This document shows, one piece after another, positions 1 to 44,194 of a stretch of 44,194 nt of DNA (its first letter is position 1; each line of letters opens with the position of its first letter). The translations under genes and the position numbers were made by a program. This DNA is from Chthoniobacter flavus (GTDB lineage Bacteria > Verrucomicrobiota > Verrucomicrobiia > Chthoniobacterales > JACTMZ01), in NCBI GenBank assembly GCA_945871065.1, contig CAMBUL010000015.1:1-44194 (forward strand), written 5' to 3'. The notes under the pieces are model-generated. The model saw only the letters and a program-made list of their open reading frames with translations. It was not told the DNA's origin and did no database searches.

Positions 1-2
1 AC

Positions 3-122
3 AGCAAAATCCAAGCCATCAAGCACGCCGCCCGCGGCTTCCGTTCCTTCGCCGCCTACCGCCTCCGCATCCTCTTCTTCTGCGGCGGACTCGATATGCG
101 ACCTCGCTTCAGCAACAGCTAA
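3..122 (+). pseudogene. ISL3-type transposase, C-terminal fragment
   Basis: An open frame enters from the left edge of the window and ends at TAA 120-122. Its 39 residues (SKIQAIKHAARGFRSF, then YRLRILFFCGGLD) resemble the conserved C-terminal tail of ISL3-family transposases, which cut and join insertion-sequence ends with a DDE catalytic core. Only the tail is visible, so intactness cannot be judged. It lies outside the tRNA-Glu island, just left of the outermost tRNA-end repeats. The family call rests on remembered similarity of a short stretch. Confidence 0.6.
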
Positions 123-256
123 ACCCACGGAATTTCACGAAGAACCCAAATTAGGATACCCTCCGGCACACTGCAGTAAAAATTATAAAAATGCGGTGAA
201 CTGGCCACGAGGGCGGCAGATATGGCGTGGAAAAGGGGAGAGATGCCCCCGCCAAG

Positions 257-268
257 CCTAACGGGATT
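257..268 (+). repeat. Partial tRNA-Glu 3'-end copy (12 bp)
   Basis: CCTAACGGGATT matches 12 bases of the tRNA-Glu 3'-end sequence found in full at 463-483 and 5233-5253. It is the most degraded and outermost of three copies in the same orientation. On its own, 12 bp is weak; the clustering with the other two copies supports it as an old attachment-site remnant. Confidence 0.45.
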
Positions 269-283
269 GGTGGCTGCGCCACC
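269..283. repeat. Perfect hairpin GGTGGC-TGC-GCCACC
   Basis: A perfect 6-bp stem with a three-base TGC loop directly follows the partial att copy at 257-268. The geometry matches the hairpin at 449-463 and the one inside the IS1380 transposase at 43628-43642, which also have perfect stems and three-base loops. It has no T-run, so it is more like a REP-type palindrome than a terminator. Confidence 0.5.
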
Positions 284-335
284 TTTCCAAGTTTGCGCCT
301 GTGGCGGCGTGAAAACTAGCGGGTCGTGTGGAAGA

Positions 336-352
336 GCGACCCTAACGGGATT
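336..352 (+). repeat. Partial tRNA-Glu 3'-end copy (17 bp)
   Basis: GCGACCCTAACGGGATT is identical over 17 bases to the tRNA-Glu 3'-end repeat at 463 and 5233, in the same orientation. It runs directly into a sequence beginning TTGATTCGGCTTCG, which is shared with the insert at 43609-43672. It is probably a third attachment site left by an earlier or stacked integration. Confidence 0.6.
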
Positions 353-420
353 GATTCGGCTTCGCCTCTCCCTGCGGGTCGACCGCTGGTCGATCTGCCT
401 CGCTTCTGGCTCGGCTCGAA
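351..420 (+). repeat. REP-like element, copy 1
   Basis: The stretch starts TTGATTCGGCTTCG and continues with CTC and CCCTGCGGG followed by small palindromes such as GGTCGACC. The reverse complement of the insert in the IS1380 transposase (43609-43672) has the same opening 14 bases and then the same order of blocks. I read the two as members of one dispersed palindromic repeat family. The right-hand boundary is approximate. Confidence 0.55.
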
Positions 421-448
421 CTGCGTTCGAATTCGCCTGCGGCGATCA

Positions 449-463
449 CTCGCCGTCGGCGAG
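449..463. repeat. Perfect hairpin CTCGCC-GTC-GGCGAG
   Basis: A perfect 6-bp stem with a three-base loop abuts the left boundary repeat of the island (463-483). Its core TCGCCGTCGGCGA recurs in the 1816-1832 hairpin. Its position at the attachment site could reflect recombination or simple REP insertion; the sequence alone does not decide. Confidence 0.5.
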
Positions 464-483
464 CGACCCTAACGGGATTCGAA
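463..483 (+). other. Left attachment site of tRNA-Glu island
   Basis: These 21 bases are identical to 5233-5253, the 3' end of tRNA-Glu plus one base beyond. The two copies are direct repeats. Tyrosine recombinases that integrate at tRNA 3' ends leave exactly this arrangement: an intact tRNA at one end and a copy of its 3' end at the other. The integrase remnant lies just inside the tRNA-side copy, as expected. Confidence 0.8.
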
Positions 484-791
484 TTTCTGGTTTCTGCTGC
501 TCAGCCGATTCCAAGTTGTCTTAGAACGTGCTGTGCATAAGAGCTTTGTAATGTAGTCATTTTATCCGCCATGTCAACCGTTTCGGCACTCTATGGCAAA
601 CCTCGGCAAGGTGCGTGTCCCCTTTTGTCCCCCTGCCAACAACACCACGATCTATGACACTAAGAGCTATGCTTGGACTGAATCACTGTCAGTCCTTGCT
701 AAGCTTGGGGCGCACCACCAAACGCGATGCGCCGACTCTTATGACACATTAACCGGTTGCGCGTACCGGCCAGCAAGGCTGCAATAGTCGC

Positions 792-1055
792 ATGAACAAC
801 CCGCATCTTCTCTCTCAGCGCATCGAAGTGGCTTGGCCAGCCGACCGACTCAGCCAACTTGGCCCCAGTCAAAAGCATCGACTCGGGGCCTGGTTGGCAG
901 TCGACCGCGAGAAAAATGGGGACGATGCCCTCACCGTCCCGGCCCTCGAGGGCATGCTCGAAATGCTCGAGACCTACTTCCCCGAGGAAATCATCGGCGC
1001 GCCGCAGTTTCAGGCCCAAGAGGCCGCCATCATCGCCGCCCACGCCAAAGCATGA
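792..1055 (+). CDS. Small unknown protein, island cargo 1
   Basis: This encodes 87 residues beginning MNNPHLLSQRIEV. The product is acidic and soluble, without signal peptide or membrane segment, and I do not recognise a family. It is credible as a gene because its stop overlaps the next start as ATGA (1052-1055), which suggests translational coupling, and because the third gene overlaps the second in turn. It is the first of a three-gene plus-strand cluster in the island, running divergently from the AbiE-type operon. There is no clear strong ribosome site before the ATG. Confidence 0.5.
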   Translation: MNNPHLLSQRIEVAWPADRLSQLGPSQKHRLGAWLAVDREKNGDDALTVPALEGMLEMLETYFPEEIIGAPQFQAQEAAIIAAHAKA

Positions 1056-1435
1056 AAAAGTCCCGCTCCATCGAAAGCATCATCTACGACTACCATCGCG
1101 CCATCGATGACCTCATCGACGACTACCAGCGCCGTCTGGCCAAGATCCCAACCTGGACCAACGAGAAAAGGCAACTGGTCCGGGAGTTGGAGGAGTCCCT
1201 GAAAAAGGCGGAATTCGGATACTACCACGGCAATCCGGCCGATTGCGGCGGCCCCACCGGCTTGGGCAATGACACCGTGCTTGTCGTTCCACCCAACAAG
1301 CGCGGCTATCTCCAATACTATCGCGGGCAAACCGTTCGACTCGTCTGCGTCGAGCCGGGGCGCTACAAAAGGACTTACAGAGTCGGACCCACCACCAAGA
1401 AACCACCCAATGAACCACCGGTTCAATCGCCATAG
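1052..1435 (+). CDS. Small unknown protein, island cargo 2
   Basis: This encodes 127 residues from ATG 1052, which overlaps the previous stop as ATGA. The N-terminal half (MKKSRSIESIIYDYHRAIDD onward) is rich in charged residues and likely helical, possibly a short coiled coil with repeated YDY/DDY and ELEESLKKAE patterns. The C-terminal half has aromatic and basic residues (RGYLQYYRGQTVRLV) and ends in a proline-rich tail. No family is recognised. The reading frame is open further upstream, but the coupled ATG is the better start. Confidence 0.5.
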   Translation: MKKSRSIESIIYDYHRAIDDLIDDYQRRLAKIPTWTNEKRQLVRELEESLKKAEFGYYHGNPADCGGPTGLGNDTVLVVPPNKRGYLQYYRGQTVRLVCVEPGRYKRTYRVGPTTKKPPNEPPVQSP

Positions 1436-1751
1436 TCCCCACGGACTCTTTGCCCATCCCCCCTCGCCCATCAGCCACCGCTGGAAAAACTTGGGCGCCT
1501 GCGAAATCGCCGGCTCCGTGTGCGAGTGGACCATCCATCTCGCCATCCGTCCGGAGGTTGCCGGTCTGTGGTCAATACGCTGGCGCGGCGAGGAGCAGGA
1601 TGAGGAAGTCCTCGGCCCGGATCACTTGGATTCCTTGGCTGAGGAATTGGTCGAAGACCGCGGCATCGACCGGGACGACCTTTTAAACCTTTTGGAATTT
1701 AGCGGTATCGAGGCCGTTGAGGAGTTCGCCCGACAGAATCACATCGCCTAA
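1410..1751 (+). CDS. Small unknown protein, island cargo 3
   Basis: This encodes 113 residues from ATG 1410 and overlaps the end of the previous gene by 26 bases in another frame. The middle contains tryptophan-rich strands (CEWTIHLAIRPEVAGLWSIR) followed by an acidic helical C-terminus (EEVLGPDHLDSLAEELVEDR). That looks like a small folded alpha/beta protein, but I do not recognise it. A longer in-frame ORF starts at 1269, but its extra part is antisense-like, so I chose the internal ATG. Confidence 0.45.
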   Translation: MNHRFNRHSPHGLFAHPPSPISHRWKNLGACEIAGSVCEWTIHLAIRPEVAGLWSIRWRGEEQDEEVLGPDHLDSLAEELVEDRGIDRDDLLNLLEFSGIEAVEEFARQNHIA

Positions 1752-1815
1752 ACCTAGAAAAGGCGCGGAGGGTTTGCAGTTGAAAGCCGGAGTCTGCCAA
1801 GGGCAAACGGAGACA

Positions 1816-1832
1816 GGTCGCCGTCGGCGACC
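1816..1832. repeat. Perfect hairpin GGTCGCC-GTC-GGCGACC
   Basis: A perfect 7-bp stem with a GTC loop stands 65 bases after the stop of the third cargo gene. It shares the core TCGCCGTCGGCGA with the 449-463 hairpin. It could stop transcription of the cargo cluster, but no T-run follows. The rest of 1752-1919 holds nothing I recognise. Confidence 0.5.
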
Positions 1833-1919
1833 AATTGAGAGGCTGCAAGCCAACGACTTGTCGATGCAAGTAGACTCACCCCAAGGATGAGGCAAGCCGA
1901 TGACGTAGTCTGCTCATGC

Positions 1920-2153
1920 TCAAGGGGGAGCAGGTCGAAGGCGTAGGTGAGCCTGTACCCGCTGCCGACGGCGGGATCGCACAGGGGGATTTGCTCGGGT
2001 TTGGTGATTGATTTTCAGGAAGTCGTCCGGGGAGCCGCCGGGGGCACTCTTTTCGCCCTCGCCCTCGATGTAGTAGTGCCTGTGCTCGCGCAGCCGAGAG
2101 ATCACGATGGTGACGATCGTGCTAATCCTGCCAATGATGCTTGGTGCATTCAT
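1920..2153 (-). CDS. Possible small third gene of AbiE-type operon
   Basis: This encodes 77 residues from ATG 2153, overlapping the nucleotidyltransferase stop as ATGA (2150-2153). It begins MNAPSIIGRISTIVTIVISR, a short hydrophobic segment near the N-terminus that might be a membrane helix, then becomes basic and low in complexity with arginine-rich and proline-rich ends. I recognise no family. The ATGA overlap is the main support. The C-terminal half looks more like chance translation of non-coding DNA. Confidence 0.25.
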   Translation of the reverse strand: MNAPSIIGRISTIVTIVISRLREHRHYYIEGEGEKSAPGGSPDDFLKINHQTRANPPVRSRRRQRVQAHLRLRPAPP

Positions 2154-2935
2154 GTTAAGGGGAGACGAAAATAGGTCTGGATGGCCTGGCAAAGAGCCGC
2201 CGGCTTAAGACCGCTGGCGACCGTATGTTCCAGCGAAGCTTGAATGCCAGCCCACTCGGGGGAATCTGCCGGGAACTTGCCGAGAAACTTGTTTAGATCA
2301 GCGACAATGGAGTCGGGCGATTCCGGCCCCGGCTCTCCGGGCAGCGTCGCCGCGAGGCGGAAGACGTCATTGCGGTGCTTGGCTATGGTTTTTGAATCAA
2401 TGTGTTCCCCGGCGGCCTTTCGCTGACTCAGGTCCGACCAAGCGCGGGCCTTGAGCGGGATGAGAGCCGTCACCGTCGCAAAGGGTAGGCCCTCCTGCGT
2501 CACACTGTGATTACGAATCAGCGTGTAGTAGTCTTCATCAAGAAGAATGGCGGAGAGGCTATGCTGGTCGGCACCTGCGGGGATCGGAACAATGACCTGC
2601 CCGTCCCCCAACTCGATCTTGTCCGGCTTGCGACTAAACAGTTCGAGCATGAACGGAAATTCCGGGTTCTCCGGCTTGGCGAAACGATAGAGCACGGGCA
2701 GGCCCTCCGACTTTTCCTGAATCTTGTATTTGCCCTCGGCAATGAAGCCCCGGAGGGCCGCGACGAAGGCTGGTTCGACCACTTCAACAAGGAGAACGAT
2801 GTCGAGATCCTTGGTCGGTCGAAACTCCTCTCGCTGCGCGGCAAACCATTCGTGGCAAGCGACTCCGCCGATAAGCACGAAGGCCCCTTCAAATTCCCTG
2901 AAGCGCTCGCGAAACAGATCGAGCCCCGTTACCAT
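2150..2935 (-). CDS. AbiEii-like nucleotidyltransferase (putative toxin)
   Basis: This 261-residue protein has the minimal nucleotidyltransferase signature: GG at residues 23-24 (LIGGVACHEW) and the metal-binding pair in TKDLDIVL (D43, D45). Near the C-terminus a KHRNDVFRLA motif is typical of the AbiEii-like family. In type IV toxin-antitoxin and abortive-infection systems such enzymes transfer nucleotides to tRNA or other acceptors. The start overlaps the stop of the upstream regulator within ATGGTAA (2929-2935), so the two are translationally coupled. The toxin role is inferred from family and pairing; many relatives are untested. Confidence 0.75.
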   Translation of the reverse strand: MVTGLDLFRERFREFEGAFVLIGGVACHEWFAAQREEFRPTKDLDIVLLVEVVEPAFVAALRGFIAEGKYKIQEKSEGLPVLYRFAKPENPEFPFMLELFSRKPDKIELGDGQVIVPIPAGADQHSLSAILLDEDYYTLIRNHSVTQEGLPFATVTALIPLKARAWSDLSQRKAAGEHIDSKTIAKHRNDVFRLAATLPGEPGPESPDSIVADLNKFLGKFPADSPEWAGIQASLEHTVASGLKPAALCQAIQTYFRLPLT

Positions 2936-3915
2936 GGGAAATCCTCCAGAAGCTTCTCCAGCTGTTGCTGGACACGCTCGTCGGGGGAGTCAGCAAGACT
3001 CAGACAGAGGGAGAGTTCATCGACGCACTCCCCATCAGACAGCAACCCGGGGTCGTAAGCCCAGCTTTCAACCAGGACAGAGGCATCCTCCCGCCCGCTG
3101 CATCCGTGGAATGTGCCCGTTTGCAGCAGTCGCAGATACATTCGATGGTCCAGGGCAAAGGTCGGCATCCGGTCGGACGAGATCATGGTCTTCTTCGCCA
3201 AGGCGCTCATTCCAGCCAAGAGAGCGGGCGGCCCAGGTTGGTCCCACTGGATCCAGTGTTGGCTTCGATCGGGGGCAAAAAGAAAGGGACGTGCCTGCTC
3301 CCAAAGTTCTTTGCGGGCGTATTTGAATCGCAGCACGACAGACTTTCCTTGTTTCACGGCCTCACAGATCCCGGCGGCCTCGAACTCAGCCTTCACTTTG
3401 GTCATCATGATCGGGGAGTAACCGATGGCTTTGGCAACCTCTTGCAGAGGGGTGGCGTCCATCGGCTTCCGCTGGAGATGATAAAGAAGCAGGCACTGGG
3501 CGGCCGGCGTGAATCTGGTCCGCTTCGAGCGCCTCTCGACGGGCTGACGTTCCCTCAGGTCGATCCAGACAGAAGGCAGAAAGGTTTGGCTTTTTGGAAC
3601 CACGAACGGAATTCGGCGGCGGATCATCGGCATCCGCGCAGACGATGGTAGCGAAGAAATGACGAAAACAACGCCCTCCCCAAGCTTTTCCCGGAGCGTC
3701 GCCGCATGTCGCTCGTATTCACCGACCGAAAAGGTCTCCGGTGGGGCTTTCTCAACAGCCAAAACAAGGTCTCTTCCGAGAAAGCTGGCCGCATAAATGG
3801 CATATCGCTGGCGCAAATACAGCGGAAGCTTGGAATCCTGACGAGGAGTGAGATTGCCCAGCTCTTCAGTGAGATCGTTCCAGTAATCCAACAGCCTGCT
3901 CTCGAGGTTGCTCAT
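2929..3915 (-). CDS. AbiEi/MarR-like winged-helix regulator (putative antitoxin)
   Basis: This 328-residue protein starts at ATG 3915 (MSNLESRLLDYWNDL). Residues about 120-145 carry an RIPFVVPKSQTFLPSVWIDL segment, as in regulators paired with AbiEii-like nucleotidyltransferases. Residues about 155-215 form a winged helix-turn-helix (FTPAAQCLLLYHL, then VAKAIGYSPIMMTKVKAEFE). The C-terminal third is unrecognised. It lies first in the operon, directly upstream of the nucleotidyltransferase. A palindrome just before the start suggests autorepression, as known for AbiEi antitoxins. The frame is open upstream to 4284, but that part is a different gene fragment and the operator lies inside it. Confidence 0.7.
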   Translation of the reverse strand: MSNLESRLLDYWNDLTEELGNLTPRQDSKLPLYLRQRYAIYAASFLGRDLVLAVEKAPPETFSVGEYERHAATLREKLGEGVVFVISSLPSSARMPMIRRRIPFVVPKSQTFLPSVWIDLRERQPVERRSKRTRFTPAAQCLLLYHLQRKPMDATPLQEVAKAIGYSPIMMTKVKAEFEAAGICEAVKQGKSVVLRFKYARKELWEQARPFLFAPDRSQHWIQWDQPGPPALLAGMSALAKKTMISSDRMPTFALDHRMYLRLLQTGTFHGCSGREDASVLVESWAYDPGLLSDGECVDELSLCLSLADSPDERVQQQLEKLLEDFPW

Positions 3916-3920
3916 AATCG

Positions 3921-3975
3921 CTACACTTCCACGCGACGCTACACTTGTCGAGTGTAGAGTTGCGCCTTGGTGTAG
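3921..3975. promoter_or_regulatory. Palindromic operator of AbiE-type operon
   Basis: The sequence CTACACT-TGTCG-AGTGTAG (3939-3957) is a perfect 7-bp inverted repeat lying 24 bases upstream of the regulator start. An extra direct half site GCTACACTT occurs at 3920-3928, 18 bp from its copy at 3938-3946, and a partial half TGTAG occurs at 3971-3975. Spaced inverted repeats before the start are the usual target of AbiEi-type autorepressors. I infer the same here. Confidence 0.65.
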
Positions 3976-4116
3976 CTTGTCCCTCGCAAGCTGATCTGGT
4001 TGCCTCAGATTTGATGGCCGTGGCGGGACGACTGCCGACACTCGCACTCGGCGGGCGGTTTTGCTGGAGTCGTGGATCGTGTAGTGGCACCAGTAGGTGC
4101 CGTTGTTGGATGCGTG
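3967..4116 (-). pseudogene. Gene fragment related to the 4147-4272 fragment
   Basis: On the minus strand the frame reads NNGTYWCHYTIHDSSKTARRVRVS and continues to a weaker QLARDKLHQ-like end. The plus-strand fragment at 4147-4272 reads NNGTWWLHATVHRPDYTKQR and so on, so the two are diverged relatives. The pattern of tryptophans and alternating strands resembles the small N-terminal DNA-binding domain of some tyrosine recombinases. This piece has no start or end of its own and merges into the open frame in front of the AbiEi-like gene. Confidence 0.45.
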
Positions 4117-4121
4117 CTGTC

Positions 4122-4143
4122 GTTGCGCACGCACCCCCGCAAC
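4122..4143. repeat. Inverted repeat centre GTTGCG...CGCAAC
   Basis: GTTGCG at 4122-4127 and CGCAAC at 4138-4143 flank a 10-base spacer. They form the centre of a much larger imperfect inverted repeat whose arms are the two related gene fragments on either side (3967-4116 and 4147-4272). Confidence 0.45.
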
Positions 4144-4146
4144 CCA

Positions 4147-4272
4147 AACCACCACCTCTGGTGGAATAATGGCACCTGGTGGCTCCACGCCACCGTGCAC
4201 CGTCCCGACTACACCAAGCAGCGACTTCTTTTGCCGCTCGAGACCAGGAACATCCATTTGGCCCGGCGTCTT
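4147..4272 (+). pseudogene. Gene fragment, plus-strand partner of 3967-4116
   Basis: The frame reads NHHLWWNNGTWWLHATVHRP, then KQRLLLPLETRNIHLARRLG. It resembles the N-terminal three-stranded DNA-binding module of tyrosine recombinases (NGTWW, then HxTxH, then LETRN..LAR), and it is a diverged relative of the minus-strand fragment beside it. It stops being recognisable exactly where the minus-strand integrase homology begins (4280), so the two sequences are joined tail to tail by a rearrangement. No full gene remains. Confidence 0.45.
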
Positions 4273-4279
4273 GGTCGAC

Positions 4280-5185
4280 CCCAAGGTCGATGACTACCTC
4301 CTCCCAGTTGAAGTTCTCCCAACGCAGTCGCAGCAACTCCGCGGAACGGATTCCGGTAAAGGCCCCCAAGGCGAGGCCGAGGCGCGCTTGGCCCTCGGAA
4401 GCCTCGAGCAGTTCACGCATTTCACCAGGCGTGAAGATGACAATCGGCTTGGGCTTGATCCGCGGCTTTTCCAGCCACTTGGCTTCCGTCTCGCGGTCTC
4501 GCGGCAGATACCCTCGGCGCCGTGCCCAGTTAAACATCGTGATAATGAGCCGGCGCGCGTCATTGCGGGAGGTCAGCCCGGCGATGCGGCCAAGCCACTT
4601 CTCCATGTCCATGGTCAGCAGGTGCGTGATCGGCATCTGGAAGGCGCGGCCAAAGGCCCCGAGCCGCAAGCGGCAGTCGTCGATGTAGAGCTGGCAGCAG
4701 CCATTGGCCCGGCGTGAGGCGGTAAACTCCTCGACCACCTGGGAGACCGTGCGTTCCATGTCCGGACGGATCGAATTGTGCAGGTAGAATTCCACGGCTT
4801 GGCGCAACGTCCCACGCTCGCCAATCGTCCGCTTGAGGTCGGCGTATTCACCGGCCACCACGTGCAGGGGCATCTCGACGGCACCAAGCCGACGCAGCGC
4901 CTCCTTCGTGTCCTGCGCCTGCGCGGTGGTCAACTGCGGGCCATGGACCTGACCGGCGGCTAAGGCCTCGGCCCGCTCCTTGGCAAAGGCCCGGGCCCGC
5001 TGCAGGCAGCTAAAGTGCTTGCGGTGGCGCTTGGGCCCCACGTGCCAGGAAACCGTATAACGGACACGGTTTCCGTGCCGCAGGGTGTAGATCTTGAGGG
5101 TTACCGAACCGGCACGAACAACCGAAACCTTTTCATCCGATTTTCCGCGCCCCGAGCCTTGTTTGGACACATGGTTTGTCACCAT
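4280..5185 (-). pseudogene. Tyrosine recombinase (integrase), 3'-truncated
   Basis: From ATG 5185, preceded by GGGGGGAC, about 302 residues show an N-terminal arm domain (about 25-75), a core-binding domain (about 135-240) and the start of the catalytic domain, with the first catalytic arginine in GAFTGIRSAELLRLRW (R280). Homology then stops. The later conserved Lys, HxxR, His and Tyr residues are missing, replaced by antisense of another fragment. The frame stays open to 3866 by chance. It sits immediately beside the tRNA-Glu 3' end, the normal place for the integrase of an island. It cannot be catalytically active as encoded. Confidence 0.8.
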
Positions 5186-5232
5186 TTTGTCCCCCCTGTC
5201 AAACGACCTAGCGTAAGTCGTTGACCGAGAAC

Positions 5233-5253
5233 GCGACCCTAACGGGATTCGAA
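5233..5253 (+). other. Right attachment site inside tRNA-Glu 3' end
   Basis: This is the 21-bp partner of 463-483, covering the 3' half of the T-arm, the acceptor strand and the discriminator base of tRNA-Glu plus one flanking base. The tRNA remains intact on this side of the island. Confidence 0.8.
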
Positions 5254-5305
5254 CCCGTGTCACCGCCGTGAAAGGGCGGTGTCCTAACCGCTGGACGATA
5301 GGGTC
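5234..5305 (-). tRNA. tRNA-Glu (anticodon TTC)
   Basis: Read on the minus strand, the 72-nt sequence folds into a full cloverleaf. It has a 7-bp acceptor stem GACCCTA/TAGGGTC with discriminator G, a D-arm containing AGCGGTTAGGA, an anticodon stem CCGCC/GGCGG with loop CTTTCAC (anticodon TTC, Glu), and a T-arm ACGGG-TTCGAAT-CCCGT. CCA is not encoded. It serves as the integration site of the adjacent island. Confidence 0.97.
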
Positions 5306-5373
5306 ATAACGGAGCTGAAAAGCTGACAGAATCTTACCAGAAGGCAAGCAGGCTGTGTTGCTTTCCGCACATT

Positions 5374-5844
5374 TTAACGCTCCCAAGAGCCGAAGGGATG
5401 CACGGCCAGACTGGCGTTGAGGTAACGGGGGTCGGTGGTCACTTCTTCACCGAGCCAAGCCGGCTTGGAGAAGACCTCGGTATCATCGTCCAATTCGAGC
5501 TCGGCCACGGTGAGCCCGGCGTTGGCCCCGCGGAATTCGTCGACCTCCCACCTGTGGCCGTGCCACTCGACCAAATGGCGGGTCTTTTCGACAAGGCGGC
5601 CTCGGCAGAGGGCCAGCATGTCGTCCGCCTCATTGGCCGGGATTTCATATTCGAACTCGGGGCGCCTGATCCCCTCGCCCCGGCCTTTGACCGTGAGCCA
5701 AGCGCGCTGGCCGTCGGTGCGGACGCGCACCGTGATGCCACCGTCGACGGCGAGGTAACCTTGGCGCAGCGGGTGGCTGGCGGCGGCCAAGCCGCGCCAA
5801 CTGTCATCAGCGACGAGAAACTTGCGTTCGATTTCCACCCCCAT
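5374..5844 (-). CDS. CYTH-domain triphosphatase-like protein
   Basis: This 156-residue protein opens with the ExExK signature of CYTH domains (VEIERKFLV; E4, E6, K8). Alternating charged strands follow (ITVRVRTDGQRAWLTVKG, EFEYEIP, WEVDEF, LTVAELELDDD), as expected for the eight-stranded tunnel that binds triphosphate and metal. Bacterial members mostly hydrolyse inorganic triphosphate; some are class IV adenylate cyclases or thiamine triphosphatases. At this length it is the single-domain bacterial type, so short-chain triphosphatase is the most likely activity. It lies alone between the tRNA and a divergent membrane gene pair. Confidence 0.85.
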   Translation of the reverse strand: MGVEIERKFLVADDSWRGLAAASHPLRQGYLAVDGGITVRVRTDGQRAWLTVKGRGEGIRRPEFEYEIPANEADDMLALCRGRLVEKTRHLVEWHGHRWEVDEFRGANAGLTVAELELDDDTEVFSKPAWLGEEVTTDPRYLNASLAVHPFGSWER

Positions 5845-5939
5845 GGAAGACGCAGTGTGGATGCTGGCGGGGCCGCTGGCCAGTCCGGGCGCGGATGCGA
5901 ACTTGTCCGGGGGGCGCGCACAGGCCAGTCTGGCCGGTG

Positions 5940-6290
5940 ATGAACACTTTCCAGATCACCATGGAGCAAGTCGGCATGTTCGTTGATGCTGCGGGGGTTG
6001 CGGTCATCGTCCTGGGCATCATCGGCGCGACCGGCCGCGCCTTGCTCAGTGCTCCGCCGCCGGGACTGGACCGCTACATGGCCTACCGCCAGAACTTGGG
6101 GCGGGCCATTTTGCTCGGCCTCGAATTGCTGGTGGCCGGAGACATCATCAAGACCGTGGCGGTATCCCCCACCTTGCAAAATATGGCGGTGCTCGGCGCC
6201 ATCGTCATCATCCGCACCTTTCTCAGCTTTTCGCTCGAGCTGGAAATCAACGGGCGCTGGCCCTGGCAGCAAAAACCGTCCTCAAAATGA
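5940..6290 (+). CDS. DUF1622 family membrane protein
   Basis: This 116-residue protein from ATG 5940 (MNTFQITMEQVGMFVDAAG) has three hydrophobic segments at roughly residues 10-30, 50-75 and 80-100. It carries the conserved family pattern RxxLGRAILLGLELLVAGDIIKTV followed by a final IIRTFLSFSLELEINGRWPW. The molecular role of DUF1622 is not established. Its stop overlaps the start of the rhomboid-like gene as ATGA (6287-6290), so the two are co-translated. An upstream in-frame start at 5895 would add residues encoded opposite the CYTH promoter region and is less likely. Confidence 0.8.
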   Translation: MNTFQITMEQVGMFVDAAGVAVIVLGIIGATGRALLSAPPPGLDRYMAYRQNLGRAILLGLELLVAGDIIKTVAVSPTLQNMAVLGAIVIIRTFLSFSLELEINGRWPWQQKPSSK

Positions 6291-7063
6291 CGGGGCCGGG
6301 CGTGGAAAAATTCTGGCGATTTCTCGAGGTCCGCGTTTCGTGGTTGGGCACGCCGGGGATCCTCAAGGCGGTGGTCTTGTTCAATGCGCTGACCTTCATG
6401 CTGGTGCAGGTGGAGCCGTCGTATGCCGGCATGCTGATGCTCGATCCGGCCAAGATCATGCAGGGCGAAGTGTGGAGGTTGGTCACTTACATTTTCATCC
6501 CGCATACCGACAGCTGGTTCTGGCTCTTCTTCCTTCTCATGTTCATGTGGTTTCTGGCCTCGGCGCTGGAGGAGAGTTGGGGCGCGCTCAAACTCAATGT
6601 TTTTTACCTCGCGGGGATGATCGGCTGCACCGTGGCGGCCTTTTTCTTCGGCGGCGCTTCGTCGAACACCTTCCTCAATCTTTCCCTCTTCTTCGCCTTC
6701 GCCACCATCTCGCCGAACTACGAAATCTTCCTCTTTTTCATCCTGCGCGTGCGGGTCAAATACATCGCCTGGGTGCTGGCCGGGCTTTTTGCCCTGCAAT
6801 TTGTCGTTTTGCCAGCCCCGGCCAAGATGGCCATGGCGGCATCGCTGGCCAACTACCTGGTCTTTTTCCTCCCCGGCTTGATCAAAGGCTGGCGTACCCG
6901 GCGCACGGATGGTCTGCGTCTGGCCAAGTTCCGCAGCACGGAGGAGGTCACCATGCACCGGTGCGGTACTTGCGGGCGGACCGAAGCATCCCATCCGGAA
7001 CTCGACTTCAGGGTTTCCGCGGACGGCGAGGAATACTGCACGGAGCATTTGCCCGCGAAGTAG
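6287..7063 (+). CDS. Rhomboid-like membrane protein with Zn-ribbon-like tail
   Basis: This 258-residue polytopic membrane protein has about six hydrophobic segments and the rhomboid landmark GEVWRLVTYIFIPH after the first helix. In true rhomboid proteases a GxSG serine and a later histidine form the catalytic dyad. Here the corresponding region reads GGASSNTFLNLSLFF and I see no matching histidine, so it may be an inactive relative. The cytosolic C-terminus carries CGTCGRTEASHPELDFRV and a later C..H pair, like a small zinc ribbon. It is translationally coupled to the DUF1622 gene. Confidence 0.7.
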   Translation: MTGPGVEKFWRFLEVRVSWLGTPGILKAVVLFNALTFMLVQVEPSYAGMLMLDPAKIMQGEVWRLVTYIFIPHTDSWFWLFFLLMFMWFLASALEESWGALKLNVFYLAGMIGCTVAAFFFGGASSNTFLNLSLFFAFATISPNYEIFLFFILRVRVKYIAWVLAGLFALQFVVLPAPAKMAMAASLANYLVFFLPGLIKGWRTRRTDGLRLAKFRSTEEVTMHRCGTCGRTEASHPELDFRVSADGEEYCTEHLPAK

Positions 7064-7076
7064 CGGCCCGCGTCCG

Positions 7077-9035
7077 CTAAATTTGCCGTGCGGTGCGGGT
7101 GTGTTGGTACATCTCGTCGATCAAACGGGAGTATTTTTCGGTAATGACGTGGCGCTTCGGTTTGAAGGTAGCGGTCAGTTCGTCTCCGACTTCAAAGGCC
7201 TGGGGGACGAAGCGCCAGGCAAGGACGAATTCGAAAGGCTTGAATCCCTGCTCGCGGCTGACCAGACGGCGGATTTCGGCGTTGATCACCTCGGTGATGC
7301 GCGGGTTGCTTTCGGCCGAGGGAAGGTCGGCAACCGGGAAGCCCTGGGCCTGAAGTGCCTCGACCGACGGAACAATGAGCGCACCGAGATTCTTTTCGTC
7401 TTGGCCAACGACCATGCATTGCTCGATGAAGCGCGACTCGAGCAGTTGGGCCTCGATGGGGACCGGTTCGACGTTCTCGCCGCTGAGGAGAACGATGGTT
7501 TCCTTCGAGCGGCCGAGGATTTTCAGACAGTCATTGAAGGTGACCATGCCGATGTCCCCCGTGTTCATCCAGCCGTCCCGGAGGACCTTGGCAGTGGCCG
7601 TGGGATTCTTGTAGTAGCCCTTCATGACCTGAGGGCCTTTGGCTTGGATCTCGCCTTTGCAACCCCGGCCGCCCCGACCGCCGAGGCCCGAAGGATAGAT
7701 CACCTTGCCGTCCGCAGGATCCACGATGCGGATTTCAGTGCGCGGCCAAAACGGACCGACCGTGCCGATGACCAGCTTGCGCCAGGTGCGCACCGCGAGC
7801 ACGGGCGAGGTCTCGGTCATGCCGTAGCCCTCCAGCACGGGGATGCCGATGTAATTGAAAAATTCGTCGATGTGCGGCGGCAGGGCGCCTCCGCCGGAAA
7901 CCGTGCCGCGGAATTTTCCCCCAACCACCCCGCGCAGCTTTTTCAGCACGAGGGCATCAAGGATTTTGTGGGGTAGCGCGTAAAGAAGCAGTTGGCCGAT
8001 GCTCAGGACGGCCAGGCGGAGAGACTGCGGCAGCGAGCGACCGTGCAAGTCGAGGCGACGCCCGGTGAGAAAAAACCAGGCCGACTGGTATTCGCGCGAG
8101 CAATGATAGGCCAAACGGAAGAGGAGACGTCGCAAGGGCGGAGCCTGGGATACATTCTGCAGGATCCGGCTGTAGAGGCCCTCCCAGAGTCGGGGGGCGG
8201 AGGCCATCCAGGTCGGACGGACTTTGCGCAGATCCTCCCCGACGGCACGCAGGCTGGTGTAGTAGGTGCAACTGCCATGGCTGACCGTGACCATTTCAAA
8301 GACGCGCTCGTAACTGTGCCAGACGGGTAGGATGGAGAGGATGCGGTCGCCCGGGGTCAGGTCAAACGGGAGAAGGCGCGCTTGGGAAAGCATGTTGTCG
8401 TGACTAAGCATCACCCCCTTCGGTTCGCCGGTCGTTCCGGAGGTGTAGATGATGGTGAAAAGGTCTTCGCCCTTGATACCAGCCAGACGCTCCTCGATGA
8501 CCCGATCACCGGTCGCGCGCAGGTGGCGTCCGCGCTCGAGCAAATCAGTCAACTTATGCACTGCGCTGCCCTCGGGCGGCTCACCCTCGAGGAGAACAAT
8601 ATGCTTCACTTTTGGCAGGGCGCCGCGGACCGCGAGCACCCGCTGCAGCACGGTCTTGTTCTCGGCAATCAGGAGCACCGCGTCGCTGTGGGCCACGATG
8701 AAGGAAATCTCCTGTTCGGTGGTGTCCGCCGCACGCGGCACGTCGGCCGCGCCGCAAAGCAGAACCGCCGCGTCGCAGAGCATCCATTCCGGACGGTTGT
8801 CGGAGACAATGGCCACATGTTGGCGGGCCTGCAGTCCGAGCCAGATAAAGGCCGTACCCAACGCGCACGCCGTGTCATAAAGCTCACGGTAGCTGCGGGT
8901 TGAAAAATCGGCGGACTTTCCCCGGTGAGCTTGCGCCGGGAAGTCCCCATAAACCGCGGCAGCCAAGCGGTAGAGGTCGGCAATATTCGCTGCGCGGTCG
9001 TAAATACGCAAATCGCGGGGCGCCGGGGAACTCAT
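7077..9035 (-). CDS. Long-chain acyl-CoA synthetase (AMP-binding)
   Basis: This 652-residue ANL-superfamily enzyme has the ATP-binding P-loop YTSGTTGEPKGVMLSH (about 195-210), the acyl-adenylate motif GYGMTETSPV (about 405-415), the hinge motif WMNTGDIG and the LGRSKE segment near the start of the C-terminal domain. Such enzymes activate fatty acids to acyl-AMP and then to acyl-CoA for lipid synthesis or beta-oxidation. The length and long insertion place it in the FACL/FadD15-like long-chain group rather than the 560-residue E. coli FadD type. It converges with the rhomboid-like gene, with a 13-base gap. Confidence 0.9.
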   Translation of the reverse strand: MSSPAPRDLRIYDRAANIADLYRLAAAVYGDFPAQAHRGKSADFSTRSYRELYDTACALGTAFIWLGLQARQHVAIVSDNRPEWMLCDAAVLLCGAADVPRAADTTEQEISFIVAHSDAVLLIAENKTVLQRVLAVRGALPKVKHIVLLEGEPPEGSAVHKLTDLLERGRHLRATGDRVIEERLAGIKGEDLFTIIYTSGTTGEPKGVMLSHDNMLSQARLLPFDLTPGDRILSILPVWHSYERVFEMVTVSHGSCTYYTSLRAVGEDLRKVRPTWMASAPRLWEGLYSRILQNVSQAPPLRRLLFRLAYHCSREYQSAWFFLTGRRLDLHGRSLPQSLRLAVLSIGQLLLYALPHKILDALVLKKLRGVVGGKFRGTVSGGGALPPHIDEFFNYIGIPVLEGYGMTETSPVLAVRTWRKLVIGTVGPFWPRTEIRIVDPADGKVIYPSGLGGRGGRGCKGEIQAKGPQVMKGYYKNPTATAKVLRDGWMNTGDIGMVTFNDCLKILGRSKETIVLLSGENVEPVPIEAQLLESRFIEQCMVVGQDEKNLGALIVPSVEALQAQGFPVADLPSAESNPRITEVINAEIRRLVSREQGFKPFEFVLAWRFVPQAFEVGDELTATFKPKRHVITEKYSRLIDEMYQHTRTARQI

Positions 9036-9150
9036 CAGCCTGACAGATTTAACGGTCAGAGGGTGCTACGGCACGTCAAAAAGTCCGCGTTGCGGGGAGG
9101 TTGCACTGAGCCCTCGGGCCAACTTAAATCCTGCTGATCACATCCGCACC

Positions 9151-11697
9151 GTGCGTATCGACTGCCCCCACTGCCACCAAGAACTCGAAGCGGACGCCGC
9201 GTGGGCGGAACTCGAGATGGCGTGCCCGTTGTGCGGGGGTGATTTTGTCGTGCCACCGCTTCCAACCGAGGGCGCAGCACCGGCTTCCGATCCAATCGCG
9301 CCGCATCTTCCCCCGCCACCACCCAAAGCAAAGACCAACGTCAAGCTGAAGGCATGGAACCGTCGGCGACGGATTCGCCGGTTTTTCTTTGCCCTGGCCC
9401 TCCTCGGACTGGTTGGCGGCGCGGCATGGGGATTCCACCAATGGCGAGGCGAGCGCGCTGCGGTCGAAGCAATCCGCGATCTGGCGAATGGCTCACTCCA
9501 ATGGTTGAGCAATTTGATCAAACCGCCTTCTTCCCCGGCGGCGCCCGCCCCGTCACCGACCCCGGAGCCAAAACCCGAGCCGACATCCGAGCCGGTGTCC
9601 CCGCCACCGGACCCCGTGGCCTGGCTGATCGAAAATCCGCACCGTCAACCGGCAAACCTTACTTTGCGCGAAGACGCCGTCTTTCCGGTCATTTACGAAG
9701 GACGCGCGGCCGGCAGCGTCAAGGTCGACCGGGGAAGGCAAGTGGCACTTGCCGGACTCGAGGCCGGGACCGTGCTGGTCCGCTACCGGGAGGGCACGCT
9801 GAGACTTCCCCACGAGGCAACAAATCTGCGTGAAGTCGCGGCCGAGGAAATGACCAGGCCGGCGCCCACCCCGCCACCGGTCAGTGCGGAGGCGCCCAGC
9901 GCAACACCCGTGGCAGTCATGGCCAAGTTGCGCGGCGACCAACTCGGTGCGTCCCTCCATCGCGACCGGACGGGAAAAATTCTCGGCGCCACGTTCCGCG
10001 TCTGGGCACCCCATGCCAAGACGGTCGCGGTCATCGGGGAATTCAACCATTGGCGGCCGACTGCGGATGAAATGACCTTGGATCAGGCGACCGGCGTGTG
10101 GAGTTCCGGATTAACCAGGGCAAAACCGGGCGGCGAATACATGTTTCTGATCAACGGCGAGCTCGAGCGGCGCGACCCGCGCGGACGCGAGTTGTCCGAT
10201 TCCGGCAAGTCGGTGATTCATGATCCGGCCGCCTTCGACTGGGAAGACACCGTGCCGCCGACCTGCCAGCCGGGCGACTTGGTAATTTACCAGTTGCACG
10301 CGGGCACCTTCCACGACCCCTCGCCCGAGGATGGCAAAATGGCCACCTTGCGCGATGCCGCCGGCCGTTTGGACCACCTCCAGGAACTCGGGGTGAATTG
10401 CGTCCTCCTCATGCCGGTGAACGAATTCCACGGCAACCACAGCTGGGGTTACAATCCCACCGATCTTTACAGTATCGAACGGGCCTACGGAGGACCCGAT
10501 GCCTTGCGCGAATTCATCAGGGAGGCGCACCGCCGCGGGATCGCCGTGCACATCGACGTGGTGCACAACCACTACGGGCCGGACGGGCTTGATCTGAAAC
10601 AATTCGACGGCCACAGCGGCGGCGACAACGGGCATGGGATTTATTTTTACGAGGACAAAGAGCGCGGCACGACAGCATGGGGACCGCGTCCCGACTTCGG
10701 CCGCAAGGAAGTGCGGGCCTTCATTGCCGACAGCATCCGCATGCTTTTCGACGAATACCGGGTCGATGGCCTGCGGTGGGATTCGGTGGCCAATATTGTG
10801 CGCTACAACTCGGGCGCCGCGGAAAATCCGGACGGCGAAAAGCTGATCGACGAGATGGCCAAGATGCTCCGCACCGAATACCCGGGCAAGATCAGCATTG
10901 CCGAGGATGCAGTCGGCGACGACCGCTTCGACGGGTCCTGGCAATACGACTTCCACCACGCGGGGAACAACGGAGAGTCGGGCGTGGTGCCCCAGTTGCT
11001 GCGGCCACCGGGTGAGACCGACGTCGCCGATATCGCCTCACGACTGCAGTCGGATCTCGGGCTGAGCCGCGTGGTCTACACGGAAAACCACGATGAAACC
11101 GGACGCCTCAATCAAAAAAGACGTCTGATCACCAATGCCGACCAAGATGCCCCGCTGGGTCTAGTCGCGCGGCGAAAAAGTGCCTTGGCCGCCGTTCTCA
11201 CCCTCACCGCACCGGGTGTGCCCCTCATTTTCATGGGACAGGAACTGCTCGAGAAGGCGGAATTCCACGACTCGAATCCGCTGGATTGGGACCGCGGGGA
11301 TGTCGCGGCGAGATCGTCCAAGCTCTTCCGGGACCTCATTCATTTGAGGCGCAACCTGAACGGGCAAAGCGGCGCCTTGCAGGACATCCGCATCCGCATC
11401 CTCGAGGAAGACACGGCAAAACAACTGCTGGTCTACCGCCGTTACCTCCCGGGGCGACCGGAGGAAGATCTCGTTGTGGTGGTCAATTGCTCGCCAAACC
11501 CTGTGAAGGACATGCCCCTCGTCTTTCCGCGCGACGCGGATTGGGAACTGCTGGTCAACACTGACGATCCGCAATACGGGGAGGGTTTCACCAATCTAGC
11601 GGCCGACCCGAGAGGCGCCACCGGCAAGACAAGGCCGGTCAGCCTGGCGCCTTACAGCGCGCAGATCTTCGGGGTGACCGGAAAACGGAAGCCTTGA
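9151..11697 (+). CDS. Membrane-anchored GH13 alpha-glucan enzyme with Zn-ribbon N-terminus
   Basis: This 848-residue protein starts at GTG 9151. Domain order: a four-cysteine zinc-ribbon-like segment (C5, C8, C25, C28); a basic RRRRIRR stretch; one membrane helix at 78-95; a proline-rich linker; a CBM48-like beta domain (about 265-345, FRVWAPHAKTVAVIGEFNHW); then a GH13 catalytic barrel. All four GH13 regions are visible: IDVVHNHYGP, DGLRWDS with nucleophile D544, IAEDA with acid E585, and TENHDE with D648. The CBM48 plus barrel layout is that of branching enzymes and maltooligosyltrehalose trehalohydrolases. The exact reaction cannot be fixed from sequence reading. The anchor and linker suggest action in the periplasm. 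Confidence 0.85.
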   Translation: MRIDCPHCHQELEADAAWAELEMACPLCGGDFVVPPLPTEGAAPASDPIAPHLPPPPPKAKTNVKLKAWNRRRRIRRFFFALALLGLVGGAAWGFHQWRGERAAVEAIRDLANGSLQWLSNLIKPPSSPAAPAPSPTPEPKPEPTSEPVSPPPDPVAWLIENPHRQPANLTLREDAVFPVIYEGRAAGSVKVDRGRQVALAGLEAGTVLVRYREGTLRLPHEATNLREVAAEEMTRPAPTPPPVSAEAPSATPVAVMAKLRGDQLGASLHRDRTGKILGATFRVWAPHAKTVAVIGEFNHWRPTADEMTLDQATGVWSSGLTRAKPGGEYMFLINGELERRDPRGRELSDSGKSVIHDPAAFDWEDTVPPTCQPGDLVIYQLHAGTFHDPSPEDGKMATLRDAAGRLDHLQELGVNCVLLMPVNEFHGNHSWGYNPTDLYSIERAYGGPDALREFIREAHRRGIAVHIDVVHNHYGPDGLDLKQFDGHSGGDNGHGIYFYEDKERGTTAWGPRPDFGRKEVRAFIADSIRMLFDEYRVDGLRWDSVANIVRYNSGAAENPDGEKLIDEMAKMLRTEYPGKISIAEDAVGDDRFDGSWQYDFHHAGNNGESGVVPQLLRPPGETDVADIASRLQSDLGLSRVVYTENHDETGRLNQKRRLITNADQDAPLGLVARRKSALAAVLTLTAPGVPLIFMGQELLEKAEFHDSNPLDWDRGDVAARSSKLFRDLIHLRRNLNGQSGALQDIRIRILEEDTAKQLLVYRRYLPGRPEEDLVVVVNCSPNPVKDMPLVFPRDADWELLVNTDDPQYGEGFTNLAADPRGATGKTRPVSLAPYSAQIFGVTGKRKP

Positions 11698-11715
11698 AAC
11701 GGCCGGCGGCGACTT

Positions 11716-12204
11716 TTACTTCTTCGACTTTTTTTTCGGGACGGCCGGCTTGATCAGCACCTCGACCATGACCATCGCACCGGTCTCCCCGGCAGCATTG
11801 AGGTCGTAAACCCCGCGCTCCACCGATTCACGGAAAAGGACCTCAGCACTGGACGGGACATTGGCCACCACCCGCACCGTCCCGCCATCATTCCACGAGG
11901 AGGCCGTCCCCCCGAGACCCGCCGCCAAACGCACCACGCGCTGCAGTTCTTCCTCCAGTTTGTCCATCGGCAACACCACGACCATCGCCCCGTCGCCCAG
12001 GGTCGGAACAGGCAGGATGACGTCGGCCGTCTTCTCCAGCGACTGACGGAGTGCTTCGCTGAATTGGGCTTCCGCCGCTTGCCGCTCCCCACGCTCCTTC
12101 CACATGCCACGGGCCCCGGAGATAACCAGCCCGAGCGGCAGGAGGAGGGCGCCGGAAACCACGGCCGCGATGATGATGATTTTCCGGATCCGGGCTTTGT
12201 CCAT
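11716..12204 (-). CDS. Unknown single-pass membrane protein
   Basis: This 162-residue protein from ATG 12204 has a short basic start (MDKARIRK), one membrane helix at about 9-32, a charged helical stretch (EERG/QAAEAQFSEALRQSLEKTAD) and an alpha/beta region, ending in a lysine-rich tail (PKKKSKK). I recognise no family. A longer frame opens at 12276, but the ATG before the basic/hydrophobic N-terminus is the natural start. It lies between the convergent GH13 gene and the divergent lepA. Confidence 0.7.
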   Translation of the reverse strand: MDKARIRKIIIIAAVVSGALLLPLGLVISGARGMWKERGERQAAEAQFSEALRQSLEKTADVILPVPTLGDGAMVVVLPMDKLEEELQRVVRLAAGLGGTASSWNDGGTVRVVANVPSSAEVLFRESVERGVYDLNAAGETGAMVMVEVLIKPAVPKKKSKK

Positions 12205-12290
12205 GGTGCCATGATGAACCAATCTGCCACGGCGGGCAAACCCCGTAAGACCACGCGGCATTTGACCCCGGAGCACGGGTCAAGGATACT

Positions 12291-14096
12291 GTGCGGTTCC
12301 ACGCCATGCGGAACATACGCAATTTTTGCATCATCGCCCACATCGACCACGGCAAGACAACTTTGTCCGACCGCCTGCTCGAAACCACGCGCACCATTTC
12401 CGAACGGGAAAGGCAGGACCAACTGCTCGACTCCATGGATCTGGAGCGCGAGCGCGGCATCACGATCAAAATGCATCCCGTGGCGATGCGCTACCAAGCG
12501 AAAGACGGAATAGAGTACAAACTCAACCTGCTCGACACGCCGGGGCACGTGGATTTCGCCTACGAGGTCTCCCGCTCTCTCGCCGCCTGCGAAGGAGCGC
12601 TGGTCATCGTCGATGCAGCCCAAGGGGTGGAGGCGCAGACCGTGGCAACCGTGCACCTGGCCAACAAACAAGGGCTCACCATTGTCCCGGTAATCAACAA
12701 GATCGACCTGCCGAACGCGGACATCCCCACGGTCAAAAAACAACTCGAAGACATCCTCGCCATCCCGGCGAGCGAAGCCATCCTGGCCAGCGCGAAAGCG
12801 GGCATCGGGATCGAGGATATCCTTGAGGCCGTCGTCCACCGTATTCCGCCCCCGGCCAAGTGGCCGGATGACAAAGTGCGCGGGCTGGTCTTTGATTCGA
12901 CCTTCGATTCCTACCGCGGGGTCGTCACTTACGTCCGCATGATGAGCGGCTCGCTCAAAGCGGGCGACGGCGTCAAAATGTTGAGCAACAACCGGCCTTA
13001 CGAGGTCAAAGAGGTCGGCGTCTTCACCCCGAAGATGGAGGCGAGGGAAAGCCTCTCCCCGGGCGATACGGGCTACGTGATCGCCAACATCAAGACATCA
13101 AGCGAAATCAAGATCGGGGACACGCTCACCGGCACCCGCTTCCCCGCGACCGAAGCGCTCCCCGGATTCCAGGAAATCCAGCCGATGGTTTTCAGCGGCG
13201 TCTATCCGATCAACACCGCGGATTTCGAACATCTCAAGTCCGCCATGGCGAAACTGCAGATCAACGACTCGTCATTCGTCTTTCAGGCCGAAAGCAGCGT
13301 CGCCCTCGGCTTTGGCTTCCGCTGCGGGTTCCTCGGGCTGCTCCACATGGAAATCATTCTGGAGCGGCTGCGCCGGGAATATGACATGGATATCATCGCG
13401 ACGTATCCTTCGGTCATTTACGAGGTGGTGAAAACCAACGGGGACATCCTCCACGTGGACAACCCGGAGTATCTTCCCGACTTCAGCGTCATCGAGGAAA
13501 TCCGCGAGCCGATCGTCAAATGCTTCATCATGGTGCCGAACGAATACATCTCGCCGCTCATGCAGCTCATCATGGAGAAGCGGGGACAACTCGAGCACAC
13601 CGAGTCGCTCGACACGCGCCGCGTCATGCTCACCTGCGTGCTGCCGCTTAACGAAATACTGGTGGATTTCAACGACAAGATCAAGAGCATCACCCGCGGC
13701 TACGGCTCGATGGATTACGAGCACGCCGGCACGCGGGCCGACAAACTGGTCAAGCTCGATCTCCTGGTCAACGGGGAACCGGTGGATGCTTTCTCCTCCA
13801 TTGTCCACCGCGACAAGGCCGAAGCGCGCGGGCGCCAACTCGCGGCCAAGCTCAAGGAAGTCATCCCGACCCAGCTTTACCAGGTCGCCATCCAGGCCGC
13901 CATCGGCGGCAAGATTGTCGCCCGCGAGAGCGTCAGCGCCATGCGCAAGAACGTCACGGCCAAATGCTACGGCGGCGACATCACCCGCAAGCGCAAGCTT
14001 CTCGAGAAGCAGAAGGAAGGCAAAAAACGGATGAAAAGCATCGGACGGGTCAATATCCCCCAGGAGGCTTTCATCGAAGTGTTGAAGTCTGGCTGA
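12291..14096 (+). CDS. lepA: Elongation factor 4 (LepA), ribosomal back-translocase
   Basis: This 601-residue translational GTPase has G1 AHIDHGKTT, G3 DTPGHVDF, G4 NKIDLP and the LepA-specific C-terminal domain ending GRVNIPQEAFIEVLK. It acts on ribosomes at the membrane or cytosol and promotes back-translocation or initiation-complex remodelling. Two starts are possible: GTG 12291, with AAGGA at 12282-12286, or ATG 12306 (MRNIRNFCIIAHID), which fits the usual family N-terminus. I keep the GTG because only it has a ribosome site at a sensible distance. Confidence 0.95.
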   Translation: MRFHAMRNIRNFCIIAHIDHGKTTLSDRLLETTRTISERERQDQLLDSMDLERERGITIKMHPVAMRYQAKDGIEYKLNLLDTPGHVDFAYEVSRSLAACEGALVIVDAAQGVEAQTVATVHLANKQGLTIVPVINKIDLPNADIPTVKKQLEDILAIPASEAILASAKAGIGIEDILEAVVHRIPPPAKWPDDKVRGLVFDSTFDSYRGVVTYVRMMSGSLKAGDGVKMLSNNRPYEVKEVGVFTPKMEARESLSPGDTGYVIANIKTSSEIKIGDTLTGTRFPATEALPGFQEIQPMVFSGVYPINTADFEHLKSAMAKLQINDSSFVFQAESSVALGFGFRCGFLGLLHMEIILERLRREYDMDIIATYPSVIYEVVKTNGDILHVDNPEYLPDFSVIEEIREPIVKCFIMVPNEYISPLMQLIMEKRGQLEHTESLDTRRVMLTCVLPLNEILVDFNDKIKSITRGYGSMDYEHAGTRADKLVKLDLLVNGEPVDAFSSIVHRDKAEARGRQLAAKLKEVIPTQLYQVAIQAAIGGKIVARESVSAMRKNVTAKCYGGDITRKRKLLEKQKEGKKRMKSIGRVNIPQEAFIEVLKSG

Positions 14097-14120
14097 TCAG
14101 ACCCCGAGGCGCGAGGGGAA

Positions 14121-14140
14121 AGCGGCAACCGACCGCCGCT
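14121..14140. terminator. Weak hairpin between convergent lepA and acn
   Basis: AGCGGC and GCCGCT form a 6-bp stem with an 8-base loop in the 70-base gap between the lepA stop and the acn stop. There is no T-run on either side, so a terminator role is only suggested by position. Confidence 0.3.
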
Positions 14141-14166
14141 CCGGCCCGGCGTAAACGGTGGCCTCC

Positions 14167-17010
14167 TCAGCGCGCCGCTGCGATCAACTCGCGCAAGACG
14201 AAAGGCAAAATGCCGCCGTGGCGGTAGTATTCGACCTCGATCGGAGTATCGATGCGGAGGATCACCGGGACATCTCGGGCGGCGCCGTCAGCTTTGGTGA
14301 TGCGCAGGGTAAGTTTCTGGCGCGGCTTGACCTCCTCGGAGAGCCCGAGCACATCGAAGGTCTCGGATCCGTCCAGGCCAAGCGTTTGCGCACTCGTCCC
14401 CTCTTCAAACTGCAACGGAAGCACGCCCATTCCGACCAGGTTCGAGCGGTGGATGCGTTCGTAGCTTTGGGCCACGACCGCTTTCACCCCGAGCAACATC
14501 GTCCCCTTGGCGGCCCAGTCGCGGCTGGATCCGGTGCCGTATTCCTGGCCGGCCAGCACCACAAGCGGCGTGCCGTCGGTTTTGTATTTTGCCGCGGCAT
14601 CGTAGATGGCCAGGACCTCGCCCTCCGGCGCGCCCTTGGCGAAGTACTTGGTCACGCCACCCTCCACCCCGGGCACCATCAAATTTTTGATCCGCACGTT
14701 GGCGAACGTGCCGCGCGTCATGATGCGGTCATTGCCGCGACGCGACCCGTAACTATTGAAATCCTGCGGTTCGACCCCGTGCCCGACCAGGTACCGGCCG
14801 GCCGGGGAAGCGGCCTTGATCGCGCCAGCCGGCGAAATGTGGTCGGTCGTCACCGAATCGCCGAAAATACCGAGCGGACGAGCCCCTTTGATGTCGGCAA
14901 TCGTGCCCGGCTGCATCGAAAAATCGGCAAAAAATGGCGGATTTTGGATGTAGGTGCTTTCGTCGTCCCAAGCGTAAAGCTGTCCGGAGGACCCGGGGAC
15001 TTCGTTCCACTTGGGATTCTGCTCGGCGAAGTCGCGGTAAAGCCTGCGGAAGATTTCAGGCTTGAGCGCTGACTGCATGGCGGCACGGATTTCCTCCAAC
15101 GACGGCCAGAGGTCGCGCAGGTAGACGTCGCGGCCGTCCTTGTCCTGCCCAAGTGGTTCGGTGGTCAGGTCGATGTCCACCCGGCCGGCGAGGGCAAAAG
15201 CCACGACCAGCGGAGGCGACATGAGGAAGTTGGCCTTCACATTTTGGTGCACGCGGGCCTCAAAGTTGCGGTTGCCGGAAAGCACAGAGGCCGCCACCAA
15301 ATCGTGGCTCGTGATGGCCTCCTCCACAGCCTGCGGAAGCGGGCCGGAATTGCCGATGCATGTCGTGCAGCCGTAGCCGACGATCTGGAACCCGAGCTGG
15401 TCCAAATAGGGCTGGAGTCCGGTGGAATGCAGGTAGTCTTGCACGACTCGGGAACCGGGAGCCAGCGAGGTCTTCACCGCGGGAGAAACATGGAGCCCGC
15501 GCTCGACGGCCTTCTTGGCCAAAAGCCCGGCGCCAAGCATGACACTTGGGTTGCTTGTGTTCGTGCAGCTGGTGATCGCGGCGATGACCACACTGCCGTG
15601 GTCGAGGGCGGCGGACTCGTGGCCGGCGCGGCCCGGGACATTGTCCGGCGTGGGCCGGTCGTCTTCCATTTCCTCAACCTGCTTTTTTTCGTCGGCCGGA
15701 ATTTCAAAACGCGGGGAGACGACTTTGATTTCCGCCGGTTTGCCGCGCGAGGCGGACGGCTTGTTGTATCCGCCCTCAGCCACCGGCTTCTCGAGGAGGG
15801 AGCCGAAAACCGTCTTGAGGTCGGGCAAATCGATGCGGTCCTGTGGGCGCTTCGGCCCGGCCACGCCCGGCTGCACGGAAGCCAGATCGAGTTCGAGATC
15901 CGTGCTGTAGTCAATGTCGCCCGCCCTCGGCATGCCGAACATCTGCTGCGCCCGGAAGTACGCCTCGAACGCGTCGCATTGCGCGTCGGTCCGTCCGGTG
16001 CCGCGAAGATAGTTCACCGACTCGGAGTCAACCGGGAAATAGCCCATGGTCGCACCGTATTCCGGCGCCATGTTGGCAATCGTCGCGCGGTCGGGCAGCG
16101 GAAGCGAAGCGGCGCCTTCCCCGTAGAACTCAACGAATTTGCCGACCACTTTGGTCTTGCGGAGCAATTCGGTGACATGCAGGGCGAGGTCCGTGGCGGT
16201 GACGCCCTCGCGCAGACGCCCAGTGAGATTCACTCCGACCACTTCCGGGGTGAGGAAATAAACGGGCTGGCCGAGCATGCCGGCCTCCGCCTCGATGCCG
16301 CCCACCCCCCAGCCAACCACACCGAGACCGTTGATCATGGTGGTGTGCGAATCGGTGCCGACCAGAGTGTCCGGGTAGTAGAGTTCCTGCCCGTCCGCGG
16401 ACTGCGAGAGCACCCCTTTGGCGAGGTACTCGAGATTCACCTGGTGGACGATGCCGATGCCCGGCGGAATCACGCCGAAAGTCTTGAAAGCCTGCTGCCC
16501 CCACTTGAGAAATTGATAGCGCTCGCGGTTGCGCTTGAATTCCATATCGAGATTGAGGCGCAGGGCGTCGGCGCTGCCGAAAAAGTCCACCTGCACGGAG
16601 TGATCGACGACCAGGTCGACCGGAACCAGCGGCTCGATCATGGCGGGATCCTTCCCCGCCGCAGCGACCGCATTGCGCATGGCGGCCAAGTCGACCAGCA
16701 GCGGCACGCCGGTAAAATCCTGGAGCACAATGCGGGCGACCACGAAGGGAATCTCCTCGGCCGCCGGCCTCTTCGCATGCCAGGCGGCCAGCATCCTCAC
16801 ATCCTGTTCACGCACTTTACGCCCGTCGCAGTTGCGGAGCACGGACTCCAAAACGATGCGGATGCTGACCGGCAACCTCGAGATCGGGCCCAGTCCGGCT
16901 GACTCGAGACGGGGCAACGAATAAAAGACTCCCTCGCGCCCGGGCGTGGGCGTGAACTTTTCCAGTGCGGCAAACGGATCGTGCATGACCTTCCAAGAAA
17001 TCTCCGGCAC
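14167..17010 (-). CDS. acnA: Aconitate hydratase A
   Basis: This 947-residue aconitase isomerises citrate and isocitrate in the TCA cycle. The three 4Fe-4S ligands are in [10 protein letters not shown] and [13 protein letters not shown], and the catalytic swivel domain has [10 protein letters not shown] and [17 protein letters not shown]. Length and motifs fit the AcnA/IRP1 type rather than AcnB. Residues about 400-465 form a charged, low-complexity insertion ([13 protein letters not shown]) that makes it longer than the usual 890-900 residues. It is divergent from pyruvate kinase, with a 76-base shared promoter region. Confidence 0.95.
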
Positions 17011-17086
17011 TGTCAGTCGGCAAGCTTGAATTCACCGTACGGCAAGTTCCTCTTGCCACTCCCTGCCAGCCCGTCTTTCCTTTCCC

Positions 17087-18490
17087 ATGCGCAAAACTAA
17101 AATTATCTGCACCCTCGGTCCGGCCACCGACTCGCCCGAGGTGCTCGCCCGCCTCATCGCCGCCGGCGCCAACGTCTTCCGGTTGAACATGAGCCATGGC
17201 ACCCACGAATGGGTCCGAACCGTGGTCCCGCGCATCCGCGAGGTGGCCCGCCAGACGTCGGCCAACATCGCCATCATGATGGACACCCAGGGCCCCGCCA
17301 TCCGCACCGGCGACGTGGCCACCAATCTGGATCTTCACCCGGGGGACGTGGTGGAATTCACGGTCCGCGGAGCCAAAAGCGAGGAGCACTACTCGGTGGA
17401 CGTGAACTATGACGGCCTGATCGACGACATTCACGACGGGGACGTTGTCATGGTGGACAACGGGAACATCCACATGAAGGTTCTGGCCAAGAAGGAAAAC
17501 CGCGTGCAATGCGAGGTGCTGACCCAGGGCGTGCTCGGCTCGAGACGCCACATCAATTTGCCGGGAGTAAAGGTCAACCTGCCTCCCATGACGGAAAAGG
17601 ACCTCAAAGACATTGTCGTCGGGGTGGAGACCGAGGTGGATTATTTCGCCCTGAGCTTTTGCCGCGAGCGCTCCGATGTCGATGCCATGCGGGCCGAGTT
17701 AAAGCGCCTCGGAAGCGACGCACACATCATCGCCAAAATTGAGGACCAGCACGCGGTGAAACACGTCAAGGAAATCATCGATGCCGCGGATGCCGTCATG
17801 GTGGCCCGCGGGGATCTCGGGATTGAATGCCCGATGGAAGAACTTCCCATCATCCAGCGCCGCATCGTCAAGATCTGCCTGCAAGTGGGCAAACCGGTCA
17901 TCGTGGCCACCCACATGCTCGAGTCGATGATCACCAACCCCCTTCCAACCCGCGCGGAGATAACCGACGTGGCCAACGCAGTGTACGAGCAGGCGGATGC
18001 CATCATGCTCAGCGGCGAAACCAGCGTGGGAAAATACCCGGTGCAATGCGTGGAAACCTTCGATCGCGTGGCCCGGCGCATCGAACGCAGCGGCGGGGCC
18101 GGTTTCGCAGCCGATGCCGTCATCGACGGACCACGGCAGAAAACCGTGGCGGCGGCCGTTTCGTTGGCCAACAACTTTCCCCAAGCCAAGATGGTGGTCT
18201 TCACCTTCCAGGGAACAATGGCTCTCTACGTGTCGCACTTGCGCCCGTTGCACGCGCCCATTTTCGCCTTCAGCCCCGACGAACGGGTCTGCCGCCGCCT
18301 CGCCCTGCTTTACGGCGTGCACGCCCAACGTATGGGTTTCGTGGCTGAACCGGACAAAAATGTCTTTGCTGCCGAAACCGCACTGCTGCTCAAGGGCTTG
18401 GCCGAACCCGGCGATCACTTGGTGGTCGTGACCGATATTCTCGCCGGGGACCGGAGGCACGAATCGGTGCAGCTCCGTATTGTCCCTTGA
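17087..18490 (+). CDS. pyk: Pyruvate kinase
   Basis: This 467-residue enzyme converts phosphoenolpyruvate and ADP to pyruvate and ATP, the last step of glycolysis. Visible motifs are the N-terminal KIICTLGPAT, FRLNMSHG, MDTQGPAIRTG, the catalytic lysine and metal region IAKIEDQHAV followed by VMVARGDLGIE, and ATHMLESMITNPLPTRAEITDVANAV with SGETSVGKYP. The C-terminal allosteric domain is present. It is single-copy in this window and transcribed away from aconitase. A strong GC hairpin follows the stop. Confidence 0.96.
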   Translation: MRKTKIICTLGPATDSPEVLARLIAAGANVFRLNMSHGTHEWVRTVVPRIREVARQTSANIAIMMDTQGPAIRTGDVATNLDLHPGDVVEFTVRGAKSEEHYSVDVNYDGLIDDIHDGDVVMVDNGNIHMKVLAKKENRVQCEVLTQGVLGSRRHINLPGVKVNLPPMTEKDLKDIVVGVETEVDYFALSFCRERSDVDAMRAELKRLGSDAHIIAKIEDQHAVKHVKEIIDAADAVMVARGDLGIECPMEELPIIQRRIVKICLQVGKPVIVATHMLESMITNPLPTRAEITDVANAVYEQADAIMLSGETSVGKYPVQCVETFDRVARRIERSGGAGFAADAVIDGPRQKTVAAAVSLANNFPQAKMVVFTFQGTMALYVSHLRPLHAPIFAFSPDERVCRRLALLYGVHAQRMGFVAEPDKNVFAAETALLLKGLAEPGDHLVVVTDILAGDRRHESVQLRIVP

Positions 18491-18537
18491 AAGCCGGTTA
18501 TCCGTACAACCGCCAGCGTAGCCCGAGCCAGAACTAA

Positions 18538-18569
18538 CCGGGCCCACCGGGAAAACCCGGCGGGCCCGG
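18538..18569. terminator. Strong hairpin between convergent pyk and sigma factor
   Basis: CCGGGCCC-A-CCGGG, an AAAA loop and CCCGG-C-GGGCCCGG form a 14-position stem with one A/C mismatch in the 91-base gap between the two stops. It is placed to serve both strands. The classic U-tract is absent, so Rho-independent activity is likely but not certain. Confidence 0.65.
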
Positions 18570-18581
18570 CCCCACCAATTC

Positions 18582-19445
18582 TTATCCTGACCCCGCGGGG
18601 TATGCCGTTTGGGGTTCGGGGAGGTTGAGTTCTTCACGTTTGCGCAAGGCCTTGCGCATTTTGAGGAGAGCGATGTTCTGCAGTTGCCGGATGCGCTCCC
18701 GGGTCACACCGAACTTATGCCCGACTTCCTCGAGCGTGCGCTCCCGGCCACCATCCAGTCCGAAGCGGAAGCCGATGATCTTGCGTTCGCGCGGGTCAAG
18801 GGCATCCAACAGGTCGCCCACCTCGCCTTGCAAATCTTTGTCACGCAGCGCCTCGAAGGGGTCTTCGGCACGGTCATCGCCCACTAAGTCGCCGAAAGCA
18901 GTGTCGTCATCGGCACTAATTTTCGCGTCGAGCGAAGCCGGGCGCACCGCCACATTTTTGAGGTGGGCAACTTTGGCCACGGGCAACCCTAGCTCCTCGG
19001 CCAACTCTTCGGTGGTCGGCTCATGGCCGAGTTCCTCGGTCATTTGCGCGGCAACACGGCGGATTTTGCCGATTTTATCCACGAGGTGAACCGGCAGTCG
19101 GATGGTCTTGCTCTGGTTGGCCAGGGCGCGTTTGATCGATTGCTTGATCCACCAAGAAGCATAAGTGCTCAGCTTGCCGCCCTTTTTCGGGTCGAAACGC
19201 TCCACCGCTTTCATCAAACCGATGTTGCCCTCGGAAATGAGGTCCAAAAGGGGAAGCCCGTAGTTGCCGAAGTCGTGGGCAATCTTGACCACAAGGCGGA
19301 GATTGGCCGTGATCATCTTTTCGCGGGCCTTTTTGTTGCCGCGTTTGATCTGCCCGGCCAGCTTGACCTCATCACGAGGGGTCAAGAGGGGCACTTGGCT
19401 GATCTCACGCAGATAGAGACCGATATTGTTGTCAGGAGCTTCCAT
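18582..19445 (-). CDS. RNA polymerase sigma factor, RpoD/SigA family
   Basis: This 287-residue sigma-70 factor has region 1.2 (NIGLYLREISQVPLLTPRDE), region 2 with core-binding and -10 recognition (NLRLVVKIAHDFGNYGLPLLDLISEGN, then STYASWWIKQSIKRAL), region 3, and region 4 with the -35 helix-turn-helix (LEEVGHKFGVTRERIRQLQNIALLKMRKAL). Region 1.1 and the long non-conserved insert are missing, so it is a short primary-like or group 2 factor rather than a full RpoD. I leave the symbol blank for that reason. An inverted repeat lies in its leader. Confidence 0.93.
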   Translation of the reverse strand: MEAPDNNIGLYLREISQVPLLTPRDEVKLAGQIKRGNKKAREKMITANLRLVVKIAHDFGNYGLPLLDLISEGNIGLMKAVERFDPKKGGKLSTYASWWIKQSIKRALANQSKTIRLPVHLVDKIGKIRRVAAQMTEELGHEPTTEELAEELGLPVAKVAHLKNVAVRPASLDAKISADDDTAFGDLVGDDRAEDPFEALRDKDLQGEVGDLLDALDPRERKIIGFRFGLDGGRERTLEEVGHKFGVTRERIRQLQNIALLKMRKALRKREELNLPEPQTAYPAGSG

Positions 19446-19470
19446 GGTATTTGGTGGTATTGGGGTTTAT

Positions 19471-19489
19471 CTGTCACTAATTCTGACAG
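19471..19489. promoter_or_regulatory. Inverted repeat upstream of sigma factor gene
   Basis: CTGTCA-CTAATTC-TGACAG is a perfect 6-bp dyad with a 7-base spacer, lying 26-44 bases upstream of the sigma factor start. The position fits a repressor operator or an mRNA leader hairpin. No regulator can be named. Confidence 0.45.
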
Positions 19490-19654
19490 ACGTTCCAAAC
19501 GATCGTTCAATTTAATTTTCGGCAGGACCGAATGTGTGGGGGGCTCGTTTCGAAACCGGTATTGGTCCACAGAGATCAGGCCGACGCTCCCCCTCGCCCC
19601 CCAACCGCCCGGGGCCCCTTCCCCCCAAAAACCAAGCGGAAAACCGCCGCGCCC

Positions 19655-19734
19655 TTACATCATGACCGACCGGTCCAGACCGCGGTATTGCAGCGCCTCA
19701 AGGAAGTGGTCCTCACCGATGCTCTCGGCCGCCG
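19655..19734 (-). pseudogene. Duplicated 3' end of comM
   Basis: About 80 bases match the end of comM at 27562-27641 with roughly five mismatches. Read on the minus strand they encode ESIGEDHFLEALQYRGLDRS and a final VMM stop, the same C-terminus as ComM apart from conservative changes. Upstream of residue AES the similarity ends abruptly. It is a fragment without a gene body, 7.9 kb from its parent. The rest of 19446-19799 holds the sigma-factor leader and nothing else I recognise. Confidence 0.7.
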
Positions 19735-19799
19735 CACGATCCGCTTTCCCGATGCGGGCGGGCTTTTTGCCGGCGGAGGGGTGCAGACCTGTCGCGGGA

Positions 19800-20483
19800 T
19801 CAGGCGCGTTTTGTTTTCCGTGGATCCGCCGCGGATAGATTTTCGTACAGCCGGAGGATGTCGTCCTCTGTTAAATCGACGAATGAGTCGATGCTCCGGA
19901 CTGCCGACACCACAGCCTCATGGGAAATGCCGGTGCCGGTTGCGTCTGACGGCTTGTGGTGGAAGCGGGAGGGATATCTCCGCCAAGGAAACCAAAAGTT
20001 GAAGGCCACGGCAAAAAGCACGATGCCGAGCGCATTCACGCCGACTGGCCACAGGGCGAAGGAATATCCCAAGGCGCTTACCTTCGGGCCCGCGATCACA
20101 GCGATGAGGGCGGTCGATCCTCCGGGCGGATGGAGGCACCCCAGGAGTTGCATGCCGAGGATGGAGAAGCCGACTGCGCAGGCGGCTGCCAGCACGGTGT
20201 CGGGTATGAGCTTTTGACAGGTCACGCCGACCAGAGCGGAGAGCACGTGCCCCGCTACCACCGGCCACGGTTGGGAAAGCTTGCCGAGCGGGACAACGAA
20301 GAGCAAAAACGCTGTGGCGCCCATGGACAGGACAATAAAAGACTCGGGGGACGCCCCGGAAAAATGGCGGCCCAATCCGATCATGAGGCCGATCGACAAA
20401 AAAGCGCCCACACATGCGACGATCTTTTCCTGCCATCCGGTCTCGTCCCGCTCGATGCCCAGCCATGCTTTGATCTCGTTCAT
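19800..20483 (-). CDS. HPP family integral membrane protein
   Basis: This 227-residue protein from ATG 20483 has about five membrane helices and the family-defining CLHPPGGSTALIAVI motif. The N-terminus MNEIKAWLGIERDETGWQEK precedes the first helix, and a soluble tail of about 60 residues follows the last one (DSFVDLTEDDILRLYENL). HPP proteins are poorly characterised; some plant and cyanobacterial members transport nitrite. The substrate here is unknown. The 39-base extension to 20522 is not needed. Confidence 0.85.
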   Translation of the reverse strand: MNEIKAWLGIERDETGWQEKIVACVGAFLSIGLMIGLGRHFSGASPESFIVLSMGATAFLLFVVPLGKLSQPWPVVAGHVLSALVGVTCQKLIPDTVLAAACAVGFSILGMQLLGCLHPPGGSTALIAVIAGPKVSALGYSFALWPVGVNALGIVLFAVAFNFWFPWRRYPSRFHHKPSDATGTGISHEAVVSAVRSIDSFVDLTEDDILRLYENLSAADPRKTKRA

Positions 20484-20622
20484 AGATCCGCAAGGGATTG
20501 AGCGGACCACAGCAAAAGGCAAACCGATTTTTACTCCCGTCCTGCGGCGCGGCGGGGATATGATGCGACGAAATTAGTGCAAGATGGGCATTACAGCAAC
20601 CCGTGACCGGCGGTAGAGAACA

Positions 20623-21031
20623 ATGAGATGGAGCAAGACGGCCCAGGATGATGCGCTGGAGGCGGAGGCGAGGCGCTTCGGGGAATTATCCGTGAAATTG
20701 ATCCAGGAGAAAAACTGGCAGGCCCTCGAGCAACATCTGTCACCCGCTTGCCAGTTTGTCACCGGCCGCGGTTCTTGCCGTCGCAACGAGGCGATGAAAC
20801 TGATGAAGGCGATGAATCTCGACGAAGTTCGCTTCAAGTATTTCAAGGCCACGCCAGCGGGGGGCAACCTCATCGTCAGCTTTTGGCTGAGTGCGTCCGA
20901 ATCGATTTGGAGGCAAAATGCTATCGACCGAGTTCCCGCCGCGCTTGAGCGTCTGGCAGTGGGTCGGGGCGGATTGGCAATGCGTTGCCTACGCCGAAGC
21001 TCAATCCGGTGGGCGGGGCGGCGCCGGCTGA
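20623..21031 (+). pseudogene. NTF2/SnoaL-like protein, frameshifted by one base
   Basis: The frame from ATG 20623 reads a small alpha+beta protein (MRWSKTAQDDALEAEARRFG, then WQALEQHLSPACQFVTGRG) typical of NTF2-like folds. At the TTT run 20906-20908 the frame goes wrong. Removing one T gives a continuous ending (ESIGGKMLSTEFPPRLSVWQ, then VGADWQCVAYAEAQ) that has the usual SVWQ...W.CVAY finish of such proteins and stops at 21029-21031. As written, the frame runs to 21036 with arginine-rich nonsense. Either a real mutation or a homopolymer sequencing error. The function is unknown; such folds often bind small ligands. Confidence 0.7.
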
Positions 21032-21048
21032 CCTAGCCGGATCACGCA

Positions 21049-23031
21049 TCAGGGTTTGATTCGGGCGACGTAGCTGGTCTCTAGCGATAATCCGCCCAGG
21101 CCGAAGAAGATGCCCAAGCCATAGTTCTGGTAGACGGTGTTACCGGTGGTCATCGTGCTGCCCGGGTAGTTGAGCGGCGTCCACTTGGCCGCGCCGAATC
21201 CGACGGCGGTCCGGTCGACCGAGACAAAGGCTGGGCCGTTCGTGGTGGTCGCAATCAGGTTGTATCCTCCGTCTCGCCCGGTGATGCCCTCGAAGTGCGT
21301 GAAGCCCGGTGTGTTGGTGTCGGCAAAATAAGTGAGGTTGGTGAATGTGCGCGTGACCGCGTTGTAGTCGACGAGGAAGGCTGTGTTGGTGCCATTGCTG
21401 CTGGCCCCGCCGGCGATTGTGTAAAAACTGCTGTTGCTGCCGTTCTGCCAAATGCCGTAGGCCGTGGTGCCGGACGGTGCGGTTCCGGCGTTGGTCGGGG
21501 CGAGGATCGTCCAGGTTTTGCTCGTGATGTGATAGATGAAGGCATTCCCCGTGCCGGCATTAGGGATCGGTTGCGATGTGTTGGTGGTCAGGTCGTAGTT
21601 GCCCACCACGAGGTCACCCATCGTGCTGTGGGGAATGGTGTTGCACACGCTCACGCCGACATTGGTCAGGCTGGCGGTCGGGACATCGATCTGCGTCCAG
21701 TTGCCTTTGCTTCCGTCCAGCGATCCCGTAAACATCATTCCGTGATTGAGCGTATTCGATGCGCCCTGCTTGTATTCGTAGCTGCCCACGATGCGCACGT
21801 TGCCCGCGCCGAGCGTCGGGTCGAAGAGGGCGGTGTTGGGACCATAAAAGAGTGAGCTGGTCACAGTTTGTCTTGGGAATTTTGGCGCGACTTTATAATA
21901 AGTCCCCCGCCCGGTATCCAAGGAACCAAGCCACCAAAGCCCTTGGATTTTTCCCTTGTTCAGGTAGCTCCCCGTGAGGACCACTTGCTTGGAATTGTAC
22001 CCGCGCACGCCCGTCACCGATTCGTTGTTGCGGAGGATTTTGGCGTAGGAAATTTCCGGGGTGAGACGGGAACCGATCAGGCTTGCGTAGCCGAAATACT
22101 CCGGCCCGGTGGGGCCGGGAGGATAGGAAGAAAAGACCATCGACCAGTTATTGCCGGCCGATCGCCCGATCGACCCAACCTGCGCAAGGTAGATTCCATC
22201 GGGCAAACCATCTGCCGCGGCTGAAAAGACAATATAGAGACTTCCATCCGGTGCCACAGTCCCGCTCACCCAGAACGGGTCAGGCCCCGTGCTCGATCCG
22301 AAGAAATATCCCGCGGTGTAAGTGTTGATGCGGAAAGATTGGGCGGCCCCGTCAAAGAGCGCGCTGTTTTGCACGGACCATTCCGTGTCCTGCAACCAAG
22401 CGTATTGACGGGAGCGGAGAGCGGCGTCGTCCTTGGCTTGACCTAGCGACGGGAGTTGCTGCCGGGGCGAAAGCTTGGTCATGTTGGCCCACTGCAGAAT
22501 GTAGGGTGGGCTGGCGGGATTTAATGGGTTCGAGGGAAGGGTTGTCTGCATGGTCATGCGCCACTCTCCGGCGACAAAGATCATGCGCCCCTTGGCATAA
22601 TTGGTCAGAGGGCTGGTGATGTCGCCTTGCGGCGGCGTGATGATTGTCATGCCGATCACCCCAGCCGGTGGCGGGGAGATCGTGCCCGACATGATGGAAT
22701 TGCTTGGCGAGTAGAGCGGGATCCATCCGGCGGGAGTCAACTTCTCCATGCTTACCGTCGTCGGGCCATTAAAAATACCGTTGGTGCAGGTGAATTGATA
22801 ATAGTTGCCGAATCTGATGCGCGTGTTGACCGACGAGTCTCTGGCCACGATGTATGCTGTCATTTGCGGCGGCGGAACATACCACACTGCGGCATTCGTG
22901 CCCGGCCCGCCCACGATGTGATCCCAGTAGCTGGAGCTGGCGTTCGGCGGTGGCGCGGCGGATGCGGCGTACGACGGCTGGAGGGACAGAGCGCAAAGTG
23001 CGACGAAAGGGAGGATGGGGCTGCTTTTCAT
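21049..23031 (-). CDS. Large exported protein sharing N-terminal module with 23369-27193
   Basis: This 660-residue protein has a signal peptide (MKSSPILPFVALCALSLQPS, cleavage near AYA/ASA). Residues about 35-330 are related to the N-terminal part of the neighbouring 1274-residue protein: WYVPPPQMTAYI against WFVPTQNLLAYI, CTNGIFNGPTTVS against CVNGVFTGISSQS, YAWLQDTEW against WAWMQGTTW, and TAGYFFGSS against NSGYFWGDG. The remainder (about 330-660) is glycine, asparagine and threonine rich with repeated strand-like units, resembling extracellular beta structures. No enzyme motif is seen. It lies just downstream of that neighbour on the same strand. Confidence 0.75.
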   Translation of the reverse strand: MKSSPILPFVALCALSLQPSYAASAAPPPNASSSYWDHIVGGPGTNAAVWYVPPPQMTAYIVARDSSVNTRIRFGNYYQFTCTNGIFNGPTTVSMEKLTPAGWIPLYSPSNSIMSGTISPPPAGVIGMTIITPPQGDITSPLTNYAKGRMIFVAGEWRMTMQTTLPSNPLNPASPPYILQWANMTKLSPRQQLPSLGQAKDDAALRSRQYAWLQDTEWSVQNSALFDGAAQSFRINTYTAGYFFGSSTGPDPFWVSGTVAPDGSLYIVFSAAADGLPDGIYLAQVGSIGRSAGNNWSMVFSSYPPGPTGPEYFGYASLIGSRLTPEISYAKILRNNESVTGVRGYNSKQVVLTGSYLNKGKIQGLWWLGSLDTGRGTYYKVAPKFPRQTVTSSLFYGPNTALFDPTLGAGNVRIVGSYEYKQGASNTLNHGMMFTGSLDGSKGNWTQIDVPTASLTNVGVSVCNTIPHSTMGDLVVGNYDLTTNTSQPIPNAGTGNAFIYHITSKTWTILAPTNAGTAPSGTTAYGIWQNGSNSSFYTIAGGASSNGTNTAFLVDYNAVTRTFTNLTYFADTNTPGFTHFEGITGRDGGYNLIATTTNGPAFVSVDRTAVGFGAAKWTPLNYPGSTMTTGNTVYQNYGLGIFFGLGGLSLETSYVARIKP

Positions 23032-23194
23032 GGAGTGTTTACGGGATGGATGTTTTCGCCCCGTCGGGCGGTGACTGGCCCCAGTGAGCAGTAGCTCTGC
23101 GGGCAGGACATTTGATGAGATTCCCAGAAAGCTGTATCTACCGATACTTCATCCCGGAGAAGAAGCAAGGGAAAGAGATTGCGAGGGAGACAAA

Positions 23195-23214
23195 TTGACT
23201 CAAGTGAAAAGACA
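23195..23214. promoter_or_regulatory. 20-bp shared upstream element, copy 1
   Basis: TTGACTCAAGTGAAAAGACA differs at one base from the sequence at 27272-27291. Each copy lies upstream of one of the two related exported-protein genes, in the same orientation (164 and 79 bases before the starts). It is a candidate common regulatory site. The rest of the 337-base gap 23032-23368 shows nothing else I recognise. Confidence 0.5.
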
Positions 23215-23368
23215 CCGTCGGCTCTCTGAGATGGGGCGTCGAACAGTCAGCTTGTGATGTGATCCCTTGAGTTCCCCATTCCATAAATATTTTCCCACCG
23301 CAGGGGCCGCTGGCCTCTCCGAGCCGCAAGCTCGACGAGCAGGAGGCCATCGGACGGCTCCACGAAAC

Positions 23369-26300
23369 TCAGGAAACTTTCGCGCCTTTGCCGCGGCGCA
23401 GGAGGTGCGCGCCGAGGCCGGTGCTGGCCAACGCAAGCAAGGCATAGGTGCTCGGTTCGGGCACCACCTGGTAAGCGACGTAGAGGTTGCCGCCGTCTTG
23501 CCGGACGCTGAAGCTGCCTGCAGGATCAAGCGCGTTGGCGAAGCCCGCCGTGCCGTTGGTCGCCACGGTGTTGACCGCGAAATAGGAGGCGTCGAAGTTG
23601 GTGATGTTGCTCGCCACCACGGCCAGCCATTCGTAGCTGGTGGAGGAATTGAAAGCGGAGATGTCACCGTCGATGTCCGGATCGGCCGTAGCGAGCGACC
23701 AGAGGTTGAGGTTGAACTTGCTCCCCGCACTCAGCGCGGTGAGGTCGAGCGTGCCGGTCACAGTAAGTAAATCCCACGTCGTGCCCGCAGCGAAACCGGC
23801 GGTGTTGGTCGTACCGAGGACTTGCCAGTTGTAGTTGCCCCCCCCGTTCCAGACGAGACTGCCCTCGACCATGAGGTTGCCGGGCGAATGACCGGGGCTG
23901 ATCGTGCCGCCGCTTTCGATCGTGGTGGAGCCGACCGCCCCGGATCCGCCGAGCGTGCCGCCGTTCTGCACGGAGACCACGCTCGAGGCGATCGAGCCGT
24001 CGACGACGAGTCGGCCAGCCGCCACGGTGGTCGCTCCAGTGTAGGTGTTGCTCGCGCTGAGTGTGGTCGTGCCCGCGCCGAGTTGGCTCAAGATGCCGTT
24101 GCCGGAAATGACGGAGGTGATCGTCGTCGCGTCGCTCTGGTTGAAGTTGATCGCGCCCGTGCCTAAGCCGAAGGCGATGGTCGGGCTGATGATCGTTCCC
24201 GCCGTGTCGCTGCCACCGAGTGAACCGATGTTCAGTGTGCCCGCGGAGGTATTGGTGAGATTGGCGATCTGGATTTCGGTCACCGCGAGGGTTCCGCCAT
24301 TGGCCACCGTGACCACACCGTTCCCTCCATCCCTAGCGCCAATCGCCAGCACTCCGTTGTTGGTCCAGAGGGAGCCGGCTCCCGTGATCAAGGCCTCGGT
24401 GTCCCCGGACTGTTCGACGCATCCGATACCACTCTCCCCAGTGGAGTAGACCTTGCCCCCGTCCGAAACCACCATACGGTTGTTGGAGCTTCCGTCGCTG
24501 TCGCCGATCCAGATTCCATAGAGGCTCTGGGCACCTGCATTGACCGTGAGCGTCGACGCGCCGGTCACGGTGAGCGTGTTGGAAGACCCACCATTCTCTC
24601 CTAGGGAAAGATAGTCGCCGTCGCCGGTGCAAGCAACCGTGACGCTCGCGCCGTTGGAGATGGTGAGGCTGTTGCCGCTCCCACCATATCCCACGAAGAG
24701 GGCTTTGGTGATACTCAGAGAGGTATTGGATCCCGTCACCAGCACCGAGTTGTTCGAGGCGCCGGCGCTGAATCCGACCACTGTGCCATTGGTGCCACCC
24801 CCTACCGCCACAGTCGCCCCGCTGGAGACAGTCAGCATGTTGCCGCTCCCACCATTGCCGACATACAAAGCTCCTAAATTCGTCCAGAAGGATCCTGCAC
24901 CCGTCACGGTCACAATATTACCAAAGGAGTTTGTCGTGGCACCGATCGTGGCCGAGTCGCTGAAAAGACCAGAACCATTGGTCACAAGCAGTCTATTGGC
25001 GGCGGCGGCATAACTTTGGCTGTAAGTTCCCACCGTAAGGGATCCCGTGTTCGTAAACAGGGACCCAGCACCGGTGACTACCACGCTGTTGCTGGACCCG
25101 GAGATACCAATGCTCGAGGAAAGTGCCGAGGAGACAGTAGCCCCGTTGCTGATCACGAGACTGTTGCCACTGCTGACATTGCCAACCTGCAACTCCCCCG
25201 CAATGAGTTTACTTCCGGGACCGGTGACCAGAGCCCAATTATTCGAGGAGGTGGTGAGCGTATCGGAGTTCTTTATGAGGTCGGTTCCTATGATCGTAAC
25301 GAAGGAATGCAACTCTCCCCTATTTGTCACCACTAGGGAGATGCCACTATTCTTATTTCCGACGGTGACGGTCCTAGGCCCGCCCAACTCGTCGGGGGAG
25401 AGACCATCGATCAAGTAGATGTCCAAGATTCCCCCATTCACCATCAACTGACCACCGTCCACACGGTAACCCAACCCTGTATGACTGATCCCGGTAAGAA
25501 CCGTTGTGCCGCTTCCATACTGCTGGATCATGGCGTACGAATTCGTGGCCATCGCCCCACTGATCGAACCCGAAATCGTCAGCGTGTCTGACTGGTTCAG
25601 GCCCAGGCTACCCGTTCCCTCACCGAAGGTGATCCGGGGAACATCGAGGGTCATGTTGGAGTCGGAACCCCCCTTGAGCCCTACTTCCACCGTGCCGATG
25701 GAGTCGGTTGATCCTGAAATAATGAGGTTGGTGCCGGCGACCGTGCCATCCGAGGTGATGGTCAAGGTGCCTGCACCGGCGAGGCCGATGATCGGAGAAG
25801 CTCCGACCCAAATCGACCCGCTATTGGACAACGTTGATCCCGGTCCCGAGACCTGCACCGAGTTGTTGGATCCCCCGAAAGAACTGATGTAGGTGTTGGA
25901 TGCGATCACCTTGGCGCTGTTCGTGATGATCAGGCTGTTACTGCTTCCGCTATACCCCACAAAAAGATCCGCGCTGCTGCTCCAGATCGAATTGCTTCCC
26001 GTCACCAGGACAGAATTATTCGAGGAGCTGGCATCGTATCCGATGAACCCTGACCTGCCGGCGACCATGGCACCGTTGGTAATCACCATCGTGTTGTCCG
26101 ATCCACCATTTCCCAAATAGAGATTCTGGGAATTTGTCAGCAGGGTGTTGGTATTCGCGACGACGAGGACATTATTGGAATCATTGGCTGCGTTTCCGAC
26201 ATAGGTGTAGGCGTAACTATTGACATCGTTAGTCAGGTAGAGCGCAGCTCCGTTGGTGACATAGAGATTGGCGATGGACCCCGGGATCAGCGCGGCGCTG

Positions 26301-27193
26301 GCAGCCGGAGGTCCGGGCGTAATGCCATTCGTCGTGTAAGTGCTCAAGGACATCAACGAGTTGCTGGCATTGCCAGTGATGTCACCGAAGAGACTCGTCT
26401 GCAGCCCCGTTTCGGTATTGAGAAGTCCGAGGATCAGATTCCCCTCGGGTGTCGCGGAACCGATGAGGGTAAAATCCCCGTTGGTCGTACTGCTTCCATC
26501 ACCCCAAAAATAACCGCTGTTGTAGATGCTGACCGAAAAGGTTCCGCTTCCATTCGCACCAAAGAAACTGTCATCTTCAATATTCCATGTTGTCCCCTGC
26601 ATCCATGCCCAGTTTGTGGCCAAAAGAGACGGGATCGTCGGCGTGTTAGTGGGGTAGTTGGCGTTCGTATAAGATGCCATGTAGGCCCAATGCGTGACGT
26701 TCTGAGCGGATGCGACCTGGGAGAGCATTTGCATCTCGATGAAATTAGTCCCGCCGACATCGCGGTAGTTACCAAGCGCTATCGTGACATCCCCATTTGT
26801 TTGGGTGAAATTAATCTGAACCTGTCCAGCCGTAGTGATCACTCCATTCATCGCCGTGTTTGAGGCCGAGGAAGGAGGACTCGTCGCTGAGATGGGAATC
26901 GTGAGTGATTGCGAGGAAATCCCTGTAAAAACACCGTTCACACAATTCGTGATGTTCCAGAGTGTTTGATCACCAACCTGAATATTTTTGGTCAAACTCG
27001 AGGTGGACGTTATGTAAGCCAATAGATTCTGCGTGGGAACAAACCATTGGGAACCCGTGAGCAGGCTGTCCCAGTTCGTAGATTGGCAGTGTGCACTGCC
27101 ATCAAGCAGCAACAGCGCAAACACTGCAGCTAGAGGAAAGGACCTGTGTTTAATGGTTTTAGGGCACGCCGACCCGGCCAGATGAGGTGACAT
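23369..27193 (-). CDS. PEP-CTERM beta-strand-repeat surface protein
   Basis: This protein of about 1274 residues starts at ATG 27193 and has a signal peptide (SFPLAAVFALLLLDGSAHCQ). Domain order: an N-terminal module shared with the 21049-23031 protein (about 40-330); then about ten repeats of the type LFVGYGGSGNSLTISNGASV and SNNSVLVTGSNS; then a PATR-type beta-strand unit (TTTLSASNTYTGATTVAAGR, GGTISPGHSPGNL); and a C-terminal PEP-CTERM sorting signal (VPEPSTYALLALASTGLGAH, then basic RRGKG). PEP-CTERM proteins are processed by an exosortase and retained at the surface or matrix. No transporter beta-barrel is present. A TTG start at 27211 is possible but less likely. Confidence 0.88.
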   Translation of the reverse strand: MSPHLAGSACPKTIKHRSFPLAAVFALLLLDGSAHCQSTNWDSLLTGSQWFVPTQNLLAYITSTSSLTKNIQVGDQTLWNITNCVNGVFTGISSQSLTIPISATSPPSSASNTAMNGVITTAGQVQINFTQTNGDVTIALGNYRDVGGTNFIEMQMLSQVASAQNVTHWAYMASYTNANYPTNTPTIPSLLATNWAWMQGTTWNIEDDSFFGANGSGTFSVSIYNSGYFWGDGSSTTNGDFTLIGSATPEGNLILGLLNTETGLQTSLFGDITGNASNSLMSLSTYTTNGITPGPPAASAALIPGSIANLYVTNGAALYLTNDVNSYAYTYVGNAANDSNNVLVVANTNTLLTNSQNLYLGNGGSDNTMVITNGAMVAGRSGFIGYDASSSNNSVLVTGSNSIWSSSADLFVGYSGSSNSLIITNSAKVIASNTYISSFGGSNNSVQVSGPGSTLSNSGSIWVGASPIIGLAGAGTLTITSDGTVAGTNLIISGSTDSIGTVEVGLKGGSDSNMTLDVPRITFGEGTGSLGLNQSDTLTISGSISGAMATNSYAMIQQYGSGTTVLTGISHTGLGYRVDGGQLMVNGGILDIYLIDGLSPDELGGPRTVTVGNKNSGISLVVTNRGELHSFVTIIGTDLIKNSDTLTTSSNNWALVTGPGSKLIAGELQVGNVSSGNSLVISNGATVSSALSSSIGISGSSNSVVVTGAGSLFTNTGSLTVGTYSQSYAAAANRLLVTNGSGLFSDSATIGATTNSFGNIVTVTGAGSFWTNLGALYVGNGGSGNMLTVSSGATVAVGGGTNGTVVGFSAGASNNSVLVTGSNTSLSITKALFVGYGGSGNSLTISNGASVTVACTGDGDYLSLGENGGSSNTLTVTGASTLTVNAGAQSLYGIWIGDSDGSSNNRMVVSDGGKVYSTGESGIGCVEQSGDTEALITGAGSLWTNNGVLAIGARDGGNGVVTVANGGTLAVTEIQIANLTNTSAGTLNIGSLGGSDTAGTIISPTIAFGLGTGAINFNQSDATTITSVISGNGILSQLGAGTTTLSASNTYTGATTVAAGRLVVDGSIASSVVSVQNGGTLGGSGAVGSTTIESGGTISPGHSPGNLMVEGSLVWNGGGNYNWQVLGTTNTAGFAAGTTWDLLTVTGTLDLTALSAGSKFNLNLWSLATADPDIDGDISAFNSSTSYEWLAVVASNITNFDASYFAVNTVATNGTAGFANALDPAGSFSVRQDGGNLYVAYQVVPEPSTYALLALASTGLGAHLLRRGKGAKVS

Positions 27194-27271
27194 TTGGTTA
27201 GAGCTACTCAAAAGGGAGCGTATGGCGTGCGCCTCAGTCCTGCAAGCGCACTGCGGTCATTGCGTAACGCC

Positions 27272-27291
27272 TTGAATCAAGTGAAAAGACA
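27272..27291. promoter_or_regulatory. 20-bp shared upstream element, copy 2
   Basis: TTGAATCAAGTGAAAAGACA is identical to 23195-23214 except for one base. It lies 79 bases upstream of the PEP-CTERM gene start. Shared flanking sequence is not evident, so it is not simply the edge of a larger duplication. Confidence 0.5.
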
Positions 27292-27300
27292 ACATGGCGG

Positions 27301-27528
27301 ATGCCCTCAAGAAATATTCAAAAGAGGCACCAGGAGCTTTTGGAGCAAACCTGGAAATGTTCCGCAGAGCGCGGCCGCCAAGGCAGCAGCCAGCTTTGGG
27401 GCGAGGTGTGTGCGTTGTGCAGCTATGTTGGACTCGGGCTGCCGCTGCCCTGCCCTCACGACGAGCCTCAAATGGAGGGATTGAGCACGAGCGATTTAAG
27501 TCATTGGCTGGACCCGCGCCTGGGGTGA
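27301..27528 (+). CDS. Possible small CxxC protein
   Basis: A 75-codon frame reads MPSRNIQKRHQELLEQTWKC, then LWGEVCALCSYVGLGLPLPC and a final LSTSDLSHWLDPRLG. The CxxC pair and the patterned hydrophobics look more protein-like than the alternative frames, but there is no recognised family, no clear ribosome site, and the frame lies in the upstream region of the PEP-CTERM gene. The 350-base stretch 27212-27561 otherwise holds only the 20-bp element. Confidence 0.25.
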   Translation: MPSRNIQKRHQELLEQTWKCSAERGRQGSSQLWGEVCALCSYVGLGLPLPCPHDEPQMEGLSTSDLSHWLDPRLG

Positions 27529-27561
27529 GTTCGAGGTCCGACGAATCCGCGGCAGCGGGAC

Positions 27562-29097
27562 CTACATCATGACCGACCGGTCCAAACTGCGGTATTGCAG
27601 CGCCTCAAGGAGGTGGTCCTCACCGATGCTCTCGGCCTCCGCCAAATCCGCGATGGTCCGAGCCACTTTGAGAATACGGTCGTGGGCCCGCGCACTGAGA
27701 TGAAGGTCTTCCATGGCATGCTTGAGCAAGGCATGGCACTCGGCGGAGATCTGGCAGAACTCGCGCATGTGGCGCGGTGGCATGCGCGCATTCAATGCCG
27801 GCCTCAAAGTGTCGCCGAAGCGTTCGGCTTGGCGTGCGCGAACCTTTTCAATCCGCGCCCGGATGACGGCGGAAGATTCTTCCTCAGCACGGGAGGTCAG
27901 TTCGTCATACTCCACCGGAGGCGCCTCGATGTGGATATCGATGCGGTCGAGCAGCGGACCCGAAACGCGCTGCCGGTAGCGCTCGATTTGGCCATGGGGA
28001 CAACGGCACTCGCGCTTCGGGTGCCCGTAATACCCACACGGACAAGGGTTCATCGCGGCCACGAGCATGATTTCGGCCGGAAAGGTCATGGTGCCGGCTG
28101 CGCGGGAGATGACGGCACAGCGGTCCTCGAGTGGCTGACGCAGGACCTCCAGAGTCCCGCGGCGGAATTCCGGCAGCTCATCGAGGAAAAGCACGCCATG
28201 ATGCGCGAGGCTTACCTCGCCGGGGGAAGGATTGGTTGATCCGCCGAGCAGTCCCACATCGGAAATGGTGTGGTGCGGCGACCGGAACGGCCGGATCGCG
28301 ATAAAATTGTGCTTTCCGGCCAAGAGTCCGCACACGCTGTGAATCTTGGTCGTTTCAATTGCCTCCTCGAGAGTCATGGCCGGCATGATGGTCGGAATGC
28401 GTTTGGCCAGCATGCTCTTGCCCGCCCCGGGTGAACCCAGGACCAGCAGGTTGTGTCCCCCCGCCACCGCGACCTCCAGAGCACGCTTCACCCCGGCCTG
28501 ACCCTTCACGTCGGCAAAATCCACGTCGAATTGCTGGTTGCGGTGGAAAACAGCATCTAAGTCGGAAACCGTCGGGGGAATTTTCCGTTGTCCCTCGAGA
28601 AACTCAAAGCACTCCCGCAGGTTGCGCACTCCATACACGGACAGTCCCTGGACCACGGAAGCCTCGCCCGCGTTTTCCGCCGGGACGATCAGCACGGGCT
28701 TGCCCCGCCGGCGGGCCTCGAGAGCGATGGGCAGGACACCCTTGACCGAGCGCACCGCTCCATCCAGAGCGAGCTCGCCGACAATGCAGCAATCGGCCAA
28801 GCGTGGCAGGTCCCGCCCCTGCACGATGGCCAGCATGCCGAGCGCAATGGGGAGATCGAAGCTGGGTCCCTCCTTCTTGATGTCGGCGGGGGCCAAATTG
28901 ATCGTGGTGCGCCCGCGCGGCCAACGGTAACCGCTGTTCGCCATGGCGGTGGTCACCCGGTCTTTGCTCTCCTTCACCGCAGCGTCGGGCAGCCCGACAA
29001 TAATGACTTTGGGATCGCCGCTTCCCTCGTTGACCTCGATCTCCACCTCCCGCGCGTCAGCACCGTGAAGGGCGGCGGAATAGACCTTGGTCAGCAT
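27562..29097 (-). CDS. comM: ComM/YifB family Mg-chelatase-like AAA+ ATPase
   Basis: This 511-residue protein has an N-terminal Lon-protease-like domain (about 1-170, [20 protein letters not shown]), a Walker [10 protein letters not shown] (about 220-228), a Walker [10 protein letters not shown], a four-cysteine zinc segment ([17 protein letters not shown]) and a C-terminal magnesium-chelatase lid. Homologues are hexameric helicases that promote branch migration during natural transformation. Its last 27 codons are duplicated at 19655-19734. It is the first of a run of minus-strand genes but is separated from uxs by a 98-base gap. Confidence 0.92.
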
Positions 29098-29195
29098 GGG
29101 CGGATGTTTGCACGGGAGCGCCAGGATGGAAGCAGGAAGTGCCCGGGGACCGCGCTGTTGGCAAAGGATGGCTCAGGCCGGGAACCGGCCGCTCT

Positions 29196-30128
29196 CTACC
29201 CGGCACATTCTTTGCGGAAGTAATCGATCGTCTTCTCGATTCCCTGCTCCAACCGCACGGTGGGCTGCCACTCAAGATACTTTTTCGCCAGCGAAATGTC
29301 GGGTTGCCGTTGTCTCGGGTCATCGGCCGGCAAGTCTTGGTGGACGATTTTCGATTTGCCGCCGACTTTTTTCAGAACAAGTTCGGCCAATTCAAGCATG
29401 GTGAACTCGCCGGGGTTGCCGATATTGACCGGGCCGACCGTCTTCTCCTGCTCCATCAGCCGGAGGAAACCCTCGATCAGATCGTCGACATAGCAGAAGG
29501 ACCGCGTCTGCGATCCGTCGCCGTAAACGGTGATGTCCTCCCCCCGCAGGGACTGCACGATGAAGTTGGACACGACGCGGCCGTCGTCAGGATTCATGCG
29601 CGGGCCATAGGTGTTGAAAATGCGCACCACGCGGATGTCGACGCCGTTTTCCCGATGGTAGTCGAAGAAAAGGGTCTCGGCACAGCGCTTGCCTTCGTCA
29701 TAGCACGAACGGCGGCCGATCGGGTTCACGTTGCCCCAGTAACTCTCCGGTTGCGGATGCACTGTGGGATCGCCGTAGACTTCCGAGGTCGAAGCCTGAA
29801 AGACCCGGGCTTTGACCCGCTTGGCCAAGCCGAGACAATTGATCGCACCCATCACGGACGTTTTGGTCGTCTTGATCGGATTGTATTGGTAGTGCGGCGG
29901 CGAGGCCGGGCAGGCCAGATTGTAAATGCGGTCGACCTCGAATTTAAACGGGTCGATAACATCATGGCGGATCAGTTCGAAACGCGGATGACCGAGAAGA
30001 TGTTCGATGTTCTTTTTGCGCCCGGTGAAAAAGTTGTCCATGCAAAGGACGTCATGCTCTTGGGCAATGAGGCGGTCGCAAAGGTGCGACCCGAGAAACC
30101 CAGCCCCGCCGGTGATAAGAATTCTCAT
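29196..30128 (-). CDS. uxs: UDP-glucuronate decarboxylase (UDP-xylose synthase)
   Basis: This 310-residue SDR enzyme decarboxylates UDP-glucuronate to UDP-xylose using bound NAD. Motifs: the Rossmann loop GGAGFLGSH (7-15), [14 protein letters not shown], the UXS-type [10 protein letters not shown], the catalytic STSEVYGDP with Y-x3-K ([10 protein letters not shown]), and [10 protein letters not shown]. It is 12 bases downstream of ugd on the same strand, so the two make UDP-xylose for cell-surface glycans from UDP-glucose. No glycosyltransferase is in the window. Confidence 0.93.
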
Positions 30129-30140
30129 GGTGCGTGCTTT

Positions 30141-31511
30141 TCAGGCCACGGCCGGTTTGCCAATGGCAAAAACCTTGAAGCCCAAATCCTGCAGCTCCTT
30201 CCGCGGTAAAACGTTGCGGCCGTCGAAAACACAGGCCGGCTTGTGCATGCCATCATAGATCTTGGCAAAATCGAGGGACTTGAATTCGTCCCAGTCGGTG
30301 AGTACGGCCAGAGCGTGGGCACCATCGACCGCGGCAGCGGCGCTGCTGGCCACCAGCAACCGCGGATCCTCCTTGCCGTCCCCGAGCACGTCGCGCCGGA
30401 TGTCCCCGGCGGAGACTTTCGGGTCGTAGACCACGACGACGGCATTTTCCTCCAGCAGCCCGCGCACCACCGATATGGCTGCCGACTCCCGCGTGTCGTT
30501 GGTATCTTTTTTGAAAGCAAAACCCAGAACGGCAATGCGCTTGCCGGACACCGTGTTGAAAAGAGTCCGCACGATTTGGCGGGTGAAGCGCCCCTTTTGC
30601 CAATCGTTCATCTGCACCACGCTTTCCCAATAGGCCCCGACCTCGGGAAGACCGAAGTGCTCGCAGAGGTAAACCAGGTTGAGAATGTCCTTCTGGAAGC
30701 ACGATCCGCCAAACCCTACCGAGGCCTTGAGAAACTTCGGTCCGATGCGGGAGTCATGCCCGATGGCGTGGGCCACCTCGTCGACGTCCGCCCCCGTTGC
30801 TTCGCAAAGAGCGGAGATCGAGTTGATCGAAGAAATACGCTGCGCGAGAAAGGCATTGGCGACCAGTTTGGAAAGTTCGGACGACCACAGGTTCGACATG
30901 ATGATTTTCTCACGGGGCACCCAGCGGGCGTAAATATCGGCCAGTTTCCGCACGGCAGCCTGACCCTCGGCCGTGCGCTCCCCGCCGATGAGGATGCGAT
31001 CGGGATTCTGCAAGTCGGCCACCGCGGTGCCCTCCGCGAGAAACTCGGGATTCGAAAGAACCTGGAAGTTACCGTGCGGTGAATTCGAGCGCAAAATGGT
31101 CAGCATGGCCTCGGCTGTCTTCACCGGAATCGTGCTTTTCTCCACGATGATTTTCGGGGCATCGGCCACCTCCGCGATCATGCGCGCCGCACTCTCGATG
31201 TAACGCAGATCAGCCGCCCGCCCCGCGCCGATCCCGTAGTTTTTGGTCGGGGTGCCGACGCAAACGAAAATTATCTCGCCTGATTTGATCGCCGCTTTGA
31301 CATCCGTGTGAAAATGCAGATTGCGCCCCCGGGCCTCCCTGACCAACCCGTCCAGGCCCGGTTCATAGACCGGAAGTTCATCGGAATTCCACGCGGCAAT
31401 GCGCGCCTCGTTCGGGTCGACCACGGTCACTTCGATGTCCGGGCATTTCGCCGCGATCATCGCCATGGTCGGACCGCCCACGTAGCCTGCTCCCAGACAA
31501 GTTATTTTCAT
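30141..31511 (-). CDS. ugd: UDP-glucose 6-dehydrogenase
   Basis: This 456-residue enzyme oxidises UDP-glucose twice to UDP-glucuronate with NAD. The N-terminal Rossmann motif is GAGYVGGPT, followed by EPGLDGLV and ESTIPV-type segments ([14 protein letters not shown]). The catalytic cysteine is in [11 protein letters not shown], and the C-terminal nucleotide-sugar domain has [18 protein letters not shown]. Features such as [20 protein letters not shown] and the length resemble the animal/plant-like UGDH branch more than E. coli Ugd. It is the first gene of the ugd-uxs pair. Confidence 0.94.
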
Positions 31512-31641
31512 AAAAACGAGGTATTTCTACACCGCCGCCCCTGCCGCGGAAAGAGTTTACTAGAACCTCTCCAGGCGGCCACATCCGCCGGCGGCGTGCT
31601 CTCCTTGGGCTTTTTACCCCATTTCCTGCCCGCCGGCGCTC

Positions 31642-32667
31642 GTGTTTGCTCGTGTCGTGACTGATATTCTCGCTACACTCCGCGACTACTACCGTCAACC
31701 GCCCGTCCGGGCGCGCATGCTCGAATTTCTTGGGGCGGACAAAGCGGGCGACTTTGCGGCGGAATACATCACAGCAGACACAACGGACGCGGCCGAGCGC
31801 ACCCCCCTGCTCCCGTGGGAATTGGCGGTTCAACTGGAAGCCGGACGCGATATCTGCCGCTCGCTAGCCGACCGCGATTCGCTCATCGCACACCTCGATA
31901 TCGAGTATGTTAATTTTGATTTTCCGGCCGAGGCTTACCTTGATCCGGTGCTGGCCTTTGCCCTGCAAGAACCGCTCGAGGCGGCGGTCAAACGCGTGCT
32001 CGGGCACTACGGCATCGAGGCACTGCATGTCTTGAGCGGACGCGGCCACCATTTTATCTGGCGCATTCACCGTGCTTCGAGGGTGTTTGCCCGGTTGGCC
32101 GATGCCGGCCGCAGCACGCAACTGAACGACTCGCTCCTCGTCCGGCGCCGGGACGGACTCGATACGCCGTCGATCACCTGCGCTTTTGCCGGGCTCGGGC
32201 TTCTCATGGAATTTGTCGCACGGCTGGTTATCGATCTCTCCGCACGCGAGACCGCCATCCCCGTGGCCATGACCGCCGTCGAGGTCGGGCCCTCCGGATG
32301 CGGACGTGAAATGGTTTCCATCGACCTTTCGGAATACGCGGATCCCCTTCCCATGCGGACCATTCGCATTCCCTATAGCGGCTACCTCAAGCCGTGGCAG
32401 CAACCCTACGCCGTCGGACAGGCCAACCTGCCGCGCATCGGGCCGATTATTTTTGTCACCCTCGACGTCGCCGATTTAGGTCATGGGATCGCTGCGATGC
32501 GTGACCCGCGATTAGCCGCCGACCTGGCCCGCGACTCGTCGGCGCTCATTCCCGACCAAACCATCGGGACTGAACAATTGTTGCATCATTACCTCGCGTC
32601 CGAACTCCACAAATTTCACAATCACTTTCACGCGTCTCATCACGACGATCCGCGCCGGTGGGGCTGA
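31642..32667 (+). CDS. Archaeo-eukaryotic-primase-like protein, 5' part of frameshifted gene
   Basis: This part of 341 residues starts at GTG 31642 (GTG 31657 is also possible). It has AEP landmarks: an acidic LDIE segment as possible first metal site, the second motif LSGRGHHFIWRI, and the third motif IDLSEYADPLPMRTIRIPYSGYLKPW with R-x-IRxPxS-x-x-K. AEP enzymes synthesise primers or act in repair and translesion synthesis. The frame ends at TGA 32665-32667, right after a GGGG run (32660-32663). With one G removed it continues in the next frame to 33025, giving a protein of about 460 residues. It reads as one gene. Confidence 0.7.
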   Translation: MFARVVTDILATLRDYYRQPPVRARMLEFLGADKAGDFAAEYITADTTDAAERTPLLPWELAVQLEAGRDICRSLADRDSLIAHLDIEYVNFDFPAEAYLDPVLAFALQEPLEAAVKRVLGHYGIEALHVLSGRGHHFIWRIHRASRVFARLADAGRSTQLNDSLLVRRRDGLDTPSITCAFAGLGLLMEFVARLVIDLSARETAIPVAMTAVEVGPSGCGREMVSIDLSEYADPLPMRTIRIPYSGYLKPWQQPYAVGQANLPRIGPIIFVTLDVADLGHGIAAMRDPRLAADLARDSSALIPDQTIGTEQLLHHYLASELHKFHNHFHASHHDDPRRWG

Positions 32668-33025
32668 GACCTATGATCATACGCCGCTCGACAATCTGCC
32701 GGCCGGCGCGCGAGAAGCTTTGCGCCATCCCAACGATCTCCTTCTGCGCCCAGTCGGCATGAAGCGCGTCACCGAGGCCCTGCTTGGACGCGGCTGGCAT
32801 CCGCGGCACATCGCGGGGCTCATCCGCTCGAAATTCGAACGCGATTACCACTGGGGCAACGAGTGGAAGGATTACTCGCCGGCCCTGCGCGCCGACTACT
32901 ACACCCGCATTTTCTCCGGGGAACACACCAGCGTGGAAACCGAGGCGGCCGAAATCCGCGAGGCCGCCGGTCCGCCGGGCCCGTCCCGGCGAGCGACCTC
33001 ACCGATCGAGGCTCTCGAGGCATGA
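32663..33025 (+). pseudogene. 3' part of the primase-like gene after frameshift
   Basis: In the frame one base later the sequence continues AETYDHTPLDNLPAGAREAL, then RPVGMKRVTEALLGRGWHPRHIAGLIRSKFERDYHWGNEW. This looks like the C-terminal helical domain of such primase proteins. There is no start codon with a ribosome site; the nearest options are TTG 32720 and ATG 32759. The stop overlaps the next gene as ATGA (33022-33025). It may be read as a separate small gene by gene finders. I think it belongs with 31642-32667. Confidence 0.6.
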
Positions 33026-33888
33026 ACAACTGGCCCATCGGACTTTCCACCGGTTGCTTCTACCGTACACCGCTGGCTGATTGCCTTGAAACTATACGAC
33101 ACAGCGGGTTCAGCATGGTCGAGATCGTGTTCTCCCCCGAGCACCTCGACTACCGCAACCGTCATGCTGTGCAGGAAGCGGCGATGCTCATCGACCGCCT
33201 CGGCATGGACGCGTATTCCTTTCATGCACCATTTGGGGCGGACATCGATATTTCGTCCCTCGACCTTCTACATCGGGAATGCGCCTTGGACGAAATCCTT
33301 CGCGCGGTCGAGGCGGCTTCCCTCCTCGGCGTGCACTATTTCGTCATCCACCCCGGACCGGAGAATGCCGAGGTACCTTTGCGCGAGGAGCGTGTACTGC
33401 GGATCGAAAATGTCTGCGCGGTGCTCGACCGCGTGGCTTCCCGTTGTGGTGAACTCGGCATCGAGTGCGTGCTGGAAAACAAATTGCCGCATCTTCTGTT
33501 CGGACAATCTTCCGATCTGCTCTGGATCCTCACCTCGCTCAAGGGCGACCGCGTCGGGGCCTGCCTTGACACCGGCCACGCCCATCTCTCCGGCGACCTT
33601 TATGCCTTGGTCTCCAAAATGGCCCCCTATCTCTGCTTGCTTCATGTCCATGACAACAAAGGCCACACCGACGATCACCTCCCGCCTGGCGATGGACGTA
33701 TCGATTGGTCCGCTCTCTTGAAAGAACTGAACGCGCTTCATTTCCATGGTGCTCTCATCCTCGAACTGGCCGGTGGCGAAACTGCGGATATTGTCATGGC
33801 CCGTGCCCGCCGGGCCCGCAGCTACCTGCGCCAATGCGCCCGCCGTCTCGCCTTGGCCCCCCACTCGGCCGTCCCGGGCCGTTCCTGA
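33022..33888 (+). CDS. TIM-barrel sugar isomerase / endonuclease IV-like protein
   Basis: This 288-residue protein has the AP-endonuclease-2/sugar-phosphate-isomerase fold, with conserved metal-ligand stretches: FSMVEIVFSPEH, DAYSFHAPFG, HYFVIHPGPENAE, ECVLENKLPH, ACLDTGHAHLSG, LCLLHVHDNKGHTDDHLPPG and ALILELAGGE. The ATGA overlap with the primase-like gene indicates translational coupling. Domain members include xylose-isomerase-like epimerases and endonuclease IV, a DNA-repair enzyme. The genomic partner makes a nucleic-acid role worth testing, but sequence alone does not distinguish. Confidence 0.85.
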   Translation: MNNWPIGLSTGCFYRTPLADCLETIRHSGFSMVEIVFSPEHLDYRNRHAVQEAAMLIDRLGMDAYSFHAPFGADIDISSLDLLHRECALDEILRAVEAASLLGVHYFVIHPGPENAEVPLREERVLRIENVCAVLDRVASRCGELGIECVLENKLPHLLFGQSSDLLWILTSLKGDRVGACLDTGHAHLSGDLYALVSKMAPYLCLLHVHDNKGHTDDHLPPGDGRIDWSALLKELNALHFHGALILELAGGETADIVMARARRARSYLRQCARRLALAPHSAVPGRS

Positions 33889-34000
33889 TCGTGCTTCAGA
33901 GAAGGGCGCCGTTATCCACTGCCCGACCGGTCCCCGATAGCAGCCCCGCTCGTCTTGGACCGCCTCGGCAACCAAGTCCGCTGACGACGAACTTCACCGC

Positions 34001-34366
34001 TTATCTCACCCAGATCAACTCGTCCCGCACATCCCACACTTTCAGCGGATCATGACCATCACCATCGGCCACCCACATGGCGGTGCAGCAACCGCATCCG
34101 TCGTGCAAGCGCTCGGCAAAGTCGCGGATCGCTTCAAAAGTCCCGTCGGGAAAGGCATCGCCGGAACTGATCTCGTAAAGATGCACCGTGCGGGCCGGGC
34201 GATCCCAACGCGTGGCAGTCGGAACGAATGCGAACCGGAACCTGTGGGCCGGCACGGGAAGACCGAATTCACGCTCGATGATTTCTAGGATGGAAGACAG
34301 GCCACCCCGGCCGATGCAATTATGGCATTGTAGCAAATTGGCCACAGCCGATGTGCGGTTGTTCAT
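34001..34366 (-). CDS. Unknown protein with CxxC and CGCC motifs
   Basis: This 121-residue protein (MNNRTSAVANLLQCHNCIGR) contains CHNC near the N-terminus and CGCC at about residues 90-93. A patterned strand/helix core lies between them (RFRFAFVPTATRWDRPARTVHLYEIS, then GTFEAIRDFAERLHDG). I do not recognise a family. The cysteine pairs suggest a metal-binding or redox site. It is the downstream neighbour, on the same strand, of the methyltransferase-like gene, 24 bases after its stop. Confidence 0.65.
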   Translation of the reverse strand: MNNRTSAVANLLQCHNCIGRGGLSSILEIIEREFGLPVPAHRFRFAFVPTATRWDRPARTVHLYEISSGDAFPDGTFEAIRDFAERLHDGCGCCTAMWVADGDGHDPLKVWDVRDELIWVR

Positions 34367-34390
34367 AAAATTTTCCTGATAGTGCGTTGG

Positions 34391-34999
34391 TCAGACTTTG
34401 ACCCGGCGGTTCACCGCAACCGGGTGCGGCCAGCAACGGGCTGTACGCTGGCAGTAGATGCCGTAATCCAGACCGAAGCGGCGTTGTAGCTCAGCCTCCT
34501 CCAGATGCACAATGAGCCGCATAAACGGGATCCAAAGCAACGCGGTGAAATATCCTGCTGGATAATTGGCCACCAGAGCCCAGCCAGCCAGGGCGAGCGT
34601 GACTTGGATATAGCGTGGATGGCGGGTGTGGACATACGGCCCGTTCGTGACGAGCTTCTGCTCATAGCGGAACGGATCAATCTCCGGCAGCCCCAACTGT
34701 GTTCGCCAAGGCAAGAACCGCTCGATCTGCAGGCGCGCCACGATGGCCCCGACGAGAAACACGGCGCCGACCACGGCAAGCATCGGTTGAAACCCGTATT
34801 CCCCCCGCAGCAGCGGCTCCCGCCACACGGTGAGAAAAAATGCCACCGCGATCACGGCAGCCCAGAGCAAGTATTGCGACGCGGTCACCCCGAGCTTTCG
34901 CCACACCGGCAGCAGGGAATGCAACAACAGCCAATAAAGCAAAACGGCCGGAACAAGAGTGACGAGCAATAAGGCGATGATGTGGCGGAAAGTGTTCAT
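34391..34999 (-). CDS. Isoprenylcysteine/phospholipid methyltransferase-like membrane protein
   Basis: This 202-residue protein has four or five hydrophobic segments and the ICMT/PEMT signature near the C-terminus: LVTNGPYVHTRHPRYIQV, LIVHLEEAELQRRFG and Y.IYCQRTARCWPHP. In bacteria such proteins methylate isoprenoid, sterol or phospholipid-type substrates using S-adenosylmethionine; substrates here are unknown. It lies upstream of an unknown gene on the same strand and is transcribed towards it. Confidence 0.85.
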   Translation of the reverse strand: MNTFRHIIALLLVTLVPAVLLYWLLLHSLLPVWRKLGVTASQYLLWAAVIAVAFFLTVWREPLLRGEYGFQPMLAVVGAVFLVGAIVARLQIERFLPWRTQLGLPEIDPFRYEQKLVTNGPYVHTRHPRYIQVTLALAGWALVANYPAGYFTALLWIPFMRLIVHLEEAELQRRFGLDYGIYCQRTARCWPHPVAVNRRVKV

Positions 35000-35190
35000 G
35001 GGTTGTTTGAAGTGTCAGTCTGACTTTCCCTCTCCAAGACGGGGTTTACCATCGGGTGAAGTCCCACGAGGGTTTGCACCCATCACAGGCTGCCGGCTTC
35101 ACTCAACAGAGCGCCACCGCTCTTCGTCACCTCCACTCCCTGCACGGACAGTCTCCCGCCGCACTCCGGTAAACGGTTTCGCTGTGACGA

Positions 35191-35590
35191 TCAGCTTTGA
35201 TCGGCTGCGAACTTGTCGACGCCGCGGTTGGAATAGACTTCGCCGGGATCGAGGCGGCTTATGGGAAAATTCGGGTGGTTCGGTGCCTTGGGGAATTTTT
35301 GTGGCTCGAGGCAGAGTCCGGCGCGCGGGCCGTCGCCGTCGTCTTCCGGAGGATTAACGCCCGAGTTGTCCACCATCGAGCGGGCAATCTCGTCCATCGT
35401 TTTGCGCCCGCGGTTACGCTCGTCGGCGAGACGGCCGAGCCGCGTTGGCTTGGCGGGCTTGCTCGCGGGCGGACAAGGAGTTGAGTTCCATGGCATCGCG
35501 CAGGGACTTGAGGGAACGGCGATGGCGCGTGAGCATGAGGCCGGTCAAGCCGATGACATGAATCGCCCATGCTCGGTCCCTCAACGATCA
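35191..35590 (-). pseudogene. Frameshifted remnant, membrane-helix tail plus soluble tail
   Basis: On the minus strand one frame reads AWAIHVIGLTGLMLTRHRRS, LKSLRDAMELNSLSAREQARQAN and stops at 35414-35416. The next frame continues ERNRGRKTMDEIARSMVDNS to KFPKAPNHPNFPISRLDPGE and a stop at 35191. The two join smoothly with one frameshift between about 35420 and 35470, giving a hydrophobic helix, a charged helix and a proline-rich tail. No start or family is clear. The region 35000-35190 upstream of the methyltransferase gene holds nothing else I recognise. Confidence 0.4.
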
Positions 35591-35604
35591 GCTACGATTT
35601 TAGG

Positions 35605-37074
35605 TTAATCTGCAAAAACACGCGAGCGCAGTTCGTTCATGCGTGCGAGTAGCGCGGGGTAGACCTCGGTGCTGCGGGGCGCAAGTCGTGAATCTTCATC
35701 AAGCGGGGCACAGCGGTCGCACCACTCAGCGAGCGGGCGCCGCAGGTCGCACGCAGCGAGGGCCTGGATCGCGGCGCCCAGCGCTGCGCCTTCCGCGTGG
35801 GCCAAGCCAACGACAGGATAGCCAAAGACATCGGCGCACATTTGCCGCCACACGGCACTCTTGCTGCCGCCGCCAGTCAGGCGGATGACATCCGGTCGCA
35901 CCCCGAGCGTTTCCATGCGGCGGAGCCCGTAAGCCATCCCCAAAGTGACTCCCTCCATCGCGGCGCGCGCGAGATGAGCCGGCGTGATGTTTGATGAGGC
36001 CATGCCATGCAGAACACCGCAGCCATGCGGCAGATTCGGAGTCCGCTCACCTTGCATGTAGGGGAGAAGCAATAGGCCGTCGGCCCCAGCGGGCACGGCA
36101 GCTATCTCGCGATCCATTCGCGCATGATCCCAAGCGAAGAGACCTCGAAAACTTTCGGTCACCGCGGTGACATTCATGGTGCAAAGCAGGGGTAGCCAGA
36201 GATCGTTGCTGCTGCAGAAGGCCGCAATCTCTCCGGCAGGATCGACCACCGGTTGCTCGGAGCAGGCAAAGATCGTCCCGCTGGTGCCTAGGCTCGCCGT
36301 GACCGCGCCGGGCCGGATGTTGCCTGTGCCGAGGGCCGCCATCATGTTGTCTCCCCCACCCGCGCTGACCACCACTTCGCCCAAGCCCCACGCCGCGGCG
36401 AGATCGGGGCGCAGGCTTCCGCACGGTTGGCAGGAGGAACCAACGACGGGAAGTTTGTCCAAGAGTGCATCATCGATCGCCGCGCAGATCTCGTCGCACC
36501 AGCGGCGCTGACGTACATCCAACAGAGCCGTGCCGGACGCGTCGCCGTATTCCATGCGAAGCGTTCCGGTGAGCCGCAGGTTGAGAAAATCATGCGGCAA
36601 GGCCACGTGTGCCAGCTTCGCGAAATTCTGCGGCTCGTTTTGCTTGAGCCAGAGGATTTTTGGCGCGGTGAAGCCGGGCAAAATATCGTTCCCCGTCAGG
36701 CCGATGACCGACTCGCGTCCGCCCAGAGCCGCTCGAATCTCGTCGCACTGCACCACCGTCGACGTATCGCACCAAAGCTTGGCCGGGCGGATAACCTCGT
36801 AATTGGCATCAAGGGGAACGAAGCCATGCTGCTGTCCGGAAACACCGAGGCCGCATACTTCTTTTTTACGTCCGCCCAGCGCGGCCAGAACTTCCGTGAC
36901 CGTTTCCTGCAAGGCTGTCCACCAGTGTTGTGGATCCTGCTCGAGGTGTCCTGAAGGAAGGCCGTCGAGTAATCCGTAACTGCGGCTGGCCGAGGCGAGT
37001 AGCCGGCCGCTTTCGCCATCGAGGGCGACCGTTTTGAGACTCTGCGTCCCGCAATCGATACCCAGCGCGATCAC
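35605..37074 (-). CDS. xylB: Xylulokinase
   Basis: This 489-residue FGGY kinase phosphorylates D-xylulose to xylulose 5-phosphate. The start is GTG 37074 ([20 protein letters not shown]), which overlaps the xylA stop as GTGA (37071-37074). Motifs: the ATP phosphate-1 loop [28 protein letters not shown], the adenosine-binding [21 protein letters not shown], and [10 protein letters not shown]. The frame is open to 37467, but the extra 131 residues are antisense of xylA and have no family match. It is the last gene of the four-gene sugar operon. Confidence 0.94.
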
Positions 37075-38381
37075 AGAAAATCGTTCACAATGTTCTCGAG
37101 ATACTCCTGGCCCCCGGAGGGAAGGTTTGGTGCGGGTTGCGACAAGGCCAGTTTTTCCAAGTCCGCCAGCGTCGCACGGCCCCGCTCCACTTTTTGTCCC
37201 AGCTCCGCATCCCACGTAGCGTAGCGCGCTTTGACAAAATCCGCGATGCGTCCATCGGCCCGCAGAGCAGCCGCGATTTTCAGCGCGCGTGCGAAGGTAT
37301 CCATCCCGCCGATGTGCGCATGGAAAAGATCCTCGGGGGTGTGCGACTCGCGCCTCCGCTTGGCATCGAAGTTGAGGCCGCCGGGCTGGAGACCACCCAT
37401 GCCAAGCACCACGAGCATAACGTCGACAGCGACGTAGAGATTGGTGGGAAATTGGTCGGTGTCCCAACCGATCAATTCGTCCCCACGGTTGGCATCGATC
37501 GAACCGAGCTTGCCCGCGTTGGCTGCCACGGTGAGTTCGTGGCGCATGGTGTGCCCGGCCAGCGTCGCGTGATTGGTCTCGATGTTGAGCGCGAATTCAT
37601 CGAGCAACCCGTATTCGCGAAGGAAGTTCAGACACGCCGCCGCGTCGCTATCGTATTGGTGTGTGCTCGGCTCGCGCGGCTTGGGCTCGATGAAAAAGCG
37701 ACCGGTGAACCCGATCTCCTTTTTCCACGCGACCGCCATGTGCAGGAACGCCGCCAGGTGGTCGAGTTCGCGCTTCATGTCCGTATTCCAGAGCGTGGAG
37801 TAACCCTCGCGACCGCCCCAGAAAACATAGCCGCCGCCTCCGAGCCGATGTGTCACCTCGATGGCCTTTTTGACTTGGGCAGCCGCGTGGGCAAAAACCG
37901 GCAGGCTCGGCGACGTCGCCGCGCCCTGCGCGTAGCGGGGATGAGAAAAAAGGCACGCCGTACCCCACAATAGTTTTTTCCCGGCGCGCTCCTGCTCCGC
38001 AGCGAGCACATGCACCACTTCGTCCAGCGCACGGTTGGACTCGGCCAAGCTGTCCATCTCCGGCGCGACATCGCGGTCGTGGAAGCAGTAAAAATCGATG
38101 CCGGTCTTTTCGAGGAATTCGAAAAAGACCCTGACGCGCTGCTTCGCGTTGGCCACCGAGTTTGATCCGTCATCCCAAGGCATGAGCGCCGTGCCGGGTC
38201 CGAACGGATCGGACAGCGGATTGCGCATGACGTGCCAGTAGGCCGCGGCAAACCGCAGGTGCTCGTGCATCGTCTTCCCTTCGACTTTTTCGCCCGGTTG
38301 GTAGTGCCGGAAGGCGAAGGAATTTTTGGTCGAAGGCCCCTCGTAAGAGATGCGGGGGACGCCGGGGAAAAATTCGTTCAT
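37071..38381 (-). CDS. xylA: Xylose isomerase
   Basis: This 436-residue enzyme converts D-xylose to D-xylulose. The catalytic histidine and aspartate are in [11 protein letters not shown], the substrate-binding segment is [10 protein letters not shown], the metal-binding segment is [15 protein letters not shown], and the second metal site region is [14 protein letters not shown] with [20 protein letters not shown]. Length fits the class II type. It is 27 bases downstream of the isomerase/epimerase gene and overlaps xylB. The pair makes xylulose 5-phosphate for the pentose phosphate pathway. Confidence 0.96.
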
Positions 38382-38408
38382 AGAAGCAGGTTGAGGGATG
38401 CCTGTGTG

Positions 38409-39398
38409 CTATTGTGAAAACTGCTCGTCAAAGACGATTCGTGAAGAAGGAAAGTCAAGCCGCCGGACGTTCGCGCAGCTTTCGGCCGCCCCGTGTTCCC
38501 GGTCCATGCCGCCGTCCTCCCACTCAACGCTGAGCGGGCCGCTGTAGCCGATCTCGTTGAGCGCACGGATGACCTTTTCGAAGTTGATGTTGCCGCGGCC
38601 CACGCTCTTGAAATCCCAGTAGCGCTCGGGCCGGTGGAAGTCGACATGGCCGCCAAAAACGCCGGCCGAGGAACCGAGGTTCCACGCCACATCCTTCATG
38701 TGGACATGAAAGATGCGGTCATGAAATTTCCTGATGAAACCGATGTAATCCACGCCCTGATAGCCGAAGTGTGAGGGATCGTAATTGAAACCAAACGCCG
38801 GATGTCCATTCACAGCCTCGAGCGCCCGTTCTGCCGAGCTGATATCAAAGGCAATTTCGGTAGGATGAACCTCCAACGCAAAACGGATGCCTAACTTCTG
38901 AAAGGCATCAAGAATCGGAATCCAACGATTGGCAAAGTCCTTGTAACCGGCATCAATTTGTCCCGGAAGCACAGGCGGAAAGCTGTAGCAAAGATGCCAG
39001 ATGGAGGAACCAGTAAACCCGTTTACTACGCCGACTCCGAACCGCTTAGCAGCCTCAGCCGTGCGGATGATTTCGGCGGCGGCCCGTTGGCGGACGCCCT
39101 CGGGGTCGCCATCGCCCCAGACATGCGGCGGAAGAATTTGCTGATGGCGGGCGTCAATGTTGTCGCATACCGCTTGGCCGACGAGATGGGCGGAGATGGC
39201 GTGGCATTGCAGTCCTTTGCTTTTCAGCAAGCTCCGCTTGGCGTCGCAATAAGACTGATCGGCCTTTGTGACATCGAAATGATCGCCCCAGCAGGCGAGT
39301 TCTACGCCATCGTAACCAAAGCCCTGGACCTTCGGGAGAAGTGTTTCTAGTGGTATATCGGCCCACTGGCCGGTGAAGAGAGTAACGGGTCGTGACAT
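38409..39398 (-). CDS. Sugar phosphate isomerase/epimerase (TIM barrel)
   Basis: This 329-residue protein starts at ATG 39398 ([20 protein letters not shown]). Metal- and substrate-binding strands typical of the xylose-isomerase-like fold are seen: [73 protein letters not shown], and [14 protein letters not shown] near the end. Such enzymes often work with Gfo/Idh oxidoreductases on unusual sugars or inositols. It is 19 bases downstream of such an oxidoreductase and upstream of xylA. The substrate is unknown; a xylose-derived or xyloside compound is inferred from the operon. Confidence 0.88.
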
Positions 39399-39417
39399 AA
39401 GATTGGGTGGTTGCGGG

Positions 39418-40575
39418 TTAAACAGGAAGGGGCGTCCATGCAGCATTGGCTTTGCCCGAGGCGACGACGGCTTCGATGAAGGCCATGCCGCGCATGCCGT
39501 CTTCAATCTTTGGGTAATCGTTTTCGATCCCCGTGGGCGCCCGCCCTTCCGCACCGGCGGCAATGCACGCGGCAAAGTTGCGGTAAATGTTGGCAAACGC
39601 CTCGAGGTAGCCTTCCGGGTGACCGGGCGGCGTGCGGGTGGCGGCGGCGGCATTTGCCCCCAAGTAGGGCGAACCGGTCCGGTAAATCTGTGCAGGTTGA
39701 TCGTCCCATTTTACCCGCAGCGTGTTCGGCTCGCACTGATGCCATTCGAGCCCCCCTTTTGTGCCGTAGACGCGGAGATTGAGATTATTCTCTTCGCCCA
39801 CGCTGATCTGGCTGCAATGGAGGACTCCCTTTGCCCCTCCCTCGAATCGCAGCAAAATATTAGCGTCATCATCCAGAAGTCGCCCCTCCACAAACGAAGT
39901 GAGATCGGCGGCGAGTTCGCTGATTTTCAGACTGGTGACATATTCCGCCAGATTCTCCGCATGGGTTCCAATGTCCCCCACACACCCCCCTGCCCCGGAG
40001 CGCGCCGGATCCGTGCGCCAGGCCGCCTGCTTTTGCCCGCTCGCCTCGATCCGGGTGGCGAGCCAGCCCTGCGGATATTCAACGACAACTTTGCGTATTT
40101 TGCCCAGTCGTCCGGATCGCACCAAGTCACGCGCCTCCTTGACCAGCGGATAGCCAGTATAGTTGTGGGTGAGGCCATAGAGCAGGCCAGTCTTTTTCAC
40201 GAGTGCACCCAGTTCCCTCGCCTCCGCCAGATTGAATGTCGCGGGTTTATCCGAGAGCACATGAAAGCCGTTTTCGAGAGCGAGCTTCGCCACCGGAAAG
40301 TGTAGATGGTTCGGCGTGACGATGGACACGAAGTCCATGCGCACGCTTGAGGGCAGAGCTTTTTCCACGGCGATCATTTCCTCGAAGCTTCCGTAACACC
40401 GCGCGGGCTCCAGACACAAATCCGCACCGCTAAGTTTCGACTTGTCGGAATCAGCTGACAATGCGCCGCAAACCAGTTCGATCCGTCCGTCCAATGCGGC
40501 TGCGTGGCGATGCACGCCACCAATGAAGGCACCGCGTCCACCGCCGACCATGCCATAGCGTATTTTTCGACTCAT
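39418..40575 (-). CDS. Gfo/Idh/MocA family oxidoreductase
   Basis: This 385-residue protein has an N-terminal Rossmann start ([20 protein letters not shown]), the DKP-type variant of the catalytic EKP motif ([15 protein letters not shown]), and the substrate-site [17 protein letters not shown]. The C-terminal beta-sheet domain is present. It is an NAD(P)-dependent sugar oxidoreductase and the first gene of the four-gene xylose operon. No upstream promoter can be pinned down in the 79 bases before it. The specific sugar cannot be named. Confidence 0.88.
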
Positions 40576-40654
40576 AATTTTTTATCAACTGTCATCTCTC
40601 CCCTCGAAGAACCACCCAGTCCTCAGGATGGGTGAAATCCGGCGTCGTGTCTGC

Positions 40655-40804
40655 TCAAAATTTCTCGGGAATACCAAGCTCTTTGAGTGTCTTGCGCAGC
40701 CAGTTGAGCGATGTTTCCGGCATCGGGCCGGACTGGCCTTCGCACTCGATGCTGAGGGTGCCTTGGTCGCCGTTTGCGTGGAGGAGCTTGAGACACTCGC
40801 GGAT
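40655..40804 (-). pseudogene. C-terminal fragment of a sugar isomerase-like gene
   Basis: The last 49 codons before the stop at 40655 read IRECLKLLHANGDQGTLSIE, CEGQSGPM and LNWLRKTLKELGIPEKF. This resembles the ending of xylose-isomerase-like TIM-barrel proteins (SIECEG, then a final amphipathic helix). The upstream coding part is missing. It is joined in frame to a transposase fragment at about 40805. No start remains. Confidence 0.55.
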
Positions 40805-41110
40805 GTTGTCGGCATCAAAACCCAGGATGGCAAAGGGCAGCATCGCTTCCACCTCGGCAATGGCGCCCTGCACGACGTGCTGTCCGCGGTTGGCCACCGC
40901 CCGCGTCTCGGTTCATTGGGTGTGCACATCGGTCATGGTCAGGCTCCCGCAAAACTCCCCGGCCATCGACTCCACGCAGTGGGCCACCGTGTCGGCTTCG
41001 ATAAAGCCCGGACCATCGACCTCCCAGTGCTCGGTGCGCACCGGGATCTGGCTGCGCAGCAGCGTGCCCGGGCGCGCGCCGCAACGGCCGCGGGCTCCGA
41101 GCCGGGCGCG
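40805..41110 (-). pseudogene. Integrase-type (rve) transposase fragment with stop codon
   Basis: On the minus strand the frame reads RSQIPVRTEHWEVDGPGFIE, ADTVAHCVESMAGEFCGSLT, MTDVHTQ, a stop, then TETRAVANRGQHVVQGAIAE and LPFAILGFDADN. These blocks match the DDE integrase core: EADTVAHC carries the first acidic residue and GFDADN the second. The usual reading GW before TETRA has become Q and stop, consistent with point mutation. Both ends are missing. It is immediately fused to the isomerase tail at 40655-40804. Confidence 0.6.
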
Positions 41111-41546
41111 ACGTCGCTCTTAACAGCACATTTGGGGTCGATGATTTGGTAACGTTCTCCTTGGTTGCAATCGATTGGTCAACGCACCACCGAAGCGGCG
41201 AAGTCAGTTGCGGCCGCGCGGATCGCCTGTGCGTGGCAAATTCCAGCGCGTTTCTTGTCTCCGACGGCGGAAAACAAGTCGGTCAATGCGACGTAACAAC
41301 CCCCTGCCGCGGCATATCCGCTTGCGTTTAGTGCGGGCCGATGCGGGGTTTTGCGTCGGCGAAGACATTCTCACCACATGGCCCACCACGATGCACCACG
41401 AAGGCTTCCGTCATTATCCGACAGACCTCTCGGCCTTCCACCTCGGCAACAGCGGGGCTTCCGGGCGCGATCTGGTGGCGGAAAAGTGCCCCGCCGCCCA
41501 TGACGTCGAGGTCGACCTCGATGGCAGGACCGCCGACTCGCGTGCG
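41111..41546. other. Rearranged stretch without a clear gene
   Basis: Between the transposase fragment and the broken GH4 gene I see only partial coding-like patches. One reads minus EVDLDVMGGGALFRHQIAPG and VHRGGPCGENVFADAKPRIG just after the GH4 stop, and could be the decayed end of GH4 or another gene. No intact frame has a recognisable product. Confidence 0.4.
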
Positions 41547-42088
41547 TCAGCCGCTGACGCGCAGCTCGATGAAGTCGTCCGGCGCCACCGAAACCCGCCA
41601 GCGACCGGAGCGACTCCCCAGAGCCGGCCGAAATCGTTTTTGCGGTCGTTGAATCCCGGCAGGAACTCAATCGGATGCCGCGCACAGTTCCCGACATAAA
41701 CCCCGTAGCGTGACCATACCGCCTCGCGGAAGGGACCGTCGAAGATCTGCGGGGTAAGTTTTCGGATCTCGGATTGCGCATAGATCCGCTCGCCGATCTG
41801 CAATTTGTCGGCGAAAACGAAGTGGTTGTTGCCCGCCAACTCGACCCGCACCGTCGGAGCGTTCTGGCGCCATTCAGAATTATACGCCGCATGAAGCGGG
41901 ATCAGGCCAAGCGAACGAGCAATGATGTGTTCGGTATCATGGTAACCATGGCAGAACCCGTAGACCCGGATCCCGGGAATATGATCAATGCATGCGGTGA
42001 AGACGTTGAGCGGGTTGGTGAGTTGCAGCAGCAGGGCATCCGGAGCGCCGACCTCCGCGAGGGTCTGCGCGATGCCGCGCATCACCAC
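41547..42088 (-). pseudogene. GH4 family glycosidase, broken
   Basis: The frame from 42088 reads DALLLQLTNPLNVFTACIDH, VYGFCHGYHDTEHIIARSLG, RVELAGNNHFVFA and NDFGRLWGVAPVAGGF. These include the NPLNV segment, the metal-site GFCHG.. and the GNNHF-type signature of NAD-dependent glycoside hydrolase family 4 (alpha-glucosidase/galacturonidase group). The NAD-binding N-terminus is missing. A frameshift at about 41600 moves the sequence to the frame SVAPDDFIELRVSG followed by a stop at 41547-41549. It cannot make an active enzyme. Confidence 0.7.
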
Positions 42089-42089
42089 G

Positions 42090-42495
42090 TCAAGCAGTCG
42101 GCCACGGAGCCTGACCGGAGACCACCCAAGTGTTGCTCTCTGTCAGAATGGGTTTCGCTTCCGTTCCAGAACGCTGGGATTTCGCTGTAGCTTCGGGGTA
42201 CTCCATGAAAAACGCACGGCGCGCATTTTGAGTGTGGTTGAGCTTGCTGCGGTGAAGGGTCAGGCCCGTGAAGGCCACTGCTTCACCAGCTTTCATAATG
42301 GCCGGCACGCCGTCGCCTTCGACGGAAACCGTGAGATGCCAGGAGTCCTCGCTCTTGGAACGATGGTCGAGCAGCCCCAGCTTGTGGCTGTCGGGCATCA
42401 CCCACACGCAGCCGTTCTCTTCGTTCACATCATCAAGCGCGACCCAAATGGTCACGTTGGTTGCCGGTTCAAGGGCCACATAAAGGTTTTAGACT
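42090..42495 (-). pseudogene. Phytanoyl-CoA dioxygenase (PhyH) family, N-terminally truncated
   Basis: The frame reads ALEPATNVTIWVALDDVNEE, NGCVWVMPDSHKLGLLDHRS, AGEAVAFTGLTLHRSKLNHT and RRAFFMEYPEA. These are the central to C-terminal parts of Fe(II)/2-oxoglutarate-dependent PhyH oxygenases: the distal iron-site histidine in LTLHRS and the arginine for 2-oxoglutarate in RRAFF. The first half, with the HxD iron site, is lost at the IS1380 boundary (42495). The 3' end abuts the GH4 fragment. It is probably a remnant of a sugar-related catabolic cluster. Confidence 0.75.
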
Positions 42496-42513
42496 TTAGC
42501 CCGAATATTTCAC
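42496..42513 (+). repeat. IS1380 left terminal inverted repeat
   Basis: TTAGCCCGAATATTTCAC pairs with the right end at 44119-44136 with one mismatch. The exact outer base could be off by a few positions. Confidence 0.75.
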
Positions 42514-42570
42514 GCAGGGAGCAAAAAAGTAGCGAAGTTCCGCAGTTAACCTGCTACTGTTGTTGGTGTT

Positions 42571-43975
42571 ATGCAAACAACAGATAGAACTTCGCTACGG
42601 ACCGATTGTGCGCCGGAACTTTTTATTTTTCCAAGCTTTGATCGCCGGAAAATCGAGGGGAGTTTTACCGGCGGGGATGTGTCCAGCGATGGAGGGTTGA
42701 TGGCCTTGCGGGCGGCGGACCAGAAGTTGGGTATGATTGCGGCTTTGGATGCGGTGATCAAAGACCCGCGTGATGCGGACCAGATCGTGCATCGGCAGCA
42801 GGATCTTTTGCGTCAGCGCATTTACGGTTTGGCCATGGGTTACGAGGATCTCAACGACCACGACACCTTGCGCAAAGACCTGCTGTGGCAGAGCGCGGCG
42901 GAGCGGGCGCAGGAACTGGCCAGCAGTCCGACGCTGTGCCGATTGGAGAACCGCGCGGACCGAGCCACGGTGGTGGCCATGTCGAAGGTGCTGGTGGAGT
43001 TGTTTGTGCAAAGTTTCCAAGAAGCTCCGAGCGAGTTGATCCTGGACTTCGACGCGACCGATGACCGGGTGCACGGAGAGCAGGAAGGCCGGGCCTTCCA
43101 CGGCTACTATGGCGACTGGTGCTTTTTGCCCCTTTACGTTTTCTGCGGCGAACAGCTCCTGGTGAGCTACCTGCGGCCGAGCAACGCGGATCCGGCCCGG
43201 CATGCGTGGGCTATTTTGCAGTTGTTGGTCACGCGTCTGCGCCAGGAGTGGCCGCAGGTGAAGATCATCCTGCGCGGAGACTCGGGTTTTTGCCGTTGGC
43301 GCACGCTGCGGTGGTGCGAGCAGAACAAGGTCGATTACGTGGTGGGTTTGGCCAAGAACGACCGGTTGCTGGCCTTGGTGGAAAAGCCCATGGAGCAAGC
43401 GGCGGCAGCCTTCGAGGCGACCAAAGAGAAGCAACGGCACTTCGTGCGCTTGGAGTATGCCGCCAAGAGTTGGGATCGCCCGCGCACGGTCATCGCCAAA
43501 GCCGAGCACACCGCGAAGGGAGCCAACCCGCGTTTCATCCTCACCAGCTTGGAGGGCCAGGAGCAGAACATTTACGACAAGATTTACTGCGCGCGCGGGG
43601 AGATGGAACCGACCGCAGGGAGATAGACGGTCCGCAGGACCGCCCCGCAGGGGTGAGACGAAGCCGAATCAAAACCGGATCAAGGAACAACAACTCGGGC
43701 TCTTTGCCGACCGCACCAGTTGCCACGGTTGGTGGGCCAACCAGTTCCGACTGCTCTTGTCCTCCTCGGCCTACGTGCTCATGGAATACATGCGCCGCGT
43801 GGCGCTGGCCGGCACCGAACTGGCCCGCGCCCAAGTTACCACCATCCGGCTCAAGCTGCTCAAGATCGGCACGGTCATCTTGCGCAACACGCACCGCATC
43901 CGCTTGCTCTTTTCCAGCGCCTATCCCCACCAGCAACTCTTCGCCACCATGATGATCCGCCTCAACTCGGCCTGA
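42571..43975 (+). pseudogene. IS1380-family transposase, interrupted by a 64-bp insert
   Basis: The first part (42571-43608) begins MQTTDRTSLRTDCAPELFIF and includes the DDE-core segments LILDFDATDDRVHGEQEGRA, LYVFCGEQLLVSYLRPSNAD and IILRGDSGFCRWRTLRWCEQ, up to YCARGEME. A 64-bp insert (43609-43672) then brings a stop at 43624-43626 and shifts the frame. After it the protein resumes NRIKEQQLGLFADRTSCHGW, WWANQFRLLLSSSAY and ends RLNSA at 43975. Removing the insert joins EME to NRIKEQQ exactly, as in intact relatives. The transposase is therefore inactive as encoded. Confidence 0.85.
43609..43672 (-). repeat. REP-like palindromic insert in transposase, copy 2
   Basis: This 64-bp insert contains CGGTCC-GCA-GGACCG (43628-43642) and CCCC-GCA-GGGG (43643-43653), two adjacent perfect hairpins with GCA loops. 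Its reverse complement begins near TTGATTCGGCTTCG and continues with CCCTGCGGGG, as in the sequence at 351-420. AACCG is repeated at both edges (43607-43611 and 43673-43677), a possible short target duplication. It behaves like a mobile REP/BIME-type unit. Confidence 0.7.
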
Positions 43976-44118
43976 CCCGTCATGGTGCTGTCCCCGGCAC
44001 CCAAAAAACAACGGGGATAAGGGGCGGTGTGCCCACATCACACGACCCGGGCAAAAAACACGCCAAAATCACCGCCGCGCAAAACCATCCAATGACAAAC
44101 CGCCAAAATGATCGACCG

Positions 44119-44136
44119 GTGAAATATGCGGGCTAA
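44119..44136 (-). repeat. IS1380 right terminal inverted repeat
   Basis: On the plus strand GTGAAATATGCGGGCTAA is the inverted partner of 42496-42513 with one mismatch. Confidence 0.75.
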
Positions 44137-44194
44137 CTGCCATATCCCTTCCTCCAGCAGTCGATTCTTCCATTTGTAGCCCACCCGCGGGCTG
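44137..44194. other. Short right flank of IS1380
   Basis: Only 58 bases remain. They include AGCCC-ACCCGC-GGGCT, a small hairpin near the edge. No gene can be recognised. Confidence 0.4.

Follow-up and report, generated by a model that had tools for sequence, protein, structure and literature searches.

The transposase gene of an IS1380-family insertion sequence in Chthoniobacter flavus is interrupted by a 64-bp element of four short hairpins. Copies of this element are dispersed among related genomes, join their targets precisely at NA^A, and carry between the first two hairpins a short linker whose bases covary with both element ends. These features are best explained by a non-autonomous element whose folded single strand would be mobilised in trans by an enzyme, a reading to which we give a probability of about 0.5. 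The DNA analysed, here called the window, comprises positions 1 to 44,194 (44,194 nucleotides) of contig CAMBUL010000015.1.

The spread of very small palindromic repeats in bacterial genomes is hard to trace, because most copies lack an empty counterpart. With units inside insertion sequences, the states before and after insertion can be compared cleanly, the target can be read exactly, and a structural rule for the ends becomes testable. Small mobile palindromes as such are already known; what is new here is the internal guide for the ends and the link to the RtT repeat. Through this link, the tandem repeats that accompany tRNA-Tyr in E. coli may be traced to such an element, an idea that becomes testable in a laboratory strain.

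The interrupted IS1380 transposase

The host insertion sequence and the two parts of its transposase gene lie in the window as follows.

42497-44135, plus strand: IS1380-family insertion sequence serving as host, with terminal inverted repeats TAGCCCGNATATTTCAC; its length is about 1575 bp when the insert is subtracted
42571-43607, plus strand: transposase gene, 5' part, as far as GGA^ ahead of the insert (sequence, profile matches and empty-site comparison)
43672-43975, plus strand: transposase gene, 3' part, in a different reading frame from the 5' part (sequence and comparison with genome G002)

The ends of the insertion sequence were determined by comparing its left end with the reverse-complemented right end and with the copy in G002, a genome of the same genus. 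Both features of the IS1380 family are present, the terminal inverted repeats and a transposase that matches PF13701 (3e-125) and NF033539 (1e-91; 307.6 bits against a cut-off of 180). The open reading frame at 42571-43626 runs as far as CARGEME, and then reads PTAGR and a stop codon within the insert. Beyond the insert, the frame NRIKEQQ...RLNSA is open to 43975. The insert introduces an in-frame TAG and a net shift of +1, and the host transposase, as predicted from these frames, is truncated by the 64-bp insertion.

In G002, the insertion sequence is 86-90% identical and encodes an intact open reading frame of 446 amino acids containing GEMENRIKEQQ, which is the junction that an earlier note on this DNA had expected to be restored on removal of the insert. 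The IS1380 transposase is also uninterrupted in G021 and G034, which belong to other families of the same order. At the insertion site G002, G021 and G034 read GGAAAATCG, GGAAAACCG and GGAAAAGCG respectively, where the window has 64 extra bases. Since the gene is uninterrupted in these three genomes, the 64 bp were added at GGA^AAAC. The earlier note had proposed a search for uninterrupted copies in related genomes and had named as a refutation the case that all relatives of the insertion sequence carry the same 64 bp; three uninterrupted copies were found, and that case did not occur. That the 64 bp represent a genuine insertion is therefore virtually certain. The insert spans 43608-43671 or, equally, 43609-43672, as the border can be placed only to within 1-2 bp between the flanking A runs. 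The same note's flanking AACCG, considered as a target duplication, was rejected: relatives with an empty site read AAAATCG or AAAAGCG, and in other targets ACCG or GCCG is the element's own 5' end.

The position of the insert, which breaks the frame inside an otherwise intact transposase, would also suit a signal for recoding or translational bypass, or an ordinary component of this lineage of insertion sequences. Relatives without the insert already refute the second of these proposals and speak against the first. The same hairpin unit also occurs in intergenic DNA, in tRNA copies and in antisense orientation. Moreover, the codon before the insert is GAA while that before the resumed frame is CAA, and the two are unmatched, unlike those of known bypass sites. 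This explanation is highly improbable.

Architecture of the inserted element

The element and its parts are listed below.

43608-43671, plus strand: inserted hairpin element, in the order R-HP1-NAGM linker-HP2-HP3-HP4-TCA (absent from G002, G021 and G034; 81.2 bits with covariance model R1)
43610-43622, plus strand: hairpin 1, CGACC-GCA-GGGAG, a stem with tandem G.A/A.G (sequence; covariation of helix 1)
43623-43627, plus strand: linker ATAGA (covariation of linker and terminal bases in about 114 copies)
43624, plus strand: linker N, a T, partner of element base 1, A 43608 (covariation)
43626, plus strand: linker G, partner of C 43670 (covariation)
43627, plus strand: linker M, an A, partner of T 43669 (covariation)
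43628-43642, plus strand: hairpin 2, CGGTCC-GCA-GGACCG (helix 2, double changes at all 6 pairs)
43643-43653, plus strand: hairpin 3, CCCC-GCA-GGGG (helix 3, double changes at all 4 pairs)
43654-43668, plus strand: hairpin 4, TGAGAC-GAA-GCCGAA (covariation of helices 4-5; sequence)

The two adjacent hairpins with GCA loops that had been described for this insert correspond to hairpins 2 and 3, but the insert has four hairpins in total. Hairpin 4 of the window copy contains tandem G.A near its base and one A.C mismatch. The folding free energy of the single window copy is not unusual (z -0.4 to -1.0); the four-hairpin structure is supported by covariation across copies, the energy of a single copy being uninformative.

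A dispersed family

An early sign of a family was that the IS1380 search itself matched short stretches of the insert in other genomes. Covariance model R1 was built from five copies, including the window copy. On the same genome it detected further copies at E values of 1e-13 to 1e-10, and 6-7 family copies were counted there with R1 and the genome search. Among related genomes, 48 of 97 contained a family copy (R1, E <= 0.01). In a sample of the phylum, 9 of 241 genomes did so at E <= 1e-6; some of them belong to other families of the class, and one belongs to a different class. An exact-pattern scan of GTDB genome contigs returned three Verrucomicrobial MAG contigs (Chthoniobacterales, Spartobacteria), the pattern being too strict to gauge the range. 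The set that was read consisted of 131 distinct copies with flanks, and the length of the element is about 55-75 nt. Phages yielded no match to the hairpin element, and the window copy had no match in Rfam (for RF00391, none at E <= 1). A literature search, with most subscription journals, including the early papers on the tyrT repeats, outside its scope, found no prior description of the family. There is little doubt that the window insert belongs to a dispersed mobile family.

The window contains a second copy.

351-417, minus strand: family copy at TTCGA^ATCCCG in a copy of the 3' end of tRNA-Glu (R1 46.7 bits, E 4e-11)

The tRNA-Glu gene of the window lies at 5233-5305 on the minus strand, and its 3' end (5233-5253) is repeated 4.8 kb away. 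One repeat (463-483) is identical over 21 bp and another (336-356) is diverged, a pattern as found after integration or as derived from tRNA-end arrays.

Covariation of the fold and pairing of the ends with the linker

On the strand in the given orientation, the element forms four short hairpins, commonly with GNA loops; 3-nt loops like that of hairpin 2 were GNA in 69 of 117 cases. In hairpins 1 and 4, tandem G.A adjoins the closing pair. Double-sided changes were observed at all 15 of the 15 modelled pairs. The covariation score was 0.330, compared with 0.107 for shuffled alignments and 0.024-0.040 with partners slid; the score benefits from an alignment that had been fitted to the model, and the slid controls are still about 10 times lower.

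The linker N-A-G-M is located between hairpins 1 and 2. In the 114 copies parsed, element base -3 and linker M were T-A in 89, G-C in 21 and C-G in 1, and the other 3 proved on reading to be parsing errors. The association was strong (Fisher 2e-15; 6e-7 for copies less than about 85% alike; earlier, noisier parse), and both pair types, T-A and G-C, were found within each of six genomes. Similarly, element base 1 and linker N were A-T in 22 copies and G-C in 46, against 5 mismatched (Fisher 2e-13, copies beginning with AT excluded). The excluded copies, nearly all of one family, have A with A, against the first-base rule. As base -3 covaries with M and base 1 with N, one 4-base linker can align both ends. 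A head-to-tail join of the element, (T/G)-C-A-R, is complementary to N-A-G-M save for one A.A. This Watson-Crick pairing between ends and linker, newly seen here, is held with high confidence; the rule was derived from the very copies on which it was measured.

Insertion sites and target

Copies interrupt transposase genes of several families (host families were assigned with Pfam for a subset and by reading of the protein for the remainder). The hosts include IS3 (L085, with units in both orfA and orfB, and L069), IS256 (L066, L147, L171, L172 and L248), ISL3 (L148) and a DUF772-type transposase (L081), and one more copy adjoins an IS66 domain. Reading of the flanks suggests as further hosts an IS1634-like gene (L095), an IS1595-like gene (L093), HsdM genes (L134, L185) and an ABC-transporter gene (L145, two copies). 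Many copies occupy the T-loop site TTCGA^ATCC in short copies of tRNA-Ser or tRNA-Glu 3' ends beside an intact tRNA gene. The remaining copies are intergenic.

The target is NA^A, where N is G or C. Position -1 is A in 84 of 85 sites and position +1 is A in 83 of 86; position -2 is G in 54 of 85 and C in 25 of 85. Joining was precise at the empty sites GGA^AAAC, GATGA^AAAC, TGGGA^AAAC and others, with a single-A duplication possible. The two IS3 sites of L085, GAGGAAAAT and TGGGAAAACGG, are empty in G054/G076, and G019 is also among the empty relatives. At IS256 site B, a unit is present in G000 and absent from the 96%-identical insertion sequence of G010. This pair bears out the view of the earlier note that such units are a clean case for studying the movement of small palindromes, and its call to count other insertions and their target duplications yielded many more insertions of the family and no duplication beyond the possible single A.

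In G041, an identical 61-nt unit occurs at the same IS256 site and codon in three copies (L171, L172, L248) of an insertion sequence that are otherwise only about 71-76% alike. With the unit counted, the DNA of these insertion sequences aligns at 75-76%. The flanks of the copies on C59 and C95 are about 71% alike, since the alignment value of 75% counts the identical unit, and the copy on C143 shares no flank on one side. This arrangement suggests that the units were inserted recently and separately at a preferred site, or that a very short tract was converted.

Movement might also need no dedicated enzyme: repeats on either side of a unit could spread it through homologous recombination, gene conversion or template switching. 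Copies often lie within repeats (tRNA 3'-end arrays, REP-like palindromes, insertion sequences), the homology of L163 and L172 to other copies starts at or near the left end of the element, and no enzyme was found. Set against this are precise single-copy gains at NA^A in unrelated genes of several families of insertion sequences with no shared flanks. Conversion would furthermore bring flanks along, yet identical units have flanks about 25-29% different. Spread by recombination of this kind is considered unlikely, though it is the strongest of the competing explanations.

Several further observations concern the sites. In L066 (G000:C43), two units of opposite orientation (149-212 and 230-291) lie 18 bp apart in one IS256 transposase, and the 96%-identical copy of G010 has one of the two. 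In the comparisons of L163 with L134 and of L172 with L248, homology starts at or within a few bases of the left end of the element, as if the unit and its right flank had moved or had joined new DNA on one side. A preference for hairpin loops, which had looked convincing at some palindromes and at the tRNA T-loop, was rejected on comparing 113 sites with 6135 control NA^A sites (p = 0.20). The reading of the first base R as a target base rather than an element base is disfavoured by the tRNA-Ser copy of L074 and by the ATGCGAA repeat around L089. Local GC skew indicated no lagging-strand bias (44 of 85).

Probable kinship with the RtT repeat

The tyrT/RtT repeat of E. coli, located beside tRNA genes, has been known for a long time without being explained. 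A plasmid search matched repeats of Klebsiella that are RtT RNA (RF00391, 118-134 bits). Full-length matches to RF00391 were obtained for the Verrucomicrobial tRNA-linked loci L029, L080, L077 and L120, at 34-42 bits and E values of 3e-5 to 0.004 (all families); the scores were 42.3 bits for L029 (E 3e-5), 39.8 for L080, and 37.9 and 37.7 for L077. The gathering score of 45 was reached by no Verrucomicrobial copy, with 0 of 9 genomes over the cut-off. In the reverse search, R1 matched the E. coli and Klebsiella units weakly.

Both families contain the same hairpin module (CGAGCGNAGCGAGA-linker-HP2-HP3-HP4) and share the T-loop site TTCGA^ATCC in a copy of a tRNA 3' end. The RtT-like tandem setting with a tRNA 3'-end copy is found in L074, L077, L080, L120, L123, L178 and others; the transposase copy of the window lies outside such a setting. 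RtT was seen here beside tRNA genes only, whereas the hairpin family also occurs in transposases and intergenic DNA. All 12 enterobacterial units examined lie at TTCGA^ATCC but were selected by that flank, and the shared T-loop site consequently rests on the RtT alignment. In 11 of the 12, a C at base 1 faces N = G, and a 3' end of GTA goes with AC or GC in the linker. Base 1 and N form C-G, and the 3' end forms A-T or G.T plus C-G; as judged from these base identities, the end-linker pairs hold with different bases. The 12 units are closely related and weigh as little more than one or two cases. Taken as sequence comparisons, these likenesses make it quite probable that the hairpin family and the RtT core share descent rather than resembling each other by coincidence.

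Similar arrangements were noted at other loci. L077, L178, L123 and L065 are tandem arrays with a period of about 138 to 400 bp, located 3' of tRNA-Ser or tRNA-Glu, and each repeat has a tRNA 3' tail and one hairpin unit, as in the E. coli tyrT repeats. In E. coli CKJ_1000_3.1 (L262, 559-692), an RtT unit occupies the same T-loop site by tRNA-Pro, not tRNA-Tyr. A Klebsiella plasmid (L257; NZ_CP132641.1, 124742-125392) contains three RtT repeats without annotation in the gene table.

Proposed mechanism of movement

The working form of the element would most likely be folded single-stranded DNA with four short hairpins, the ends of which would be held together by the internal linker 5'-N-A-G-M-3'. 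Linker N would pair with element base 1, and G and M with the two bases that precede the terminal A. The aligned ends would be cut in trans, most likely by a single-strand transposase of the HUH/Y1 type or a mechanistic equivalent, and the strand would be joined into A^A preceded by G or C without target duplication. We infer the single-stranded moving form, the action in trans and the class of enzyme; GNA loops on one strand and precise, duplication-free joining fit them. The narrower proposal of single-strand movement by an HUH-like enzyme is tentative, with odds somewhat below even.

Comparison of Y1_Tnp counts and neighbourhoods identified no mobilising gene. Counts of Y1_Tnp (PF01797) and of the element were not correlated among the MAGs (rho -0.07, p 0.47), and 13 MAGs contain the element without a Y1_Tnp match. 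An element copy was near 2-3 of about 58 Y1_Tnp loci examined, some such copies being inside another repeat. In G041, 2 of 14 Y1_Tnp genes have an element copy within about 110 bp.

The element could instead act at the level of RNA, either as a structured RNA copied to DNA (retro-mobile) or as a very small intron-like unit removed from transcripts, the linker serving as its internal guide. A single linker that aligns both ends recalls splice-site guides. Insertions in genes are mostly sense (about 10 distinct sites against 2, by eye) and mostly within a GAA codon, and the annotation of the related RtT describes an RNA produced by processing of the tyrT transcript. Nevertheless, two gene insertions are antisense (IS256 site A and L095), and some hosts are decayed: the open stretch of L069 orfB upstream of the unit spans only about 97 codons, compared with 217 in L085. 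We know of no ribozyme near 60 nt, which also counts against this explanation, and it appears improbable. Equally speculative is the idea that a folded nucleic acid of about 60 nt aligning its own ends on a 4-base guide constitutes an independent mobile class, perhaps excised from DNA or transcripts, of which tyrT/RtT would be a captured, immobile relic.

Comparison with known small mobile elements

Double-hairpin elements and GC clusters of fungal and algal mitochondria are tiny, GC-rich and mobile, and have several hairpins. They are likened here by description; the hairpin element differs in being bacterial and in having four hairpins and end-linker covariation. Rickettsia palindromic elements (RPE) are small palindromic units within protein genes (PMC10969869), as is the hairpin element in its transposase hosts. 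In contrast to RPEs, which leave the reading frame of the host intact and contribute an extra peptide, the window insert has a stop and a frame shift. As to the marks of MITEs of DDE transposons, the copies read have no terminal inverted repeat, and the known empty sites no duplication of more than 1 bp.

The preferred reading, in which an enzyme would move the folded single strand in trans, likens the element to the REP/RAYT and IS200/IS605-like systems, as it is short, folded and non-autonomous. IS200/IS605 enzymes recognise hairpins, and short guide sequences pair with and set their cleavage sites (PMC6006769). This guide pairing resembles the linker-end pairing of the hairpin element and is the nearest working analogy, with the difference that the linker pairs with the element's own ends. 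As in IS200/IS605, units were inserted precisely and, apart from a possible single A, no target sequence was duplicated. Linker G-M covaries with 3' (T/G)C over 114 copies, which would correspond to guide bases complementary to the 3' end, with a putative role at the cleavage site. A conserved 5' target tetra- or pentanucleotide is absent, only NA^A being conserved.

A REP/RAYT system proper, in which the units would be moved by a REP-associated tyrosine transposase, was also considered. The units are small palindromic repeats, and two Y1 transposases of G041, one intact with 156 aa (C24) and the other decayed (C101), each lie near a copy. The hairpin element differs from REP sequences in its four small hairpins and in a target of only NA^A; it begins with RYCG, its flank is NGA or NCA, and it has no GTAG/CGTC tag at the palindrome foot. 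The RAYT of G041 is flanked by a separate GTAG-type palindrome, and the copies on C101, C15 and C129 lie inside a palindrome beside the RAYT. The lack of correlation between copy number and Y1_Tnp argues against this system as well, which seems rather improbable.

In L223 (G041:C24, 400-870), the intact 156-aa Y1/REP-type transposase has GTAG-type palindromes on its flanks, and elsewhere in G041 palindromes related to these are interrupted by the hairpin unit. In two related genera (g24, g16), hairpin units are found inside long GTAG...CTAC palindromes, which are REPIN-like (L012, L022, L030, L125, L164 and L167).
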